Below, one piece after another: positions 1-64,000 of a DNA stretch of 64,000 nt; positions within the stretch are counted from its first letter, which is position 1; each line of letters starts with the position of its first letter. Source of the DNA: Myxococcus stipitatus DSM 14675 (lineage in GTDB: Bacteria > Myxococcota > Myxococcia > Myxococcales > Myxococcaceae); contig NC_020126.1 in NCBI RefSeq assembly GCF_000331735.1, positions 2,170,001-2,234,000 of the forward strand, written 5' to 3'. The notes beneath the pieces were generated by a model that was given only the letters and a program-made list of their open reading frames with translations, was not told the DNA's origin and did no database searches. Position numbers and translations under genes: made by a program.

Positions 1-1
1 G

Positions 2-2311
2 GGCGCGGACAAGTTCCGGGGCTTCAGCACCGGCACGTCCATTGGCGACTTCCGGGAGCAGTACGCGTACCCGAATCCGGAGTCGCTCAAGTATCCGCTG
101 TCGCGCAAGTGGCAGCAGTTCCGCCAGTTCTTCTACCTGCATGACCGCTTCGCGCCCATCGTCGGTCAGCGCAACGTGGAGGACACGCGCCGCCCCGAGG
201 GGCCGGCCAATGGCTTCTGGGTCTCCGTGGGGCACTTCGCCCGTCACGGCGCTCCCACCGACAAGGGCACCGCCGTCTCGCGCATCCGGCTGTTCGAGGT
301 CCCGAATCCCTCCCGCCTGGACCTGGTCATCCACTACCCGCCCGCGCCGCTGCCTCGCCGGCATGTGTTCTGGCGCGAGGAGATGAATGACGACACCGCC
401 CTCTGCGCCCAGGGCGAGGACACCGGCTGCCAGCCCGCCGCAGCACCCGAGACCTGGTTCGACTACCGACTGAAGCAGGCGAAGTTCCTGGGCATCGACA
501 CGTACGCCCACGACCTGCTGGAGTTCGGCTACACGGAGGGTTGGAACGCGGACCCGTTCTCTCCGCCGCCCTGGTACGTGCAGCCCCGGGACTCGACGCT
601 GTGGGCCACGGCGGTGTCTCGCGCGGCGGCGCAGGGCCTCTCGGTGTTGCCCTACTACGAGTACTCCGGCGCCATCGGCGGAGAGCGCGTCTACACGAGC
701 ACGCGCTGCGCGCTGGACTCCGACTGCAAGTCCCTCTCGAAGTGGCACGTCTGCCTCACGCCGTGGCACCAGCCCTCCGTGTGTGGACTCAAGCCGCTGG
801 GGGAGCAGCGCCGGTGCAGGCCGCTGTTCGACCGCGAGGGCGACATCTACTCGCCCATCTACTGGTCCGACGACAACTGCGTGGACGTGTCGGACCCGGA
901 CGCGCTGGCGGACGTGAAGAAGCTGATGGACGCCACGGTGCTCCACTTCAAGGGGCAGGTGGACTTCCTGGGCGCGTGGTTGCGCACGCGGCCCACGGAC
1001 CTGCCCGTGAGCTTCTCTCCGGAGGCGCTCGGCCGCTTCTCCGACGACACGGGACAGAGTGTGTCGCGCGCCATGCTCCAGACGAACCCCACCCTGCGCG
1101 CGGGCTATTACGAGTGGTGGTTCGCGAAGCGGCGCGCCTTCCTCGAGGCCATCCGCGACCACCTCCGGAGCAACGGGGTCGCGGATGCGCAGGTCCTCTT
1201 CACGCCGTATCCCGAAGAAGGGCTGCCCACGCCGGAGGACCTGTCGGACATGGCCGTCACCGTCACCGACGACCCGGCCGCGTGGACCGCCGTGGATGAG
1301 CAGGGCTGTTGCGCGCCGGGGGACACGTCGGACCGCTGTTGCCAGTACCGCTATCCCCCGGCCGGGTTCAGCGCCTTCGTCCAGAGCGGCACGTACCGCA
1401 AGGCCCTCACCTCGGACGAGCTGCCGCCCACCGAGCACCTCAACCGCTCCTGGGGCGAGCCGTTCAACAGCTTCCCTCCCGCGGACCCGGACCGCTTCCA
1501 GGCCGCGGAGGGTGTCTCCCTGACGTATCCCTTCAACCGGCTGTTCAGCGTGGCGGACCGCGCGCTGTTGAGTCGCTTCCGCTCGATGTCCGGTCTGGCG
1601 ATGGTGCACCACTTCCCGCTCAACGAGGACGACGGCAAGGGCGACTACGCCAACGACACGGCGGACGACCGGTATGGCAACTGGCCCATGGGTGGGCTGT
1701 GGGGTTACCTGGCCATGTCGGTGGACCGGCAGGGGCCGTACTCGATGCTGGCGGAGGCGCGCGCCGTGGCGAACGGCGACCCGACGCTGCTGGGCTACCT
1801 GGAGGCGTCGTCCATCAGCCGAGGCTTCCCCGAGTACACCCGCGCCTTCCACGCGGCGTTCCTCGCGCTGCCGGCGCTCCCCAGCACGGTGGTGCCCGGC
1901 GCGGCGTCGGATGCGGAGGTCGTGGTGCGGAGGATGGCCACGGCGCACGGGAACTTCTATGCGGTGGTGAACACGTCGATGCACGCGAAGGAAGGCATCG
2001 ACATCACGCTGCCGAGCGAGTCGCTGCCCATCATCGACCGGGTGAGTGGGAGCGTCGTGTCGGGCAGGGGCCTGAGTCTGTACCCCGGCCAGCTGCTCGC
2101 GTGGCAGGTGGGCGGCGTCAGGGCCTCGGCGGACGCGGAGCACGGGCGCGCCGTCCCAGGGGCTCGGCTGGGGTGGCTCTTCAAGCTGCTGTCGACGGGG
2201 GCCGAGTCAGGACAGGGCTGCGGAGGGTGTGGCGCGCACGGGAGCTCCGGCGCTCTCCCCCTGGCGGGACTCTTCGGGTGGGTGTGGTTGCGGCGTCGAC
2301 GCCGCGGCTGA
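2..2311 (+). CDS. MYXO-CTERM surface protein, 5'-truncated
   Basis: The frame is open from the first bases of the window, so the true start and any signal peptide lie outside; about 769 residues are visible. I recognise no enzymatic domain. The body is rich in Trp, Tyr and paired cysteines, as expected of an exported, disulphide-containing protein, and some stretches recall TIM-barrel glycosidase-like proteins, but I see no catalytic signature. The last 30 residues are a clear MYXO-CTERM tail: a Gly-Cys motif (CGGCGAHG), a short hydrophobic helix (LPLAGLFGWVW) and a terminal run of arginines. In Myxococcus this tail is known as a sorting signal processed by a rhombosortase-like protease for surface display. 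It converges on the next gene with 44 bases between stops. The tail is certain; the function is unknown. Confidence 0.85.
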   Translation, partial: GADKFRGFSTGTSIGDFREQYAYPNPESLKYPLSRKWQQFRQFFYLHDRFAPIVGQRNVEDTRRPEGPANGFWVSVGHFARHGAPTDKGTAVSRIRLFEVPNPSRLDLVIHYPPAPLPRRHVFWREEMNDDTALCAQGEDTGCQPAAAPETWFDYRLKQAKFLGIDTYAHDLLEFGYTEGWNADPFSPPPWYVQPRDSTLWATAVSRAAAQGLSVLPYYEYSGAIGGERVYTSTRCALDSDCKSLSKWHVCLTPWHQPSVCGLKPLGEQRRCRPLFDREGDIYSPIYWSDDNCVDVSDPDALADVKKLMDATVLHFKGQVDFLGAWLRTRPTDLPVSFSPEALGRFSDDTGQSVSRAMLQTNPTLRAGYYEWWFAKRRAFLEAIRDHLRSNGVADAQVLFTPYPEEGLPTPEDLSDMAVTVTDDPAAWTAVDEQGCCAPGDTSDRCCQYRYPPAGFSAFVQSGTYRKALTSDELPPTEHLNRSWGEPFNSFPPADPDRFQAAEGVSLTYPFNRLFSVADRALLSRFRSMSGLAMVHHFPLNEDDGKGDYANDTADDRYGNWPMGGLWGYLAMSVDRQGPYSMLAEARAVANGDPTLLGYLEASSISRGFPEYTRAFHAAFLALPALPSTVVPGAASDAEVVVRRMATAHGNFYAVVNTSMHAKEGIDITLPSESLPIIDRVSGSVVSGRGLSLYPGQLLAWQVGGVRASADAEHGRAVPGARLGWLFKLLSTGAESGQGCGGCGAHGSSGALPLAGLFGWVWLRRRRRG

Positions 2312-2355
2312 GGACGCCCCGGCGCTCACGCCCTGCATCCGCTGCGCGAGCTCCG

Positions 2356-3417
2356 TCACCGGGCGAGGGGCGACGTGTTCCCCCGCACCGAGGGCGTCTC
2401 GGGAGGAGGTGGGGCCATCAGTCGCGAGGCCGTGCTGGGGCGGCGGGGGGGACGCCATCCCAGCGACACCCGCAGGTAGGGCGCGGGCCGCGTGGAGCGA
2501 AGCATCTCCACGTCCACCCGGTCGCGGTTCCGGTCGAGCAAGGCGTAGTCATTCAGGACGTCGAGCCCGATGGAGGAGCTCACCCAGAGGCTTCCGCCGC
2601 CCAGCCGCGCGTTCACCGTGGGCCCGACGCGGAGCTGGGTCTCCCGCACGTAGTGCGCGTGGGGGCCCTGCGGGGCCTGGGGCATGCGCGTGCGGAACAC
2701 CTGCTGGTCGAACGCGCCCGTGAGGCCCACCTCCAGCCCATCGCCCACCTTCAGCAACATCGCGAGCCGAGGCAGGCCCAGCTCCAGGATGTACGGGCCC
2801 TTGCGGTAGACGAACGACGCCATGGGGAAGACGGGGCTGATGTCGAACGGGTACAGCGCCACCAGGCCGAACGTCACCCGCACGCCCGGGTCTCCGCCCA
2901 CCAGGTAGCTGGCCATCGCGAAGCCGGCCCAGTTCGTGTCGAGCCCGAAGTCGTAGGGGCTCCGGAAGTCCGTGCGGGTGCTCGCCATCGCGCCCATCAT
3001 CACCATCCATCGGGGCGCCACCGGGCGAATCAGCGTGAGGCCCATCTGGAGCACGTGGAAGCGCCGGCCCAGGTCCTCATCCTCGGGCATGTCCGCGAGC
3101 AGGCCCTTGCGCTCCAGCCCCATCCAGCGCGTCTCGTAGCCCACCGTCGGCACGAGCACCGTGCGGCCCAGGAAGAGCGGCGGCAGCGGCAGCCGGAGGT
3201 CCAACTGCTGACGCTCGTCCAGGCTGCTCCCGCGCGGGCCGATGTCCGTGCCGCGCGCGAGGGTGAACCCGACATAGGCCCGGTCCTCCAGCGTCTGCGC
3301 GGTGGCCGACGTCGCGAAGAGGAGCACCCAGGTGAAGAGCGCCGCACGGACGGCGAGGGGACAGGATATCCCTCCTCCGTGAGACATTCTTCGTCGGGCA
3401 TTCCTGGTCGCCGCCAT
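2356..3417 (-). CDS. Outer-membrane beta-barrel protein (DUF6268-like)
   Basis: A protein of about 353 residues that begins with a basic n-region and a hydrophobic signal peptide ending near ATSATAQ. It is followed by alternating short hydrophobic strands rich in Gly, Tyr and Phe (for example LRVGPTVNARLGGGSLWVS), the pattern of an outer-membrane barrel of the DUF6268 type. I chose the ATG at 3417, preceded by a GAGG element, because it gives a complete signal peptide. An ATG at 3387 is also possible, and one at 3507 would add an unlikely N-terminal extension crowding the divergent gene at 3549. It probably sits in the outer membrane; no substrate can be inferred. The barrel call is moderately sure, the family name less so. 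Confidence 0.75.
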   Translation of the reverse strand: MAATRNARRRMSHGGGISCPLAVRAALFTWVLLFATSATAQTLEDRAYVGFTLARGTDIGPRGSSLDERQQLDLRLPLPPLFLGRTVLVPTVGYETRWMGLERKGLLADMPEDEDLGRRFHVLQMGLTLIRPVAPRWMVMMGAMASTRTDFRSPYDFGLDTNWAGFAMASYLVGGDPGVRVTFGLVALYPFDISPVFPMASFVYRKGPYILELGLPRLAMLLKVGDGLEVGLTGAFDQQVFRTRMPQAPQGPHAHYVRETQLRVGPTVNARLGGGSLWVSSSIGLDVLNDYALLDRNRDRVDVEMLRSTRPAPYLRVSLGWRPPRRPSTASRLMAPPPPETPSVRGNTSPLAR

Positions 3418-3548
3418 GTGGACCTCACGTCCTGTTGCGAGGAGGAGGCCCCAGTATACAGGGCTCGCGAAAGACAGGAGGCGGCCCTCCGGTCGAGGCC
3501 CCGACATTCCGCTCGTCAGTGTCGAGTGGGACGCCTAGCCTTGTTCGC

Positions 3549-4160
3549 ATGAAGATTCTCGAGAAGTTGCTCCAGGAGGCCTCGCTCCAGCCGCAGGTGG
3601 GCACCCCCGCCAAGCGGGCCGCGCTCAAGGCGAAGCTGTCGTCCTCGGGGCCCGCGAAGCAGGTGGCCAACGGGATGAAGGTCTCCGAGGGCGAGGACCA
3701 GGTCATCGACGCCGTCCGTGTGACGGTGAACGGCAACCTCGTCCTCGAGGACCAGGGGCGCCTGCTCGTGACGGGAGACCTGGTGGTGGAGGGCAACATC
3801 ATCCACGAGGGCTTCGACTACTCGCTGCTCTTCGTGGGGGGCTCGCTCAAGGCGAAGAACCTGCTGGTCCACGGCGAAGTCGTGGTGCTGGGGGACTTCA
3901 CCGTGCAGGGCGTGGCGTGGACCTACTACAACGACTACTCGACGTACGCGGACACGCTGACCGCGAAGCTCGTCGTCTCGGACGACCGGGAAGACGCCAT
4001 CGGCAAGGTGCGCGCGGACCACCACCTGGTGGGGCACTCCAGTGAGATTGGTCCCGAGCTGAGCAAGCTCCTCAAGAAGGGGCTCGTGGATGAGGAGGGC
4101 GAGTGGTCCTACACCACGCTGGCGAAGAAGCTGGCGAAGCAGGAGGACCTGTTGCCGTGA
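3549..4160 (+). CDS. Bactofilin-like polymer-forming protein
   Basis: 203 residues, starting at the ATG at 3549; the frame is open further upstream but would run into the divergent promoter. Residues 50-130 have a repeating short-strand pattern typical of a right-handed beta-helix (VTVNGNLVLEDQGRLLVTGD, then VVEGNI, VGGSLKAKNLLVHGEVVVLGD). This resembles bactofilins and other polymer-forming cytoskeletal proteins. The Lys-rich N-terminal 45 residues and the helical C-terminus (EIGPELSKLLKKGLVDEEG) flank it. No signal peptide or membrane helix is visible, so it is probably cytosolic. True bactofilins usually have 100-150 residues, so this may be a relative with an extra C-terminal domain. Bactofilins are established scaffolds in Myxococcus; a role in this case is inference only. 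Confidence 0.65.
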   Translation: MKILEKLLQEASLQPQVGTPAKRAALKAKLSSSGPAKQVANGMKVSEGEDQVIDAVRVTVNGNLVLEDQGRLLVTGDLVVEGNIIHEGFDYSLLFVGGSLKAKNLLVHGEVVVLGDFTVQGVAWTYYNDYSTYADTLTAKLVVSDDREDAIGKVRADHHLVGHSSEIGPELSKLLKKGLVDEEGEWSYTTLAKKLAKQEDLLP

Positions 4161-4175
4161 CGTCCCGTCATGGCC

Positions 4176-4829
4176 TCAAGGAGGCGTGACGCCGTCCGGG
4201 TAGAGGTCCTCGGGCGGAAGCACGCGGACGTTCGCGACATAGGCCTCCAGCCAGTCGAGGAACGTGCCGAACACGGGGCCCGACGCGGCGTGCGTCTCCT
4301 CCCAGACGAAGCGCCGCGTGTCCTGGAAGCGGGCCCAGTCCAGCTCGCCCATGTGGTTGAGCACGAGCGCGGGACGCTCCTGGCCTTCGCCGCTCGGGGT
4401 GACACACCACTGCACGTCCCTGGGGAGGCGGTGGGCCGCGGCGAACGGAACCAGGTGCGCGGTGGTGATGGGACGATGGCCGATGGCGACGCCCGCGGAG
4501 ATGCGCACCCACCGCGTGCACTCCAGCACCTCGTCGGGTGAGTACACCCGGAAGTCGGCGGGCAAGGCGGTCCACTCGGGCGGCTCGTCCTCTTCGGCGC
4601 GGAGGACCTCGACGCGCGCGGAGGCGCACATCCTCCAGAACTCCCTCAGCCCCGGGGCCAGCACGTCCCCTCCCTCGGAGGGCGGGACACCGAGCAGCTC
4701 CGGGAGCAGCGCCAGGTCATCCTCGGCCACGGGCTCGCCCAGCACGAGCCTCCCACCGAACCCCTGGGCCCACTGCTCCACCTGCTTCAACAACTCCCGA
4801 TAGCGCTCCTGGACGACCTGCTCATTCAT
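4176..4829 (-). CDS. SMI1/KNR4 (SUKH) family protein
   Basis: 217 residues, cytosolic, no signal peptide. The N-terminal helix contains ELLKQVEQWAQGFGGRLVLG, and the central part (LREFWRMCASARVEVL, then HLVPFAA) has the layout of SUKH/SMI1 proteins. These often serve as immunity proteins against polymorphic toxins in bacteria. No toxin gene lies beside it: the neighbours are the convergent bactofilin-like gene and the divergent sensor kinase, so it would be an orphan immunity or a housekeeping SUKH protein. It shares its layout with the SMI1 gene at 10926 (helix with SWARARG, then ALPGLLS), suggesting ancient paralogy. Confidence 0.75.
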   Translation of the reverse strand: MNEQVVQERYRELLKQVEQWAQGFGGRLVLGEPVAEDDLALLPELLGVPPSEGGDVLAPGLREFWRMCASARVEVLRAEEDEPPEWTALPADFRVYSPDEVLECTRWVRISAGVAIGHRPITTAHLVPFAAAHRLPRDVQWCVTPSGEGQERPALVLNHMGELDWARFQDTRRFVWEETHAASGPVFGTFLDWLEAYVANVRVLPPEDLYPDGVTPP

Positions 4830-4927
4830 GCCCGCGAGGATAGGTGCAAGCAGGCGGGAGAGGGGGTGGGACGAACGGTTGGGCCGGATGTGACCCCTCG
4901 TCTCCAGTCCGTGTACCTTGCGCGCTC

Positions 4928-5974
4928 ATGGCACGTGGAAGTCAGTGGAAATGGTGGGTGGTGGCCTGCGCCTACTGGACCTTGCAGGGGCTCGCGGCCT
5001 CCAGCGAGGCGCACTCCGTGCGGGGCGTGACCTGGTCCCACGCGCTGCTCACGGATGGCTTCGCCAACGTGCTGTGGGTGCCCATCACCGTCGCCGTGCT
5101 GAACCTGGGGCTGCGCTTCCCCATCGAGAAGCGCCACTGGCGCTCGCGGGTCGCCCTGCACGTGGGCGGCGCGCTGGTCGTCTCGTTCTTCCGCGCCACC
5201 GTCATCTACTCGCTGGACCCGTATCTGGGTTGGTACTCCACGCCTCCGGCGTACCTGTCGGTTCTGGAGCACGCGCTGCTCTACAACCCGTTCATCTACC
5301 TGCTGATGCTGGGCCTGGCGCACGGCCTCTACTTCGCCGAGCAGCTCCGGCTGAAGGACACCCAGCTCGCCCGCGCGCAGCTCCACGTCCTCAAGTCGCA
5401 GCTCCACCCGCACTTCCTCTTCAACACGCTCAACTCCATCTCGGCCCTGGTGCACAAGGACCCTCGCGGCAGTGAGCGGATGATTGCCCGGCTGAGTGAC
5501 TTGCTCCGAGGCACGCTCGATTCGGCGGCCCGCGAGGAGGTCCCCCTGCGCGACGAGCTGCGCACGCTCCAGCTCTACCTGGACATCCAAGGGGTGCGCT
5601 TCACGGACCGGCTCCAGGTGAAGCACGAAATCGACCAGGACACCCTGGGCGCGCACGTGCCGTACCTCTTGCTCCAGCCCCTGGTGGAGAACGCCATCCA
5701 GCACGGCATCGCCCCGCGCTCCGCGCCGGGCACGGTGACGGTGGCCGCCCGACGCGACGGTCCCGAGCTGGTGCTGGAGGTCCGCGACGATGGCGTGGGC
5801 CTGCGCTCCGGGACGGCGGCGAAGACCGCGGGCGGAGGCAAGGGCCTGTGGATTACGCGCGAGCGGCTGGTGCAGCTCTACGGGCCCGCGCACAAGCTGG
5901 AGCTGAAGGGGCGTGAGGAGGGCGGGGCGCAGGTCTCGTTGACCATCCCCTTCCGGACGGAGTCGGTGGCATGA
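4928..5974 (+). CDS. LytS/AlgZ-type sensor histidine kinase
   Basis: 348 residues from the ATG at 4928. About four membrane helices fill residues 8-135, followed by a short coiled region and a His_kinase (PF06580) domain with the box SQLHPHFLFNTLNS (phosphorylatable His about residue 160). The HATPase region follows with the N-box LVENAIQHG and the G-box VRDDGVGLR. It lacks a PAS or HAMP domain, as is usual for this family. Its stop codon overlaps the start of the LytTR regulator by ATGA, so the two are translationally coupled and surely form one two-component system. The signal is unknown. Confidence 0.93.
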   Translation: MARGSQWKWWVVACAYWTLQGLAASSEAHSVRGVTWSHALLTDGFANVLWVPITVAVLNLGLRFPIEKRHWRSRVALHVGGALVVSFFRATVIYSLDPYLGWYSTPPAYLSVLEHALLYNPFIYLLMLGLAHGLYFAEQLRLKDTQLARAQLHVLKSQLHPHFLFNTLNSISALVHKDPRGSERMIARLSDLLRGTLDSAAREEVPLRDELRTLQLYLDIQGVRFTDRLQVKHEIDQDTLGAHVPYLLLQPLVENAIQHGIAPRSAPGTVTVAARRDGPELVLEVRDDGVGLRSGTAAKTAGGGKGLWITRERLVQLYGPAHKLELKGREEGGAQVSLTIPFRTESVA

Positions 5975-6756
5975 GCACGGCCATCCGCGTGCTCATCGTC
6001 GACGATGAGCCCCTGGCTCGAGACCGGGTGCGGGAGCTGCTCGCGGACGCGCCGGACATGACCCTCATCGGCGAGTGTCGCGACGGCACGGAGGCCATCG
6101 CCGCCATCCGCGCGGAGCGCCCGGACCTGGTCCTGCTCGACGTGCAGATGCCGGAGCCGGACGGCTTCGGCGTGCTGAGCGCGGTGGCGCACGAGTACCA
6201 GCCCGCGGTCATCTTCATCACCGCGCACCGGGACTTCGCGGTGCAGGCGTTCGAGGCCAACGCGCTCGACTACCTGCTCAAGCCCTTCGACCGGGAGCGC
6301 TTCCACCAGAGCCTCGCGCGGGTGCGGGAGCGCCGCCGCACCGGGGCCACGGAGCTGGACGCGGAGCTCATCGAGCGGCTGGAGTCGCTGTCGCATCGGC
6401 TGCCTCCCGCGTCGGAGCCCTACGTGAAGCGGCTGGTCGCCAAGGTGGGCTGGCGCATGCGCTTCCTGCGCGTGGAGGACATCGACTACCTGGAGGCGGA
6501 GGGGAACTATGTCTCCGTCCACCAGGGCAAGCAGTCCTACCTCACGCGCGAGACGATGAACGCGCTGGAGGAGAAGCTGGACCCGAAGGACTTCGTGCGG
6601 GCGCACCGCTCGCTCATCGTCCGCCTGGACCGCATCGAGGAAGTCGAGCCCTTGGGGCCGGGAGAGATGGTGCTCACGCTGCGCGATGGCACCAAGCTGA
6701 CGTCGGGCCGCAGCTACCGCGCCAGGCTCCAGCGCGCCTTGGACTTGCCGACGTGA
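5971..6756 (+). CDS. LytTR-family response regulator
   Basis: 261 residues. The receiver domain (residues 5-120) has the acidic pair DDEP near the start, the phospho-acceptor D57 in LVLLDVQMPEPDGFG, the Thr of FITAHRD and the Lys of YLLKPF. The C-terminal LytTR DNA-binding domain (about 160-258) is recognised by YLEAEGNYVSVHQG and FVRAHRSLIVRLDRI. It overlaps the upstream sensor kinase by four bases and is its partner. LytTR regulators bind pairs of short direct repeats and often control surface or stress functions; the target here is unknown, though the PD40 lipoprotein gene downstream is in the same direction. Confidence 0.94.
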   Translation: MSTAIRVLIVDDEPLARDRVRELLADAPDMTLIGECRDGTEAIAAIRAERPDLVLLDVQMPEPDGFGVLSAVAHEYQPAVIFITAHRDFAVQAFEANALDYLLKPFDRERFHQSLARVRERRRTGATELDAELIERLESLSHRLPPASEPYVKRLVAKVGWRMRFLRVEDIDYLEAEGNYVSVHQGKQSYLTRETMNALEEKLDPKDFVRAHRSLIVRLDRIEEVEPLGPGEMVLTLRDGTKLTSGRSYRARLQRALDLPT

Positions 6757-6763
6757 GCGTGCG

Positions 6764-6792
6764 CCGGGGTTGAAGTCCACCGTTGACCCCGG
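6764..6792 (+). terminator. Hairpin after the LytTR gene
   Basis: CCGGGGT at 6764-6770 pairs exactly with ACCCCGG at 6786-6792 around a 15-base loop, eight bases after the response-regulator stop. There is no T run, so it could end transcription only with help from Rho or act as a 3' stabiliser. Confidence 0.45.
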
Positions 6793-6870
6793 AACCTCCA
6801 CTGTTCGTCACATCCTCATCGGTCATCGCGCGGCGCCGGGCGACTGTGTCTCCAACAAAGGAGACGTCGC

Positions 6871-7848
6871 ATGCACTCGTTCACCTCGAAGAAGTCGTGG
6901 TCCGTTGGCCTTGTCGCCGCCATGTCCTCGCTGTCCATGGCCTGCGCCGCGCAGGAGCCGGAGTCCGCCAAGGTGGCGGAGGCGCTCGGTGCACAGGGCG
7001 TGTCCAGTGAGGCCCTGTGGGGCCTGACCTGCCCCACGGGTGGCAGCATGTTCGCCCCCGGAGAGGTCTCCCTGCCGGAGCGCTCCGAGTACCGCCTCAC
7101 GTTCTCCGCGGACGGCAACACCGCGTACTACCACGTGGATGCCGCGGAGGCGCCGTTCCAGGCCATCTACGAGACGCACAAGGTGAATGGCCACTTCACC
7201 CCGGGACAGATGGTGTCCTTCTCCGGCACGTACCTGGACACCGACCCGTTCCTGTCCCCGGATGGCCAGTCGCTGTTCTTCTCGTCCACGCGCCCCATCA
7301 CCGGCACCGAGGAGCGTCCGGACTCCGACCTGTGGGTGGTGCACAAGCTCGCGGACGGAAGCTGGGGTGCGCCGCAGCACCTGGGCCCCAACATCAACTC
7401 GGACCGCATGGAGCTGTACGTCAGCGCGGACCGCGCGGGGAACCTGTACTACGCGAGCGGCACGTTCGACTCGGACTTCAACATCTACCGCGCGGAGCGC
7501 CGCGGCCCCGGTTACGCCCCCGCGCAGAAGCTGCCCATCGCCATCAACAGCGATGACTTCTGGGAGTACAACTCGCACATCTCCGCGGATGGCCGGGTGC
7601 TCATCTTCGCCTCGCTGAACCGTCCCGAGGGCCACGGCCTGGGAGACTTGTACGCCAGCCTCAACCTGGGCGGTGGCCGGTGGACGAAGGCCATCAACCT
7701 GGGGCCCAAGGTGAACACGGAGAAGGACGAGTTCCACCCGTCGCTGAGCGTGGACGGACGCCGCCTCTACTTCGTGCGCCAGACGTGGAACCCGTTCGTG
7801 CCGTCGGACTTCTACGAGCTGGATACCTACTGCCTGCTGTTCCAGTGA
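6871..7848 (+). CDS. PD40/TolB-like beta-propeller lipoprotein
   Basis: 325 residues with a good Shine-Dalgarno (AAAGGAGA) seven bases before the ATG. The N-terminus is a signal peptide ending in a lipobox-like MACAAQ. The body carries WD40-like/PD40 units: LTFSADGNTAYYH, PFLSPDGQSLFFSSTRP, LYVSADRAGNLYYAS, SHISADGRVLIFAS and PSLSVDGRRLYFVR, that is five evenly spaced blades. Such propellers usually bind other proteins or polymers; no catalytic motif is seen. It stands alone between the LytTR system and a strong hairpin and may be controlled by that system, which is a guess from position. Confidence 0.85.
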   Translation: MHSFTSKKSWSVGLVAAMSSLSMACAAQEPESAKVAEALGAQGVSSEALWGLTCPTGGSMFAPGEVSLPERSEYRLTFSADGNTAYYHVDAAEAPFQAIYETHKVNGHFTPGQMVSFSGTYLDTDPFLSPDGQSLFFSSTRPITGTEERPDSDLWVVHKLADGSWGAPQHLGPNINSDRMELYVSADRAGNLYYASGTFDSDFNIYRAERRGPGYAPAQKLPIAINSDDFWEYNSHISADGRVLIFASLNRPEGHGLGDLYASLNLGGGRWTKAINLGPKVNTEKDEFHPSLSVDGRRLYFVRQTWNPFVPSDFYELDTYCLLFQ

Positions 7849-7907
7849 TGGCCGGGGCGCGGCGCTTTGGGGAGTGACGCGCCCGGGTTGTCATGTCGAG
7901 AAGCGGG

Positions 7908-7943
7908 GCGGGCGGAAGGTGACAGGGGACGCCTTCCGTCCGC
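7908..7943. terminator. Bidirectional hairpin between convergent genes
   Basis: A 12-base stem (GCGGGCGGAAGG at 7908-7919 with CCTTCCGTCCGC at 7932-7943, one G-U pair) around a 12-base loop. It lies between the stops of the PD40 gene and the AraC gene, where it could end transcription from both sides. Confidence 0.65.
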
Positions 7944-7967
7944 TCCGCTGTTGTGCTTGCTACGTCG

Positions 7968-8795
7968 CTACTTCGCGGGGCGAGTCCTGCTGGCGGCGGC
8001 GCGGGCCGCGTACTCACCGGGCGCGCAGCCCACCAGCGCCTTGAAGTCGCGGATGAAGTGAGACTGGTCGAAGTAGCCCAGCTGGAGCGCCAGGGTCGCC
8101 ATGTCGGGTGCGTCGGGGCGCGCGAGCTGCTCGGCGGCTTCGTGGAGCCGGTAGCGCTGGAGGACCCACTTGGGGCTGACGCCCACCGCCGCGCGGAAGC
8201 GCCGCTGGAGGTTGCGAGGCTCCATCCCCGCGAGCTCCGCCACCTGCTCCATGCGCGTGAGGGATGCATCCTGCGCGAGCCGCTCCACGAGGTCTCGCAA
8301 GCGAGCGATGAGCGGCGGCATGGGCGGAAGGCGGGGCCGGAGGAAGTCCTGGGCCTGGGCCACGCACCTGTGCAGGTCCGGCTCCGTGAGGAGCGTGGCC
8401 TTCAGCGCATCGCTCTCGGGGCCGAACACGGAGCGCAGGCTCACCGTGCGGTCCGTCAGCGTGGACAGCGGCTTGCCCAGCACGGGCTGGAAGGCGGCGG
8501 GGCGGAACTTGATGCCGAAGACGCGCGCGTGTCCTCGCAGCCACTGGCGGAAGCGGCGCGAGTGGACGCCGGCGATTCGCGCCTGACCCTTCTCGAAGAC
8601 GAGGTGGATGCAGGGGTGGGGGAGTGTCTCGGCGAGCAGCGGGGGCTCGCCGCGCAGGTCCCAGCGCACGATCCAGAAGTGCTGGATGTACGGCTCCAGG
8701 TCCGGGGCGGGGGCGAAGCGCTCATGCGCCACCTTGCCCTGGGGGGCCTGGCGCTGGAGGACGCCTCGAGGTGCATCGATGCGGGGACGGCTCAC
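7968..8795 (-). CDS. AraC-family transcriptional regulator
   Basis: About 275 residues from a GTG at 8795; an ATG at 8888 would add 31 unconvincing residues and overlap the divergent lipoprotein start. The N-terminal part (YIQHFWIVRWDLRGE, then LPHPCIHLVFE) is the sensor region of the DUF6597 type. The C-terminal AraC domain contains the two helix-turn-helix motifs, around MEQVAELAGMEPRNLQRRFR and MATLALQLGYFDQSHFIRDF. Divergent from the DUF3224 lipoprotein gene, it may regulate it or itself through the shared intergenic region. Ligand unknown. Confidence 0.88.
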   Translation of the reverse strand: MSRPRIDAPRGVLQRQAPQGKVAHERFAPAPDLEPYIQHFWIVRWDLRGEPPLLAETLPHPCIHLVFEKGQARIAGVHSRRFRQWLRGHARVFGIKFRPAAFQPVLGKPLSTLTDRTVSLRSVFGPESDALKATLLTEPDLHRCVAQAQDFLRPRLPPMPPLIARLRDLVERLAQDASLTRMEQVAELAGMEPRNLQRRFRAAVGVSPKWVLQRYRLHEAAEQLARPDAPDMATLALQLGYFDQSHFIRDFKALVGCAPGEYAARAAASRTRPAK

Positions 8796-8886
8796 CGCCG
8801 CGCATTCTGTCGGCGTGTCGCGTTTTTGCAATCCGCCCCGCGTGCGCTCGCGTATCTGACGGGCCACTTGGATGAGGGCTGCACCC

Positions 8887-9402
8887 ATGATGAATGCGGG
8901 GACGAAGTGGCTGGCATGGGCGCTGGGCGCCGTGCTGTTTCAGGGATGCGCGGGGAGCCGGGCGGTGGTTCCCTCAGAGACTCGGAGTGAGACGAACATG
9001 ACGAAGCACGTGAAGGGCCCCTTTGACGTCAAGGTGAAGCCGATGGCCCCGGACGCGGAGCCGCTGGCGTACCCGGTGGGCCGGATGTCCATCGACAAGA
9101 AGTACCACGGGGAGCTGGAGGGGACGGGCTCGGGGCAGATGCTCGCGACGATGGATGAGAACGCGTCCGGGGGCTATGTCGCGCTGGAGCGCGTCACGGG
9201 CACGTTGCAGGGGCGCAAGGGCAGCTTCGTCATCCAGCACTCGGGGCTGATGGCGCGGGGTGTTCCCACGCTCGTCATCACCGTGGTGCCGGACTCGGGC
9301 ACCGATGAACTCAAGGGGCTGACGGGCACGATGATGATTCACATCGACGCGCAGGGGAAGCACACCTACGAGTTCGACTACGCGCTCGCGGAGACGCCGT
9401 AA
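8887..9402 (+). CDS. DUF3224 domain lipoprotein
   Basis: 171 residues. The ATG at 8887 is preceded by GGATGAGGG at good spacing; the N-terminus is a lipoprotein signal (LFQGCAG lipobox). The rest is a DUF3224-type barrel: residues include YHGELEGTGSGQML, GYVALERVTGTLQGRKGSF, LVITVVPDSGTDELKGLTG and a final HTYEFDYAL. DUF3224 proteins are small and of unknown function, often beside AraC regulators, as here. The lipoprotein signal suggests it is anchored in the envelope. Confidence 0.85.
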   Translation: MMNAGTKWLAWALGAVLFQGCAGSRAVVPSETRSETNMTKHVKGPFDVKVKPMAPDAEPLAYPVGRMSIDKKYHGELEGTGSGQMLATMDENASGGYVALERVTGTLQGRKGSFVIQHSGLMARGVPTLVITVVPDSGTDELKGLTGTMMIHIDAQGKHTYEFDYALAETP

Positions 9403-9453
9403 GGGCGACTTCGAGCCGGTCGCGGAGCGGAGGGGGGCTCGCGGGCCACCGCT

Positions 9454-9993
9454 TCATGGCCCGCCGCCAGGATTCGTGGCTTCGAGGCTCGTCTCGAACA
9501 GGCGGGTGGCTCTCGCGACCCAATCCGCGAGTTCCTCCCACCCTTCGGGCGGCTTCCACCACCACTCAAAGCGCATGTGCCGCGCGAAGTTCCTCAGCTC
9601 GACGCCATAGGAGACTCCGTCGGTCCCTATCCTGGGTTTTCCGAAGTGGAGGGCGGGCATGTGCAAGCCTTCCGCTTCCATGAGGAGCTGCTGCCAGGCC
9701 TCATGGGGGACGTCCGCATCGGTGACCAGGAGCCGGGGCGCGGCTGTAGCTTCCCCAGGTTCACGTGCCCAGACAACGCGCCGGACCCTGGGGAACGTGT
9801 CGTCCTGTCTCCGCCCGGCGTTCCAGAGCAGCCATACGCGTGGGTTGCCTCTCAAGGCGGGGTACGCCCAGATGCGAAGCCATTGAGACGAGACGCGGAG
9901 AGCGGGAGCCGCCGTTTCCGGATGCTCCAGCACCTGGTGCGCCTGCTGCTTTTGCGTTCGTACGTCGTCACCGGCTTCGCGTGTTGTCTCCAT
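9454..9993 (-). CDS. Hypothetical protein
   Basis: 179 residues with a GGAG element seven bases before the ATG at 9993. No signal peptide or membrane helix. It is rich in Trp and Arg (WLRIWAYPALRGNPRVWLLW, then RHMRFEWWWKPPEGWEELA). I do not recognise a family. It sits at the edge of a group of small immunity-like genes (DUF7660, SMI1), so an immunity or antitoxin role is possible, but this is only inferred from position. Confidence 0.7.
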   Translation of the reverse strand: METTREAGDDVRTQKQQAHQVLEHPETAAPALRVSSQWLRIWAYPALRGNPRVWLLWNAGRRQDDTFPRVRRVVWAREPGEATAAPRLLVTDADVPHEAWQQLLMEAEGLHMPALHFGKPRIGTDGVSYGVELRNFARHMRFEWWWKPPEGWEELADWVARATRLFETSLEATNPGGGP

Positions 9994-10105
9994 CTCAAGT
10001 CTCCATGCAGAGCATCGTGCCGCCTCTTTGTGGCACGGCCTCGCTCGCCAGCATGGCGAGGTGAGGCGCTTTCCGAGGGCCGTGTCTCCGCGCTACATGG
10101 GCGTC

Positions 10106-10220
10106 ATGGATCGCGCGACCTGACGAGTGGACTTGAAGGCGCTGTTGGACGCGTTGGATTCCTGGGCCCGGGAGCGGGGGGCGATTGGTTCGAGAGGCCC
10201 CGCTCTCGCAGACGGAGGAC
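10106..10220 (+). pseudogene. Decayed 5' copy of the SMI1 gene at 10926
   Basis: From the ATG at 10106 the DNA matches the first 115-120 bases of the SMI1 gene at 10926 at roughly 85 percent by eye (both contain GCGCGACCTG, CTGTTGGACGCG and GGCGATTGGTTCGAGAGGC). The copy is broken: the TGG codon after ACC has become TGA at 10121, and two bases are missing near GCGGGG, which shifts the frame. The match fades after about 10220; traces such as a Leu-rich patch near 10270 may be further remnants. It is a dead duplicate. Confidence 0.75.
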
Positions 10221-10375
10221 GGCTTCCTTCTTCCACTTCGCCGAGAACCGACCGCGCTCCGCCGACCTGTCCTGCTGTTGCTTCTTCTTCACATCAACCT
10301 CACGAGGGGCGGCTATCCCGAGAGAGGTGTCTCAAGAAATCCTGCGGCGGAGGAGTCCATCCGAGTGAGGGGGCA

Positions 10376-10627
10376 ATGAGTACAGCCGATCCACGAGCGA
10401 TTCGCAGCCGTGAAGATCTTGCCCAGTTCGTGCGAAGCCTCGCCAAAGACCTCAAGCAGCAACCAGAGGCATGGGAGAACGCTGATCTCGGTTCATTCCT
10501 TGATGCGATGAGCGCCTGGATCGAGGACATGGACGGCTACTACGTCAACAGGGGTGAAGTCGTTCCGCCCCAACCCGAGTGGAGAACGTTGGCAGAGATC
10601 CTCACGGCAGCTCGGGTCTACGAGTAG
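10376..10627 (+). CDS. DUF7660 family small protein
   Basis: 83 residues from the ATG at 10376, just after a GAGGGGG element. The sequence matches the DUF7660 pattern: REDLAQFVRSLAKDLKQ, then LGSFLDAMSAWIEDMDGYY, then WRTLAEILTAARVYE. The frame is open far upstream, but that part is the decayed SMI1 copy and should not be counted. DUF7660 proteins are acidic and cytosolic and appear often among immunity genes of polymorphic toxin loci. No toxin is adjacent here. Confidence 0.85.
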   Translation: MSTADPRAIRSREDLAQFVRSLAKDLKQQPEAWENADLGSFLDAMSAWIEDMDGYYVNRGEVVPPQPEWRTLAEILTAARVYE

Positions 10628-10925
10628 CCCAGGCTCAACCTGAACCTTGCGCCCCACCCACGTTCTCCCAGGGGCTCAGGCCGCCGGATCGAGCCCTGCT
10701 GGAGTGGTGCCACCGTTACGACGAGCACTGGCTATGGGAGCGTCACAACTTCCTCTCACCGAGTCGGGCTCGGCAAGAGCTGATGCGGGCAGCCCGATTA
10801 CTACCACCCTGGTGTCTCAACAATCCGGTGCGGTACAGACTGGGGCACTCCTCTCGGAGCTTGGTGACGAAGCCGTCCAGGAGGCTCTTCCCGCCCACCG
10901 CACCGCCGGATAAACGGGACGGTAC
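10628..10925. other. Gene-free stretch, possibly decayed
   Basis: About 300 bases with no convincing gene. Short open frames exist on the plus strand, one ending in LLSELGDEAVQEALPAHRTAG, which looks protein-like but lacks a start and a complete domain. It may be the tail of a lost toxin or immunity gene; this is a weak guess. Confidence 0.4.
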
Positions 10926-11597
10926 ATGGCGAGCGCGACCTGGCGAGAAGACCTGAAGGCACTGTTGGACGCGATGGACTCCTGGGCTCGGGCTCGGGGC
11001 TGGCGATTGGTTCGAGAGGCACCGCTCTCGCCGGCGGAGGTGGATGCGCTGCCTGGCCTGTTGTCCACCTACGAGTGGGAGCTGCCCACGCCGTTCGTCG
11101 AGGAAGCCTTCCCGGTCCCCGCCAGCTACCGCGAGTTCCTGCTGCTGCACCGCGAGGTGCGGCTGGAGCACCAGCCGGACGGGACGAACTGGGAGACCTA
11201 TCGCCCGTTCCATGTCTGGGCGCCCACGCTCGACTCGCTCACGGCCTCGTGGGTTCCGGCGGGGACGGACGTGGGAGACGACCAGGGGGACATCACCACC
11301 ACGGACCTCATCGCCTTCGCGGACGCGCATCTGGGCAGCGAGGCCGCTCGCTGGTGCTTCTACACGCGCACCCCACCGAAGAACGGTGAGCTGCCTGTCT
11401 TCATGGAAGACAACGACTTCGAGACGCTGACGGGTCACTACGTGGACTCGGGCGAGTGGCTGGACCCGAACAACCCTCCGACGCCCGCGTTCGCCAGCTT
11501 CGAGGCGTGGTTCACCCGCGTGTGTGAAGTCGTCCGCCGCGAGGACCTGGACCTGGAGGACGTGCGCGCCGTGGGGAACGCCATCCTCGCGAAGTGA
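10926..11597 (+). CDS. SMI1/KNR4 (SUKH) family protein
   Basis: 223 residues, cytosolic. N-terminal helix LKALLDAMDSWARARGWRLV, then SPAEVDALPGLLSTYEWELP and the SUKH-like segment FPVPASYREFLLLHREVRLE, followed by a DLIAFADAHLGSEAARWCFY stretch as in SMI1/KNR4 proteins that end in a barrel-like domain. SUKH proteins are often immunity factors. A broken copy of its 5' end lies 0.8 kb upstream, so the locus has duplicated. It ends 12 bases before the convergent permease stop. Confidence 0.85.
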   Translation: MASATWREDLKALLDAMDSWARARGWRLVREAPLSPAEVDALPGLLSTYEWELPTPFVEEAFPVPASYREFLLLHREVRLEHQPDGTNWETYRPFHVWAPTLDSLTASWVPAGTDVGDDQGDITTTDLIAFADAHLGSEAARWCFYTRTPPKNGELPVFMEDNDFETLTGHYVDSGEWLDPNNPPTPAFASFEAWFTRVCEVVRREDLDLEDVRAVGNAILAK

Positions 11598-11609
11598 GCC
11601 GTCCAGGCG

Positions 11610-14069
11610 CTACTCGCCGCGCAGGGCCACCTGTGGGTCGACCCGGGTGGCCCGATGCGCGGGAAGCCACGTCGCGAGCAGCGCGACTCCCGCTACCAGC
11701 ACCGACAGGGAGCCGAAGACCACGGGGTCCGTCGCGCTGACACCGAACAGCAGGCTGGACAGCACACGCGTCATCCCCCAGGCCCCGAGCAGTCCCAGCA
11801 CCACGCCCGCCAGCGCCAGCCGCATCCCCTGTCCCAGCACCATGCGCAACACGTCCCCGGGGCGCGCCCCCAGTGCCATGCGGATGCCAATCTCCCGCGT
11901 CCGCTGACGCGCCGAATAGGCCATGACGCCCGACAGGCCCACGCCCGCCAAGAGCAGCGACAGCAGCGCGAACACCGCCACCAACAGGGACACGAAGCGT
12001 GGACGCGCCGTGGCTGCATCCACGCGCTGCTCCATCGTCCGCAGCGCGCTCAACGGCAGGTCCTTGTCCAATGCCGCCACCGCCGCGCGCACCGAGCCCG
12101 CGAGCGCCAGCGGCTCCAACTCCGTGCGCGCCGCGAAGGACATGAAGAAGAGCGAGCGCTGGAGCGCCGGCACATACGCCTCTGGACGCACGTCCTTGTC
12201 CGGCCCGTCGTAGCGCGTGTCACCCACCACGCCCACCACCGTGAGCCAGGGCGTGCTGGAGTCGCCCAGCCGCAGGCGCTGGCCCACCGCCTCGCCCTCC
12301 GGGAAGAACCGCCGCGCGGCCGACTCGTTGAGCACCACCACGGGCTGTGTTGCCCGCGTGTCCAGGACCGTCACCTCGCGCCCCCGCCGCACCGGGATGC
12401 CCAGGGATTGGAAGTAGCCGGAGGTGACCACCTGGAAGCCCACGTTCGCGCTCTCCTCCGGAGACGGCGGCGCGCGTCCTTCCACCTCCACCTCGAACCA
12501 GATGTTGGCGCCTCCCAAGGGCAGGTCCGTCGCCGCGCCCGCGCTCCTCACGCCGGGCAGCGACGCCACGCGCTCCGCCACCTGCTGGAAGAAGGCCCCT
12601 TGCCGCGCCTCGTCCGGGTACTTGTCACCCGGCAGCGACAAGGACCACGTCAGCACGGACTCCTCGCGGAAGCCCGGGTCCACCTCCTGCAATCGCCACA
12701 GCGTGCGCAGCAGCAGCCCCGCGCCGATGAGCAGCACCAGCGCGAGCGCCACCTCGCCCACGACGAGCACATCACGCGAGCGCTGCCCTCCAGCGAGCTT
12801 CCCGCCCCCCGTCTGCCGCAACACCCCGTTGAGGTCCGGGCGCGACGCCTGGAGCGCGGGCAGCAGGCCGAAGAGGACCCCCGTGGCCAACGACACGCAC
12901 AACGCGAAGGCCAGCACCCGCCCATCCACGCGGACCTCGTCCAGCCGAGGCAGCTCCGCGGGCACCAGGTGCATCAGCCCATCCAGTCCCCACGCGGCCA
13001 GGAACACGCCCAGGGCCCCCGCGAGCAGCGCGAGCACCAGGCTCTCCGTGAGGAGCTGGCGCATCATCCGCCCTCGGCCCGCGCCCAGCGCCGCGCGCAC
13101 GGCCATCTCCTGCCGCCGAGCCGCCGCGCGCACCAGGAAGAGGTTGGCCACGTTCGCGCAAGCGATGGCCATGACCAGCCCCACCGCCGCCAGCAGCACC
13201 CACAGCACGGGCCGCACATCGCCGACAATCTGCTCCCGCAGCGGAACCAGGGTGATGCCGGAGTGGAGGTTGCTCGCCGGATACTCCTGCTCCAGCCGCT
13301 GCGCGACGGCGCTCATCGCCGCGCTCGCGCGCTCCAGCGTCACGCCCGGCTTCAGCCTCCCGAGCACCCGCAGATAGGACGTGTCGCGCGACTGACTGAG
13401 GTCCAAGCCCGCGCTCGCGCCCAGCTGGGGGATGTCGTGGAGCGGCGCGGGAATCCAGAGCTCGGGAGGCTCGGTGGGGGTCGTCTTGCGCGGGCCGATA
13501 TCAGGCAGGGTGAAGCGCTCCGGCATCACCCCGACGACCTCATGGCTCCGCTCATCCAGCCGAATCGCGCGGCCGATGATGTTCGGGTCCGAGCCGAAGC
13601 GGCGCTTCCACAAGCCGTGGCTCAGCACCACCACCTGTCGAGGCCCCGTCTCCCCGGCCACGGGCTGGAACGTCGTGCCCAGCGCCGCGCCCACGCCCAG
13701 CACCTGGAAGTAGTTGGTGGACACGCTGGCGCCGCGCAGCCGCTCGGGCAGGTCGTCGCCGGAGAGGCTCACGTGGAGCTGGGAGAAGGCGGCCAAGCCA
13801 TCGAACACGTCGCCCTGTGCGCGCCAGTCGAGGAAGTTCGCGGGGGCCACGGACCAGCGCGGCATCGTCGGTGTCCGCGACCACGCCATCACCAGCCGGT
13901 CCTGCTCGGGGAAGGGCAGGGAGGAGAGCAGCACCGCGTTGACGACGCTGAAGATGGCGGTGTTGGCGGCGATGCCCAACGCCAGGGTGAGCACCGCGAC
14001 GACGGTGAACACGGGGGACCTGGAGAGCATCCTCAACGAGAGGCGTAGGTCCTGGGTGACGTCCGACAT
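11610..14069 (-). CDS. MacB/FtsX-type orphan ABC permease (ADOP)
   Basis: 819 residues from the ATG at 14069 (GGAGCG upstream). Domain order: an N-terminal helix (FTVVAVLTLALGIAANTAIF), a MacB periplasmic domain (about 50-250), a first FtsX domain with three helices (including VLLAAVGLVMAIACANVANL), a second periplasmic domain, then a second FtsX domain near the C-terminus ending LATWLPAHRATRVDPQVAL. This is the full double-FtsX layout of the acidobacterial duplicated orphan permeases, which are common in myxobacteria and carry no ATPase. No ATPase or membrane-fusion gene is adjacent. The substrate is unknown; an export or envelope role is the family expectation. Confidence 0.93.
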   Translation of the reverse strand: MSDVTQDLRLSLRMLSRSPVFTVVAVLTLALGIAANTAIFSVVNAVLLSSLPFPEQDRLVMAWSRTPTMPRWSVAPANFLDWRAQGDVFDGLAAFSQLHVSLSGDDLPERLRGASVSTNYFQVLGVGAALGTTFQPVAGETGPRQVVVLSHGLWKRRFGSDPNIIGRAIRLDERSHEVVGVMPERFTLPDIGPRKTTPTEPPELWIPAPLHDIPQLGASAGLDLSQSRDTSYLRVLGRLKPGVTLERASAAMSAVAQRLEQEYPASNLHSGITLVPLREQIVGDVRPVLWVLLAAVGLVMAIACANVANLFLVRAAARRQEMAVRAALGAGRGRMMRQLLTESLVLALLAGALGVFLAAWGLDGLMHLVPAELPRLDEVRVDGRVLAFALCVSLATGVLFGLLPALQASRPDLNGVLRQTGGGKLAGGQRSRDVLVVGEVALALVLLIGAGLLLRTLWRLQEVDPGFREESVLTWSLSLPGDKYPDEARQGAFFQQVAERVASLPGVRSAGAATDLPLGGANIWFEVEVEGRAPPSPEESANVGFQVVTSGYFQSLGIPVRRGREVTVLDTRATQPVVVLNESAARRFFPEGEAVGQRLRLGDSSTPWLTVVGVVGDTRYDGPDKDVRPEAYVPALQRSLFFMSFAARTELEPLALAGSVRAAVAALDKDLPLSALRTMEQRVDAATARPRFVSLLVAVFALLSLLLAGVGLSGVMAYSARQRTREIGIRMALGARPGDVLRMVLGQGMRLALAGVVLGLLGAWGMTRVLSSLLFGVSATDPVVFGSLSVLVAGVALLATWLPAHRATRVDPQVALRGE

Positions 14070-14333
14070 GGGCGCTCCGGGGCAGGCGTGGCCGCTGCTA
14101 CCGAGCAAGGTCCGCGCCACCCTCGGCCCAGACGGGAGTCATCCTCCGGTTCGCTCGCGAGTGCCCGCTCGTGGGAAGTGGCTTCCCAGTTCTGGCACAC
14201 GCGGGGGACAGGAGCTGACCCATCCGTCGGGGTGGGCCTGCTTCAGCGCCTGGAGTTCTTCAGCCGAGACAGAGGCCCCCGCCGCGCCTCGAGTGAGCGG
14301 CAAGGGCTCCAGGACCTCGGGGGCGACGGTGCT
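14070..14333. other. Intergenic stretch
   Basis: 264 bases upstream of the permease and downstream of the oxidoreductase. On the minus strand the frame of the oxidoreductase stays open for about 60 codons beyond its stop (with a segment SAEELQALKQAHPDGW) but has no start, so I do not call a gene. No terminator hairpin stands out. Confidence 0.35.
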
Positions 14334-15209
14334 TCACTTCAGGAAGCGGGTGAGGATGGCGAAGTCGTCCTTGCCGTGGCCCGCCTTCACCGCCTCGCGG
14401 ATGACGCTGTACATGGCATCGGCGACCCCTCGGTGGATGTTGCGCTCCTCGCACAGGGCCAGCAGGTGCTGGAAGGCCACGTTGTGGGCCTCGAGTGACG
14501 CCAGGGTCTGTGCATCGGCGGTGAGCCGGTTCTGCTGGACGCGGGTGAGGACGTCCGCCACGGCGCCCTGGGTGACGGGCTCCGTCAGCTTGATGAACGC
14601 CGTCGTCTTCTCCAGGGGGATTCCCTCTGCTCGGCTGATGGCCAGGGCCTGGAGCGTGCCGAACAGCGTGCCCCACATCTGGAAGAGCAGGGCGCTGTCG
14701 AGCGCGGACGCGTGGCCCACGTCCTCGCCCACGTGGGACGTGGCGCCGCCCAGCACGTTCAGCACGGCGCGGTGCTTCTCGAACAGCGCGGCGGACCCCG
14801 AGTACAGCAGGGCGCACTCCGCCTGCCCGATGAAGTCCGGCGTCGCCATGATGGCGCCGTCCAGGTAGTCGATGCCGTGCTGGCGCGCCCACGTCTCCTG
14901 CTCACGCGCCAGGGCGGGGGAGCCGGACGTGAGCTGCACCAGCAGCTTGCCACGCAGCTCCCGCGTCACCTCGTCCTGCCGCAGCAACTGGTCGCTGGTG
15001 TCGTAGTCGAGGACGTTCACCACGATGATGTCCGAGCGCTTCACCGCGTCGCGCACGGTGTCCGCGAGGTGCGCTCCCAGCTTCGCCAGGGGCTCGCTCT
15101 TGGCCTTCGTGCGATTCCAGACCGTCGTCGTGTAACCACTCTGGAGGAAGGCCTTGATGAGCGCGGACCCCATGCGCCCCGCGCCAATGACAGTGAGGGT
15201 GGGCTTCAT
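14334..15209 (-). CDS. NAD(P)-dependent oxidoreductase, imine-reductase/6PGDH-like
   Basis: 291 residues. The N-terminal Rossmann fold has the nucleotide motif GAGRMGSALIKAFL and a WNRTKAKSE segment after the second strand, whose Arg/Lys suggest NADP(H). The middle has LLVQLTSGSP and DGAIMATPDFIG, and the C-terminal half is the helical dimerisation domain of the imine reductase/beta-hydroxyacid dehydrogenase family. It probably reduces a small C=N or C=O substrate in the cytosol. It lies 59 bases after the SDR gene on the same strand, so the two likely form an operon under the divergent AraC gene. Confidence 0.9.
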   Translation of the reverse strand: MKPTLTVIGAGRMGSALIKAFLQSGYTTTVWNRTKAKSEPLAKLGAHLADTVRDAVKRSDIIVVNVLDYDTSDQLLRQDEVTRELRGKLLVQLTSGSPALAREQETWARQHGIDYLDGAIMATPDFIGQAECALLYSGSAALFEKHRAVLNVLGGATSHVGEDVGHASALDSALLFQMWGTLFGTLQALAISRAEGIPLEKTTAFIKLTEPVTQGAVADVLTRVQQNRLTADAQTLASLEAHNVAFQHLLALCEERNIHRGVADAMYSVIREAVKAGHGKDDFAILTRFLK

Positions 15210-15268
15210 ATGCAGTGCTCCGGTGTTTGGGATTGAGGAAGCCGGGCCCCCGCGAGGGCCCGGGAGAA

Positions 15269-16030
15269 TCAGAGCTGCGAGAGACCGCCGTCGACGGGAA
15301 GCTCCGCGCCGGTGGTGAACGTCGCCTCGAAGCCGAGGAACAGCACGCCTCGGGCCACCTCGTCGGTGGAGCCGATGCGCTTCATGGGCGTGTGCTCCTC
15401 GCCCTCCTTCTCGAAGGCCGCCACCTCTTCGGGCGTGGCGCCCGTGACTCCCAGCGTCGGCGTCCGGGTGAAGCCCGGGCTCAGCGCATTCACGCGGATG
15501 CCCTTGGGGATGAGCTCCGTTCCCAGCACCCGCACGAGGGAGCGGATGGCCGCCTTGGAGCCGCTGTACGTGCTCATCCCGGGCACGCCCAGCTCATCCG
15601 CCACCGAGGTGATGAAGACGAACGCGCCGCCCGAGCGGACGTGCGGCGTCAGGCGCTGCGCGGTGAAGAACGCGCCCTTGGTGTTGAGGTTGTACGTCTC
15701 ATCGAACTCGCTCTCCGTCACCTGCTCGAAGGGCGTGAGCTTGGAGTAGCCCGCGTTGATGACGACCAGGTCCACCGCGCCCAGCTTCTGCTGGACGGTG
15801 GTGGCCAGCGCGTCGATGTCGCGCAGGTCCGTCGAGTCGGAGCGCACCACGTGGGCGCGAGGGCCCAGCTCCTTTCGCGCCGCCTCCAGGGCCTTCTCTC
15901 CGCGCCCGGTGAGGAGCACCTCCGCCCCCTCCGCGAGCAACATCTTCACCGTCGCGAGCCCGATGCCCGCCGTTCCTCCCGTGACCACTGCCTTCTTGCC
16001 TGCGTACCTGCCTGCGTTGCTGGTGCCCAT
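15269..16030 (-). CDS. SDR-family oxidoreductase
   Basis: 253 residues, classical short-chain dehydrogenase. Cofactor motif [11 protein letters not shown], then VVINAGYS (the NNAG region with Ile-Asn), catalytic Ser in FITSVADE, the YxxxK pair in YSGSKAA and the PG motif in [10 protein letters not shown]. The Arg in LLTGRG suggests NADP(H). It is the first gene of a probable two-gene operon with the imine-reductase-like gene and is divergent from an AraC regulator that starts about 90 bases away, a common activator-target arrangement. Substrate unknown. Confidence 0.93.
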
Positions 16031-16121
16031 GTGTTCGTTCGACCTCGTCTTTCGAAGTGGGCGAAGGAATACCGGGGGCCCTCCCGCGAATCGCGCACGC
16101 TTGGATGATTCGGGAGCACAA

Positions 16122-16961
16122 ATGGACGGGCGTTCCTATAGTCCGGCCATGAGCGAGAACCCGTCGCGCCGGCCTCGAATCACCCTGGGGGTGGAGGTGC
16201 GAGAGACGCCCGTGGGAGACGTGCTGTACGCGGCGAGCGCGGACCATGTCCTGAGCGTCCACTCGAGCGCCCCTGTCCGGGTGGCCTGTCCAGCCTCGCT
16301 GTCTCGGGATGTCCGCACGCGGGGCGTGCTCAACCTGGTGCCCGCGGGCGTGTCGGAGACGTGGATAGACGACGACGCGGGGGCGACGGTGGACCTGCGG
16401 CTGCCTCACTCCCTGCTCCAACGGGCGGCCGAGGACATGGGCCTGGACCCGGACCGGGTCGGGCTGGAGCCCAAGCACCACTTCCGCGACGAGCACATCG
16501 AGCACATCGGCTGGGCGATGGAGGCGGAGTACCGCGCGGACTTCCCCAACGGGTTGCTCTATCGGGAGAGCCTGGGGCTGGCCCTGGCCGCCCGGCTGCT
16601 GGCCCGGTACCGGGGGCAGGTGGAGGTGCGCGGAGGGCTCGCCACCCCGCAGCTCCAGCGGGTCACCGAGTACGTGGAGGCCCACCTGGAGGGAGACCTG
16701 TCCCTCACGCGCCTGTCCCGCGTGGCCGGAGTCAGCGCGTCGCACTTCAAGACGCTCTTCAAGCGCTCCGTGGGTGTGCCCGTCCACGAGTACGTGATTC
16801 AGCGCCGGGTGGAGCGCGCCCGCGCCCTCCTGCTGCGCGGCGGCGTGCCCACCGGCCAGGTCGCGCTGGAGGCGGGGTTCTCACACCAGAGTCACATGGC
16901 GCGGCACATGCGCCGGGTCCTCGGTGTGACGCCGGGGGCCATCGTCCGCTCCCGCGCCTGA
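16122..16961 (+). CDS. AraC-family transcriptional regulator
   Basis: 279 residues from the ATG at 16122, which has a GGGAG element five bases away; an ATG at 16149 lacks one but is also possible. The N-terminal half is a small cupin-like sensor ([20 protein letters not shown], then [13 protein letters not shown]). The C-terminal AraC domain has [20 protein letters not shown] and [20 protein letters not shown]. It faces the SDR/imine-reductase operon and is the obvious candidate for its regulator. Ligand unknown. Confidence 0.9.
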
Positions 16962-17005
16962 GGGCGGGTTGCCTGGGGACGCGGAGGGAGCGTAGAGCCT
17001 CCCCC

Positions 17006-17578
17006 ATGTCCGACTCCGAGACCCCCAGCGCGCGGCTCCTCGACATCTTCCAGGCCAACGACCTCTCCTTCGACTCCGCCGAGGCGGCCTGGGCGCACGC
17101 CGAGCACCTCTTCCCCCTGCTCGGGTGGGTGGTGGCCCACTTCCCCGACCCCCTGGCCTTCCAGACCTGCGCCCGGTGGCTGAGCCTCTGCGCCGCCCGC
17201 CTCGAGGACGCCCGGCCCGCCGCGGAACTGTTCGCCCAGGCCCGCTCCAGCGTGCACCCGCGGCAGGCCCATATCGTCGCGGGGGGCCTGGGGGACCTGC
17301 GCAACCAGTGGATTCTCCAGAAGAAGCCCGCCGCGGCCGCCTTCGCGGACTCCGCCAGCGACCTCGCGGAGACCTGGGCCGCCATCACCACGGGTGAAGC
17401 CGACGGGGAGACCGAGGCCTGGGCCCGAGCCAAGGCGGCGACCCGGGCCATGGTGACCGCCTGGGTGATTCACCAGGGGCAGGACTCGGAGGACCCGGCA
17501 CAGCGGCGTCAGGCCCAGGTGGCGCTGGTGGGCTTCCTCCGCGACGCCCGTGCGGAATCAGGCCTGAAGGAAACCTGA
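17006..17578 (+). CDS. Hypothetical cytosolic protein
   Basis: 190 residues, all-helical in appearance, Ala-rich, with Trp at intervals (EAAWAHAEHLFPLLGWVVAH, RWLSLCAARLEDARPAAELF). No signal peptide, metal site or known motif. The family is not recognised. The gene starts 44 bases after the AraC stop, on the same strand, and could be in the same transcript. Confidence 0.75.
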   Translation: MSDSETPSARLLDIFQANDLSFDSAEAAWAHAEHLFPLLGWVVAHFPDPLAFQTCARWLSLCAARLEDARPAAELFAQARSSVHPRQAHIVAGGLGDLRNQWILQKKPAAAAFADSASDLAETWAAITTGEADGETEAWARAKAATRAMVTAWVIHQGQDSEDPAQRRQAQVALVGFLRDARAESGLKET

Positions 17579-17646
17579 CATACACCTGTCACTGCCCTGG
17601 GAGATAACCCTCTCACTTCAGTCACTTCACCCCCGGAGACACCCAA

Positions 17647-18084
17647 ATGAGCGACCTGGCCCCGAAGACCTCCTCCTCCCTCAAGAAGTACGTTGGCGGC
17701 TGCCACTGTGGCGCGGTGCGGTTCGAGGCGGAGGTGGACCTCGAGGAGGCGGTGAGCCGCTGCAACTGCACCGTCTGCACGAAGATGGGCGGGACGACGA
17801 CGCAGGCGCCGCCCGCCAGCTTCCGCATCCTCAAGGGTGAGAGCGAGCTGGGCGAGTACCGCGTGGGGGACAGCCGCAACTACCGCAACTTCTGCAAGCA
17901 CTGCGGCGTCCAGGTCTTCGGCGGGGGCTTCGTGGAGGAGCTCGGCGGGGACTTCCGCTCCATCAACATCGGCTGCCTGGACGACGTGGACATCTCCAAG
18001 CTCACCATCCAGTACTGGGACGGGCGCTACAACAACTGGGAGGCGGGTCCCCGTCCCCAGGCGTGGCCGCTCCGCGCGGCGTGA
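17647..18084 (+). CDS. GFA-type zinc-binding protein
   Basis: 145 residues with the hallmarks of the glutathione-dependent formaldehyde-activating (GFA/Mss4-like) fold: CHCGAVRFEAEV, then CNCTVCTKMG and CKHCGVQVFGGG, giving the cysteines for two zinc sites. The ATG follows GGAGACACCCAA. Despite the family name, most such bacterial proteins have no proven formaldehyde activity; they bind zinc and perhaps small thiol adducts. Monocistronic, followed by a clear terminator. Confidence 0.92.
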   Translation: MSDLAPKTSSSLKKYVGGCHCGAVRFEAEVDLEEAVSRCNCTVCTKMGGTTTQAPPASFRILKGESELGEYRVGDSRNYRNFCKHCGVQVFGGGFVEELGGDFRSINIGCLDDVDISKLTIQYWDGRYNNWEAGPRPQAWPLRAA

Positions 18085-18123
18085 TCCACGGCGTCCATCG
18101 CCGTCCAGTGAATCCAAGGGGTT

Positions 18124-18154
18124 GGCTCCGCTGACGTGAAGCGGAGCCGCTTTT
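18124..18154 (+). terminator. Rho-independent terminator
   Basis: GGCTCCGC (18124-18131) pairs perfectly with GCGGAGCC (18141-18148), nine-base loop, followed after GC by four T residues at 18151-18154. It ends the GFA gene and shields the protease gene. Confidence 0.85.
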
Positions 18155-18227
18155 CTGCCGCCGAGACACAACCGTGACTCGTGGGTGCCGAAAATAAGAA
18201 AGCAATTTCTTCCCTTGGGCCCCCACC

Positions 18228-20054
18228 ATGAAGATTCGCGCAGAAACCCCGAAGCTTCCCGTCACGCGCTCCACCGACACTCGGCCGGCCAAGGTGGAGA
18301 ACAAGGCCGTGGGGTACTCGCAGGGGTCCTCGTTCGAGGGGCAGGCGAAGCCCGCGCTGGCGAAGCCCGCCACCCCGCTGACGCCGCCCGTGAAGTCCGG
18401 CCCGGTGGCCATGGACAGCGCGGCCAGCAAGGAAGCCATCCAGACGACGGTGGACTTCCTCCAGCAGCAGAACACCCCCACCGTGTCGCAGTTGATGGCG
18501 GGCCGCTCCACCGTGGTGAACCGCGCGGACTTCGCGCCGCGCGCGGTGGAGAAGGACGACCTGGGCATGACGCACGTGCGGATGGACCGCATGAGCGAGG
18601 GCGTCCGCGTCTTTGGCGAGCAGGTGGTGAGCCACCTGGACAAGGCCGGCAAGGTGGACAGCGTCACGGGTGACGTGGCGACCATCCCCGCGGGCCTGGG
18701 CAAGAGCCCCACGAAGCTGTCCGCGCAGGACGCGCTGGCCGTGGCCCAGAAGGACTTCGCGGGCAAGACGGACCGCGAGCCCACCACCGAGCGCGTCATC
18801 TTCAAGGGGGCCGACGGCCAGTACCGCGCCGCGTACCACGTGCAGATGGCGAACACGACGGACGTGGGCCAGGGCAAGGAGCCGCGCCGCATGAACTACC
18901 TGGTCGACGCGCAGACCGGGCAGATGCTGGAGAAGTACAACCAGATGGGCGGCGTGTCGCACGGCCACGGCGCGGACCACGCCCACGGGAAGAAGCCCTC
19001 GCTCACCACCACGGAGCCGTCCAAGAAGCCCACGGACCCGTCGACGGAGCCCGCGACGGACAAGGTGAACGACACCACCCAGTACAGCGGCAAGGTGGAG
19101 ATCGGCAGCACGAAGAACAAGGACGGCACGTACTCGCTGGAGGACAAGAGCCGGGGCGGCGGCGTGGAGACGCGCGATGCGCTCAACCGCGACCCGGACA
19201 CGGACTCGGTGACGAACAAGGGCGTCTCCGACGACAACGACGTCTGGGGCGAGGCGACCGACGACGCGCGCAACAAGGACGCGGTGGACGCGCAGTACGG
19301 CGCCCAGACGACGTACGACTTCTACAAGGACGTGCTCGGCCGCAACTCCATCGACGGCAAGGGCGAGAAGCTCATCTCCGACGTCCACGTGGGCAAGGAC
19401 TTCGCCAACGCGTTCTGGGACGGCGACAAGATGAACTACGGCGACGGTGACGGCGACCAGTTCGGCTCGCTCACCACGCTGGACATCGCCGGCCACGAAA
19501 TCACCCACGGCCTCACCGAGCGCACCGCGGGCCTCCAGTACCGCAACGAGTCCGGTGCCCTCAACGAGTCGCTCAGCGACATCATGGGCGTGGGCGTGGA
19601 GTGGTACGCCAGCCAGAAGAACGGCGCCGTGAAGTTCGACTGGACGGTGGGCGAGGACACGTACACGCCCAACAACGGCGACCCCACCGACGGCCTGCGC
19701 GACATGAGCAACCCGCCCAGCGACGGCATGTCGCCGGACCACTACTCCAAGCGCTACAAGGGCACGCAGGACTACGGCGGCGTGCACATCAACTCGGGCA
19801 TCCCGAACAACGCCTTCTACCTGCTGTCCGAGGGCGGCAAGAACCGCACCTCCGGCGACGAGGTGAAGCAGGGCATCGGCATCGAGAAGGGCCTGAAGAT
19901 CTTCGCGCGCGCCCAGAGCTTCTACATGACGCCGACCACCAACTTCACCCAGGCCCGCGAGGCCACGTACAAGGCCGCGCAGGACCTGTACGGCAAGGAC
20001 TCCGTCGAGGCGAAGACGGTGCTGGAGAGCTGGTCCGCGGTGGGCGTGAAGTAG
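18228..20054 (+). CDS. M4 (thermolysin-family) metalloprotease
   Basis: 608 residues. Residues 1-60 are Pro/Lys-rich with no hydrophobic signal peptide. An FTP propeptide-like region follows (MTHVRMDRMSEGVRVFGEQV), then a His/Thr/Lys-rich linker (HGHGADHAHGKKPSL), then the M4 catalytic domain. Zinc site: HEITH (H423, E424, H427) with the third ligand E447 in GALNESLSD; the YGGVHINSG segment supplies the active-site His. All catalytic residues are present, so it should be an active, self-processing endopeptidase. The missing export signal is odd for this family. A strong hairpin follows. Confidence 0.95.
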   Translation: MKIRAETPKLPVTRSTDTRPAKVENKAVGYSQGSSFEGQAKPALAKPATPLTPPVKSGPVAMDSAASKEAIQTTVDFLQQQNTPTVSQLMAGRSTVVNRADFAPRAVEKDDLGMTHVRMDRMSEGVRVFGEQVVSHLDKAGKVDSVTGDVATIPAGLGKSPTKLSAQDALAVAQKDFAGKTDREPTTERVIFKGADGQYRAAYHVQMANTTDVGQGKEPRRMNYLVDAQTGQMLEKYNQMGGVSHGHGADHAHGKKPSLTTTEPSKKPTDPSTEPATDKVNDTTQYSGKVEIGSTKNKDGTYSLEDKSRGGGVETRDALNRDPDTDSVTNKGVSDDNDVWGEATDDARNKDAVDAQYGAQTTYDFYKDVLGRNSIDGKGEKLISDVHVGKDFANAFWDGDKMNYGDGDGDQFGSLTTLDIAGHEITHGLTERTAGLQYRNESGALNESLSDIMGVGVEWYASQKNGAVKFDWTVGEDTYTPNNGDPTDGLRDMSNPPSDGMSPDHYSKRYKGTQDYGGVHINSGIPNNAFYLLSEGGKNRTSGDEVKQGIGIEKGLKIFARAQSFYMTPTTNFTQAREATYKAAQDLYGKDSVEAKTVLESWSAVGVK

Positions 20055-20072
20055 GCCCGCGCGTTTGAATCT

Positions 20073-20108
20073 CCTGGAGGGTGCGTGCGGCAACCCGCGC
20101 CCTCCAGG
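20073..20108 (+). terminator. Hairpin after the protease gene
   Basis: CCTGGAGGG at 20073-20081 pairs with CCCTCCAGG at 20100-20108, with further partial GCG/CGC pairing in the loop. No T run follows. A probable terminator for the M4 protease gene. Confidence 0.6.
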
Positions 20109-20227
20109 TGCAGCAAGGACTTGCCCGCTGGCCCGCCCCTCTCCGGGGAACGAGGCCCGGTTCGACAGGGGAATGCATCTCTCGTCCGAGTGGCCCAGAC
20201 CCAGGTCACCGACGCTTGGAGATGAAC

Positions 20228-21619
20228 ATGCCCCTGCACGGCAAAGAGGAAGTCCGAGACCGCCTCAACGACGACGTCTACGCCTCGCCGGACCTCTCCG
20301 TCCCGATGCCGAAGTACCGCATCCCCGACGAGGAGCACAGTCCGGACCATGCGTATGCCGTCGTCCACGACGAGCTGTTGCTCGACGGCAACTCGCGGCA
20401 GAACCTGGCCACCTTCTGTCAGACCTGGTCCGAGCCTCAGGTGCACAAGCTCATGGACGAGTGCCTCGACAAGAACATGATCGACAAGGACGAGTACCCG
20501 CAGACCGCGGAGATTGAGACGCGGTGCGTGAACATGCTCGCGGACTTGTGGCACGCGCCTCACGCGGCCAGCACCATGGGCTGCTCCACGACGGGCTCCA
20601 GCGAGGCGGCCATGCTGGGGGGCCTGGCGCTCAAGTGGCGCTGGCGCGCGAAGCGGAAGGCGGAGGGCAAGTCCACCGACAAGCCCAACCTCATCTGCGG
20701 TCCGGTGCAGATTTGCTGGCACAAGTTCGCGCGCTACTTCGACGTGGAGCTGCGCCAGGTGCCGCTCGCGCCGGGCCGCATGGTGATGACGCCCGAGGAG
20801 GTGCTCAAGCGCTGCGACGAGAACACCATCGGCGTCGTGCCCACGCTGGGCATCACCTTCAACCTCATCTACGAGCCCGTGCAGGAGATTGCCGCCGCGC
20901 TGGATGACCTCCAGAAGCGCACCGGCCTGGACATCCCCATGCACGTGGACGCGGCCAGCGGCGGCTTCCTCGCGCCCTTCATCCACCAGGACGTCGTCTG
21001 GGACTTCACGCTGCCGCGCGTGAAGTCCATCAACGCCTCCGGCCACAAGTTCGGCCTCACCCCGCTGGGCTGCGGCTGGGTGGTGTGGCGCGACAAGGAG
21101 GACCTGCCCGAGGAGCTCATCTTCCGCGTCGACTACCTGGGCGGCGACATGCCGACCTTCGCGCTGAACTTCTCGCGGCCAGGCGGGCAGATCGTCATCC
21201 AGTACTACAACTTCCTCCGGCTGGGGAAGGAAGGCTACCGGCGCTTGCAGCAGTCGTGCTCGGACACCGCGAACTTCATCGCGAAGGCCATCGAGCAGAT
21301 TGGCCCCTTCGACATCGTCTACGACGGCCGGGGCGGCGTGCCGGGCGTGTGCTGGAAGATGAAGGACGGCGCGAACCCGGGCTTCACGCTCTATGACCTG
21401 GCCGACCGCATGCGCGAGCGCGGCTGGCTGGTGCCCGCGTACCCGATGCCGGCGGATATCCACGACATGGTGGTGCAGCGCGTGCTCGTGCGCCATGGCG
21501 TCAGCCGGGACCTGGCCACGCTGCTGGTGACGGACCTCATCGCGTGCATCGAGCACTTCAAGCGGCACCCGGTGAGCGCGCCCATGACGCGCGAAGAGGC
21601 GTCCGGCTACCACCACTGA
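20228..21619 (+). CDS. gadB: Glutamate decarboxylase
   Basis: 463 residues, close to the 466 of E. coli GadB. A PLP-dependent enzyme that converts glutamate to GABA and CO2 while consuming a cytosolic proton, giving acid resistance. Visible signatures: [47 protein letters not shown] and the PLP lysine K274 in NASGHKFGL, followed by [14 protein letters not shown] chose the ATG at 20228 because GGAG ends at 20221, six bases away; the ATG at 20222 abuts it. No glutamate/GABA antiporter (GadC) gene is adjacent, so partner transport, if any, lies elsewhere. The C-terminal His (YHH end) resembles that of pH-sensing GadB. Confidence 0.96.
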
Positions 21620-21633
21620 GCCCAGGGCTCCTC

Positions 21634-21668
21634 CACGGAGCGCGTCCCGTGCGTGGGCGCGCTCCGTG
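21634..21668. terminator. Bidirectional terminator hairpin
   Basis: A perfect 11-base stem: CACGGAGCGCG (21634-21644) with CGCGCTCCGTG (21658-21668), loop of 13. It lies exactly between the convergent stops of gadB and the MFS gene. No T run on either side. Confidence 0.7.
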
Positions 21669-21676
21669 CCGCTGCT

Positions 21677-23146
21677 TCAGTGAGGCGCGGCGGCGCTGCT
21701 CGTGGACACCGGCGGCCCGGCGGTGCGCTGGACGCGCGGGAAGAACAAGCCGGAGATGAAGGCCGCCAGCGTGAAGGCGCAGATGAGCCAGAAGTTGATG
21801 GTCAACCCCGTGGTCAGCGCGCCGCTGAGGGTCTCCAGCACCTCCGGGGGAATGGCGTGGCCTCGCTCCGGGCCCAAGAGGGCGTTGGTGGCCGACAGGG
21901 GAATGCTGGGGTCCTTCATGAGCTGGGACACCATGACGCCTCCCATCAACCCCACGCCCAGCACTCCGCCGATGGTGCGGAAGAACATGTTGCTCGCCGT
22001 GGCCACTCCGCGCAGCTCCCACCCCACGCTCGTCTGCACCGCGATGAGCAAGGACGTGGAGGCAAAGCCCAGGCCCACGCCGAACACCCCCAGCGCCACC
22101 TGGAGCGCGAGCAGCGACGCGCCCTGCTTGAGCAGGAACGCCATCGCCGTGGCGCCCAGCACCGTCAATCCCAGCCCTCCGACAATGAGCGGCCGGAAGC
22201 CCGTGCGCAGCATCACCTTCCCGGCGAGCAGCGCCGCCAGCGGCCAGGCGACAATCATGGGCGTAATCATCCCGCCCGCCACCGTGGGCGTGCTGCCCAG
22301 GACGGCCTGGACGTAGAGCGGCACGTACGTGGTGGCCCCGAACATCGCCGCGGAGAACAGCGCCCCGGCGATGGAGGAGACGGCGATGGCGGGGTACTTG
22401 AAGATTGTCATCGGGATGACGGGCGCGGCGGCCCGCTTCTCCACCGCGACGAAGGCCGCCAGCAGCACCGCCGCCACCGGCAGCGCCCACAGGTTCATCC
22501 CAATCCCTTGCACCCCGATGAGCAGCGCCACCACACCCGCGCACAGGAGCGCGGCGCCCGCGTAGTCCAACTGCTGGGGCTTGTGCTGGACCTCCTCATG
22601 GAAGAACGCGATGAGCAGCCCGAAGGTCAACACCGCCACCGGCACATTGATGAAGAATATCCAGTGCCAGCTCAGGTACTTCACGATGAGCCCACCGGTG
22701 ACGGGGCCGACCAGACCCGCCACGCCCCACACCGCGCTGAAGGCCCCCTGCACGCGGCCTCGCTCCTCCATGGTGTAGAGGTCTCCAATGATGGTGAGCG
22801 CGACGGGCTGGATGGCGCCGGCCCCCACGCCTTGGAATATCCGGAAGGCGATGAGCGCGTTCATCGACATCGCCAGGCCACTGGCGATGGAGCCCAGGCA
22901 GAACAGCCCGATGCCAAACAACAGCACGGGCTTGCGCCCGTACAAGTCGGACAACTTGCCGTAGATGGGCACGGTGATGGTGGAGGCCAGCAGGTACGCG
23001 GTGAAGACCCACGCATAGCTCTGGATGCCCCCCAGCTCGCCCACCACGGTGGGCATCGCGGTGGACACGACGGTGACCTCCAACGCCGCCGTGAAAAGGC
23101 TCAGGGCCAACGCCAACGTGGTCAGGGGTCGGTGGGTCTTTCTCAT
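21677..23146 (-). CDS. DHA2-family MFS drug transporter
   Basis: 489 residues from the ATG at 23146 (CGGAG just upstream). About 14 membrane helices, as in drug:H+ antiporters of the DHA2 family. Motif A is GKLSDLYGRKPV after helix 2, and GLVGPVTGGLI in helix 5 is the antiporter motif C. The protein begins MRKTHRP and ends in a short cytosolic Ser/Ala tail. It would export a hydrophobic compound in exchange for protons across the inner membrane. Convergent with gadB, so not in that operon. Confidence 0.92.
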   Translation of the reverse strand: MRKTHRPLTTLALALSLFTAALEVTVVSTAMPTVVGELGGIQSYAWVFTAYLLASTITVPIYGKLSDLYGRKPVLLFGIGLFCLGSIASGLAMSMNALIAFRIFQGVGAGAIQPVALTIIGDLYTMEERGRVQGAFSAVWGVAGLVGPVTGGLIVKYLSWHWIFFINVPVAVLTFGLLIAFFHEEVQHKPQQLDYAGAALLCAGVVALLIGVQGIGMNLWALPVAAVLLAAFVAVEKRAAAPVIPMTIFKYPAIAVSSIAGALFSAAMFGATTYVPLYVQAVLGSTPTVAGGMITPMIVAWPLAALLAGKVMLRTGFRPLIVGGLGLTVLGATAMAFLLKQGASLLALQVALGVFGVGLGFASTSLLIAVQTSVGWELRGVATASNMFFRTIGGVLGVGLMGGVMVSQLMKDPSIPLSATNALLGPERGHAIPPEVLETLSGALTTGLTINFWLICAFTLAAFISGLFFPRVQRTAGPPVSTSSAAAPH

Positions 23147-23406
23147 GCGCTCCGGTGCGGTAGATGACCCATTCACTTGTAATGGGTGCCTTCTCGAGTC
23201 GCCAGCGCCAATCTTTCCGCGCACTTGGAAAGGCAGGGGAAATTCGGGAAACGCGTGTCGATCGGTGCCTTTCTCGTTCGTCGCCGCTGCTGAGCGGCGA
23301 ATTCGCGCTCGGTCCACGGCCCGGGGGGGCCCGAATCGCGGTCGGACCGACGTGCGCCGTCCATTCGAGGACGCTTCAAACCGTCCTCGCGCGCGCGGGA
23401 GCATTC

Positions 23407-24081
23407 ATGAAGAAGACGCCAGGAATCATCGTGGTCGCCATCGCCGTCCTGCTGCTCGCCGTCGGCCGCAGGCCGGACACGTTTCGCGTCGAACGGAGCG
23501 CGACCATCCAGGCGCCCGCGGAGGTGGTGTTCTCACTGGTGAACGACTTTCGTCGGTGGGAGCAGTGGTCGCCGTGGTGGAAGTTGGAGCCCACGCAGCA
23601 GGTGGCCTTCGCCGGTTCCGCGGAAGGCGTGGGGGCTGTCTATGAATGGCGCGGTGAGCGCACGGGCTCCGGGCGGATGGAAATCGTGGAGAGCCAGCCC
23701 AACACCTATGTGCGAATCCGGCTCGACTTCACCGAGCCGATGCGCGCCACCAACACCACGGAGTACGTGCTGACGCCCGTGCCCGGCGGCGTGGCGCTGA
23801 CGTGGGTGATGTCCGGAGAGAACACCTTCGCTGGCAAGGTGCTCCAGCTCTTCGCCAGCATGGACGAGATGATGGGCCGCGACTTCGAGCGCGGACTGGC
23901 CGACATCAAGCACCTGGCCGAGTCCCCTCAAGGCGCCTCCGCGCAACCGTCCATGGGCGAGGCGGGGCTCCACTTCCACGGAGACACCCTCGAGCGCGAC
24001 GCGGACCGGGACGTCGTCGTCACCCGGGGCCTGGAGACGCCCCTCATCCACTCGCGAAAGTCCCGCCCGGTGCGTGAGTAG
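23407..24081 (+). CDS. SRPBCC/polyketide-cyclase-like protein
   Basis: 224 residues from the ATG at 23407 (GGGAG six bases upstream). A single N-terminal hydrophobic segment (IIVVAIAVLLLAVG) is followed by a START/SRPBCC-fold domain: FRVERSATIQAPAEVVFSLV, DFRRWEQWSPWW, and a C-terminal helix MGRDFERGLADIKHL. This matches the family of membrane-anchored SRPBCC proteins that hold hydrophobic ligands. The last 45 residues are low-complexity and charged. The ligand is unknown. Confidence 0.85.
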   Translation: MKKTPGIIVVAIAVLLLAVGRRPDTFRVERSATIQAPAEVVFSLVNDFRRWEQWSPWWKLEPTQQVAFAGSAEGVGAVYEWRGERTGSGRMEIVESQPNTYVRIRLDFTEPMRATNTTEYVLTPVPGGVALTWVMSGENTFAGKVLQLFASMDEMMGRDFERGLADIKHLAESPQGASAQPSMGEAGLHFHGDTLERDADRDVVVTRGLETPLIHSRKSRPVRE

Positions 24082-24162
24082 GGGATTGGGCGGGGAGGTG
24101 TGTAACCGTGATTTTTCTCCTGACGTAGTGGGATTCGTACCCCGCTTGTAAGGAGATTGCCC

Positions 24163-25188
24163 ATGTCCCCGAAGATCTGCCGGACCCCGACGCCGACCAC
24201 GACCAAGACGTGCAACCACGACAAGGGGAACACCGAGAAGCCCCAGTCCAAGCTGGTGTCGCCGCTCGACAAGCCGCTGCCGAAGAGCAACCCGAGCTTC
24301 AGCCGGCCGGATGGGAAGGAAGGGATGCCGGATGGCAAGGGGGGCTTCCGCCACGGCGGGCTCGACTGGTTCGCCAAGGCGGGCACCAACGTCCGGGCGC
24401 CCGTCGACGGCAAGGTCATCGAGGTGAAGCAGTCGAAGGGCTCATCGGGTCAGGTCTTCGGCGGCACGGTGAAGGTGGAGGGCAAGGACGGCAAGGTCTG
24501 GGTCTTCCGCCACGTGGACCCCGCGAAGGTGAAGGTGGGCCAGAAGGTGCAGGCCGGTGACACCATCGCGAAGGTCTCGGACTGGAAGGGCACCTCCAGC
24601 GACCACGTCCACATGGAGGTCTGGAAGAACCTCAAGGGCGGGTACAACTTCAACAACGCCATCGACCCGGTGAAGGCCCTCCAGGGCGCCTCGCGGGACG
24701 TCAACGGCACCACCACCTCCGGGCCGGGCCCGTCCAAGCCGAGCACCACGTCCAGCACGTCGCCCAACTCGGCGTCCGGCACGCGGCCTGGCTCCCCGCT
24801 GGGGTGCGTCGGGATTTCCCTCAACAAGAGCCCTTACGCGCCCGACGGCTTCGATGCCGGGAGCAACTCGGGGAACGTCGTCGCCAGCAGCGGCGACGGG
24901 TTCGACGCCGTGGACTTCTCCATGAACGGGAGCGCCAACGGCGCCAACGTCAATGGCGCCAGCGTCAACGGCAACGCGAGCATCTCCGACCTGTTCGATT
25001 CCGGGTGCTTCCCCAACCAGGGTGGCACGAGCATCCCCGGCACGCCTCCCAGCAAGCCAGACGTGTCCCATACCGGGTGCATCCCCCAGAAGGATGATGT
25101 CACCCGGCCGGCCGACACCTCCACGGGCTCCATGTCCGGCACCATCATGACGTTCATGTGGCGCTGGGACCATGTCGCGCAGGCGTGA
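24163..25188 (+). CDS. M23-family peptidase without export signal
   Basis: 341 residues from the ATG at 24163, with AAGGAGA upstream. Residues 1-35 are Thr/Lys/Pro-rich and not hydrophobic. An M23 (lysostaphin-type) domain fills residues 45-180: the first zinc motif HGGLD (HxxxD), the APVDGKV strand, and the second motif HVHMEVW (HxH). The domain is complete, so it should cleave cell-wall peptides. The last 150 residues are a Ser/Gly/Asn/Pro-rich tail with scattered Cys (NGANVNGASVNGNASISDLF). With no signal peptide it must leave the cell by another route or lysis, or act inside. Confidence 0.9.
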   Translation: MSPKICRTPTPTTTKTCNHDKGNTEKPQSKLVSPLDKPLPKSNPSFSRPDGKEGMPDGKGGFRHGGLDWFAKAGTNVRAPVDGKVIEVKQSKGSSGQVFGGTVKVEGKDGKVWVFRHVDPAKVKVGQKVQAGDTIAKVSDWKGTSSDHVHMEVWKNLKGGYNFNNAIDPVKALQGASRDVNGTTTSGPGPSKPSTTSSTSPNSASGTRPGSPLGCVGISLNKSPYAPDGFDAGSNSGNVVASSGDGFDAVDFSMNGSANGANVNGASVNGNASISDLFDSGCFPNQGGTSIPGTPPSKPDVSHTGCIPQKDDVTRPADTSTGSMSGTIMTFMWRWDHVAQA

Positions 25189-25227
25189 GCCTCACTCCTG
25201 ATGATTGGGTGACAATTGCCTCCATGT

Positions 25228-25315
25228 GACAATCCATCGTCCAGGGGCTCCCCACGGTGCCGCCACCTGTGTCGCGAGAGCGACAAGCAAGGGGAACCCT
25301 TGGACGATGTTGTGC
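25228..25315. repeat. Imperfect inverted repeat with nested hairpin
   Basis: CATCGTCCAGGGGCTCCCC (25235-25253) is the inverse of GGGGAACCCTTGGACGATG (25291-25309) with two mismatches. The match continues outward with ACAA/TTGT. Inside lies a perfect hairpin, GTCGC-GAGA-GCGAC at 25271-25284. The 88-base element fills most of the gap between the M23 and GH18-like genes. It may be a terminator, a structured leader or a small mobile (MITE-like) element. Confidence 0.6.
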
Positions 25316-25343
25316 TCGCCGCGCATCAGGCACAACTGGTGGC

Positions 25344-26939
25344 ATGGCGGAGAACACGCTGGTGGTGGTGGCGCGTCCGGAGTGGGTTCCAGGTGGGAGT
25401 CCGTGGTGGTCGACCTGCAAGGTCACCCTGCTGAACCTGACGGATGCGGCGGTCGTCAATCCCTACATCTCGTTCAAGGTGGGGCCGAAGCAGGTCCTCT
25501 TGAACAATCACGGCCTGGACTGGACGCGAAAGGGAGACACGGTGTCGGGCTATCTCGTGCCCGAGCGCCAGGTGATTCCACCGCGCTCCTCCCGGGAGTT
25601 CCGGCTGTCGGTGCAGGGAACCGGACAGAGTCAGGGGCCGCTGCCCTCGCGGTTCACCGTCAACGGGAAACCCGCGGACCCGCCCGAGGACCACGAGCCT
25701 CCCTCCATGCCCAGACGTGTGCGCGCCAGCCTGGTGGGCTCTCGACTCATCACCCTGGACTGGGATGCGTCTCGCGACAACGTCGCCGTCGCGGGCTATC
25801 GCGTGTCGTTCTCCGCGGGTGAGGGCGGGGAGGTCTACACGCTCACCACCGCGCGGCCGAGCGTGACGATTGCCGGACTCGCCTCGGCGACGGAGTACCG
25901 GATATCGGTGGTGGCGTTCGACGTGTCTGACAATCCATCGAAGCCGTCGGACGGGGTGAAGGTGCGCACGGGGCCTCCGCTGCCGGACATGGGGGACTGG
26001 GACGTGTCGAAGGCCCCGTTCCTGGACTTCACCGCCTGGCCCACGCCCAAGGTGGCCCGGTTCGCGAGGGAGACGCGGCTGGACGGCTTCATCCTGGGCT
26101 TCCTCTCGGCGCGGCGAGGCGGCGACAAGACGCTGTGCTGGGGTGGCAACGACCTGGTCGTGGACGCGGAGGATGGACGCTCCTTCAGCGGGAACGCGAC
26201 GGTCTCCGACTACGGCAAGAAGGACCTCCAGGAGTTCCGCAAGCAGGGCGGGAAGGTGGTGCTGTCCCTGGGCGGGACGGCGTCGGGAGTGCCCCTGGAG
26301 GCGGAGGAGACGGACGTGGCCCGGCTCGTCGCCTGCTACGCGGCGGTGCTTCGCAACTACGAGGTGCGGCACCTCGACTTCTCCTTCGAGAGCAGCTTCC
26401 TCCACGACGAGGAGGGGCTGGAGCGCCATGTCTCGGCCATGTCCCAACTGTTGGCCGTGTACCCGACGCTGAAGCTCTCCTACTCGCTGCCGGTGGATGG
26501 CGCGCCGGGCTCGCTGGTGGGCTTCAACGATGAAGGCGTGCGACTGCTGCGCAGGCTGGCCTCGGCGGGAATCGAGCCGTCGCTCATCAACGGCATGTTG
26601 ATGGAGTTCGGGCTGGCGGCGCCCCGGGATGCGTTCGACTGCTGTGTCCACGCGCTCGAAGGCATGCACGCGCACATCGCCGCCGCCTTTCCGCACTGGG
26701 GCACGGAGAAGGTCTGGCGGCGCATGGGGGCCTGTCCCATGTTCGGCCGCCACATCAACGGCCGCGAGTTCACGCTGGACCACCAGCGCAAGCTGGCGGA
26801 CTTCGCGCGGAAGCATCAGCTCGGGTGTCTCTCCGGCTGGGAAGTCACCATGGACGGGCGACAGGGCCGGCTGGACTTCTGCAAGTGCATCGCGGCCCGT
26901 GGGCCCGGGACTCCCGACGAGGAGCTGGCCGCGGGGTAG
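25344..26939 (+). CDS. GH18-like protein with fibronectin III domain
   Basis: 531 residues from the ATG at 25344; no signal peptide. Residues 1-100 form a carbohydrate-binding-type beta domain (WWSTCKVTLLNLTDAAVVNP). Residues 118-210 are a fibronectin type III domain (SMPRRVRASLVGSRLITLDW, then YRISVVAFDVSDNPS). Residues 225-500 are a GH18-type barrel (DGFILGFLSA, then KVVLSLGGTA). The GH18 signature DxxDxDxE is changed: the region reads RHLDFSFES, so the Glu (E349) and the second Asp (D345) remain, but the first Asp is Arg and the third is Ser. Activity on chitin may be reduced or shifted toward binding. Confidence 0.85.
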   Translation: MAENTLVVVARPEWVPGGSPWWSTCKVTLLNLTDAAVVNPYISFKVGPKQVLLNNHGLDWTRKGDTVSGYLVPERQVIPPRSSREFRLSVQGTGQSQGPLPSRFTVNGKPADPPEDHEPPSMPRRVRASLVGSRLITLDWDASRDNVAVAGYRVSFSAGEGGEVYTLTTARPSVTIAGLASATEYRISVVAFDVSDNPSKPSDGVKVRTGPPLPDMGDWDVSKAPFLDFTAWPTPKVARFARETRLDGFILGFLSARRGGDKTLCWGGNDLVVDAEDGRSFSGNATVSDYGKKDLQEFRKQGGKVVLSLGGTASGVPLEAEETDVARLVACYAAVLRNYEVRHLDFSFESSFLHDEEGLERHVSAMSQLLAVYPTLKLSYSLPVDGAPGSLVGFNDEGVRLLRRLASAGIEPSLINGMLMEFGLAAPRDAFDCCVHALEGMHAHIAAAFPHWGTEKVWRRMGACPMFGRHINGREFTLDHQRKLADFARKHQLGCLSGWEVTMDGRQGRLDFCKCIAARGPGTPDEELAAG

Positions 26940-26950
26940 GGCGTCCGGGC

Positions 26951-28771
26951 TCAGTCGGGGCGAGGCAGCGCGTGGAGCCAGAGCGTCATCAGCTGGTCGT
27001 GGGCGTTTCCCGTGGAGCGCTCACCCAGCGCATGCAGCGCGGTGCCCAGCTTCTGCTCGAGCTTCGTGAGCGCCTGACGCGCTTGTGCGGAGACGTCCGC
27101 GGACAGGGTGGGCTCGCTGTGTCGGCCCGCCTTGCGCAGCGCGAGCAGCGTGCCCAGTCCCTCCGTGTCCTTCAGCACGGCCTCCAGCGCGCGAGCGGGC
27201 GCGGAGCCAGGGGAGGGCTGGGCCTTGTGCAGGGCCTTGAGCGCGCGGTCCAGGTACTTGGAGGCGTCGATGGCGTGGGTGGGCTCCCGCTCGCCCAGGT
27301 GCTCGAGGGCGTTCCAGGCATTCTCCTGCGCGGACACCCGGTACTGCGCGGGTGAGAGCGGCACGGTGTCGCCGCGCTGTCCGTTCTCGACGACGTCGAT
27401 GAACGCGGAGAGCGACGTGTACGCCTCGGAGGCGTAGAGCCACGCGCGCATCTGGGCGTCGTGGACCTGGATGTTCGCCCGATGGAGCGCCTCGGGGGCC
27501 GCGTGTTGCCGCTGACGCGCGTCCATCGCGGCGTCGACGGTGTGCAGGGCCTCGATGTACAGCTCGGTGCCCGCCAGCTTCGCGAGGGTCGCCGTGTCGA
27601 GCCTCGGGTGCTCCTGTCGCAGGCGCTCGGTGGTGTGCTTCAGGGCCTCGCGTGCATGGCGCGCCAGCTCGACGGCCTCGGGGTCCAGGGACACTCCGGC
27701 CTGCCCCGCGCGCTGGAGCAGTTCCTGGACGTGCTCGGTGGAGAGCAGCGCGGCGGCCTGCGTATAGACCTGCTCGCGTGCGTTGAGCGGGGCCGCGATG
27801 GCCTCCCACGCCGCGCCTTGGGGACGCGAGACGCCGTCGAGCATGTTGGCGTCGAGCAGGAAGCTCGCGGGCAGGCCCAGCCGGTCCTGGATGGAGCGAT
27901 TGAACGCCTGGAGCAGCGTCGCGTAGGCGGACGGAAGGTCTCCTCGGCTCGAAGGGGAGGGCGTCGCCGCAAGGGCCACGCTGATGTCCAGGTCGGACGC
28001 GGGGTTCTTGCTGCCCGGTGCCCGGAACGTGGCGCCGTGGGGGCTGGTCCACTCCGACTTGCGTTGGCTCGACGTCTCCCGGTGGAGCACACCGCGAAGG
28101 TAGTCGTCGGTGAACTGCTCCTGGGGGAAGGCGCGCTCGGCCTGGTGGACCGCGTCGTTGATGGCGTCGGAGACCAGCTCGTCCCGGTAGGCGTTGATCA
28201 ACTCGAGCGGGCTCTGGATGTGGGTCGCGAGTCCCGGCGCGAGCTGTCGCAGGTGCTCCTGGAAGCGCGCGCGGGATTCGGGGGTGTCCTCGGAGAGGAG
28301 CTTCCCCACGGTGTCGCCCCAGCTCTTGGGGGCGTCACCTTCCTGGCCCAGGAGGATTCGTCGCGCCTCCAGCTCCATCGCGGGATGAAGGCCGTGCGCC
28401 GTCTCCTTCCAGCGCGCCAGATGCGCCAGCCCCGCGCGCGTCTGGGGGCCCGTGGACCGGACCCGGAACTTCGCGCCACGGAACGGGACCGAGGGGCCCG
28501 CGCTCCCCGCGCTCTTCGGGGCCTGCTGTGGTGCGGGGGGCTGCCGCGCCTGGGCTCGTGGGCGGGTGCCCAGCACCTTCGCGCGCTCCTCTTGGGGGTT
28601 GCCGGTGGCCTCGAAGCTCGACGCGGGGGCGGGCCTGGCGGGGCGCGGGGCTTCCGACGGCTCGGCGGCGGCGGCCTCGTCGCGCTGGCGGGCCTCCTCG
28701 GCGCGGCGGGCTGCCTCCGCGGCGCGCTTCCCCGCTGCGCCACTGCCTCCAATGGAAGGTGGATTCGCCAT
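26951..28771 (-). CDS. Large cytosolic orphan protein, possible nucleotidyltransferase motif
   Basis: 606 residues with a strong AGAGAGG before the ATG at 28771. The first 100 residues are Ala/Pro/Arg-rich and partly coiled; no signal peptide or membrane segment. The body is mostly helical. At residues 253-265 it reads GSKNPASDLDISV, which resembles the GS...DxD core of Pol-beta-type nucleotidyltransferases (acidic pair D260/D262), but the spacing from GS to the Asp pair is shorter than usual, so this is a weak hint. I recognise no other domain. It is divergent from the blaI-like gene and could share its operators. Convergent with the GH18-like gene (11 bases). Confidence 0.75.
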   Translation of the reverse strand: MANPPSIGGSGAAGKRAAEAARRAEEARQRDEAAAAEPSEAPRPARPAPASSFEATGNPQEERAKVLGTRPRAQARQPPAPQQAPKSAGSAGPSVPFRGAKFRVRSTGPQTRAGLAHLARWKETAHGLHPAMELEARRILLGQEGDAPKSWGDTVGKLLSEDTPESRARFQEHLRQLAPGLATHIQSPLELINAYRDELVSDAINDAVHQAERAFPQEQFTDDYLRGVLHRETSSQRKSEWTSPHGATFRAPGSKNPASDLDISVALAATPSPSSRGDLPSAYATLLQAFNRSIQDRLGLPASFLLDANMLDGVSRPQGAAWEAIAAPLNAREQVYTQAAALLSTEHVQELLQRAGQAGVSLDPEAVELARHAREALKHTTERLRQEHPRLDTATLAKLAGTELYIEALHTVDAAMDARQRQHAAPEALHRANIQVHDAQMRAWLYASEAYTSLSAFIDVVENGQRGDTVPLSPAQYRVSAQENAWNALEHLGEREPTHAIDASKYLDRALKALHKAQPSPGSAPARALEAVLKDTEGLGTLLALRKAGRHSEPTLSADVSAQARQALTKLEQKLGTALHALGERSTGNAHDQLMTLWLHALPRPD

Positions 28772-28866
28772 GGTTCACCTCTCTCGAGTCACCTGCCGTA
28801 ACGCCGTACTCCCGAGGTCCGCACTCCATTGCGACACCGCTTGGGATGAACTGACTCCGCGTGAAG

Positions 28867-28881
28867 TACGATTCGAATCGT
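28867..28881. promoter_or_regulatory. BlaI-type operator, distal copy
   Basis: TACGATTCGAATCGT, a near-perfect palindrome (one end mismatch compared with the proximal copy). The centres of the two copies are 23 bases apart, so both lie on the same DNA face within about two turns. Likely bound by the BlaI-family repressor encoded just downstream. Confidence 0.8.
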
Positions 28882-28909
28882 TGACAACATACGATTCGAA
28901 TCGTAGTTT
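28881..28909 (+). promoter_or_regulatory. Promoter of the blaI-M56 operon
   Basis: TTGACA at 28881-28886 (a perfect -35) and TAGTTT at 28904-28909 (a fair -10), 17 bases apart. The predicted start of transcription is about 28916, the first base of the coding region, so the message may have almost no leader. The two operator palindromes flank and overlap the promoter. Confidence 0.65.
28890..28905. promoter_or_regulatory. BlaI-type operator, proximal copy
   Basis: TACGATTCGAATCGTA, a perfect 16-base palindrome between the -35 and -10 elements. Binding of a repressor dimer here would block the polymerase directly. Confidence 0.85.
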
Positions 28910-28915
28910 GAAGCC

Positions 28916-29305
28916 ATGACAACGGATGCCATTCCCTCCGAGGTGGAGCTCGCGATTCTGGGCGTGCTCTGGAAGCGCGGCCCCAGCACCGTCCGGGATG
29001 TTCACGAGGCCCTGGGCCGCGAGGACGGGAAGGGCGCCGGCTACACCACGACGCTGAAGCAGCTTCAGGTCATGGCGGCCAAGGGACTGGTGAGCCGCGA
29101 TGAGAGTGCTCGCAGCCACGTCTATGCCGCGAGCGTCGCGGAAGCCCGCACCAAGCGTCAGTTGGTGAAGGACCTGCTGGACCGCGTCTTCGGAGGCGCG
29201 TCGGGGGCGCTCGCGGTGCAGGCGCTGTCGCTCAAGCCCGCGTCCAAGGAGGAGCTGGATGACCTGCGCCGCCTGCTGGATGAGGGGAAGGGGGGCAAGT
29301 CATGA
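28916..29305 (+). CDS. BlaI/MecI/CopY-family repressor
   Basis: 129 residues. The winged-helix domain has VELAILGVLWKRGPSTVRDV, then GYTTTLKQLQVMAAKGLVSR, typical of BlaI/MecI. The C-terminal dimerisation helices end in EELDDLRRLLDEG. In known systems the repressor is inactivated by proteolysis after its membrane M56 partner senses a signal. The gene overlaps that partner by ATGA. Two operator palindromes lie upstream, so it is almost certainly self-repressing. Confidence 0.93.
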   Translation: MTTDAIPSEVELAILGVLWKRGPSTVRDVHEALGREDGKGAGYTTTLKQLQVMAAKGLVSRDESARSHVYAASVAEARTKRQLVKDLLDRVFGGASGALAVQALSLKPASKEELDDLRRLLDEGKGGKS

Positions 29306-30900
29306 GCCTCGCGACGGTGCTGGAGGTCTGGGGGCAGGCCCTGCTGCGCTGGCTGGCGCACGGGGTGTGGCAGACGAGCGTCGTCGTGTTGGCCGTGGCG
29401 GGGGCGTGGTGGTTGCTGCGCCATCGCTCGGCGCGGGCTCGCTATGTCGTGGGATGTCTGGGTTTGGCGCTGGTGGTGCTCGCGCCCCTGTCCACCTTGT
29501 GGATGACGGCCTCGCGGGGCGCGCCCGTGGAGTGGGTGTGGACGATGGGCGGCCCGGGCGTGGAGCAGGCGCGTCCCGAGCTGTCTCCCGTGGATGGCTC
29601 GGAGGCTCGGGCGAGCGCCGTGGCCGAGGAGCCGGCGCCCGCGAGTACCTGGACGGCGAAGCTGCCCTGGATGCTGGGCGGGCTCTGGCTGCTGGGGGCT
29701 TGTGTGGGATTGGTGCGGCTGGCCCGGGGCTGGCAACGGACGGCACGCAGGCTGGTGCGGCCGGCGACGCGGGTCTCCTCCGACGTGAGTGGATTGGTGT
29801 CGCGGGTCGCGGAGCGTCTGGGATTGCGGCGCCCGGTGCGGGTGCTGGAGTCGGCGCTCGCGCCGTCGCCCATGGTGCTGGGGGTGGTGCGTCCGTTGCT
29901 GTTGCTTCCCAGTGGCGTGAGGGCGCGGCTGTCCGAGGCGCAGCTGGAGGCGGTGCTGGCGCATGAGCTGGCCCACGTGCGCCGCCACGATGCCTTCGTC
30001 AACTTCGTGCAGTGCCTGGTGGACGTGGTGTTCTTCTTCCATCCGGCCGCGCGCTGGTTGTCCCAGCGGGTGCGGATGGAGCGCGAGTTCTGCTGTGACG
30101 ACGCGGCGGTGAGCCTGTGTGGCAGCGCGCGGATGTACTCCGGGGCGCTGCTGGGGTTGGAGGAGCTTCGCCAGGAGGGCGGCGTGCTGGCGCTGGGCGC
30201 GGGGGGACATCCCCTGGCGTCGCGGGTGCGGCGGCTGCTCGGTCATGCTCCCGCGGTGGAGATGCCCAGGGGGGCGCGCCAGGTCCTGCGCGTGGGGGGG
30301 CTGGCGGGAGTGCTGGTGGTCTCGGGGATGGCCTGGGCCTGGGAGGCGCCCACGCGGAGCGTCCCCGGGACGTCGGTGCTCGCGTCCGCGACGTGCTCGC
30401 GGCCCGTGTATCCGAAGGACTTCACCGCCATCGCCTCGTACGAGAACCAGGGGCGCACGATTCGCAGCCGCGTCTCCGTCTCCCGCTGCGGGCGCATCCG
30501 CTTGGAGCCGGCCGATGGCACGCCCGCGGTGGCGCTCCTGTACGACGTGAGCACGCTGGAGCGCGTGGCCCTGGACGGAGCCGAGCGCACCTACGACCTG
30601 CTTCCGGAGCGCGGAGACCTGGGCCTTCCCCTGCACCTGCCCGGAGGCTGCGGCGAGCGGAAGACGGACTGCGCGCGCCAGGGCGACGAGGTGGTGGCGG
30701 GCCGCCGCGCCGAGCGCTGGCACCGCATCCACGCGCCGCATGACACCGTGACGCAGTGGATGGACAAGGAGCTCGGGTATCCCATCCGCGAGACGTCCGA
30801 CCTCTTCGGCACCGTCACGCTCTCGGATATCCAGGTGGGTGATTTGGGCGCCGCGCGCTTCGTCATCCCCAGCGACTACCGCATCCTGGCCTCACCGTAA
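29302..30900 (+). CDS. M56-family membrane metalloprotease (BlaR1-like)
   Basis: 532 residues. Four or so membrane helices, in the order of BlaR1/MecR1: helices in residues 5-65, a loop, then one at about 110-130. The zinc protease domain has HELAH (H221, E222, H225) in LAHELAHVRRHDAF with REFCCDDAA as the downstream Glu/Asp region, and a further helix at about 335-350. The C-terminal 180 residues are extracytoplasmic with pairs of Cys. They do not look like a penicillin-binding domain (no SxxK serine site seen), so it probably senses something other than beta-lactams. It likely cleaves the partner repressor. Confidence 0.92.
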   Translation: MSLATVLEVWGQALLRWLAHGVWQTSVVVLAVAGAWWLLRHRSARARYVVGCLGLALVVLAPLSTLWMTASRGAPVEWVWTMGGPGVEQARPELSPVDGSEARASAVAEEPAPASTWTAKLPWMLGGLWLLGACVGLVRLARGWQRTARRLVRPATRVSSDVSGLVSRVAERLGLRRPVRVLESALAPSPMVLGVVRPLLLLPSGVRARLSEAQLEAVLAHELAHVRRHDAFVNFVQCLVDVVFFFHPAARWLSQRVRMEREFCCDDAAVSLCGSARMYSGALLGLEELRQEGGVLALGAGGHPLASRVRRLLGHAPAVEMPRGARQVLRVGGLAGVLVVSGMAWAWEAPTRSVPGTSVLASATCSRPVYPKDFTAIASYENQGRTIRSRVSVSRCGRIRLEPADGTPAVALLYDVSTLERVALDGAERTYDLLPERGDLGLPLHLPGGCGERKTDCARQGDEVVAGRRAERWHRIHAPHDTVTQWMDKELGYPIRETSDLFGTVTLSDIQVGDLGAARFVIPSDYRILASP

Positions 30901-30904
30901 CCCC

Positions 30905-30944
30905 GCGCTGGCCGCCGCCGTATCCCTCCTCGCGAGGCCAGCGC
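30905..30944 (+). terminator. Terminator of the blaI-M56 operon
   Basis: GCGCTGGCC (30905-30913) pairs perfectly with GGCCAGCGC (30936-30944), followed by a pyrimidine-rich run CTTCCTCTCCT. It starts right after the M56 stop. Confidence 0.7.
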
Positions 30945-31042
30945 CTTCCTCTCCTGTCTCCAAGCCGTTGAGCGGCGGCTGCGCCGGGCCTCCAGGTCCG
31001 TCGCGGCCGAGCCGAACACCCGACGTGTGTCCCGAGGTCCCC

Positions 31043-32986
31043 ATGAAGCTCCTCCGCATCCTGTGGCTGCTGTGCCCCCTGGCGTGTGCTGGCACCGGCG
31101 CGCCCCACGTCGTCCCTCCGGTCGAGGCTCCCTCGGCGCGGCCTGCCCCGGCCGTCACCACGGCGGCCGTGGAGGGACAGGTCGAGAGCAGTGCGAAGAC
31201 ACCGGTGGCGGGCGCGGTGGTCGCGCTCATCCCCGCACGGGAGGATTGGGACCCGGGCCTTGCACCTCCGGCGGGCCGGATGCTCACCGGTCCGGACGGG
31301 CGCTTCCGCTTCGAGGGACTCGCGCCGGGTGAGTACGGCCTGACGGTCAGCGCCGCTGGGCATGAGGCGGCCTTCCTCATGGGCGTGAAGCTCGCGGCGG
31401 GGGCGACACCCCATCTGAAGGACGTGGTGCTCCAGCCCGCGAGGCACATCGTGCGAGGTCGCGTGAAGACGGACTCGGGCGAACCCGTGCCGGGGGTCTG
31501 GCTGAACGTCGGGCGGTACAGCGACTTCCTGGGGGACATGCTGTACGCGCGGACGGACGCGCAGGGCCGCTTCGAGGTGCCGCTGCCTGTCGCGGGCTAT
31601 GGCGTCTCGGTCCATGCCGAGGGCTTCTCGCCCGCGAGGCGCACGTTCAACGTCACGGCGGAGGAGTCCACGACGGAGCTGGACCTGACCGTCAGCGCGC
31701 TCCCGGAGACCACGCCTCCCGCGCCGGAGGTGGTGTCGTGGGTGAAGCAATCGCTGGCGCCGCTGACCACCGTGGAGGCGGGACATGGGTTCGAGGACCT
31801 GCGGCCCTTGAAGCCGTGGCTCTCGAAGGCCCGGGTGGTGGCGCTGGGGGAGGCGACGCACGGGAGCCGGGAGTTCTTCCAGTTGAAGCACCGGATGCTG
31901 GAGTACCTGGCCACGGAGCTGGGCTTCACCGTCTTCGCCATCGAGGCCAGCTTCGGCGAGTCGCTCGTGGTGAATGACTACGTCCTCCATGGGAAGGGAG
32001 ACCCGGCCAAGGCCTTGGCGGGGCTCTACTTCTGGACCTGGGACACGGAGGAGGTGCTGGCGCTCATCCGGTGGATGCGTGCGTACAACGAGGACCCGCG
32101 CCACACGCGCAAGCTCCAGTTCTACGGCGTGGACATGCAGGCCACGTCCGCCTCGACGCGCGCCGTCCTGGACTTCTTCGCGCGGGCGGACCCGTCGTTC
32201 CATCAGCGACTCGTGGGGCCGATGACGCCGTTCCTCGATGAAGCGAACCCGCGGGTGCGCGAGGTGGAGTCGGGCAAGGTGCTGGCGGGGCTCGTCGCGG
32301 ACATCGAGGCGCGTCTGGCCAAACTGCCGAAGCGCAAGGGCACCGAGAAGACCCACGCGCTGGTGGCTCGCCATGCCCGCATCCTCGGGCAGTTCGCGGC
32401 CAGGGTGGAGAACCAGTTCACGGACTCGAACCTCCGGGACCGGGCGATGGCGGAGAACGCTCGCTGGATTCTCGAGCATGAGGGCGCGGATGCTCGGATG
32501 GTCCTCTGGGCGCACAACGCACACGTCGCCGCGTCGCCGCAGCTCGACATGGAGCCCATGGGCAAGCACCTGCGCGAGGCGCTGGGAGACCAGCTCTACG
32601 TCTTCGGGTTTGCCTTCAACCAGGGCGAGTTCCAGGCCATCCACAGCCCGAGCGAGCCGAACGAAGCGCGCCGAGGACTGAGTGTCCACGCGGTCCCCGC
32701 AGCGGAGGTGGGGTGGCTGGACGGGACGCTCGCGCTGGCGGAGGTGCCTCGGTTCGCCCTGGACCTGCGAGGGTTGCCTGGCGAGGGCGTGGTGAGGGAC
32801 TACTTCATGCAGGCTCGCTATACGCGGAACTACGGAGCAGTCTTCAGCAAGGTCATCCCACCGCGTGTCTCCAAGGCGGCGAAGGAGTACGACGGCCTGC
32901 TGTTCGTGGAACGAACGGTCGCTGCCATCGCGACGCCCACGGGCCGGCGCCCGCCTCCGCCACCCACGGCCGCCAGCGCTCCTTGA
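31043..32986 (+). CDS. Erythromycin-esterase-like lipoprotein, copy 1
   Basis: 647 residues from the ATG at 31043, just after CGAGGTCCCC. Lipoprotein signal (RILWLLCPLACAG). Residues 45-220 carry two carboxypeptidase-regulatory-like beta-sandwich repeats (VEGQVESSAKTPVAGAVVAL, then VRGRVKTDSGEPVPGVWLNV). Residues 250-630 are an erythromycin-esterase (Ere) fold: ALGEATHGSREFFQLKHRML with E270 and H273, IRWMRAYNEDPRHTRKLQFY, and RDRAMAENARWILEH. Ere enzymes are cytosolic macrolide hydrolases, whereas this one is envelope-anchored, so its substrate is uncertain. A paralog follows directly. Confidence 0.92.
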   Translation: MKLLRILWLLCPLACAGTGAPHVVPPVEAPSARPAPAVTTAAVEGQVESSAKTPVAGAVVALIPAREDWDPGLAPPAGRMLTGPDGRFRFEGLAPGEYGLTVSAAGHEAAFLMGVKLAAGATPHLKDVVLQPARHIVRGRVKTDSGEPVPGVWLNVGRYSDFLGDMLYARTDAQGRFEVPLPVAGYGVSVHAEGFSPARRTFNVTAEESTTELDLTVSALPETTPPAPEVVSWVKQSLAPLTTVEAGHGFEDLRPLKPWLSKARVVALGEATHGSREFFQLKHRMLEYLATELGFTVFAIEASFGESLVVNDYVLHGKGDPAKALAGLYFWTWDTEEVLALIRWMRAYNEDPRHTRKLQFYGVDMQATSASTRAVLDFFARADPSFHQRLVGPMTPFLDEANPRVREVESGKVLAGLVADIEARLAKLPKRKGTEKTHALVARHARILGQFAARVENQFTDSNLRDRAMAENARWILEHEGADARMVLWAHNAHVAASPQLDMEPMGKHLREALGDQLYVFGFAFNQGEFQAIHSPSEPNEARRGLSVHAVPAAEVGWLDGTLALAEVPRFALDLRGLPGEGVVRDYFMQARYTRNYGAVFSKVIPPRVSKAAKEYDGLLFVERTVAAIATPTGRRPPPPPTAASAP

Positions 32987-32999
32987 GAGCAAAGGCAGC

Positions 33000-33032
33000 C
33001 AGCCCCTCGGGTCGATTGTGATGGAGGGGCTG
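33000..33032 (+). terminator. Hairpin between the tandem esterase genes
   Basis: CAGCCCCTC (33000-33008) pairs with GAGGGGCTG (33024-33032) around a 15-base loop. It may end transcription of the first esterase gene or attenuate read-through into the second. No T run follows. Confidence 0.55.
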
Positions 33033-33082
33033 ACTGTGTTGGACCTCGGGGAGCACACCCCCGTCGTATGCCCGAGGTCCCG

Positions 33083-35029
33083 ATGAAGGCCTTCCGCATC
33101 CTGTGGCTCGTGTTTCCCTTGGCGTGTGCGAGCACAGGCACGCCGCAGGTCGTTCTACCGCCGGAGCCTCCCGTCCAGGCCGCACCACCGTCCGTCACCA
33201 CGGCGGCGGTGGAAGGGCGTGTGGAGGGGGATGCGAAGTCGCCAGTGGAGGGCGCGGTGGTCTCGCTTGTCCCCGCGCGCAAGGAGTGGAATCCGAACAA
33301 GGAACCACCGGCGGGCCGGATGCTCACCGGCCCTGATGGACGCTTCCGCTTCGAGGGTCTCTCTCCGGGCGAGTATGGCCTGACCGTCAGCGCCCCTCGG
33401 CACGAGGCGACCTTCATCCTGGATGTTCAACTCACCGCGGGAGCTTCGGCGCTTCAGCGGGATGTTGTCCTCCAGCCCGCGACGCGTGTCGTGAGAGGGC
33501 GCTTGAAGACAGACGTGGGCGGACCCGTCGCGGACGCCTGGGTGCAGGTGATACGGAAGAGCGAATTCCTCGCGGATGTCCTTTACGTCCGAGCGGATGC
33601 CCAGGGCCAGTTCGAGGTCTCGCTGCCCATCGGCCGGTACACCGTGAAAGCCCCCGAGCGGGGCTCCATGTTGGCGGACAACCAATTCGACGTGCGCGCG
33701 GAGGACTCCGCGCGAGACGTGAACCTGACCCTTCTCCCGCGGCCGGAGACCTCGCCCGCGGCGCCGGAGGTGGTGTCGTGGGTGAAGCAGTCGCTGGTGC
33801 CGCTGACCACCGTGGAGGCGGGACATGGGTTCGCGGACCTGCAACCCCTGAAGCCCTGGCTCGCGAAAGCGCGCGTCGTGGCCCTGGGGGAGGCGACCCA
33901 CGGTACTCGGGAGTTCTTCCAGTTGAAGCACCGGCTGATGGAGTTCCTGGTCACGGAGCTGGGCTTCAACATCTTCGCGCTGGAGGGCAACTTCTCCGAG
34001 GCACTCGTCATCAATGACTACGTCCTTCACGGAAAGGGAGACGAGGCCCAGGTGCTCGACAACCTCTTCCCGATCTGGCGGACCGAGGAGGTGATGGCCC
34101 TCATCCGATGGATGCGTGCGTACAACGCGGACCCGCGCCACACGCACAAGCTCAAGTTCTACGGCGTGGACATGCAGGACACGGTTCGCCCGACGCGGGC
34201 CCTCCTGGACTTCTTCGCCCGAGTGGACCCGGCGTTCCATCAGCGACTCGTGGGGCCGATGGCGCGATTCCTCGACGTCAAGACCTCGAAGGCCTGGTCG
34301 GAGGAGAACGGCAAGGGGCTGGCTTCGCTCGTCGCGGACATCGAAGCCCGCTTGCGCCAGCGGCCACGGCGCAAGCGCTCCGAGAAGGAGCTCGCGGTGA
34401 TGGCCCGCCATGCCCGGGTGCTGGCGCAATGGGCTACCCAGACAACGCCCCAGGTGTCCGAGGTGAGCTTCATGAACCATCGGGACCGGGCGATGGCGGA
34501 GAATGCTCGCTGGGTCCTGGAGCAGGAGGGCGCCGATGCGCGAATGGTCCTCTGGGCGCACAACGGACACGTCTCCACCGCGAAGCTGACCGACTTCGTG
34601 TCCATGGGGCAGCACCTGCGCGAAGTGCTGGGCGATGCGCTGTACTCCTTCGGGTTTGCTTTCAATCAAGGAACGCTGCGGGCGGTCCACGAGTCGATCC
34701 TCGTGGCGCGGAAGCCACGCGTCTACACGGCCCATGCCGTTCCGCCGGCGGAGGTGGGGGCGGTGGACGGTACGCTCGCGCGGGCCCAGGTGCCCCTGTT
34801 TGCCTTGGACCTGAGGGGACTCCCCACCCAGGGCGCCGCGCGAGATTTCTTCACCCAGACACGCGCCTGGAGAAACTACGGCTTTGTCTTCAGCGAGAAC
34901 GCCGGTCTTGCACCGACGAGGAGCGCCAAGGAGTTCGACGGCCTGTTCTTCGTGGACTACACGAGCGCGGCCATCGCCATGCCCGAGCGTCCACCTCCCG
35001 AGGGGAACGCCTCGGCGCCCTCTCCTTGA
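33083..35029 (+). CDS. Erythromycin-esterase-like lipoprotein, copy 2
   Basis: 648 residues, the tandem paralog of the previous gene with the same layout: lipoprotein signal (FPLACAS), regulatory-like beta domains, and the Ere domain with ALGEATHGTREFFQLKHRLM (E270, H273 at the same positions as copy 1). The 10 bases CCCGAGGTCC before the start are also shared, so the leader was duplicated as well. An upstream ATG at 33068 would add five residues (MPEVP). Divergence is greatest in the N-terminal beta domains and around residues 420-460, which suggests a different ligand or partner. Confidence 0.92.
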   Translation: MKAFRILWLVFPLACASTGTPQVVLPPEPPVQAAPPSVTTAAVEGRVEGDAKSPVEGAVVSLVPARKEWNPNKEPPAGRMLTGPDGRFRFEGLSPGEYGLTVSAPRHEATFILDVQLTAGASALQRDVVLQPATRVVRGRLKTDVGGPVADAWVQVIRKSEFLADVLYVRADAQGQFEVSLPIGRYTVKAPERGSMLADNQFDVRAEDSARDVNLTLLPRPETSPAAPEVVSWVKQSLVPLTTVEAGHGFADLQPLKPWLAKARVVALGEATHGTREFFQLKHRLMEFLVTELGFNIFALEGNFSEALVINDYVLHGKGDEAQVLDNLFPIWRTEEVMALIRWMRAYNADPRHTHKLKFYGVDMQDTVRPTRALLDFFARVDPAFHQRLVGPMARFLDVKTSKAWSEENGKGLASLVADIEARLRQRPRRKRSEKELAVMARHARVLAQWATQTTPQVSEVSFMNHRDRAMAENARWVLEQEGADARMVLWAHNGHVSTAKLTDFVSMGQHLREVLGDALYSFGFAFNQGTLRAVHESILVARKPRVYTAHAVPPAEVGAVDGTLARAQVPLFALDLRGLPTQGAARDFFTQTRAWRNYGFVFSENAGLAPTRSAKEFDGLFFVDYTSAAIAMPERPPPEGNASAPSP

Positions 35030-35086
35030 AGACTTCACTCGAAGTGGGAGGACGAGGAAAGTCCGCCACCGCTCATGCGTAGCTGT

Positions 35087-35112
35087 CTCCTGTCAGGTTA
35101 CACAGACAGGAG
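35087..35112 (+). promoter_or_regulatory. Hairpin that covers a ribosome-binding site
   Basis: CTCCTGTC (35087-35094) pairs perfectly with GACAGGAG (35105-35112) around a 10-base loop. The right arm contains the AGGAG used by the GTG start at 35119. Folding would hide that site. Confidence 0.6.
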
Positions 35113-35118
35113 TGATGC

Positions 35119-36513
35119 GTGCTGAAGAAGGTGTGTGTGTCATGGATGCTGGTGGCGGGCGGAGTGCTGCCGCTTGCCGCGTGTGATGGCGAGCCGAAGA
35201 CCCCGGAAATCATCGACTCGCGCGGCCCGGGAGACGTGGTGCTGCTCATCGAGCGGCTGGGCGTGGAGGGCCCCTACATCACGGGGCGGAAGGAGCGCTT
35301 CAAGGTCGCCGCCGCGGGAGAGTCCTTCAAGTCCGTGCGCTGGAGCGCCACGGCGGGGGCTCTCGAGGCGGACGCCGAGCAGGTCGAGTGGACTCCGCTT
35401 GGGCAGGGCGAGGCGTCGTTGACCGTCTCCGTGGAGACCGAGTCCGGAAAGGTGGCGCAAGGGGCCTTCCACTTCAACGTGGTGGCCGCGCCGTCCACGC
35501 TCATCGACCCGGGGCCGGACCTGACGGGTTCTCGGTGTGAGCTCGCCTTCGACAGCACGGGCAAGGGGCACGCCCTCTATCTGAACGACTCGCACCAGAG
35601 CCTCTGGTACGCCACGTGGGACGGCACGTCGTGGACGACCGAGGTGGTGGACGGCCCCGGCTTCAACAATGGTGGGACCTACGTCTGGGAGGCCGCTCTG
35701 GCGGTGGACGCCGGAACAGGCGTGCCACACATTGCCTATATCGCGGGTGAAGGCCCCCCGGACAAACCCTCGAGCCGGAGCGTGAGGTATGCCACCCGAC
35801 TCGACCGGGCCTGGACACTCACGAGCGTGTCCGCGCACTACTACGGGTTGCCATCGAAACTGAGCATCGCTCTGAATCCCGCGCAAGGAGGATTGCCCAC
35901 TATCGCCTACGACGGGACCTATAACTACGACTTCGCGCGGCGCACCGCGTCCGGAACTTGGAGTCCCACGCGGATGGACGCCCGCGAACTGTCGGGAGAT
36001 ATCTCCTTCGACGCCGCTGGCTCCCTGTTCATCCCCCACTACGCCCACTCTCTCCGCAAGACCTATGTGAGTGTCGTCGCGCAGGAGCCGTCGACCCAGG
36101 AGTCGCTCCTGGACCTGCAGATGGTGGAGACCCCCGGCACCTACGAGTGGCTCTCGGCGGCCTGGAGCCCGGACTCCCACTTGATGCTGCTGGCCCGGTC
36201 ACAAGACCCGGCTTCGCGGGCTGCCCTCAGGGACATCACCCTCGCGAATCCGCTCTCCGCCAGCACCATCCGCACCTCACCGCTCGACCTCAAGCACGAC
36301 GCGAGTGACCTGGCTCATGGCTCGCGCGGCCCCGTCATCGCCCACCGCCACGGGACGTCACTGGAGCTCATCACGACCGACGCGCGGGGCTTCTGGAAGT
36401 ACACCCAGCTCGGCTCGGTGCAGGACGGCACGCGCCCCAGCGTGGCTATCCGGCCCACGACGGGCACGGCGCACGTCTGCTACCAGCGCGACGGCAAGGT
36501 GAACTTCCAGTAG
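35119..36513 (+). CDS. Propeller-like lipoprotein, GTG start
   Basis: 464 residues from a GTG with AGGAG six bases upstream. Lipoprotein signal ending in LPLAACDG. Residues 40-125 form a bacterial Ig-like domain (GKVAQGAFHFNVV). The rest is a likely propeller with recurring units (HALYLNDSHQSLWYATWDG, VPHIAYIAGEG, LPTIAYDGTYNYDFARRTAS, TAHVCYQRDGKV) as in surface proteins that bind polymers or partners. No catalytic motif. Function unknown. Confidence 0.85.
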   Translation: MLKKVCVSWMLVAGGVLPLAACDGEPKTPEIIDSRGPGDVVLLIERLGVEGPYITGRKERFKVAAAGESFKSVRWSATAGALEADAEQVEWTPLGQGEASLTVSVETESGKVAQGAFHFNVVAAPSTLIDPGPDLTGSRCELAFDSTGKGHALYLNDSHQSLWYATWDGTSWTTEVVDGPGFNNGGTYVWEAALAVDAGTGVPHIAYIAGEGPPDKPSSRSVRYATRLDRAWTLTSVSAHYYGLPSKLSIALNPAQGGLPTIAYDGTYNYDFARRTASGTWSPTRMDARELSGDISFDAAGSLFIPHYAHSLRKTYVSVVAQEPSTQESLLDLQMVETPGTYEWLSAAWSPDSHLMLLARSQDPASRAALRDITLANPLSASTIRTSPLDLKHDASDLAHGSRGPVIAHRHGTSLELITTDARGFWKYTQLGSVQDGTRPSVAIRPTTGTAHVCYQRDGKVNFQ

Positions 36514-36544
36514 GCGCGCGTCCACCGCCCGGCCCCACGCGGCC

Positions 36545-37759
36545 TCAGACCCGAGGCACCGCCGTGGGGCCACACGTCGCCACCAGCCCCTCCCGGGGAA
36601 TCCGCAGCGTGAAGACCGAGCCCTTCCCCAGCTCGCTCTCCACGGTGATGGTCCCATGGTGTGCTTCGACAATCTGATGGGTGATGAAGAGGCCCAGCCC
36701 CATGCCGCCGTAATGCGGGTCCGAGACGGCGCGCACGAAGCGCTCGAAGATGCGGTGCTGATGCACCGGGGCGATGCCGATGCCCTCGTCCCGCACGGTG
36801 AGCACCGCGAGCGTCTCGCTCACCTTCACGCTCAGGTGGATGGGCTTGCCCGCGCCGTACTTGATGGCGTTCGTCAGCAGGTTCGTCACGGCCTGCTCCA
36901 TCCGCCGCCGGTCCCACGTCCCCTCGATGGCGTGCGACGCCGACACGTCCAGGTGGCACCCCAAGGACGCTGCCTGCGGCCCGTAGCGCAGGGCCACGTC
37001 CCGCAGGAGCGCCGCCAGGTCCATCCGCTCCGGCTGGAGCGGAAGGCGTCCCACGTTGATGCGCGAGACATCCAGCAGGTCGTCGATGAGGTCCGCCAGC
37101 TTGCGCACCTGCCCACTCGCCGCGGCCAGCTCCCGAGACAGCTTCCCGTCGGCCAGGAGCGACTCGGGGTTCTTCTCCGCCGCGCGCCGCAGCGAGGACA
37201 GCTTCAGCTGCAGCGGCGTGAGCGGCGTCTTCAGCTCGTGCGAGGCGACGGACAGGAACTCGTCCCGCGCGTGCAGCGCCTCGCGCAGCCGCTCCAACTC
37301 CCGCGTCTCCTCGGCGTGCTTGCGCTGGGTGAAGTCCCGCGTCACCTTGCCGAAGCCCCGCAGCTCGCCGCTCTCGTCGAACAGCGCGGTGATGACGACG
37401 TTCGCCCAGAACCGCGTCCCGTCCTTGCGCAGCCTCCAGCCCTCGTCCTCGAAGCGGCCCAGCCGGATGGCGGACTCCAGCTCCCAGTCGGGCTTGCCCC
37501 AGGCAACGTCCTCTGGTGGATAGAAGCGGCTGAAGTGCTGGCCCAGGATCTCGCTCGCCCGGTAGCCCTTGATGCGCTCGGCCCCCAGGTTCCAGCTCGC
37601 GATGTGACCCCTCACGTCCAGCGTCAGGATGGCGTAGTCCGTGACGCTCGCGATGAGCAGGCGGAGCTGGTCCGCCGTGTCACGATTGGAGCGCTCACCT
37701 CGGGAATAGGTGATGACTCCGTCGCTCGAGTTCAGTGAGAGTGGATGGTTGTCGCCCAA
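36545..37759 (-). CDS. PAS-domain sensor histidine kinase
   Basis: About 404 residues from a TTG at 37759 with GAGG six bases upstream; an ATG at 37822 would add 21 residues but has a poorly spaced site, so the start is uncertain. No membrane helix: cytosolic. A PAS domain (residues about 25-145, YAILTLDVRGHIASWNLGAE, YKG-type loop) is followed by a PAC segment, HisKA with H in SVASHELKTPLTPLQ (about residue 174), and HATPase with LLTNAIKYG, VRDEGIGIA and GGMGLGLFI. No regulator gene is adjacent: an orphan kinase, common in myxobacteria. Confidence 0.9.
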   Translation of the reverse strand: MGDNHPLSLNSSDGVITYSRGERSNRDTADQLRLLIASVTDYAILTLDVRGHIASWNLGAERIKGYRASEILGQHFSRFYPPEDVAWGKPDWELESAIRLGRFEDEGWRLRKDGTRFWANVVITALFDESGELRGFGKVTRDFTQRKHAEETRELERLREALHARDEFLSVASHELKTPLTPLQLKLSSLRRAAEKNPESLLADGKLSRELAAASGQVRKLADLIDDLLDVSRINVGRLPLQPERMDLAALLRDVALRYGPQAASLGCHLDVSASHAIEGTWDRRRMEQAVTNLLTNAIKYGAGKPIHLSVKVSETLAVLTVRDEGIGIAPVHQHRIFERFVRAVSDPHYGGMGLGLFITHQIVEAHHGTITVESELGKGSVFTLRIPREGLVATCGPTAVPRV

Positions 37760-37846
37760 TTCGCGCCTCGTCCGGCCACTTAAAAGAACACGCCAGTGTC
37801 GACACGCAAGCGGGTGTCTCATCCTTTCGTCCAGTAGACGAAGTCG

Positions 37847-37944
37847 TCGCCCCGCCTTCCATGTCGACAGGCGGGGCGAGTGTCTCCCTGTGTGCTCTGA
37901 CTCGAGGGTGAGACACTGTTGAATTCACAGTGAAACGTGAATTC
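37847..37944. repeat. Cluster of three perfect hairpins
   Basis: Three hairpins between the kinase and aidB genes: GAATTCAC/GTGAATTC at 37921-37928/37937-37944; AGTGTCTC/GAGACACT at 37879-37886/37910-37917; and TCGCCCCGCCT/AGGCGGGGCGA at 37847-37857/37869-37879. They follow the aidB stop on the minus strand. They may serve as terminators, an mRNA stabiliser or operators for the kinase. Confidence 0.65.
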
Positions 37945-37949
37945 CTTGT

Positions 37950-39626
37950 TCAGCTCCCGACGCCCTCGGGGAACGCGCGCTCGATGAGCGCCTTCATGGG
38001 GGCGTGTGCGGGCAGGGTGCCGAAGCAGTTGCCGTGGGCCCCTCCCAGGCGCGTCTCGCAGAAAGTGTCGGCCACCTGACTGTTGCCCGCGCGCAGCAGG
38101 AGCGAGGCCTGGAGCGCCAGGGCCAGCCGCTCGACGACGAAGCGGGAGCGCGTCTCCAGCGTGGCGGTGTCCGCGAAGTCCTTGGCGATGCGGGCCATCT
38201 CCGCGTCGAGCGCGGGGTGGGCGCCCTGGGCCGCCATCAGCTCCTGGAACAGGGCCTCGCGGCTCTCCGGCTCGCGGGTGGCGGCGCGCAGCACGTCCAG
38301 GCACTGGATGTTGCCGCTGCCCTCCCAGATGGAGTTGAGCGGGGCCTGGCGGTAGAGCCGCGGCAGGTTGGCCTCCTCCACGTAGCCGGCGCCGCCCAGG
38401 CACTCCTGGGCTTCGTTGACGAACGTCGGCGCGCGCTTGCAGACCCAGTACTTGCCCACGGCGGTGGCCATGCGCGCGAAGGCGGCTTCACGCGGGTCGC
38501 GGTGGCCCGCGTCCACGGCGCGCGACACCCGCGCGGTCAGCACGGTGTGTGCCTCCGACTCCAGCGCCAGGTCCGCCAGCACGTTCATCATCAAGGGCTG
38601 GTCGATGAGCTTGCGGCCGAAGGCCTTGCGGTGGCGCGTGTGGTGGATGGCCTGCACCAGCGCCTGGCGCATGAGGCTGCTGGAGCCAATCATGCAGTCC
38701 TGCCGCGTGAGGGCGACCATCTCCAGGATGGTGGCCACGCCGCGGCCTTCCTCGCCGACCATGAAGGCCACCGCGCCCAGGAACTCCACCTCCGAGCTGG
38801 CGTTGCTCCAGTCGCCCAGCTTGTCCTTGAGGCGCTGGATGCGGATGGCGTTGCGCTCCCCGGTGGGCGTGAAGCGCGGCAGGAGGAAGCACGACAGGCC
38901 GCCCTCGGACTGCGCGAGCACGAAGAACGCGTCGCTCATGGGCGCGGAGAAGAAGAACTTGTGGCCCACGAGCGCGTACGGGTTGCCCGGGCCGCGCTCG
39001 CCCAGCGGGCTTGCGCGCGTGGTGTTGCTGCGCACGTCGGAGCCGCCCTGCTTCTCCGTCATGCCCATGCCGATGGTGATGCCCGTCTTCTGGCTGGCGG
39101 GGATGAAGCGCGAGTCATACGACGCGGAGGTGATGCGCGGCAGCCACTCGGCGGCGAGCCCCGCGTGGTGCCGGAACGTGGGCACACACGCGTACGTCAT
39201 GGTCAGCGGACAGCTGGTCCCCTGGTCCGCCTGGTTGTGCAGGTACGAGAGCGCCATGCGCGCGACGTGGGCGCCCGGCGTCTTCTCGTGCCGCCACGCA
39301 TAGTTGGGGATGCCGTGGGTGACGGCCGCTTCCATGATGCGGTGGTAGGCGGGATGGAACTCCACCTCGTCCAGGCGGTTGCCATAGCGGTCGAACGGCT
39401 TGAACTTGGGCTTGTTCTCGTTGGCGAGGAAGCCCAGCTGCATCAGCTCGCCGCCCGCGAGCGGCCCGTACTTCGCGATGTCCGCTTCCGCCCAGCTTCC
39501 GCCTTCGCGCGCCACGGCCTCGCGCAGCGGGAGGTCCGTCTTCCAGGCGTCGTAGACCAGGGGCGGCGCCTGATTGGTGACTTCATGGGTGATGAACGTC
39601 GTCGCGAGGGGGCCGGAAGTACTCAT
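37950..39626 (-). CDS. aidB: AidB-type acyl-CoA dehydrogenase homolog
   Basis: 558 residues (E. coli AidB has 541). Flavoprotein of the acyl-CoA dehydrogenase fold. The AidB-type region reads GMGMTEKQGGSDVRSNTTRA, nearly identical to E. coli AidB, and the ETRLGGAHGNCFGTLPAHA C-terminal segment fits the DNA-binding domain of that protein. In E. coli AidB is induced by alkylation and is thought to shield DNA; it also has weak dehydrogenase activity. Other AidB-like myxobacterial proteins act in fatty acid catabolism, so the role is not settled. Monocistronic. Confidence 0.92.
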   Translation of the reverse strand: MSTSGPLATTFITHEVTNQAPPLVYDAWKTDLPLREAVAREGGSWAEADIAKYGPLAGGELMQLGFLANENKPKFKPFDRYGNRLDEVEFHPAYHRIMEAAVTHGIPNYAWRHEKTPGAHVARMALSYLHNQADQGTSCPLTMTYACVPTFRHHAGLAAEWLPRITSASYDSRFIPASQKTGITIGMGMTEKQGGSDVRSNTTRASPLGERGPGNPYALVGHKFFFSAPMSDAFFVLAQSEGGLSCFLLPRFTPTGERNAIRIQRLKDKLGDWSNASSEVEFLGAVAFMVGEEGRGVATILEMVALTRQDCMIGSSSLMRQALVQAIHHTRHRKAFGRKLIDQPLMMNVLADLALESEAHTVLTARVSRAVDAGHRDPREAAFARMATAVGKYWVCKRAPTFVNEAQECLGGAGYVEEANLPRLYRQAPLNSIWEGSGNIQCLDVLRAATREPESREALFQELMAAQGAHPALDAEMARIAKDFADTATLETRSRFVVERLALALQASLLLRAGNSQVADTFCETRLGGAHGNCFGTLPAHAPMKALIERAFPEGVGS

Positions 39627-39704
39627 GAGGTGGAAGGATAGGCGAGCCCCCCGGCTGGAGCGAGCGCAACTTCCCGGCCCGTCCGCCCCCCGCGCGAGCG
39701 GGGC

Positions 39705-40184
39705 TCAGAACGTCATCGTGATGACCAGCGTGTCGGAGTACGCGCCCGCGGACGCGGCCTGGCCCGCCGGAATCCGGCCGTAGATGGGGACGGTGACCTC
39801 CACCGCGTTCACGGGAAACACAGGCCCGTAGCGCACGGTGCCCAGCGAACCATTGCCCCAGATGAGCAGCCGCGTGGCATCGAGGTAGAGGTTGTAGTTG
39901 AGCCTGTTGCTCGACGGGCCTTGGAGCTTGCGGGGGAAGTAGCTCCCGGCGCCGCCCGCGCTCAGGTCGAGGGTGAGCGTGCTCAACTGCGGCTGCGCAT
40001 CGCAGCGGTAGGTGATGCTGCCCGTGGTGTCGAGCGGGAAGGTGGCGCTGCTGGTGTAGACGCCGAAGCTGGGGCCCACCGTGGACTGGAAGCGGCAGAC
40101 GGCGTGGGCGGCGGGCAGGCAGAGCAGGTTCGCGCCCATCAGCATCCAGGCCCGCGTGTGACTCGAGACGCCCAGGCTACTCAT
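39705..40184 (-). CDS. SCPU (spore coat U) domain protein, terminal subunit
   Basis: 159 residues: a signal peptide ending in PAAHAV, then an SCPU domain with VCRFQST, two Cys, and the characteristic end ARIPAGQA-type loop (PIYGRIPAGQAASAGAYSDT) and final LVITMTF beta-strand. Last gene of the four-gene chaperone-usher operon, overlapping the usher stop by eight bases. In this position the subunit is likely a minor or tip component. Confidence 0.88.
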   Translation of the reverse strand: MSSLGVSSHTRAWMLMGANLLCLPAAHAVCRFQSTVGPSFGVYTSSATFPLDTTGSITYRCDAQPQLSTLTLDLSAGGAGSYFPRKLQGPSSNRLNYNLYLDATRLLIWGNGSLGTVRYGPVFPVNAVEVTVPIYGRIPAGQAASAGAYSDTLVITMTF

Positions 40185-42495
40185 CCACGCACCTCACGGT
40201 CCCCAGGTCGATGACCTGTCCCGTCTGGGAGGGAATCTCCAACACCGCGTTGCAGCTGCCACCGGTGTACAGGACTGTCGCCGGGTGTCGCCCGGGAGGC
40301 AGCCCCACCAGCTCGAACTCGCCATGCCAGCCGATGGGGGAGCTCCACCGCTGGCCCTCCACGACGACCTGGACCTCGCCGTGGGCGGGCACGCGCGGAG
40401 AAGGCCCCTCGGAGAGGACCAGCGTGCCTCGGAAGGCGCGCACGGTGTCCACCTGGAAGTCGAGCACCACGCCGCCCCGTCTCCAGGGGGCCACGTGCCG
40501 CTCCGTCGCCGGGACATACACTTCCAAGGGCAGGTCCTCGTCCGTGAGCGACAGCCGGTTGACGCCATAGGCTTGCAGCCGCGTCACCACCAGCTCCCCC
40601 CGGGCGTTCGTCCTCCCGATGACGTGGTTGTTGAGCCGCACGCCCACGCCCTCCACGCCCTCCACGCGCACCAGGGCATACCCCTGGTCCACCGCGCGCG
40701 TGGCGTGGATGCGTCCGCCCAGGGCCACCAGTCCCCCGGAGACCTCGGCCGCGCCCACCAGCACGCCCTCGCGCCACTCCGCGCCCGCGGCGTAGCGGCC
40801 CACGTTCGTCTCGTAGTCGGCGCGCGCGAGCGCCAGGTCATACCGCCCCACCTGTCCCTGGACCTGGAAGCCCAGGCCGCCCTCCAGCGGAATGCCGCGC
40901 GACACGTCCACCGCGGTGAGTCCCCCCGAGCGCGCTTGCGTGTGGCTCACGCCGCCGCTCGTCATCGCGTCGAGGATGGCGGTCAGCGACACCATGCCCT
41001 CCAGCGCCGCGGGGCGCTGGGGCTCCTGGTTCCGGTGGGCGGAGAAGGAGAGCAGGGTCCTGCCGGTCATCTGGACGGTGGTGGTCGCGCCCAGCCACGT
41101 CGTCCAGCCCACGGACCTCCACCGCCGCAGCAGCGCCTGTCCTGTCAGGCTGAAGCGGCCCCCCAGCGCGACGAAGAGCGAGCCGCCCGTCTCCAGCCTC
41201 GGGTGGGGCGCGTCGTGCGCGAGGCTGCTGTGGGCATACGCGGGACTCATGAGCCGCGCGAAGACGGTGCCCCCCGCCCGGAGTCCCTGGACGGTGTAGG
41301 CCGAGCCCACCGCCGCGCCCGAGCGCCGATGCGAGATGCTCACGGCCTCGGAGAACTCCAGCTCGCCCAGCGGGAGCTGGAGCCACTGCACGGAGCCGGT
41401 GCTGAACAGGTCCGGCGACAGCTCCAGCCGCAGGCCCGGCGTCAGCCACGGCGTGGCGCCCATCCGGAAGTGGCCCAGCAGCAGCGGGCGGCCATAGTCG
41501 AAGCTCCGCGTGCTCAGCGACTCGCGCTCCACGCCCAGGGACACCTGGTAGTCCGCGACGCCCGGCGCGAGGAGCTGGGCGCCCAGCGAGTACGCGGAGC
41601 TCACCTCGCGCGTGCGTCCGAAGGCATCCCTCACCACGTAGCGCGTGAGGCCCTCGCCTCGCGGCAGCGTGAGGTTCTCCAGCCGGTAGGGCCCCGGAGG
41701 CAGCTCGGTGCGGCGCACCAGCCGGTTGTTGACGTAGACCTCCAGCGTGGACGGCGTGGTGACGTCACCGGCCAGGTCCTGCACGGGGTTGCGGACGAAG
41801 TAGGGGTTGAGCTCGAACGAGCGCAGGACGTGGACCCCCGCCACCACCGCGCCGCCGCCCAGCACGCCGCCATACCCGGTGGCCTCGCCCGCGATGGCGC
41901 GCACCATCACCTCCGGGAAGTCCACCGTGAGCTGGCTCAGCCCCCGCAAGGGCAGGCCGCCGGGGGTCCATCGGCCCTGGGTCGTCAGGAGCGCCCGGTC
42001 CAGCGACACGCCGACTTCGCCAAACAAGGACAGCGACGTGTTGCGCGCATGGGCCGCGTAGTTGAGGAACGCGCTGGGGCTGCCTGTCACCTGATAGTCG
42101 GGGGGCGGGGCGGGGGCCAGGTTCACCCGCGTCACGCCAAAGGCAGACGGCGGGAGCTCACACGTCAGCCGGGTGGTGTCCGGGTCCAGCTGGCAGCTCG
42201 CCTGGGGCGCCAGGGATTGGAGTGAGACATAGGCCGTGCCGTCGAGGACCTCGATGCGTCCTCGCAGCCAGCGCGGGTCGACCCCGGCCTCCTCCAGCGT
42301 GGAGGCCGGCAGGAGCACGTCCTGGCCGCGCAGCAGCGGGAAGACATCCCCCCGGTTGGCGCCATTCAACGTCAGCTCCGCCACGATGGGGGTCGTCTGG
42401 GGGCCGGGCGCGGAGGGCTCCGCGGCCCACGCGGGCGTGAGGCCCAGCGCCAGCCCCAGCGCGACCCGAGACACGGCCTGGTTGAGCCGGCTCAT
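40177..42495 (-). CDS. mcuC: Chaperone-usher outer-membrane usher
   Basis: 772 residues. Signal peptide (LGLALGLTPAWAAEPS), then the usher N-terminal domain (VAELTLNGANRGDVFPLL), a large beta-barrel with a plug (residues about 100-640; typical LPPGPYRLENLTLPRGEGL and VEGVEGVGVRLNNHVIGRT) and a C-terminal PapC_C-type domain. It belongs to the archaic family that goes with SCPU subunits. Both ends overlap its neighbours by a few bases, so the operon is translationally coupled. The Mcu symbol follows the M. xanthus system that assembles spore coat protein U; the assignment rests on gene order and domains. Confidence 0.9.
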   Translation of the reverse strand: MSRLNQAVSRVALGLALGLTPAWAAEPSAPGPQTTPIVAELTLNGANRGDVFPLLRGQDVLLPASTLEEAGVDPRWLRGRIEVLDGTAYVSLQSLAPQASCQLDPDTTRLTCELPPSAFGVTRVNLAPAPPPDYQVTGSPSAFLNYAAHARNTSLSLFGEVGVSLDRALLTTQGRWTPGGLPLRGLSQLTVDFPEVMVRAIAGEATGYGGVLGGGAVVAGVHVLRSFELNPYFVRNPVQDLAGDVTTPSTLEVYVNNRLVRRTELPPGPYRLENLTLPRGEGLTRYVVRDAFGRTREVSSAYSLGAQLLAPGVADYQVSLGVERESLSTRSFDYGRPLLLGHFRMGATPWLTPGLRLELSPDLFSTGSVQWLQLPLGELEFSEAVSISHRRSGAAVGSAYTVQGLRAGGTVFARLMSPAYAHSSLAHDAPHPRLETGGSLFVALGGRFSLTGQALLRRWRSVGWTTWLGATTTVQMTGRTLLSFSAHRNQEPQRPAALEGMVSLTAILDAMTSGGVSHTQARSGGLTAVDVSRGIPLEGGLGFQVQGQVGRYDLALARADYETNVGRYAAGAEWREGVLVGAAEVSGGLVALGGRIHATRAVDQGYALVRVEGVEGVGVRLNNHVIGRTNARGELVVTRLQAYGVNRLSLTDEDLPLEVYVPATERHVAPWRRGGVVLDFQVDTVRAFRGTLVLSEGPSPRVPAHGEVQVVVEGQRWSSPIGWHGEFELVGLPPGRHPATVLYTGGSCNAVLEIPSQTGQVIDLGTVRCVDE

Positions 42496-43271
42496 GGCAC
42501 GACGGGCACTCCACAGGACTCACGCGTGCCGACGGGCGCGCTCTGCCGGTACACGCCCTGGTCCGTCTCCACCTCGACTTCCAGCGAGCGGACCTTCTGG
42601 CAGTGCTCAGCGGTGATTCCCAGCGCGAAGGCGCGCGAGTTCCCCGGCAGCACGTACCAGCCGGGCTCCTCCTTCTCCACCACGCGCTGCCCCTGCGCAT
42701 CCAGCGCACGCACGCGCGCCTGGCGGATGAAGAAGTTCACCGTGCCCGGGTTCCTCACACGGAACTGGAAGTGGGAGTCGCGCAGGTCCACCTCCTCGAC
42801 TCGCGCTTGCACGTCCCGGTGCGTGGGCGCGACGAAGACGGGGATGGAGACCCGGGTGAGGATCTTCAGGCCCATGGACGGAGGCAGCGGTCCCACGGGC
42901 GGCAGCTCCTCCACGATGAGTCGGAAGGAGCGCTCCGTGTTCCGCGCCGCGGAGGAGATGCCCACCCGGATGGGGCGGGACTCCCCCGGCTCCAGCGTCA
43001 ACATGGCTGGGAAGAAGAAGACCTCCTGCGTGGGCTGAAGCGTCATGCGCCCGCCCTCGTCCTGGGTCCACGTGTGGACGGAGGCCTGGAACCGAGTGGT
43101 CTCGGTCCCCTGGTTCCTCACCGTCACCACCACGCCCTTGGCTCCGCCCTCCAGCTCCAGGCGGATGGGATTGACTTCGACGGTCGCGGCGAGCCCGGCC
43201 CCCGGAAGGGCTCCGCTCAAGAGTGCCGACAATCCCAGACAGCGGGCCCAGGTGGAGAGACGCAGGCGCAT
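42492..43271 (-). CDS. mcuB: PapD-like periplasmic pilus chaperone
   Basis: 259 residues from the ATG at 43271 (an in-frame ATG at 43286 would add five). Signal peptide (LLSGALPGAGLAATV). Two Ig-like domains: ATVEVNPIRLELEGGAKGVV at the start, FQASVHTWTQDEG, LEPGESRPIRVGI, and SFRLIVEELPP; these are the conserved features of the PapD fold (the LRLIVEE-type strand). The fold holds SCPU subunits by donor-strand complementation. Stop overlaps the usher start (ATGA). Confidence 0.9.
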   Translation of the reverse strand: MRLRLSTWARCLGLSALLSGALPGAGLAATVEVNPIRLELEGGAKGVVVTVRNQGTETTRFQASVHTWTQDEGGRMTLQPTQEVFFFPAMLTLEPGESRPIRVGISSAARNTERSFRLIVEELPPVGPLPPSMGLKILTRVSIPVFVAPTHRDVQARVEEVDLRDSHFQFRVRNPGTVNFFIRQARVRALDAQGQRVVEKEEPGWYVLPGNSRAFALGITAEHCQKVRSLEVEVETDQGVYRQSAPVGTRESCGVPVVP

Positions 43272-43286
43272 GGGGCTTCGTTCCAA

Positions 43287-43814
43287 TCAGAAGGTGATGG
43301 TCGCGACGACCGTGTCGTTGTAGGTGCCGGACGGGACGTTCTGCCCGCGCGCCACCGTGCCGTAGACGAGCACCGGCGTGGACAGGCCCGTGCCGATGTA
43401 GGGCAGGCCCGTGCCGGAGGTATTGCCCCACACCACCAGCCGGGCGATGTCCTGGTAGAGCTTGTAGGAGAGGTAGTCGGCGGACGTGGTGTTGAGCATC
43501 CGGCGCAGCGGCGCCGCGTCCGTGGAGCCCGTGTCGGGATGGGAGCCCTGGCCCAGCGTGACGACGGCGGTGCTCAGCAGGGTGCACTGCACCGTCAGCG
43601 AGCCGGACGCGAGCAGGTCGATGCCCGCGCTGGAGTTGATGACCACCGGGTCGTAGTTGCCGAAGTTGAGTGTCCCGGAGTTGATGCTGCAAGCCGCGGA
43701 CACGGTGGCGGTCACCGTCAGGTTGGCGGTGGCCGTGGCGGCCTCGGACTGGGTCGACGCGAAGACGGAGGCGGCGACAACCGCGGCGGCGAAGGCGCGT
43801 TGGGCTGCTTTCAT
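43287..43814 (-). CDS. mcuA: SCPU (spore coat U) domain protein, main subunit
   Basis: 175 residues from the ATG at 43814, with GGAG eight bases upstream. Signal peptide AAAVVAASVFASTQSEAA, then an SCPU domain: VTATVSAACSINSGTLNFGN, YDPVVINSSAG, the paired Cys, and the end GQNVPSGTYNDTVVATITF. First gene of the operon and thus the likely major subunit, homologous to spore coat protein U of M. xanthus. The N-terminal strand (ATATANLTVTATVSA) is the part that would be donated to the next subunit. Confidence 0.9.
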   Translation of the reverse strand: MKAAQRAFAAAVVAASVFASTQSEAATATANLTVTATVSAACSINSGTLNFGNYDPVVINSSAGIDLLASGSLTVQCTLLSTAVVTLGQGSHPDTGSTDAAPLRRMLNTTSADYLSYKLYQDIARLVVWGNTSGTGLPYIGTGLSTPVLVYGTVARGQNVPSGTYNDTVVATITF

Positions 43815-44005
43815 GTTCACTGCTCCAGCGGCAAGGGCCGGGAGATACCGGCCACGCCGACGGCTCATTGCAGCTTGGGCGCCAACGCCGGGAACGCCAA
43901 GGCGCCCCGCGCCGTGCTCAGCCCACGCCCCGCTTGCGCCGTGTGATTCACGGCGGAACAGGCCTCGGGACATCCACTGGTGGGCGTCAACCCCGGCCCG
44001 CGAGG

Positions 44006-44040
44006 GCACCTCCGGGCCGGAGTCGAGGACCCGGAGGTGC
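44006..44040 (-). terminator. Hairpin downstream of the chitinase gene
   Basis: GCACCTCCGG (44006-44015) pairs perfectly with CCGGAGGTGC (44031-44040). It lies after the GH18 gene stop on the minus strand and before the SCPU operon, so it probably ends the chitinase message. The rest of 43815-44108 holds nothing I can identify. Confidence 0.6.
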
Positions 44041-44108
44041 GGGGCGCGGAGGGTCGGTGGCTTCCCTGAGGGAGTGTTCCGCTTCCCGTTGGAGGTAGCG
44101 CGGGGACG

Positions 44109-45977
44109 TCAGGGCTGGAAGGCGTTCTTCACCGCATCCAGCGGGGGATTGGCTCCCGAGACAGGGTCTGTACAACCTTGGTTGAGCGACCAGATGATGG
44201 TGCCCCCGAAGCCGTTGGCGCGGGCGTAGGCGCCCTTGGCGGCAATGGCTTGCGGCGAGTCATACGATATCCACCGCACCGTGCCGTCCACCACCGGCGA
44301 GGCGAACGTGACGTAGCTCGACTGGGCGGCGGCGTCCCAGTGATAGACGCCGGTCGCCGACAGGCTCATGATCCGGGCGTAGGTGAAATCATTGTCGCTG
44401 CCCACATAGTCAGACCAATCCGTATAGGGTTGGTAGGGGCCTGTGATGTGTCGCCAGGCCATGCCATAGAATGGCAGGCCCATGCCCAGTTTGGCTTTGG
44501 GGATGCCGGCGCCGACCCAGGCATTGAGGCTGGAGGCCACCGAGGTGGGGCGATTGCCCGCCTCCCCCGTGAGCGCGGAGGAGTACCAGGACGTCCAGCC
44601 GCCCCAGGGCCCCGTCATCTCGTAGGACATGACGTTCATCTGGTCCAGGTACGGCACCAGCTGCGCGAACCACGGGTCGGCCTCCTCGGGGAAGTTGGTG
44701 TTGACCCAGCCGATGGGCATGGTGAGGAGCATGTCCGGGCGGGCCGCGCGCAGCTGCTGCACCAGGGCGAGCAGGTTCGGCTTGTCCGCCACCTCCACCG
44801 GCTCCCAGTCGATGTCCAGACCGTCGTAACCGAAGCTGTCCAGGGCGGCCAGGAGGTTCTGGACGAAGCGGGCCCGGTTGGCATTGGAGGCGGCGCCCAC
44901 CCATCCGTCATGCTCTCCGGCCCCGCCCACCATGATGAGGGCCTTGCGTCCGGCGGCGTGGGCCCGGGTCGCCAGGCGGCGGGCGATGGCCGGGCCATTG
45001 TCATTATCGAACTGTGTACTCAGCGTCCCGTCGGGCCTGGGGGTGGCCCGGCCGACCATGATGTGCGTCAAGGCACTGAAATCCACCTTGTCGGGCGGGT
45101 AGAGGTCCGAGTTCCAACCCGTGTAATAACCAGACACCCACAGCCCTTTTCCGGGGGCGCTGGTGACAGTGATGGTGGCGATGGCGGACTGGGTGGGGTC
45201 CGCATGGCTGACTGCCTTCACTTGATACGTGCCCGGTGTTCCAGGCGCGGTGTAGACGCCCGTGGAGGTGATGACACCGCCCGCGTTTCCTTGCGGCACC
45301 GCCCAGCTCACCGCCGTGTTGGGGGTGCCCGTCACCGTCGCGGTGAACGCCTGCGTGCCGCCGGGAGGAAGCGTGACGGACGGCGGGGTGATGCTCACCT
45401 TCACGACCGGCGGGACACTCAATCCATCGGTGCGCAGGTCGTCGAAGTAGAGCGTGGGCAGCGACAGGCCCCGGGTCTCCTGGAGCAGCAGGCCCTTGAT
45501 GCGCGCACCCGCGGGCGCCAGCGCGTAGAAGGGCACGGCGCACGCCACCCACGCGTTGGCGCGGATGCGCCCTCCCTCACAGCGGGGCCCGAGGGGAACA
45601 CCCGGCGTCAGCACGTTGTCCGCGAAGGCGCGCACCTGCACCACCGCGCCGTCGCCGGCCAGGCCTCCGTGGACGCGCAGGGTGAAGGTCGCGCCCGGCT
45701 CCGCCACGCGCGGGTCCGTGCTGAAGTAGAGCGCCGAGTACGACGTCAGCGTCGCCGCGATGGAGTAGGTCCCCTGCGCCACCGGCGAGGTGTTGACCAG
45801 CGAGTGGGGAGCCCAGGAGGTGTCCTTCCAAGGCGACACCATCGCGTCGCGGTAAATCCAATGGGTGACCCAGGAGCTGGGAGCAGGCGAGGAGGGGAGC
45901 GCTGGCTCCTCCGCGTGGGCTCGCGGGGCTGATAGCAAGGTCATCCCCAAGGCCAACCAGACCATCCACCGAATCAT
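44109..45977 (-). CDS. Secreted GH18 chitinase
   Basis: 622 residues. Signal peptide (LLSAPRAHAEEP). Residues 30-190 form a carbohydrate-binding-like beta domain, then an Ig-like (Big2) domain at about 190-275 (VTLPPGGTQAFTATVTGTPN), and the GH18 barrel from 280. Catalytic signature DGLDIDWE complete (D385, D388, D390, E392). Also ALIMVGGAGE (the SxGG strand), MSYEMTGPWGG and a C-terminal GGTIIWSLNQGC. Active chitinase is very likely; it would break down chitin or peptidoglycan-like polymers outside the cell. Confidence 0.95.
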   Translation of the reverse strand: MIRWMVWLALGMTLLSAPRAHAEEPALPSSPAPSSWVTHWIYRDAMVSPWKDTSWAPHSLVNTSPVAQGTYSIAATLTSYSALYFSTDPRVAEPGATFTLRVHGGLAGDGAVVQVRAFADNVLTPGVPLGPRCEGGRIRANAWVACAVPFYALAPAGARIKGLLLQETRGLSLPTLYFDDLRTDGLSVPPVVKVSITPPSVTLPPGGTQAFTATVTGTPNTAVSWAVPQGNAGGVITSTGVYTAPGTPGTYQVKAVSHADPTQSAIATITVTSAPGKGLWVSGYYTGWNSDLYPPDKVDFSALTHIMVGRATPRPDGTLSTQFDNDNGPAIARRLATRAHAAGRKALIMVGGAGEHDGWVGAASNANRARFVQNLLAALDSFGYDGLDIDWEPVEVADKPNLLALVQQLRAARPDMLLTMPIGWVNTNFPEEADPWFAQLVPYLDQMNVMSYEMTGPWGGWTSWYSSALTGEAGNRPTSVASSLNAWVGAGIPKAKLGMGLPFYGMAWRHITGPYQPYTDWSDYVGSDNDFTYARIMSLSATGVYHWDAAAQSSYVTFASPVVDGTVRWISYDSPQAIAAKGAYARANGFGGTIIWSLNQGCTDPVSGANPPLDAVKNAFQP

Positions 45978-46272
45978 GTGTGCTCCTCTCGAGGAATGGG
46001 CCGCCGCGTGAAAAAGGGGTATCGCGGAGGTCTATGTCCTCGGGGCCTGTCCGGGATGGACCGGCCATGAGGGCAACCTGGGGTGAGCAGTGCCCGTCAG
46101 CAAAGCCCGACTCCGGTCCCGGATGGGAACCTCGAGTCGACACTTGCTCGTGACACAGGGAGGAGGTTTCAGCCTCCTCTCCGACCTTCGCCGCCGCACA
46201 AGAGACCCAGGTGGGACGTCTGTGATTGAGCTGTGATTGGGATTGCGCCCTCGGGGAGGGACGGCCGTGGGC
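45978..46272. other. Intergenic stretch without a gene
   Basis: 295 bases between the chitinase start and the RidA stop. There is a small hairpin (GAGGAGG at 46160-46166 with CCTCCTC at 46173-46179) and two copies of CTGTGATTG near 46220. These may be part of a regulator site, but there is no clear promoter. Confidence 0.3.
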
Positions 46273-46665
46273 TCAGGGCACGTAGGCGATACAGTCGATT
46301 TCGACGAGCAGCCCGGTCTGCGGGAGCGCGGCCACCTGCACGGTGGTTCGCGCGGGGCGGTGGCCGGCGAACAGGCGCTCGTAGACGGCGTTCATCCGGG
46401 GGAAGTCCGCCATGTCGGTCACGAAGACGCCGCAGCGCAGGACGTGCTGGAGGCTGGAGCCTCCGGCCACGAGGATGCGCTCCAGGTTGCGCAGCACCTG
46501 CTCCGTCTGTGCCTCGATTCCCTCGGCCTGCTTGCCGGTGGCCGGGTCCGTGGCGGCCTGGCCGGAGACGAAGAGCAGCGAGTCCAGCTTCATGCCGGGA
46601 GAGTAGGGGCCCACGGGCTTGGGCAGGCCCTGGGCGGTGACGGGCTGATGGCGGGAGGTGGTCAT
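46273..46665 (-). CDS. ridA: RidA-family deaminase
   Basis: 130 residues, cytosolic, trimeric in the family. From the ATG at 46665: LPKPVGPYSPGMKLDSLLFV, ATGKQAEGIEAQTEQVLRNL, the conserved Arg in PARTTVQVAALPQ and the Glu in VEIDCIAYV. RidA hydrolyses reactive enamine/imine intermediates released by PLP enzymes such as threonine dehydratase. The catalytic Arg is present. It is divergent from the giant Kelch-OmpA gene. Confidence 0.93.
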   Translation of the reverse strand: MTTSRHQPVTAQGLPKPVGPYSPGMKLDSLLFVSGQAATDPATGKQAEGIEAQTEQVLRNLERILVAGGSSLQHVLRCGVFVTDMADFPRMNAVYERLFAGHRPARTTVQVAALPQTGLLVEIDCIAYVP

Positions 46666-46925
46666 GGGAGCGCGACGATGGCGCGGTTCTCCGCCCACGG
46701 CATCTTTCGCGTCGTGGGACGTGCCCCGCATGTGGGCCTCTGCGGGTTCGCCCGCCACTTCTCCACACGAGACAATCTCGTGGGGGGGGCTTCTGGTGGG
46801 TGCGTCAAGAGGGACCTTGCGTCGGGCCGCGTGATACAGGCGAGCAAGGCCTGTGAGGGCGCTGCGCGGAGGGCACGTCACCTGTGTCGACCCCGCCGGT
46901 GTCCACGGGCCGGGGAGGGTGTCAG

Positions 46926-49900
46926 ATGGCGTCGAGTCGCGTCTCGCGAAGCCTTGTCGTGCTGCTCTGCTGTGCCTGGACTTTCGCGTGCGAGCAGAAG
47001 CAGGAGTTGCCAGCCTCGTCGGAGGCCGTGGCCCTGGCCCGGGCCTACTTCCCGGAGCTCGCCTCGCGGCGGGGGACCTCGAAGGTCTTCTCCGCGTCGG
47101 AGGTTCCCCTCACCCCCCAGGATGACCGCGCGCTCACGTCGCGGCTGGTGGGCGCGGGGGCGCTGGAGCTGACCACGCGCGGGATGACCTTCCGTGTCGA
47201 GCAGACACTGGGGGCGGATGATTCCGCCGTGCTGAGCCGGGAGGAGGCCGTGGCCTTCTCGGGGGCGCGGCACTTCTGGTTCCCGGTGGGGGACTTCGCG
47301 AGCCTGAGCCAGGGCTGGCGCGGCTCGCGCATCGAAGAGGCGTGGGTGGTGGATGGCTCCGAGCCCCTCCACCGCGCGGAGTACCACGTCACGCTGCCGC
47401 CCTGGGTGTCGCGGCTGCACGACGCGGGCGAGTACGTGGAGTTCCTCGACACCGAGGGCCAGCCCGTCCTCCGGTTCCATCCGTCCGAGGTCCGCGACGC
47501 GAAGGGACAGTCGCGGCGCGGGCGCGTGCTCCTGTCGGGCGTGAGCAGGTCCTCGCGCGCGAACGTATTCGACGCGAGCGGGCCTCGGGTGAGCCTGGTC
47601 ACCGAGGTCTCCTTGGAGGGGCTCGCGGCGCCCATGGTGGTGGACCCGGGCTGGTCGTCGACCGCGAGCATGGCGACGGCGCGGTCCCAGCACGCCGCGC
47701 TGCTTCAGGCGGATGGCTCCGTCCTGGTGGCGGGAGGCGTGAACAACCTGGGCTTCGTCACCACCGCGGAGCGCTTCGACGTCGAGCGCGGCACGTGGGC
47801 CTCCGCGGGAAGCCCGGGCATCCAGGGCAACATCACGATGGGGGTGAGGTTGCCCTCGGGCAGGTCGCTCTTCCTCATGGATGGGAGCTTGACGGGCGTG
47901 CTCCACGACGCCGCGACGAACACCTGGTCCGCCACGGGCCCGGCGTCCGCCTCGCGCTCGGTGGGCACCGCCACGCTGCTGGCCTCTGGAGAGGTCCTCG
48001 TCGCGGGCGGCTCCAACCTCGCCACGTCGGAAATCTATGACCCCGTGGCCAACAGCTTCACGGCCGCTGGCAACCTGTCGGTGGTGCATCGCGGCCACGT
48101 CTCCGTGTTGTTGCGGGATGGGCGGGTGTTGCTGGTGAGCGGGACGAACGGCTCGTCCACGGAGCTCCCGCAGGTGGAGCTCTTCGACCCCGCCGCTCGG
48201 ACCTGGACCCAGGTGGCGCCGCTTCTCGTCCCCAGGCACTACGCGACGGGGACGCTGCTCCCGGATGGCCGTGTGTTGCTGGCGGGTGGGTATACGGGCT
48301 CGAACGCCGTCTCCACCCACGCGGAGATCTATGACCCCGCGGCCAACACCTGGACGGCGACGGGGGCGCTCAACCACCGACGCAACGGCCACACGGCCAC
48401 GCTGCTCCCCAGCGGCAAGGTGCTGGTGTCGGGGGGCGTGGATGAGGGGCGCAATCCGCAGCCCATCTCGGAGCTGTACGACCCCGCGACGGGGACGTGG
48501 AGCCCGGCGGGGACGATGGCCGTGGGGCGCGAGAACTCGACCGCGACGTTGCTGACCACCGGCCAGGTCCTGGTGACGGGGGGCCACAGCAGCCCGGGAG
48601 GGACGACCTTCTACGCCGGCGTGGATGTCTACGAGGCCTCCAGCGACCGCTGGTCGCCGGCGGGAAACCTGTCGCGGGTGCGGGGGTATGCGGCCTCCGT
48701 GTTGTTGCCCTCGGGCGATGTGCTGCTCGTGGGGGGCTCGGACGCGGCAGGCGCGGTCGCGACGGTGGAGCGGTACTCGCGCGCGAGCAATGCCTGGGCG
48801 CCCTCGGCCTCGCTGGCCACGGCGCGTGCACGGCCCACCGCGAGCCTGTTGCCCTCGGGCCGCGTGCTGGCCGCTGGTGGTGAGGGGGGCGGGGCGCCGC
48901 TGGCGTCGGTGGAGGAGTACGACGCGACCGCGAATGCGTGGAGCACGGTGGGGGCGATGACCGCCGCGCGTGTCGGACACACCGCGACGGTGCTCGGCTC
49001 GGGCCGGGTGTTCGTGGTGGGGGGCTCCGGAACGAATGTGGCGGAGGTCTATGACCCGGCGGCGCGGACCTGGAGCGCCGTCGCGGCGGCGCCCACGGTG
49101 CGTCTGGAGCACGCGGCGGTGTTGCTGAATGACGGTCGTATCCTGGTGGCGGGTGGACGGAACCCCGGGGGCCTGTTGGCGTCGGCGGAGCTGTATGACC
49201 CGGTCGCCAACACCTGGGCGCCCGCGGCGTCGCTCGCGCAGGGGCGGGCCACGTTCACGATGACGTTGTTGCCGTCGGGACGGGTGCTGGCGACGGCGGG
49301 CATGTCGGGTGCGGGAGAGCTGGCCTCGGCGGAGCTGTATGACCCGGTCTCCAACACCTGGACGGCGGCGGGCAATCTCGCCACCGCGCGCGTGTTCCAC
49401 TCCGCCGTGTTGCTGCCCTCGGGGCGCGTGCTCGTCGCGGGCGGTGAGGGCTCTCCGGGCGTGTCCCTCGCGTCGGCCGAGCTGTATGACACCACGACGC
49501 GCACGTGGAAGGTCGTGACGGCGCTCGCGGCGGCGCGGGCTCGCTTCGCGCTGGACGTCCTTCCCTCGGGCGAGGTGCTCGCGGCGGGAGGCGAGGGCTC
49601 TGGAGGGGCGTGGCTGGCGAGCGCGGAGCTGTTCGAGGACACGGGCTCACCGCCCGCCACGCGGCCGGTGGTGACGGGGCCCGATACGGCGTCCCAGGGT
49701 TGCCCGGTGCGCATCACGGGGACGCAGTTCCGAGGGGCCTCGGGAGGCAGCTCGGGAGACTACCGGGACTCGGCCGCGAACCTTCCGGTGGTGAGGGTGC
49801 GGACGGTGGAAGGGGACCGGCTCTGGGCGCTGCCGGGCACGGAGATGACCGCCACGGGCGTGACGGTGACGATTCCCGCGACCATGCCGGTGGGGACCCA

Positions 49901-52547
49901 GGTGGTCTCTGTCTTTGCGAACGCGGTGAGCGGTGGCCGGGTGTTGACGGTCATCGCGAACACCGCGCCGGTGGCGAGGGACTTGTCCGTCTCCACCGGG
50001 TTCGGCGCGCCGGTGAACATCACGTTGGAGGCGACGGACGCGGAGGCGGGAGCACCGCTCGGCTACGTCATCGTCACGCCTCCGACGCACGGCACCTTGA
50101 GCGGCACGCCGCCCGCCGTCACGTACACGCCGAACGCGGGCTACTCGGGGCCGGACAGCTTCACGTATCGCGCTCGGGACTGCGGTCTGGACAGCAATGT
50201 CTCCACGGTGAGCATCAACGTGGCCGCGACGAACCCGCCGACCATCACCTGCCCGGCGGACCTGCAGGTCGAGGCGACGGGGGCCTCGGGCGCGACGGTG
50301 ACGTACCCGCCCGCGACGGCCACGGATGACACCACGGCGAATCCGACGGTGACGTACTCGCATCCCTCGGGCAGCACGTTGCCGTTGGGGGAGACGGTCA
50401 TCACGGCGACGGCGGAGGACGCGGATGGAGCGCAGGCGTCCTGTACGTTCCGGGTGACGGTGCGGGACACGACGCCTCCGACGCTGGTGTGCCCGGAGAA
50501 CGTGCGGGTGGTGGGAGATGATGGCGGTGGGGCGCTCGTGACGTACACGGTGCCTGCGTCGGTGGATGGGATTTCCGGCCCCGCGACGGTGACGGCGACG
50601 CCGGCCTCGGGGACGCGCTTCCCATCGGGACGGACGCGGGTCGTCGTCACCGCGACGGATGCGGCCGGGAACTCCGCGAGCTGTGAGTTCGAGGTGCTGG
50701 TGCAGGCGCGGGTGGTGTCGATTGCCGGCGGTGGTTGTCAGTCCGCGGGGGGCGGTGGGCTGGGCTGGGGCGCCGCGTGGGTGCTCGCTGCGTGGGCGAG
50801 CCGTCGGCGGGGCAAGGAGCGGCGTCCTGTCCGGAGTCGTGTGCGGATGGGGGCGCTCGCGGTGGCCTTGGTGTCGACGAGCGCGGTGGGGCAGACGGTG
50901 TCGAGCCCGCTGGTGGCGTTCGATGCGGAGCGCTTGCGGCTGAGTGCCTCGGCGACGGACTCGTTGATGGTGGATACGGGGCGCGTGCTGACGGAAGGGG
51001 GCTATCGGCTCAGCCTGCTTGCGGGCTACGAGCGCGGCATCCTGATTCTGGAGGGCAATGATGGGAGCAGCCGTTCCATCCTGCACTACAGGACGTCGGC
51101 GTGGCTGCAGGGGGCCTGGTCACCGGTGGACCGGTTGGAGGTGTCCGCGCGGTTGCCGGTCATCATCTCGCAGGGTGGGCATGGGGCGGGCTTGTACGAG
51201 GGCGTCTCGGAGCCTTCGTCCTCGGGGTTGGGGACGCCGGAGGTGGGGGCTCGCTACGCGTTGATGCGGCGGGAGGATGGGGCGCCGCTGTCGTTGGCGG
51301 TGGGGCTGGATGTGGGGTTGCCGGGAGGACGGGCGAGTGCGTTCGGGCGGCAGGAGCACTGGGCGGGGATGCAGTTCTCGCCGAGGGTCTCGTTGGGACG
51401 TGAGGTGGGGATGTTCGCGTTGGGCGCGAGCGTGGGGGCGCGGGTGAGGTCGAAGGAGGTGGAGCCCGGGCGAGACGTGGGGACGGAGCTGGAGCAGTCG
51501 GTGGTGGTGGCGACGCGCGGGAAGGGGCTGCGGGGTGAGCTGGCGTTGCAGGTGGCGGAGTCGCTGGTGCATCCGGATGTGGCGGTGGAGTTGTTGGGAG
51601 GTGTGCGGCTGCCCATTGGAAGTGGCTTCGAGGTGAATGCGCTCGCGGGGCATGGCTTCACGGACATCCCGGGGACGCCGTCGTGGCGCGTGGGGGCGGG
51701 CATCGCCTGGGCGCACGAGCCCGAGCAGAAGCCCGACTCGGACAGCGATGGAGACTCGGTGCCCGACAAGAAGGACCGGTGTCCGCGCGAGGCGGGTGTG
51801 CCGGAGAACGATGGCTGCCCGGACCGGGACTCGGATGGAGATGGGGTCGTGGACCGTCTGGACCGTTGCCCGGATGAAGCAGGGATCGCGGAGTCGCAGG
51901 GCTGCCCGGAGCCGGATGAGGATGGCGACGGAGTGCCGGACGCGAAGGACAAGTGCCCGAAGGAGAAGGGCACGGCGGAGAACCAAGGCTGCCCGGCGGT
52001 GAAGGACACGGACGGCGATGGCGTTCCGGATGATGAGGACAAGTGCCCGAGCGAGAAGGGCACGGCGGAGAACCAGGGCTGCCCGGCGGTGAAGGACACG
52101 GACGGCGATGGTGTTCCGGATGGTGAGGACAAGTGCCCGAGCGAGAAGGGCACGGCGGAGAACCAGGGCTGCCCCGCGCCGGTGAAGAAGCCGGTGCAGG
52201 AGGAGAAGCTCTCGTTGTCGGGTCGTCGAGTCACGTTCCCGGTGGGCCTCGCGGTCATCGAGGGCGAGGGTGCGCGCGTGTTGGATGAGGTCGTGGAGAT
52301 GTTGAAGTCACGGCCGGACGTCGCGATTCGAGTCGAGGGCCACACGGACAACACGGGGCCCGAGACGCTCAACCAGGAGCTGAGTCAGTCTCGTGCGGAG
52401 GCGGTGCGGTCCTACCTCATCCAGCGAGGCATCAACGGCTCGCGCCTCGAGGCCCGAGGCTACGGACCGTCGCGTCCCGTGGCGTCGAACGACACGCCGG
52501 AAGGTCGAAGCGCGAACCGGCGCGTGGACTTCGTCATCAAGAACTGA
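46926..52547 (+). CDS. Kelch-HYR-MYXO-CTERM protein fused to an OmpA-family protein
   Basis: 1873 residues from the ATG at 46926 (GGGAGGG upstream; the ATG at 46884 has no site). Lipoprotein-like N-terminus (AWTFACEQ). Then about 14 Kelch-type units (VLLPSGRVLVAGG, SAELYDPVANTW), an Ig/cadherin-like domain, two HYR domains (PPTITCPADLQVEATG) and, at residues 1268-1298, a full MYXO-CTERM (GGGCQSAG, helix, RRRGK). The frame does not stop: it continues with an internal signal-like segment (MGALAVALVSTSAVGQ from residue 1308), a barrel region, five TSP3 calcium repeats and an OmpA peptidoglycan-binding domain ending HTDNTGPETLNQEL and RRVDFVIKN. This joins two proteins that normally end apart. 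Either it is a true fusion or a stop codon was lost. Confidence 0.85.
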   Translation: MASSRVSRSLVVLLCCAWTFACEQKQELPASSEAVALARAYFPELASRRGTSKVFSASEVPLTPQDDRALTSRLVGAGALELTTRGMTFRVEQTLGADDSAVLSREEAVAFSGARHFWFPVGDFASLSQGWRGSRIEEAWVVDGSEPLHRAEYHVTLPPWVSRLHDAGEYVEFLDTEGQPVLRFHPSEVRDAKGQSRRGRVLLSGVSRSSRANVFDASGPRVSLVTEVSLEGLAAPMVVDPGWSSTASMATARSQHAALLQADGSVLVAGGVNNLGFVTTAERFDVERGTWASAGSPGIQGNITMGVRLPSGRSLFLMDGSLTGVLHDAATNTWSATGPASASRSVGTATLLASGEVLVAGGSNLATSEIYDPVANSFTAAGNLSVVHRGHVSVLLRDGRVLLVSGTNGSSTELPQVELFDPAARTWTQVAPLLVPRHYATGTLLPDGRVLLAGGYTGSNAVSTHAEIYDPAANTWTATGALNHRRNGHTATLLPSGKVLVSGGVDEGRNPQPISELYDPATGTWSPAGTMAVGRENSTATLLTTGQVLVTGGHSSPGGTTFYAGVDVYEASSDRWSPAGNLSRVRGYAASVLLPSGDVLLVGGSDAAGAVATVERYSRASNAWAPSASLATARARPTASLLPSGRVLAAGGEGGGAPLASVEEYDATANAWSTVGAMTAARVGHTATVLGSGRVFVVGGSGTNVAEVYDPAARTWSAVAAAPTVRLEHAAVLLNDGRILVAGGRNPGGLLASAELYDPVANTWAPAASLAQGRATFTMTLLPSGRVLATAGMSGAGELASAELYDPVSNTWTAAGNLATARVFHSAVLLPSGRVLVAGGEGSPGVSLASAELYDTTTRTWKVVTALAAARARFALDVLPSGEVLAAGGEGSGGAWLASAELFEDTGSPPATRPVVTGPDTASQGCPVRITGTQFRGASGGSSGDYRDSAANLPVVRVRTVEGDRLWALPGTEMTATGVTVTIPATMPVGTQVVSVFANAVSGGRVLTVIANTAPVARDLSVSTGFGAPVNITLEATDAEAGAPLGYVIVTPPTHGTLSGTPPAVTYTPNAGYSGPDSFTYRARDCGLDSNVSTVSINVAATNPPTITCPADLQVEATGASGATVTYPPATATDDTTANPTVTYSHPSGSTLPLGETVITATAEDADGAQASCTFRVTVRDTTPPTLVCPENVRVVGDDGGGALVTYTVPASVDGISGPATVTATPASGTRFPSGRTRVVVTATDAAGNSASCEFEVLVQARVVSIAGGGCQSAGGGGLGWGAAWVLAAWASRRRGKERRPVRSRVRMGALAVALVSTSAVGQTVSSPLVAFDAERLRLSASATDSLMVDTGRVLTEGGYRLSLLAGYERGILILEGNDGSSRSILHYRTSAWLQGAWSPVDRLEVSARLPVIISQGGHGAGLYEGVSEPSSSGLGTPEVGARYALMRREDGAPLSLAVGLDVGLPGGRASAFGRQEHWAGMQFSPRVSLGREVGMFALGASVGARVRSKEVEPGRDVGTELEQSVVVATRGKGLRGELALQVAESLVHPDVAVELLGGVRLPIGSGFEVNALAGHGFTDIPGTPSWRVGAGIAWAHEPEQKPDSDSDGDSVPDKKDRCPREAGVPENDGCPDRDSDGDGVVDRLDRCPDEAGIAESQGCPEPDEDGDGVPDAKDKCPKEKGTAENQGCPAVKDTDGDGVPDDEDKCPSEKGTAENQGCPAVKDTDGDGVPDGEDKCPSEKGTAENQGCPAPVKKPVQEEKLSLSGRRVTFPVGLAVIEGEGARVLDEVVEMLKSRPDVAIRVEGHTDNTGPETLNQELSQSRAEAVRSYLIQRGINGSRLEARGYGPSRPVASNDTPEGRSANRRVDFVIKN
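51941..52180 (+). repeat. 90-base tandem repeat encoding TSP3 units
   Basis: Three near-identical 90-base units; the marker CACGGCGGAGAACCA occurs at 51971, 52061 and 52151. They encode DTDGDGVPDDEDKCPSEKG-type thrombospondin type 3 (calcium-binding) units. The near identity at the DNA level shows recent expansion, so copy number may differ between strains. Confidence 0.9.
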
Positions 52548-52560
52548 CGAAGCAAACCCA

Positions 52561-52591
52561 GAGCCGCGGGGCCCACGAGGCTCCGCGGCTC
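52561..52591. terminator. Bidirectional terminator hairpin
   Basis: A 13-base stem (52561-52573 with 52579-52591, core GAGCCGCGG/CCGCGGCTC, one G-U pair) with a five-base loop. It sits between the convergent stops of the OmpA fusion and the LysE gene; the T-rich flank lies on the minus side. Confidence 0.8.
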
Positions 52592-52634
52592 GGAACTGAG
52601 TGAAGAGGGGGGTTACTCCCGCTGCGCCGTTTGC

Positions 52635-53243
52635 CTACGCGAACGCCACATAGGCCGCGACGCCCATCATGCACGCGCCGAACGTCCATCCCTGGATGCG
52701 CAGGGCCTTCTCGGAGCGGAAGCGTCCCAGGATGAGCTTGCCCCCATAAATCCAGGGGAAGTGGCACACCACGCAGACGCCCAGGAACGCCACCGTGAGC
52801 ATCGCGGCCTGCGTCAGGGCCCCGCTCGCGGGATTGAGGAATTGGGAGAACATCACCAGGACCATCGAGTGGATCTTCGGGTTGAACGCCACGGCCAGCA
52901 GCCCCTCGACGAACCCCAGCTTCTCCACGGACGCGTCCTCTCCGCCCGCCGACCCTCGCGCGGAGCGGAAGAACCCCCACGCGAGATAGAGCAGGTACAC
53001 GACACTGCACACCCGCAGCACCTCGTGCAGCGCGGGAATCTCCTGCAGCACGCTCCCCAATCCCAATCCGTAGATGATGCAGAGCGCGACGTTCGCCACC
53101 TCGAACCCCAGCCAGAACGGCAGCGAGCCTCGGATGCCGAACCGCCCTCCCGCGGTGGCGAGCACCGTGTTGCCCGGCCCTGGGCTGAACACCATTGGGA
53201 CCGTGTACCCCAGGAACATCACCCAGACTTCAGCGGGAATCAT
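52635..53243 (-). CDS. LysE-family amino acid exporter
   Basis: 202 residues, about six membrane helices. The start has the LysE pattern: VMFLGYTVPMVFSPGPGNTVLATAGGRFG (split over two segments), followed by FWLGFEVANVALC, LLYLAWGFFRSARG, then GLLAVAFNPKIHSMVLVMF, a family signature after the third helix. LysE/RhtB proteins export amino acids or related molecules. The divergent LysR gene is the expected regulator. Substrate not predictable. Confidence 0.9.
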   Translation of the reverse strand: MIPAEVWVMFLGYTVPMVFSPGPGNTVLATAGGRFGIRGSLPFWLGFEVANVALCIIYGLGLGSVLQEIPALHEVLRVCSVVYLLYLAWGFFRSARGSAGGEDASVEKLGFVEGLLAVAFNPKIHSMVLVMFSQFLNPASGALTQAAMLTVAFLGVCVVCHFPWIYGGKLILGRFRSEKALRIQGWTFGACMMGVAAYVAFA

Positions 53244-53362
53244 GGCGAAGACCTCGTGCGCCAGCGTTCATCGCGGTGGGGCGCGGCCCATCAGAAACTC
53301 CATTTCGAGCCCAGGGCCCAGCGAGCTATCCTCGGCCGCTCGATAAAGGGAGCTCATCGAGC

Positions 53363-54265
53363 ATGCGTCGCATTCCACCGCTGGGCGCGCTTCGTGCGTT
53401 CGAGGCGGGAGCGAGACACCTGAGCTTCACTCGCGCCGCCACGGAGCTGCGAGTCACCCAGGCCGCCATCAGCCATCACGTCCGCCAGCTCGAGGACTGG
53501 CTCGGCGTCTCCCTGTTCGAGCGCCGAGGTCACGCCCTCACGCTGACCCGCAAGGGCCAGGAGTACCTGCGCGAGCTCACCCCCGTCTTCGAGCGCCTCT
53601 CCGAGGCCACCACCCGCCTCTCCGAAGCCGAGCAGGGCCCGCTGCGCCTCACCGTGCTCCCATCCTTCGCCTCCTGCTGGCTCCTCCCGCGCCTGGAGCG
53701 CTTCCGCGAGCTCCACCCCGACATCGAGCTCCACCTGACCAGCGCGGCCGAGCTGTGGGACTTCCTCGATGACCGCTTCGACATCGGCATCCGCTCGGGG
53801 CTGGGGCGGTGGACGGGGCTCAAGGCGGAGCAGGTCGCCACGGAGGGACTCAGCCCCGTGTGCAGCCCCGCGCTCGCGAAGAAGCTGCGCGTGCCCTCGG
53901 ACCTGGCGAAGGTCCGGCTCATCCACGACACGCCGAAGGATGCGTGGCGCCGGTGGCTGGATGTCGCGGGAGTGAAGGGCGTGGACGCGGACAAGGGCCT
54001 CACGTTCAACGACGCGGGGCTCGTGCTCCAGTCCGCGCGGCAGGGAGATGGTGTCGCGCTGGGGCGGATGCTGCTCGCCGCGGATGACCTGAAGGCCGGA
54101 CGCCTGGTCCAGCCCTTCCCGAAGGTGCTCCCCAACGACTTCGGCTACTGGCTCGTCCACCCTCGGCCCCTGTCGGGCCGCGAGGATGTGGTGCGGTTCA
54201 AGGACTGGCTGCTCGCCGAGGCCCGGGCTGGTGCCTCCGTGCATCGCGGTTTCGGTGGGATGTGA
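53363..54265 (+). CDS. LysR-family regulator (GcvA-like)
   Basis: 300 residues from the ATG at 53363. The HTH is LSFTRAATELRVTQAAISHH, followed by the linker helix; the effector-binding domain runs from about 90 (PLRLTVLPSFASCWLLPRLE) to 290 and includes IELHLTSAAELWDF and DDRFDIGIRSG. It most resembles GcvA-type regulators. Divergent from the LysE gene, which is its likely target. A weak hairpin GTTTC/GAAAC followed by five T covers the stop codon. Confidence 0.92.
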   Translation: MRRIPPLGALRAFEAGARHLSFTRAATELRVTQAAISHHVRQLEDWLGVSLFERRGHALTLTRKGQEYLRELTPVFERLSEATTRLSEAEQGPLRLTVLPSFASCWLLPRLERFRELHPDIELHLTSAAELWDFLDDRFDIGIRSGLGRWTGLKAEQVATEGLSPVCSPALAKKLRVPSDLAKVRLIHDTPKDAWRRWLDVAGVKGVDADKGLTFNDAGLVLQSARQGDGVALGRMLLAADDLKAGRLVQPFPKVLPNDFGYWLVHPRPLSGREDVVRFKDWLLAEARAGASVHRGFGGM

Positions 54266-54363
54266 AACTTTTTGCCGCAGAGATGAGAGGAGGCGGAGTT
54301 CACTTGCTGACAGATGGAGATGACCCGGTCTGGGGTCGCTCACGTACTCCCTACTAATGTGAT

Positions 54364-55359
54364 GTGACCACGATGTGGTCGATTGATAATCAGACGCCTT
54401 TTGCCGTGGAACGAACGTGGGTGCGTGACAAGTCGGGGCGACATCATTGGGTCGTCGCCGTCAAGGGTACCTTTGTTATCGGCGTGAACGGCCAGTTGAG
54501 CATTGCGGAAGAGCAGTACGCTCCTCTTCATGTGCCGGAGTATCGAGGGGTCCCCGGCTCATCGAGCCTTCGATACGAAGCGGATCTCATTCCCAGCAAG
54601 CCAACGACGGACATCCTCATCAACGCGCATGCTCATGCGCCCGAAGGGCGACCGGCACCCCAGGTCGTGGTATCTCTGCGAGTTGGCACCCTGAGGAAGA
54701 CGCTGGTCGTCTACGGAGAGAGGGTCTACGTCGATGGCGTGCTGGGCTCGACGCGTTCCAGTCCTGCTCCCTTCTTGTCAAAGCCAGTCATCTATGAAAA
54801 CGCGTTTGGTGGAACGGACACGAGTGAAAGAGATTTTCGAAAGCACCGTGTCGATGCGCGCAATCCCATTGGAAGAGGGCTCATCGGTCGCGTGGCTCCT
54901 TTCGTGGAATATCCGGATGGGGATGAGTCCAAACCCTGGCCGACGGGCTTTGGTGCAATCGCCAGTCATTGGTCTCCACGGCTGAAGTTCGCGGGGACCT
55001 ACGACGAGCATTGGGAGAAGAATCGGAGGCCGCTGTTGCCGGAGGACTACGACGAGCGATTTCTTCTCTGCTCCCCTGCCGACCAACGTCCCTCCGTACC
55101 GATGACGGGAGGTGAAAGAATCGAACTGACGAACCTGAGTCCAGAGAGACTACTTCGATTCGAGCTGCCGCGCGTCACCCTGCGGTTTCGGACCTATTTC
55201 GGACGCAAGGTCCAAGCGCATGAGGGCCATCTGGCGAGCGTCATCATCGAACCCGAAGAATCCCGGCTCCTGTTGGTCTGGCATTCAATGCTTGGGGTCG
55301 GTGCTCTCGATGCGGAGTATCTCGACCGAACCGTCATCGAAGCCCGGACATTGGAATGA
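54364..55359 (+). CDS. DUF2169 domain protein, T6SS-associated
   Basis: 331 residues from a GTG at 54364 (an ATG at 54373 would give three fewer). It begins MWSIDNQTPFAVERTWVRD, then WVVAVKGTFVI, the hallmark N-terminus of DUF2169. These proteins accompany PAAR-like (DUF4150) effectors in T6SS clusters and may act as adaptors or folding helpers for cargo. The codon use is less GC-rich than in neighbouring genes, and the gene starts a run of four overlapping or abutting genes. No membrane segments. Confidence 0.88.
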   Translation: MTTMWSIDNQTPFAVERTWVRDKSGRHHWVVAVKGTFVIGVNGQLSIAEEQYAPLHVPEYRGVPGSSSLRYEADLIPSKPTTDILINAHAHAPEGRPAPQVVVSLRVGTLRKTLVVYGERVYVDGVLGSTRSSPAPFLSKPVIYENAFGGTDTSERDFRKHRVDARNPIGRGLIGRVAPFVEYPDGDESKPWPTGFGAIASHWSPRLKFAGTYDEHWEKNRRPLLPEDYDERFLLCSPADQRPSVPMTGGERIELTNLSPERLLRFELPRVTLRFRTYFGRKVQAHEGHLASVIIEPEESRLLLVWHSMLGVGALDAEYLDRTVIEARTLE

Positions 55360-56408
55360 GCCAGTCCGTCCACATCGTTGCCCTGGGCGCACGTACCGTC
55401 ATCGGCCTCTCCGCGGAGACGTCTGCTGCTGCAGCACGTGCCCAGATATCCCGGATTCGAGAGCACCCCCATCTCGTGGACCGTCGTGGAGAGCCCATTC
55501 GCGTCTCCTTGGATGCGGAACTGGACCCGGGACTCACGAGTTGGCAGCGGCTCCGAAAGCTGGCGGTCCCGCCACTGTGTGCAGTGCTCACCAAGCTCTC
55601 TTCCGGAAGCGACTGGCGAGCGCCGCTGGAGTTGCTGCTCGCCTTGCCGGAACCCAGACCCGGCTGGTCCGACGCGGATTCACAGCGCCTGGCCGAGGCG
55701 TTGGCACGAACCGCGCCGCCGACCGGAGGTCAACTCCAGGTCTTCGTCGCCGAACGCGGGCATGCGGGGGGACTTCATGCACTTGCCCAGGGGGCGCAGA
55801 AGATTGCTTGTGGCGCGAAAGACCTGTGCATCATCGGAGGCGTCGACAGCTATCTCGAGCCATGTACCTTGGATTGGCTCGATGCGAACCGCCAACTGGT
55901 TGGGCAGGGGGCCCGCTCGGGGTTCTTTCCCGGCGAGGGGGCTGGATTCATCGCCCTGGCAAGCCCCCATGCCCTCCGCACGCTGCGAATGCCATCCCTG
56001 GCAAAGGTCCGTGGCTTTCACGGTGCACAGGAGACGAGACTCATCAAGACGAATACAGAATGTCTCGGTGAAGGGCTCGCTGCGGCGATCTCAGGTGCGG
56101 TTTCGTGCCTCCGTCCTCAGGAATATGTCGACACCATCTATTGCGACATCAATGGAGAGCGCTATCGCAGCGAAGAGTGGGGGTTCGCGCTGATGAGGAC
56201 TCAACATGCATTCAAGGATGCGACGCGCTACGTCGCACCCGCGAACTGCTGGGGAGACGTGGGCGCCGCCTCCGGCGCTTTGCTGTCGATTCTCGCCGTT
56301 CGCGCCTGGGAGCGGTCTTACAGCCGAGGGCCGCTCGCGCTCGTGTGGGGAAGCTCCGAGAGCGGCCTGCGCAGCTCGGTCTTGTTGGAGCAGGCACGGA
56401 CGGAATGA
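55356..56408 (+). CDS. Ketosynthase-fold protein with lost active site
   Basis: 350 residues, overlapping the DUF2169 stop by ATGA. It has the thiolase/beta-ketoacyl-synthase fold: AERGHAGGLHALAQGAQKIA, LCIIGGVDSYLEP, GFFPGEGAGFIAL, and NCWGDVGAASGALLSI. In active enzymes the first segment holds a nucleophilic Cys (TACASG); here the Cys place is His and the segment reads RGHAGG. In the last segment the usual GHxxGAAG has GD. Both key residues are absent, so it is not a synthase. Such proteins occur next to DUF2169 and PAAR-like genes; a role in effector loading or folding is inferred. Confidence 0.85.
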   Translation: MSQSVHIVALGARTVIGLSAETSAAAARAQISRIREHPHLVDRRGEPIRVSLDAELDPGLTSWQRLRKLAVPPLCAVLTKLSSGSDWRAPLELLLALPEPRPGWSDADSQRLAEALARTAPPTGGQLQVFVAERGHAGGLHALAQGAQKIACGAKDLCIIGGVDSYLEPCTLDWLDANRQLVGQGARSGFFPGEGAGFIALASPHALRTLRMPSLAKVRGFHGAQETRLIKTNTECLGEGLAAAISGAVSCLRPQEYVDTIYCDINGERYRSEEWGFALMRTQHAFKDATRYVAPANCWGDVGAASGALLSILAVRAWERSYSRGPLALVWGSSESGLRSSVLLEQARTE

Positions 56409-56417
56409 GGGGGACAC

Positions 56418-57365
56418 ATGCCAACTGTCGCAGTCAACAGTCCGAAGACCCCAGCCCACAAAGGTAGCAACGGCGTCGCGGCCGCGACGGTGCCCAACGT
56501 TTGCAAGATGCCAGGGCCTCCCGCCCCATTTGTTCCGACCCCTTTGCCAAACATCGGCAGGAGCGGTGAAGACCCCAAAGGCTATACGACTCGTGTCACG
56601 GTCGAGGGGCAACCGGTCGCGATTTCAGGGGCGAGCTTTGGCTCTCAGGGAGACGTTGCCTCGAAAGGGACCGGCGGTGGACTCATATCCTCCAACACGC
56701 ATGGGCCGACGAAGTTCGTGGGCCCCGGTTCGATGGACGTGAAGTTCGAGGGGAAGAACGTCCACCTCCTGGGCGACCCGATGCTCAACAACTGTGGGCC
56801 GAGCGGCAGCCCCGCCAATGCGGCGACGATGATGGGCCTGGTCCAAGGGATTCTGGTCGTACCCAAGCAGGGAGATGGCGACCTCAACTGCCCGCACCCC
56901 AACCTTCAGTACGATGACGTGGCAACGGATTCGACGCGACGCCAGGAACTGGACCAAAAAATCCAGAGCAAGGGGGCTTCATCTGAACGTCACTTCGCTG
57001 ATGCCATTGTCGCGGAGGGGGCTGGAAATACGGCTGTGGCCGACAAGCTGCTGGAAGTGGCGTTGGAGCATGAGCGACAGTCCAAGGCGGATGCGTTCGA
57101 GAAGTTCGTAGGCAATGATACCCACGCGAAAGAGGTCTCCAAGAAGTTCCACTGTCCTGACTGCCTGATGGATGGTGAAATCGATGTGGTGACAGGGAGC
57201 GGCGTCGTCAAGGAGTGCAAGACGGGGAAGCCCAAGCTGAAGCAGCTCGAGAAGATAGCGTCTGCGTCCGCCGTGATTTTCCCAGGAGCTCCCGTTCACC
57301 TCGCGATTCCCAAAGGGATGAAGATTGGGACTCCATGGCCGCAGTCACAGATTCAGGAGCACTGA
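56418..57365 (+). CDS. T6SS PAAR-like (DUF4150) effector with nuclease domain
   Basis: 315 residues. Residues 1-140 are a DUF4150/PAAR-like domain, which would cap the VgrG spike: MPTVAVNSPKTPAHKGSN, PFVPTPLPNIGRSG, KFVGPGSMDVKFEGKNVHLLGDP. After a short linker the C-terminal toxin domain (residues 170-315) has a CPDC pair (C246, C249), E254-I-D256 and E266-C-K268, matching the PD-(D/E)xK restriction-endonuclease core. It likely cuts DNA in the target cell. It is followed after three bases by a probable immunity gene. Low-GC codon use supports transfer. Confidence 0.85.
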   Translation: MPTVAVNSPKTPAHKGSNGVAAATVPNVCKMPGPPAPFVPTPLPNIGRSGEDPKGYTTRVTVEGQPVAISGASFGSQGDVASKGTGGGLISSNTHGPTKFVGPGSMDVKFEGKNVHLLGDPMLNNCGPSGSPANAATMMGLVQGILVVPKQGDGDLNCPHPNLQYDDVATDSTRRQELDQKIQSKGASSERHFADAIVAEGAGNTAVADKLLEVALEHERQSKADAFEKFVGNDTHAKEVSKKFHCPDCLMDGEIDVVTGSGVVKECKTGKPKLKQLEKIASASAVIFPGAPVHLAIPKGMKIGTPWPQSQIQEH

Positions 57366-57368
57366 CCC

Positions 57369-58124
57369 ATGGCATCCGCATCCGACGTTTTTGTCGTGCT
57401 CGCAAAAGTGAGTGGAGAAGAGGCCCTCCGGATTGTTGAGCACGCGCTGGGCATGGTCGTCGAGCGCTATGACTTCGGGTTCCGAGGATATGGCGGAGTC
57501 GTGGCCCTGGTTTTCGAGGGAGAGGAGTTCATCCAAGAGCGCAAGCTGGCGGAGGATATTGCCTCGGTACAGTCGCTGGACCGCGGAGGGCTTGAGCAAC
57601 TTGCTCATCGTGAGCACTGGTTCAGCATCGGGGGGAGCCTCCGCTTCCCGAACGAGCAACGTCAGTATGACTTCGACATCATCATGTACCCGACGTTCGA
57701 TGCTGAGCGTCCAGCGTGCGTCGTCTTTCGCATGGACCCCTCGCTCTACACGGAGGTCGACGGCAGTGACGGAAATGGCTTCGATGAAGACGCCGCGGAG
57801 CGTCTGCTGAAGCTGTGTATCAGCCTTGGTGCGGCCGATGAGGTCGATGGGTTCCAGGCCTTGCTCCTCGGAGAACTGGAGGAGGTTCATCCGTTCGATG
57901 GCCCGGAGTTGCGTGCAGCTCTCGTGAGTCCGCGCTCCATTCGGGACCGGCTGTCGGGCAAGAAGGTTCTGCAACACGGGTTCGTGACGGGCATCCGGAA
58001 AACCATCCTGGGTGGGGTTGACCTGACTCCGTCATGGAACGGCTATCGGGTTCTCGAGACGACGCATGGTTTCGTCATTCTGAGCCGTCTGGTCGACCTT
58101 CGGAGGCGCCCCGAGAAGCCGTAA
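57369..58124 (+). CDS. Probable cognate immunity protein
   Basis: 251 residues, acidic and cytosolic, three bases after the effector stop. No known family. It has repeated charged segments (ERKLAEDIASVQSLDRGGLE, HPFDGPELRAALVSPRSIRD) and a hydrophobic core with FGFRGYGGVVALVFEGEEF. Effector genes of this type are nearly always followed by their immunity gene, so the function is inferred from position; it would bind and block the nuclease domain. Confidence 0.75.
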   Translation: MASASDVFVVLAKVSGEEALRIVEHALGMVVERYDFGFRGYGGVVALVFEGEEFIQERKLAEDIASVQSLDRGGLEQLAHREHWFSIGGSLRFPNEQRQYDFDIIMYPTFDAERPACVVFRMDPSLYTEVDGSDGNGFDEDAAERLLKLCISLGAADEVDGFQALLLGELEEVHPFDGPELRAALVSPRSIRDRLSGKKVLQHGFVTGIRKTILGGVDLTPSWNGYRVLETTHGFVILSRLVDLRRRPEKP

Positions 58125-58158
58125 GATACCCCTGCGTCTTCTTTGAAAGGAGCTGCGC

Positions 58159-58488
58159 CTGAAGCTCTCGAACATTCCCTTCTGCACCACGGATTGGAGC
58201 GCCATCCCTCCCACCGAGCACGCGGGAGACACAGGCAAGGCGTTCTGGCGGACGCTCCAACTGGGAGACCTCCGGGTCCGGCTCGTCGAGTACACACCGG
58301 GCTACGTGGCGAACCACTGGTGCGCCCGGGGACACGTCCTGCTCGTGCTGGAGGGGACGCTGCACACCGAGCTGAAGGACGGCCGGCACTTCGAGCTGGG
58401 TCCGCTGATGAGCTATCAGGTCGCGGATGACGACGGCGAGCACCGCTCGTCGACCCAGACGGGCGCGAAGCTCTTCATCGTCGACTGA
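58159..58488 (+). CDS. DHCW-motif cupin, CTG start
   Basis: 109 residues. The frame has no ATG, GTG or TTG before conserved residues, but the CTG at 58159 is placed exactly where the family starts (KLSNIPFCTTDWSAIPPTEH), with AAAGGAG ending six bases upstream. The cupin contains LVEYTPGYVANHWCARGHVL, including the family's His-Trp-Cys motif, then LVLEGTLHTELKDGRHFELG and a final AKLFIVD. It is small and cytosolic; role unknown. Without the CTG the first in-frame ATG would be at 58306, which loses half the fold. Confidence 0.8.
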   Translation: MKLSNIPFCTTDWSAIPPTEHAGDTGKAFWRTLQLGDLRVRLVEYTPGYVANHWCARGHVLLVLEGTLHTELKDGRHFELGPLMSYQVADDDGEHRSSTQTGAKLFIVD

Positions 58489-58502
58489 CCCTCCGTCAGT
58501 CG
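58482..58502. terminator. Hairpin over both convergent stops
   Basis: CGACTGA (58482-58488) pairs with TCAGTCG (58496-58502). The stop codon TGA of the cupin gene and the stop of the convergent gene (TCA at 58496-58498) are within the two arms, so the same hairpin ends both genes. Confidence 0.65.
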
Positions 58503-58990
58503 TTGTTGGAATAGACGACCGAGGCAATCTTCCAGCCGTTGCCCGAGTTCACCAGGAGCCAGTGCTCCTGACCCCGGTTGATGACGCGCTCCCCGAGGTG
58601 GAACGTGAAGTCGAACGAGACGGCGGCGACGTCCCCATCCGTCTCGATGCGGATGTTCGTGAACTTCTCCTCGCTGGGCTCCTTGTCGGCGGTGACATCC
58701 GCGATGAAGGACGCGGGGGTGATCTTCTGCTGGGTCGGAGCCTTGCTCGCCTTGGGGTTCTTCGCGCGCAGCTGCTTGAGGAGCGCCTCCCCCTGCACGG
58801 GCTGGAAGATGACGCCGTCGTGCAGGAACAGGCCGAGGAACTTCTTCGAGTCCCTCTTGATGATGGACTGACGGAAGTCCTCGATGACGCCCTGGAGCTG
58901 CTGCCGGGCGACGGTGGTGTCCCGGGCAGGGGCTTGCGCGAAGGAGGGCAGCGAGACGAGCGCGACGAGCAGCGGAAGGGACAGGTTCAT
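58496..58990 (-). CDS. Exported NTF2/SnoaL-like protein
   Basis: 164 residues from the ATG at 58990. Signal peptide (LPLLVALVSLPSFAQAPA). The rest has the NTF2/DUF4440-like layout: VIEDFRQSIIKRDSKKFLGL, HDGVIFQPV, and FTFHLGERVINRGQEHWLLV with WKIASVVYSN. Likely a periplasmic ligand-binding or assembly protein; substrate unknown. Convergent with the cupin, sharing a terminator. Confidence 0.82.
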   Translation of the reverse strand: MNLSLPLLVALVSLPSFAQAPARDTTVARQQLQGVIEDFRQSIIKRDSKKFLGLFLHDGVIFQPVQGEALLKQLRAKNPKASKAPTQQKITPASFIADVTADKEPSEEKFTNIRIETDGDVAAVSFDFTFHLGERVINRGQEHWLLVNSGNGWKIASVVYSNND

Positions 58991-59042
58991 GGATGGCTTC
59001 GGAACGCGCAGTGCCTCCGGAAATTCCCCACGGCGCTCGGAG

Positions 59043-60533
59043 TCACTCTTCGGATTCCGCGGGCCCTGGAGGACAGGTGAGCTGGATGGGGGCGCCCCAG
59101 AGCTGTGTCTCCCCCGTGTCGTCATGGGCGAAGAAGAAGACGTGGTCGCCGCGCTGGGCGAAGCCATCCGGCGCCGAGCCGAACGTGCCGGGGCTGATGT
59201 CCGCGAGCTGGCCCGTGGTGGAGAGGGTGCCTCGGGTGAACCAGGGCTCGGGATACAGGCCATCCGTGGACGCGGTGAAGAACACCGTGCCGTTCGTCGC
59301 GGCGAACAGCGGTGAGAAGTATTCATCCCCCAGGGACAAGGGGTGATGCAGCCGCTTCGTCCCGTCGGCGGTTCCATCCGTGACCCAGAGCGACACGTCC
59401 CGGGGCGCGGGGCCGGTGTCGCTGATGGCCATGGAGAAGTAGAGCTTTCCTCCGGAGCGAGTCGTTCGCTGGATGTATGGCGTTGCCTCCGGCTTGTCCG
59501 CGAAGGGATTGGGGAGCGTGGTGATGCGAGTCTTCCCGCCGCCGCTCAACGAGACCCGGTTGATGTGGAGGAAGCGGGAATCGGAGGACGCGGTGGCCAG
59601 ATAGACCTGGGACCCCAGGGTCCCCAGCAGGCGGGTGGGGCTCCCGAAGGACTCCAGGCGGAGCGTGCCGTCCCGGGTTCCATCCGTCTTCCACACCTCG
59701 GCGTTGGGGCTGTCATCCAGCACGAAGAGGCCCAGGTCGCCCGCGTGGCTCACGTCGTTGACGGAGGTGTTCGCGGCGTCCAGCTTCTTGACGGCGAAGG
59801 TTCCGGAGGACGTGCCATCCGTGCGCCAGAGCTCGGTGCCCTGGCTGCCCGAGGACAGGAACAGGTGGAGCGCATGGTCCACGGTCAGCGAGACGTAGCG
59901 GACCTGGAAGCCCGAGGGCAGGACGGCCACGCGGAAGGTTCCGGAGGACGTGCCGTCCGAGCGCCAGACTTCGTACAGGGGGAAGTGCGGCGCCGAGCCG
60001 GACACGGTGCGCACGAAGACGAGCAGTCCGTCGAGCGCGGTGATGTGATGGAACCAGGTGCTCTCGGGGCCGGGAGACAGGTCCTTGACGAGCCGCGTCC
60101 CCGCCTCGGTGCCGTTGCTGACCCACAGCTCGTTGCCGGTGGCGGGGTCCTGGAACTCGAAGAAGACGCGGGAGCCCGCAGCCACGAGCCCGCCCATGCG
60201 CGGAGGCCCGATGGGGGCGGGCGAGAACTTCTTCACCTCCGAGGTGCCTTGCGGCGTCCCATCGGTGCTCCAGAGCACGGAGGTGCCGTCGAGGAAGTTG
60301 GTCCCGAAGAAGAGCCGGCCCCGGGCGCTGACGAGCGAGTCGGTGCCCAGCATCCTCCCGCTGATGATGACGGGGCCACTCCCAGGGGGCGTGACGACCT
60401 GGATGCGAGAGGCCTCTCCAGGAGGACAGGCCCGCGCAGAGGCTTCACCGACGTCGGAGTCCGTCCGCGCGAGGGCTCCATCGAACGCCCCGAGTCCCAT
60501 TCCCAACAATGCACAACAGAGTGTTCCCCGCAT
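59043..60533 (-). CDS. ELWxTDGT-repeat surface propeller protein
   Basis: 496 residues with GGAGGGG before the ATG. N-terminal signal peptide (LLGMGLGAFDGALA). It carries seven or so units of the type ELWRTDGTSSGTF, VWKTDGTRDGTLRLESF and LWVTDGTADGTKRL, spaced about 55 residues, a propeller repeat common in surface-attached proteins of myxobacteria. No catalytic motif or MYXO-CTERM is present; the C-terminal Cys is in LTCPPGPAESEE. Probably an exported binding protein. Confidence 0.85.
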   Translation of the reverse strand: MRGTLCCALLGMGLGAFDGALARTDSDVGEASARACPPGEASRIQVVTPPGSGPVIISGRMLGTDSLVSARGRLFFGTNFLDGTSVLWSTDGTPQGTSEVKKFSPAPIGPPRMGGLVAAGSRVFFEFQDPATGNELWVSNGTEAGTRLVKDLSPGPESTWFHHITALDGLLVFVRTVSGSAPHFPLYEVWRSDGTSSGTFRVAVLPSGFQVRYVSLTVDHALHLFLSSGSQGTELWRTDGTSSGTFAVKKLDAANTSVNDVSHAGDLGLFVLDDSPNAEVWKTDGTRDGTLRLESFGSPTRLLGTLGSQVYLATASSDSRFLHINRVSLSGGGKTRITTLPNPFADKPEATPYIQRTTRSGGKLYFSMAISDTGPAPRDVSLWVTDGTADGTKRLHHPLSLGDEYFSPLFAATNGTVFFTASTDGLYPEPWFTRGTLSTTGQLADISPGTFGSAPDGFAQRGDHVFFFAHDDTGETQLWGAPIQLTCPPGPAESEE

Positions 60534-60678
60534 GTCTGCCCCTCCGGCGTCGTGGAGTGTCGACGACGGTGGGGAGGATGGGTCCTGTCGCCAATCGGTG
60601 CATGGGGGTGGGCGCGGTGTTCGGGAGTGCGCAAGATTCTGATAGCGGCTCTCCCGTCGCCCTCTTCATGGTGAGGGC

Positions 60679-61215
60679 ATGCGAACCCATCTCGTTGCGC
60701 TCCTGCTGCTGCTCTCCGCTGGCTGTACACACGCGCCCTCGCGTCCCGACGCGGCCTCTTCCTCCGACGCCGTCGCCGCGCGCCCCGAGGACGTCGCCAC
60801 CATCGACGGCGTGATGAAGGCCTTCTACGAGGTGGTCAACATCGCGCCGGACGAGCCGCGTCAGTGGGCTCGGGACAGGACGCTGTACAGCCCCTGGATT
60901 CACTTCGTGGCCATCGGCAAGACGCTGGAGGTGTACGACCACCCGCGCTTCGTGGCGTCCACGGAGCCGCTGATCGCGGGGGGCTTCCGGGAGTGGGAGA
61001 TCCACCGGACCGTGAAGCGCTACGGCAACATCGCGCACGTGGCGTCCACCTACGAGGCGCGCACGGGCCCGGGGGAAGGCACGTCCGGCCGAGGCGTCAA
61101 TTACCTCCAGCTCTACTTCGACGGCACGCGCTGGTGGGTCGCCAGCCTGGTGTGGCAGTCGGAGGACGCGGCGAATCCGATTCCGCCCGAGCTGCTGCCT
61201 GCTTCCCAACCCTGA
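60679..61215 (+). CDS. SnoaL/NTF2-like lipoprotein
   Basis: 178 residues. Lipoprotein signal (LLLLLSAGCTHAP). The fold is NTF2-like: VMKAFYEVVNIAPDE, LYSPWIHFVAIGKTLEV, WEIHRTVKRYGNIAHVASTY, and YLQLYFDGTRWWVASLVWQS. Such proteins bind small molecules or act as uncharacterised envelope proteins. It is followed after 22 bases by the AraC gene, so the two may form an operon. Confidence 0.85.
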   Translation: MRTHLVALLLLLSAGCTHAPSRPDAASSSDAVAARPEDVATIDGVMKAFYEVVNIAPDEPRQWARDRTLYSPWIHFVAIGKTLEVYDHPRFVASTEPLIAGGFREWEIHRTVKRYGNIAHVASTYEARTGPGEGTSGRGVNYLQLYFDGTRWWVASLVWQSEDAANPIPPELLPASQP

Positions 61216-61237
61216 GCCCTTCCGCCATCCTCACCGG

Positions 61238-62071
61238 ATGAACCAGGACTGGGTGCCACCGTGCACGCTCCGTCTGCTCGTCACGACGCCCGAGCTGCTG
61301 GTGGGCGAATGGACGTGTGACGGCGGGCCGCGCTCGCGGTGGCGCGAGCAGGCCCGCTATCTGGAGGCGGACCTGCTCCAGACGGGCACCCACCTGCGCA
61401 CGCATGGCAGCCGGCGCAGCGTGGTGGACCCGGCGACGGCGGCGCTCAACACGCCCGGCAACGAGTACTGGATGGAGACGCCGTCGGAGCGTCCCCAGCG
61501 CGGCACCTTGCTGTTGCTGAGAGGCGCTCTGGCGGAGGAGTGGACCCCTCGTGAGGGCTCCCACACCTGTCAGGTGTCCGCGAGCGCCGCGCGCCTGCAC
61601 GTCCAGTTGCTCCGCGACCCGGACCCCTTCGCCCGCGAGGAGACGGCGCTGGCCCTGGTCCACCAGCTCCACACGGAGGAGCGTGCTCCTTCACGCAAGC
61701 CGCGCGCCTTCTCCGCGGCCTGGCGTCAGCTCGCGGAGGAGCTCCAGCACCTCATGGCCACGTCCTTCACGGAGCGGCTGACGGTGGGCGCGTTGGCGGA
61801 GAGCGCGAAGACGTCGCCCTTTCATGCCAGCCGCGTCTTCCGCGCGGTGACGGGAGAGACGCTGCACACGCACCTCACCCGCCTGAGACTCCGCGCCGCC
61901 CTCTTCGAGCTGGAGCACGCCGCGGGTCGCATCACCGACGTCGCGCTCGCGATGGGCTTCTCCTCGCACAGCCACTTCACCCACGCCTTCCGGCGCGAGT
62001 TCGGCTGCCCGCCCTCGGTGCTGGCTACCAACGGGCGTGAGGGTTGGCGACCTGGCGCGTCGTCGCGTTGA
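61238..62071 (+). CDS. AraC-family transcriptional regulator
   Basis: 277 residues. N-terminal sensor of about 150 residues (TPELLVGEWTCDGGPRSRWR, LEADLLQTGTHLRTHG), then an AraC HTH domain: FTERLTVGALAESAKTSPFH, RVFRAVTGETLHTHLTRLRL, ITDVALAMGFSSHSHFTHAF. The gene's 3' end overlaps that of the convergent AhpD-like gene by 47 bases, an unusual degree of overlap. Target unknown. Confidence 0.9.
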   Translation: MNQDWVPPCTLRLLVTTPELLVGEWTCDGGPRSRWREQARYLEADLLQTGTHLRTHGSRRSVVDPATAALNTPGNEYWMETPSERPQRGTLLLLRGALAEEWTPREGSHTCQVSASAARLHVQLLRDPDPFAREETALALVHQLHTEERAPSRKPRAFSAAWRQLAEELQHLMATSFTERLTVGALAESAKTSPFHASRVFRAVTGETLHTHLTRLRLRAALFELEHAAGRITDVALAMGFSSHSHFTHAFRREFGCPPSVLATNGREGWRPGASSR

Positions 62072-62486
62072 GCCGGTTCCAGAGGTTGACCATCCCGATG
62101 GACATGACCAGGGCCGCCAGGGCCTGCTCGTCGTAGTGCTTCGCGGCCTCGTTCCAGATGTCGTCGGGGACGGGGTCCGACTTGTCGCCGAGGCGGGTGA
62201 CGCACTCGGTGAGCGCCAGCGCGGCCCGCTCGGCGTCGGTGAAGTAGGGCACATCCCTCCACGCGGCCACCGCGAAGAGGCGGTCCTCCGTCTCACCCGA
62301 CTTCCGCGCCATCCTCGCGTGCATGTCCACGCACACGCCGCATCCGTTGATTTGGCTGGCGCGCAGGTTCATCAGCTCAAGCGTCTTCTTCGGGGCACCC
62401 CCCTTGAACACGGCGGCGCCCAGGGCCTGCAGGGCGGCCATGGCATCGGGGACGACCATCGCGGGGTTCTTCATTCGGGAGTTCAT
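62025..62486 (-). CDS. Carboxymuconolactone decarboxylase (AhpD-like)
   Basis: 153 residues from the ATG at 62486. The AhpD active-site region is ASQINGCGVCVDMHARMARK, with the CxxC pair and the downstream His, so an alkylhydroperoxidase-type redox activity is expected. The rest is helical (FAVAAWRDVPYFTDAERAAL, ALVMSIGMVNLWNRLNATTR). It faces the ECF41-like sigma gene, and a matching promoter lies between them; this pair is the classic ECF41 arrangement. Confidence 0.93.
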   Translation of the reverse strand: MNSRMKNPAMVVPDAMAALQALGAAVFKGGAPKKTLELMNLRASQINGCGVCVDMHARMARKSGETEDRLFAVAAWRDVPYFTDAERAALALTECVTRLGDKSDPVPDDIWNEAAKHYDEQALAALVMSIGMVNLWNRLNATTRQVANPHARW

Positions 62487-62587
62487 GGACGTGTTCCTAT
62501 CGGGGCCTCGGAAGGCCCTCGTTGAAAGGGGGTTGATTGCCCCCAGGTTGCGTGCGAATCCGGCGTCATCTCGTCCGGCGCCGCGAT

Positions 62588-62614
62588 GACGGAGCCCCTC
62601 GAAAGAATGTGACC
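62588..62614 (-). promoter_or_regulatory. Probable ECF41 promoter of the AhpD-like gene
   Basis: On the minus strand GGTCACA (62614-62608) and CGTC (62591-62588) are separated by 16 bases. The published ECF41 consensus is TGTCACA and CGTC; there is one mismatch. It directs transcription toward the AhpD-like gene, giving a leader of about 95 bases. Confidence 0.65.
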
Positions 62615-62615
62615 G

Positions 62616-63497
62616 ATGGACGAAAGAAATCTCAGCGCCGCGGACTTCCAGACCCACCGGGCCCATCTGCGGGGCGTGGCCTACCGGATGCTCGGCTCCC
62701 TGAGCGAGGCGGAGGATGCCGTCCAGGAGGCCTGGCTCCATCACAGCCGCGCGGACACGCGCGAGGTCACCAACCCCCGCGGCTGGCTGACCACCGTCGT
62801 CGCGCGGGTGTGTCTGGACTTCCTGCGCACCCGCAAGTCGCGGCGCGAGGAGCCCGAGGACGCGCAGGGCCCAGACCTGTTCGCCGCCCGCACGGATGGG
62901 AGCACGCCCGAGCAGGAGGCCCTCATGGCGGACTCCGTGGGGTTCGCGCTGCTCGTGGTGCTGGACGCGCTCAACCCTTCCGAGCGCATCGCCTTCGTGC
63001 TGCACGACCTGTTCTCCATGTCCTTCGACGAGATTGCCCCCATCGTCGGGCGCAACGAGGCGGCCACACGGCAGCTCGCCAGCCGCGCGCGCCGACGGGT
63101 CCACGGCGCGGCCCTCTCACCGGACGCGGACCTCTCCCGGCAGCGCGAGGTCGTCAGCGCGTTCCTCGCCGCCACGCGAGGCGGGGACCTGGACGCGCTG
63201 CTCGCCGTGCTGGACCCGGACGTCGTGGCCCGGACGGACATGAAGCTGCCGACGGGCGCCCCCAGGGAGGTCCACGGCGCGAGCAACGTGGCCAGCCAGG
63301 CGCGTCTGCATTCGGCCCGGGCCCGCGTGTCCCAGGTGGGGCTCGTCGACGGGAAGGTGGCCCTCGTCGTCGCCCCCAGGGGCCGGCTGCACTCCGTGCT
63401 GCTCTTCACCGTCCAGGAGGGGAGGATCCTCCTGCTCGAGACGGTCGTCGACCCCGAGCGCCTGCGTCAGCTGGAGGTGGCGGTGTTCCCCGCCTGA
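62616..63497 (+). CDS. ECF41-like sigma factor (SigJ type)
   Basis: 293 residues, longer than classic ECF factors because a SnoaL-like domain is fused. Sigma region 2: HLRGVAYRMLGSLSEAEDAV, QEAWLHH; region 4: FSMSFDEIAPIVGRNEAATRQ. The C-terminal domain starts near 165 (VVSAFLAATRGGDLDALLAV). In ECF41 members this extension modulates activity and replaces an anti-sigma factor; the usual DGGGK motif is not present here (the segment reads ARTDMKLPTG), so regulation may differ. The adjacent promoter on the other strand fits its target specificity. Confidence 0.93.
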   Translation: MDERNLSAADFQTHRAHLRGVAYRMLGSLSEAEDAVQEAWLHHSRADTREVTNPRGWLTTVVARVCLDFLRTRKSRREEPEDAQGPDLFAARTDGSTPEQEALMADSVGFALLVVLDALNPSERIAFVLHDLFSMSFDEIAPIVGRNEAATRQLASRARRRVHGAALSPDADLSRQREVVSAFLAATRGGDLDALLAVLDPDVVARTDMKLPTGAPREVHGASNVASQARLHSARARVSQVGLVDGKVALVVAPRGRLHSVLLFTVQEGRILLLETVVDPERLRQLEVAVFPA

Positions 63498-63510
63498 GCA
63501 CCGCGCGGGC

Positions 63511-64000
63511 TCACCACGCCGCGCCGCTCAGCACGCTCTCGCGCACGACGCCTTCGGGCAGCACCGTCAGGAAGCGTCGCGCGGAGGGATGCCAGGCCGT
63601 GGGCTTCAGGGCGGCATCCTGGTGGAGCCGCTCCCCTGTCTCGATATCCCAGACACAGGTGCCCTGGTCTTGTGAGGTCGCGAGCAGCAGGTTCCCATCC
63701 CCGTGGAGCGTTCCTCGCGGGCCTGGGAACCAGCGCAGCAGGTTGCCCGACTCGACGTCGTAGAGCATCGCGGCATCGATGAGGTGCTCCGCGTCTCCGC
63801 CGAAGCCCCAGGTGACCAGCGTGCGCGGGCCGACGAAGCACGCGGGCGCATCCCAGTAATAGGCGCATTCGCGCAGCAGCTTGCGGGAGGGGCCGTCCTC
63901 CGACTCCGAGACGTTCTCATGCAGCCAGCGGCGCAGGGAGAGGCTCGACAGCATCCCCACCGGATGCCAGACCCAGCCGTCGTCCACGAGCCAGGCCCCG
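63511..64000 (-). CDS. WD40-like repeat protein, 5'-truncated
   Basis: At least 163 residues are visible; the frame is open through the window edge, so the start is missing. The C-terminal part has WD40-like segments: LLLATSQDQGTCVWDIETGE, TLVTWGFGGDAEHLIDAAML, and LTVLPEGVVRESVLSG. It is probably a small propeller; no signal can be judged. Convergent with the sigma gene. Confidence 0.7.
   Translation of the reverse strand, partial: GAWLVDDGWVWHPVGMLSSLSLRRWLHENVSESEDGPSRKLLRECAYYWDAPACFVGPRTLVTWGFGGDAEHLIDAAMLYDVESGNLLRWFPGPRGTLHGDGNLLLATSQDQGTCVWDIETGERLHQDAALKPTAWHPSARRFLTVLPEGVVRESVLSGAAW

Follow-up and report, generated by a model that had tools for sequence, protein, structure and literature searches.

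How does a MYXO-CTERM sorting signal, which is expected at the end of a protein, come to lie in the middle of one, and what becomes of the two halves? The question is raised by an open reading frame in the window, by which we mean the whole 64,000-nucleotide stretch of Myxococcus stipitatus DSM 14675 that was analyzed (NC_020126.1, positions 2,170,001 to 2,234,000). According to the list of open reading frames and the translation, the frame runs without interruption from ATG 46926 to the stop codon at 52545-52547 on the plus strand, encodes 1,873 amino acids, and is already open from GTG 46884. The protein begins with a signal peptide and continues through kelch and Ig/HYR regions to an internal MYXO-CTERM; a second signal peptide, a predicted TraB-like barrel, TSP3 repeats, and an OmpA domain follow (Table 1). 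Kelch, Big_9, HYR (in two stretches), TSP_3, and OmpA all score above the Pfam cut-offs. The preliminary description had placed an internal MYXO-CTERM, a signal-like segment, and a TSP3/OmpA protein in one frame; translation, Pfam, and orthologues confirm this, with the MYXO-CTERM profiles scoring below cut-off.

Table 1. Features of the fused gene (window coordinates)
Feature	Position	Strand	Basis
Fused gene, 1,873 aa	46926..52547	+	Frame and translation; fusion common to G019, G008, and G018
N-terminal signal peptide, MASSRVSRSLVVLLCCAWTFAC	46926..46991	+	Translation, judged by eye
Kelch-repeat region, about residues 245-920	47658..49685	+	Pfam Kelch_1/2/3/4/6 above cut-off; approximate limits
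Big_9 Ig-like domain, residues 1012-1098	49959..50219	+	Pfam
Two HYR domains, the better at residues 1181-1259	50220..50702	+	Pfam; start of the first HYR approximate
Internal MYXO-CTERM, GGGC and hydrophobic stretch, residues 1268-1292	50727..50801	+	Translation; profiles below cut-off; Cys in 50/50 orthologues
Codon of Cys1271 of the internal MYXO-CTERM	50736-50738	+	
Arg-rich loop, residues 1293-1307, predicted cytoplasmic	50802..50846	+	Net charge +8 over the 16 residues script-scored as loop
Internal signal peptide, residues 1308-1322, predicted signal peptidase I cut AVG/Q	50847..50891	+	Hydropathy and pattern only
Predicted TraB-like outer-membrane beta-barrel, residues 1323-1597	50892..51716	+	Structure model, Foldseek, weak TraB profile match
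TSP3 repeats and OmpA peptidoglycan-binding domain, residues 1598-1873, with stop	51717..52547	+	Pfam, model, Foldseek

Judged by eye, the N-terminal signal peptide is possibly of the lipoprotein type, with Cys22 in the motif TFAC (codon 46989-46991); the N-terminal half might therefore be lipidated at both ends. The neighbors, also assigned by eye, are a chitinase-type hydrolase (44109-45977) and a RidA-type protein (46273-46881) on the minus strand upstream, and a LysE-type exporter (52635-53243, minus strand) and a LysR-type regulator (53195-54265, plus strand) downstream; they give no hint of a link with the fused gene. A scan of positions 46700 to 52800 found no promoter or terminator, a result of little weight in a G+C-rich genome.

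A search of 145 genomes of the order gave 51 that passed an E value of 1e-50, and 50 orthologues were analyzed, since the match in G071 (41% identity) was only at the level of a paralogue. Thirteen are fused. In the other 37 the halves are neighboring genes: a stop codon closes the first shortly after the Arg run, and the second encodes a signal peptide of its own; the counterpart of the internal signal peptide opens a separate gene in all 37 (one split pair, in G021, is cut on its N side by the edge of the fetched contig). Within the genus, 26 of 27 genomes have an orthologue (G015 has none), 6 of them fused and 20 split. A scan of the contigs of named genomes was dominated by OmpA domains of Bacteroidetes, with few true orthologues. 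It had been suggested that comparison of homologues might reveal a stop in all of them; a stop is present in 37 of the 50, but the other 13 have none.

The fused forms group as G000/G019/G008/G018 (G000 being the genome of the window), G004, G010, G070/G072/G074, G089, and G099/G100/G101. On a tree of the OmpA half, the fused or split label needs six changes, at least five of which are forced by well-supported branches; for the 26 members of the genus, trees of either half need three. Most simply, the six changes of state would be six independent fusions. An ancestral fusion followed by re-splittings is compatible with parsimony alone and is less simple, each re-splitting having to restore a stop, a spacer, and a start.

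The relatives also suggest how the joint formed. In split G022 the first gene ends in RRRSRHASH-stop, and a spacer and MDFTLRTQARSWALAALISSIAPNALA/Q follow (slash, predicted cut); in fused G010 the junction reads RRRSR-TRARSWALAALIASIAPNALA/Q, so that G010 retains both signals but none of the stop, spacer, and start that separate them in G022. Measured between the Cys and one constant position of the second half, G010 is 57 bases shorter than split G022, and the window is 56 bases shorter than split G003. The relatives thus point to fusion by deletions that removed stop, spacer, and start, rather than by one base change. The earlier proposal of two genes that lost a stop codon therefore fits as history, but the single base change envisaged for it does not fit junctions shortened to this extent. 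G100 and G101 differ in that an ATG persists ahead of the second signal peptide. In 10 of the 37 split pairs, stop and start overlap by 4 bases, as GTGA or ATGA; for one of the 10, that of G011, a downstream ATG is an equally likely start.

Is the internal segment a genuine MYXO-CTERM? It opens with GGGC (residues 1268 to 1271), is hydrophobic to about residue 1292, and passes through the Arg-rich loop, which combines the tail of the first signal with the n-region of the second, into the signal-like segment. The fused protein scores 13.3 bits with TIGR03901 (cut-off, 20; 14.4 bits in the genome search) and 11.7 bits with TIGR03382 (cut-off, 15.85), so the window protein does not qualify by profile; its first hydrophobic segment is the weakest among the 13 fused forms (mean hydropathy, 1.10). 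Nor is the segment C-terminal here. It does have the short motif with the invariant Cys, followed by a helix and an Arg-rich cluster, in a protein that starts with a signal peptide as judged by eye alone. Because the segment closes the first gene, just before the stop, in 37 of 37 split orthologues, and because the Cys is found in all 50, we regard the match as more than chance. Eight of the 37 split tails were scanned with the profiles; seven pass TIGR03382 and three pass TIGR03901.

The preliminary description had held that MYXO-CTERM normally ends a protein, and this is borne out in the host genome, where all 17 matches above the TIGR03901 cut-off reach a stop within 51 residues of the match start; the internal copy is thus exceptional. 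The genome search scored 150 of 278 candidates, and 5 of the 18 matches below the cut-off were read, including two fused genes; of the remaining three, two have normal ends, and one, without a stop in the stretch, resembles a chance frame. MYXO-CTERM sorting was tied to its protease, MrtX, only recently (PMC11980579, in the portion available). The same genome encodes this myxosortase, at 450 bits against a cut-off of 180.

Both processing signals outlast fusion. All 13 fused forms keep the Cys, the first hydrophobic stretch, a basic loop (6 to 24 residues; net charge, +3 to +9), a further hydrophobic stretch, and a predicted cut site of the form [AV]x[AG]/Q, the sites being called from hydropathy and pattern only; V stands at position -3 in three of the 13. 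The Cys is likewise kept in 37 of 37 split forms. Mean hydropathy of the first stretch is 1.78 in fused and 1.81 in split forms (P = 0.72), and that of the second is higher in fused forms, at 2.34 versus 1.96 (P = 0.009); these P values are rough, the sequences being related by descent. Arg and Lys residues after the first stretch average 5.5 in fused and 4.4 in split forms; some residues counted in the fused forms may belong to the second signal. We looked for erosion of the MYXO-CTERM following fusion and saw none over the 13 fused forms, though the window is the weakest of them. In the clade of four to which the window belongs, both halves are under purifying selection, with pN/pS at 0.42 for the kelch side, 0.20 for the MYXO-CTERM segment, 0.09 for the barrel, and 0.20 for TSP3/OmpA; the loop and second signal peptide, of 14 to 15 codons each, are fast evolving (0.61 for both). 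In G089 and G099 there is no ATG, GTG, or TTG (the only codons counted) between the Cys and the interior of the second signal peptide, so that, barring initiation at a rarer codon, the long chain would be the sole source of the barrel in these two.

The best NCBIfam match of the second half is TraB (NF033763), at 191 bits against a cut-off of 700. In a genome-wide TraB search the best stretch at this locus gave 139.4 bits, and a weak match of 53.6 bits covers positions 11 to 379 of the TraB model; a separate, true TraB in the same genome scores 1,016.8 bits. An AlphaFold model (m9f75ddcf3a55; mean pLDDT, 71.8; pTM, 0.44), calculated from an alignment of 33 sequences (the window and 32 relatives), shows a 12-strand barrel, TSP3 linkers, and an OmpA domain. 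Foldseek matched it to the OmpA-domain structures 5wtl, 5u1h, and 3td3, and the barrel to FapF and a COG4313 channel. The order of signal peptide, beta-barrel, TSP3, and OmpA is that of TraB, with the barrel modeled at moderate confidence. Given a profile score below cut-off, a true TraB elsewhere in the genome, and the modeled barrel/TSP3/OmpA arrangement, we call the second half TraB-like, not TraB.

A second fused gene of the same genome, between ftsZ and ftsA (G000:C1:8023153-8030784), encodes 2,543 amino acids, with the junction GCSTGGAGTFAPLALLLLAVPMMRRFRRATERSSRGLAAGIAGGLALGGMMVAQPAQA/Q. It is the counterpart of MXAN_5598, which the available portion of PMC11980579 places between ftsZ and ftsA. 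The same portion describes internal MYXO-CTERM motifs as rare, discusses MXAN_5598 as the one example, considers it a possible gene fusion of adhesin, MYXO-CTERM, barrel, and OmpA, likens it to TraA/TraB, and proposes that its N part is processed and anchored; for MXAN_5598 that portion mentions neither an internal signal peptide nor repeated fusion. A table of vesicle proteins also includes MXAN_5598, there classed as a protein with an OmpA domain (PMC4158809, in part). The window protein shares this architecture of adhesin region, internal MYXO-CTERM, barrel, and OmpA in one frame. It differs in having kelch repeats where the MXAN_5598 type has Ig-like repeats, and in its locus; over junction and barrel it is only 23% identical to L023, the MXAN_5598-type locus of its own genome.

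The MXAN_5598-type joint was sought in the 145 genomes, 26 of which gave no match; part of the rows were read, and synteny was checked in the window's genome. A stop-free match from before the Cys through the barrel is present in 27 of 27 genomes of the genus, and a junction-spanning match likewise in all 63 genomes that belong to genera g1, g3, and g5 to g9 (seven genera; counted by hand). These matches and the 13 fused orthologues answer the suggestion that the joined architecture be looked for in other myxobacteria. The best row per genome has a frame of 1,021 to 3,723 amino acids, the shortest being in G108 (1,021), G072 (1,579), and G021 (1,654). In other genera the joint is patchy, and many genomes have stand-alone barrels only or nothing. 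Fifteen further fused genes with other N halves, picked from other genera for variety and not at random, have open reading frames of 1,237 to 5,105 amino acids (L165 runs off its contig). In these 15 and L023, all 16 read, we found the Cys, a helix, basic residues, a second helix, and [ASV]xA/Q; the Cys is invariant in their alignment with the window. By eye, lipoprotein-like signal peptides also start the fused proteins of L158, L160, and L162. Giant fused frames of 4,948 to 5,220 amino acids with a junction-spanning match occur at L158 (G103) and in G104 to G107, G109, and G110; only that of G103 was read.

Also among the closest known systems is TraA/TraB, in which the two proteins occur at a ratio of 1:1 and TraB consists of signal peptide, barrel, TSP3, and OmpA (PMC12045341, available part). 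There too a MYXO-CTERM surface protein is followed by such a partner, and the traA and traB genes of M. xanthus overlap by 4 bases (PMC3325183, available part), as do 10 of the 37 split orthologues; the overlap is found in the window's genome as well (ATGA, L028:5854-5857). The differences are that TraA has PA14-like and Cys-rich parts where the window protein has kelch/HYR, and that the second half of the window protein, unlike true TraB, scores far below the TraB model cut-off. A fused TraA/TraB was sought in the 145 genomes: 62 had a TraB match at an E value of 1e-150, none in a frame longer than 715 amino acids, and a 1:1 complex thus does not force fusion. Despite their ATGA overlap, traA and traB show no fusion in those 62 genomes, unlike the kelch pair. 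Two further arrangements were observed in the window's own genome. At L021:1440-5755 (C1 3426439-3430754) a TraB-like OmpA gene and a MYXO-CTERM gene lie 17 bases apart, separate and in reverse order, and at L022:8055-11999 a TraB-like OmpA gene precedes a gene for a Cys-rich repeat protein that, by eye, may resemble the TraA repeat region.

In sortase and archaeosortase substrates, a C-terminal-type tag is said to act in midprotein (references 45 and 46 of PMC11980579, itself available in part). Like the window protein, such substrates have the sorting signal inside the chain. We know of none in which the tag precedes a further exported protein that has a signal peptide of its own. The cytochrome b/c1 polyprotein FbcH of Bradyrhizobium japonicum is a fused bacterial protein that is cleaved at a signal sequence inside the chain; it is a respiratory enzyme, without a sorting tag or an outer-membrane product. 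A literature search of partial coverage found nothing relevant on bacterial polyproteins with internal signal peptides.

The gene in the window is probably a fused two-gene operon whose product, a polyprotein joining a kelch/HYR MYXO-CTERM protein to a TraB-like partner, would be cut in two. The N-terminal signal peptide would start export, the MYXO-CTERM helix would halt it (running from outside to inside), the Arg-rich loop would stay in the cytoplasm, and the internal signal peptide would restart export (from inside to outside). Signal peptidase I would then cleave behind the AVG that ends at residue 1322, which would release the barrel/TSP3/OmpA protein to the outer membrane; the N part would remain as a MYXO-CTERM precursor of the ordinary kind except for its longer tail. 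MrtX would next cut beside Cys1271, which would be lipidated, and the type II system would carry the kelch protein to the cell surface. No new enzyme would be needed, because the signal peptidase I cut alone would yield a mature outer-membrane protein and an ordinary MYXO-CTERM precursor. The two partners would be made in equal amounts, as has been reported for TraA and TraB (1:1); from these signals and likenesses we infer both cuts, lipidation, complex formation, and a role in adhesion. The preliminary description had listed a polyprotein cut by the sorting protease among its options, and this is the best supported of them, the signals being kept in all 13 fused forms and MrtX encoded; the cuts themselves we predict from the sequence.

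Other fates of the chain have to be weighed against this double cut. One cut might be made without the other, so that the barrel is freed while an uncut helix holds the kelch half, or the reverse. The weak profile scores of the window's MYXO-CTERM speak for this, as does the account, in the available part of PMC11980579, that surface localization is not abolished without MrtX and that uncleaved protein is proposed to reach the surface. It is nevertheless unlikely in our judgment: MrtX is encoded, the Cys is kept in every fused and split form, and the scanned split tails include seven of eight that pass TIGR03382 and three that pass TIGR03901. We rate slightly lower the chance of a stable, uncut fusion, in which the kelch adhesin would be tied to a peptidoglycan-bound barrel. 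The open, conserved frame is consistent with such tethering, which is a common reason for fusing genes; on topological grounds, however, a barrel a few residues from an inner-membrane helix could hardly sit in the outer membrane, and retention of both cutting signals in all 13 fused forms argues against it.

We consider it improbable that two products arise because translation restarts internally, at GTG 50841 or ATG 50847, whether in addition to the long chain or in its place. The preliminary description had pointed to a restart at these codons; both are present in the window, together with a GGAG stretch, and the 4-base overlap in 10 of 37 split relatives suggests translational coupling. Against this, the first product would have no stop, G008 lacks a start at the corresponding position, and none lies between the Cys and the interior of the second signal peptide in G089 or G099. 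As a general mechanism, restart is ruled out by these two fused forms, which lack ATG, GTG, and TTG there; it could operate in the window itself. That a stop codon was missed through an error of sequencing or assembly, an idea favored by the stop in 37 of 50 orthologues, has next to no likelihood and was rejected: the fusion is common to three other genomes of the genus, G019, G008, and G018, which share the junction (96, 92, and 90% identity, respectively, over junction and barrel), and the window junction is 56 bases shorter than that of split G003.

The architecture itself is already in print, from the one protein MXAN_5598 (PMC11980579, available in part). Three things are new as far as we have searched: the member with kelch repeats, the recurrence of fusion, and the internal signal peptide that fused forms retain. 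In the literature covered, which was partial, no publication naming any of the three was found. Overlapping, separate, and fused relatives form a natural series, which points to several origins of the joint, and both cutting signals are present in the 13 fused relatives and in the 16 MXAN_5598-type genes read; this series, with its signals kept throughout, makes the idea of a polyprotein cut twice testable. It also suggests that TraB-like barrels commonly partner MYXO-CTERM proteins. On balance we lean toward a wider reading, in which an operon has been converted to a polyprotein repeatedly, about six times in this orthologue group, with the tag and signal peptide serving as a two-cut cassette for 1:1 delivery, and in which TraA/TraB-like pairs may be a general device for surface display, beyond outer membrane exchange.
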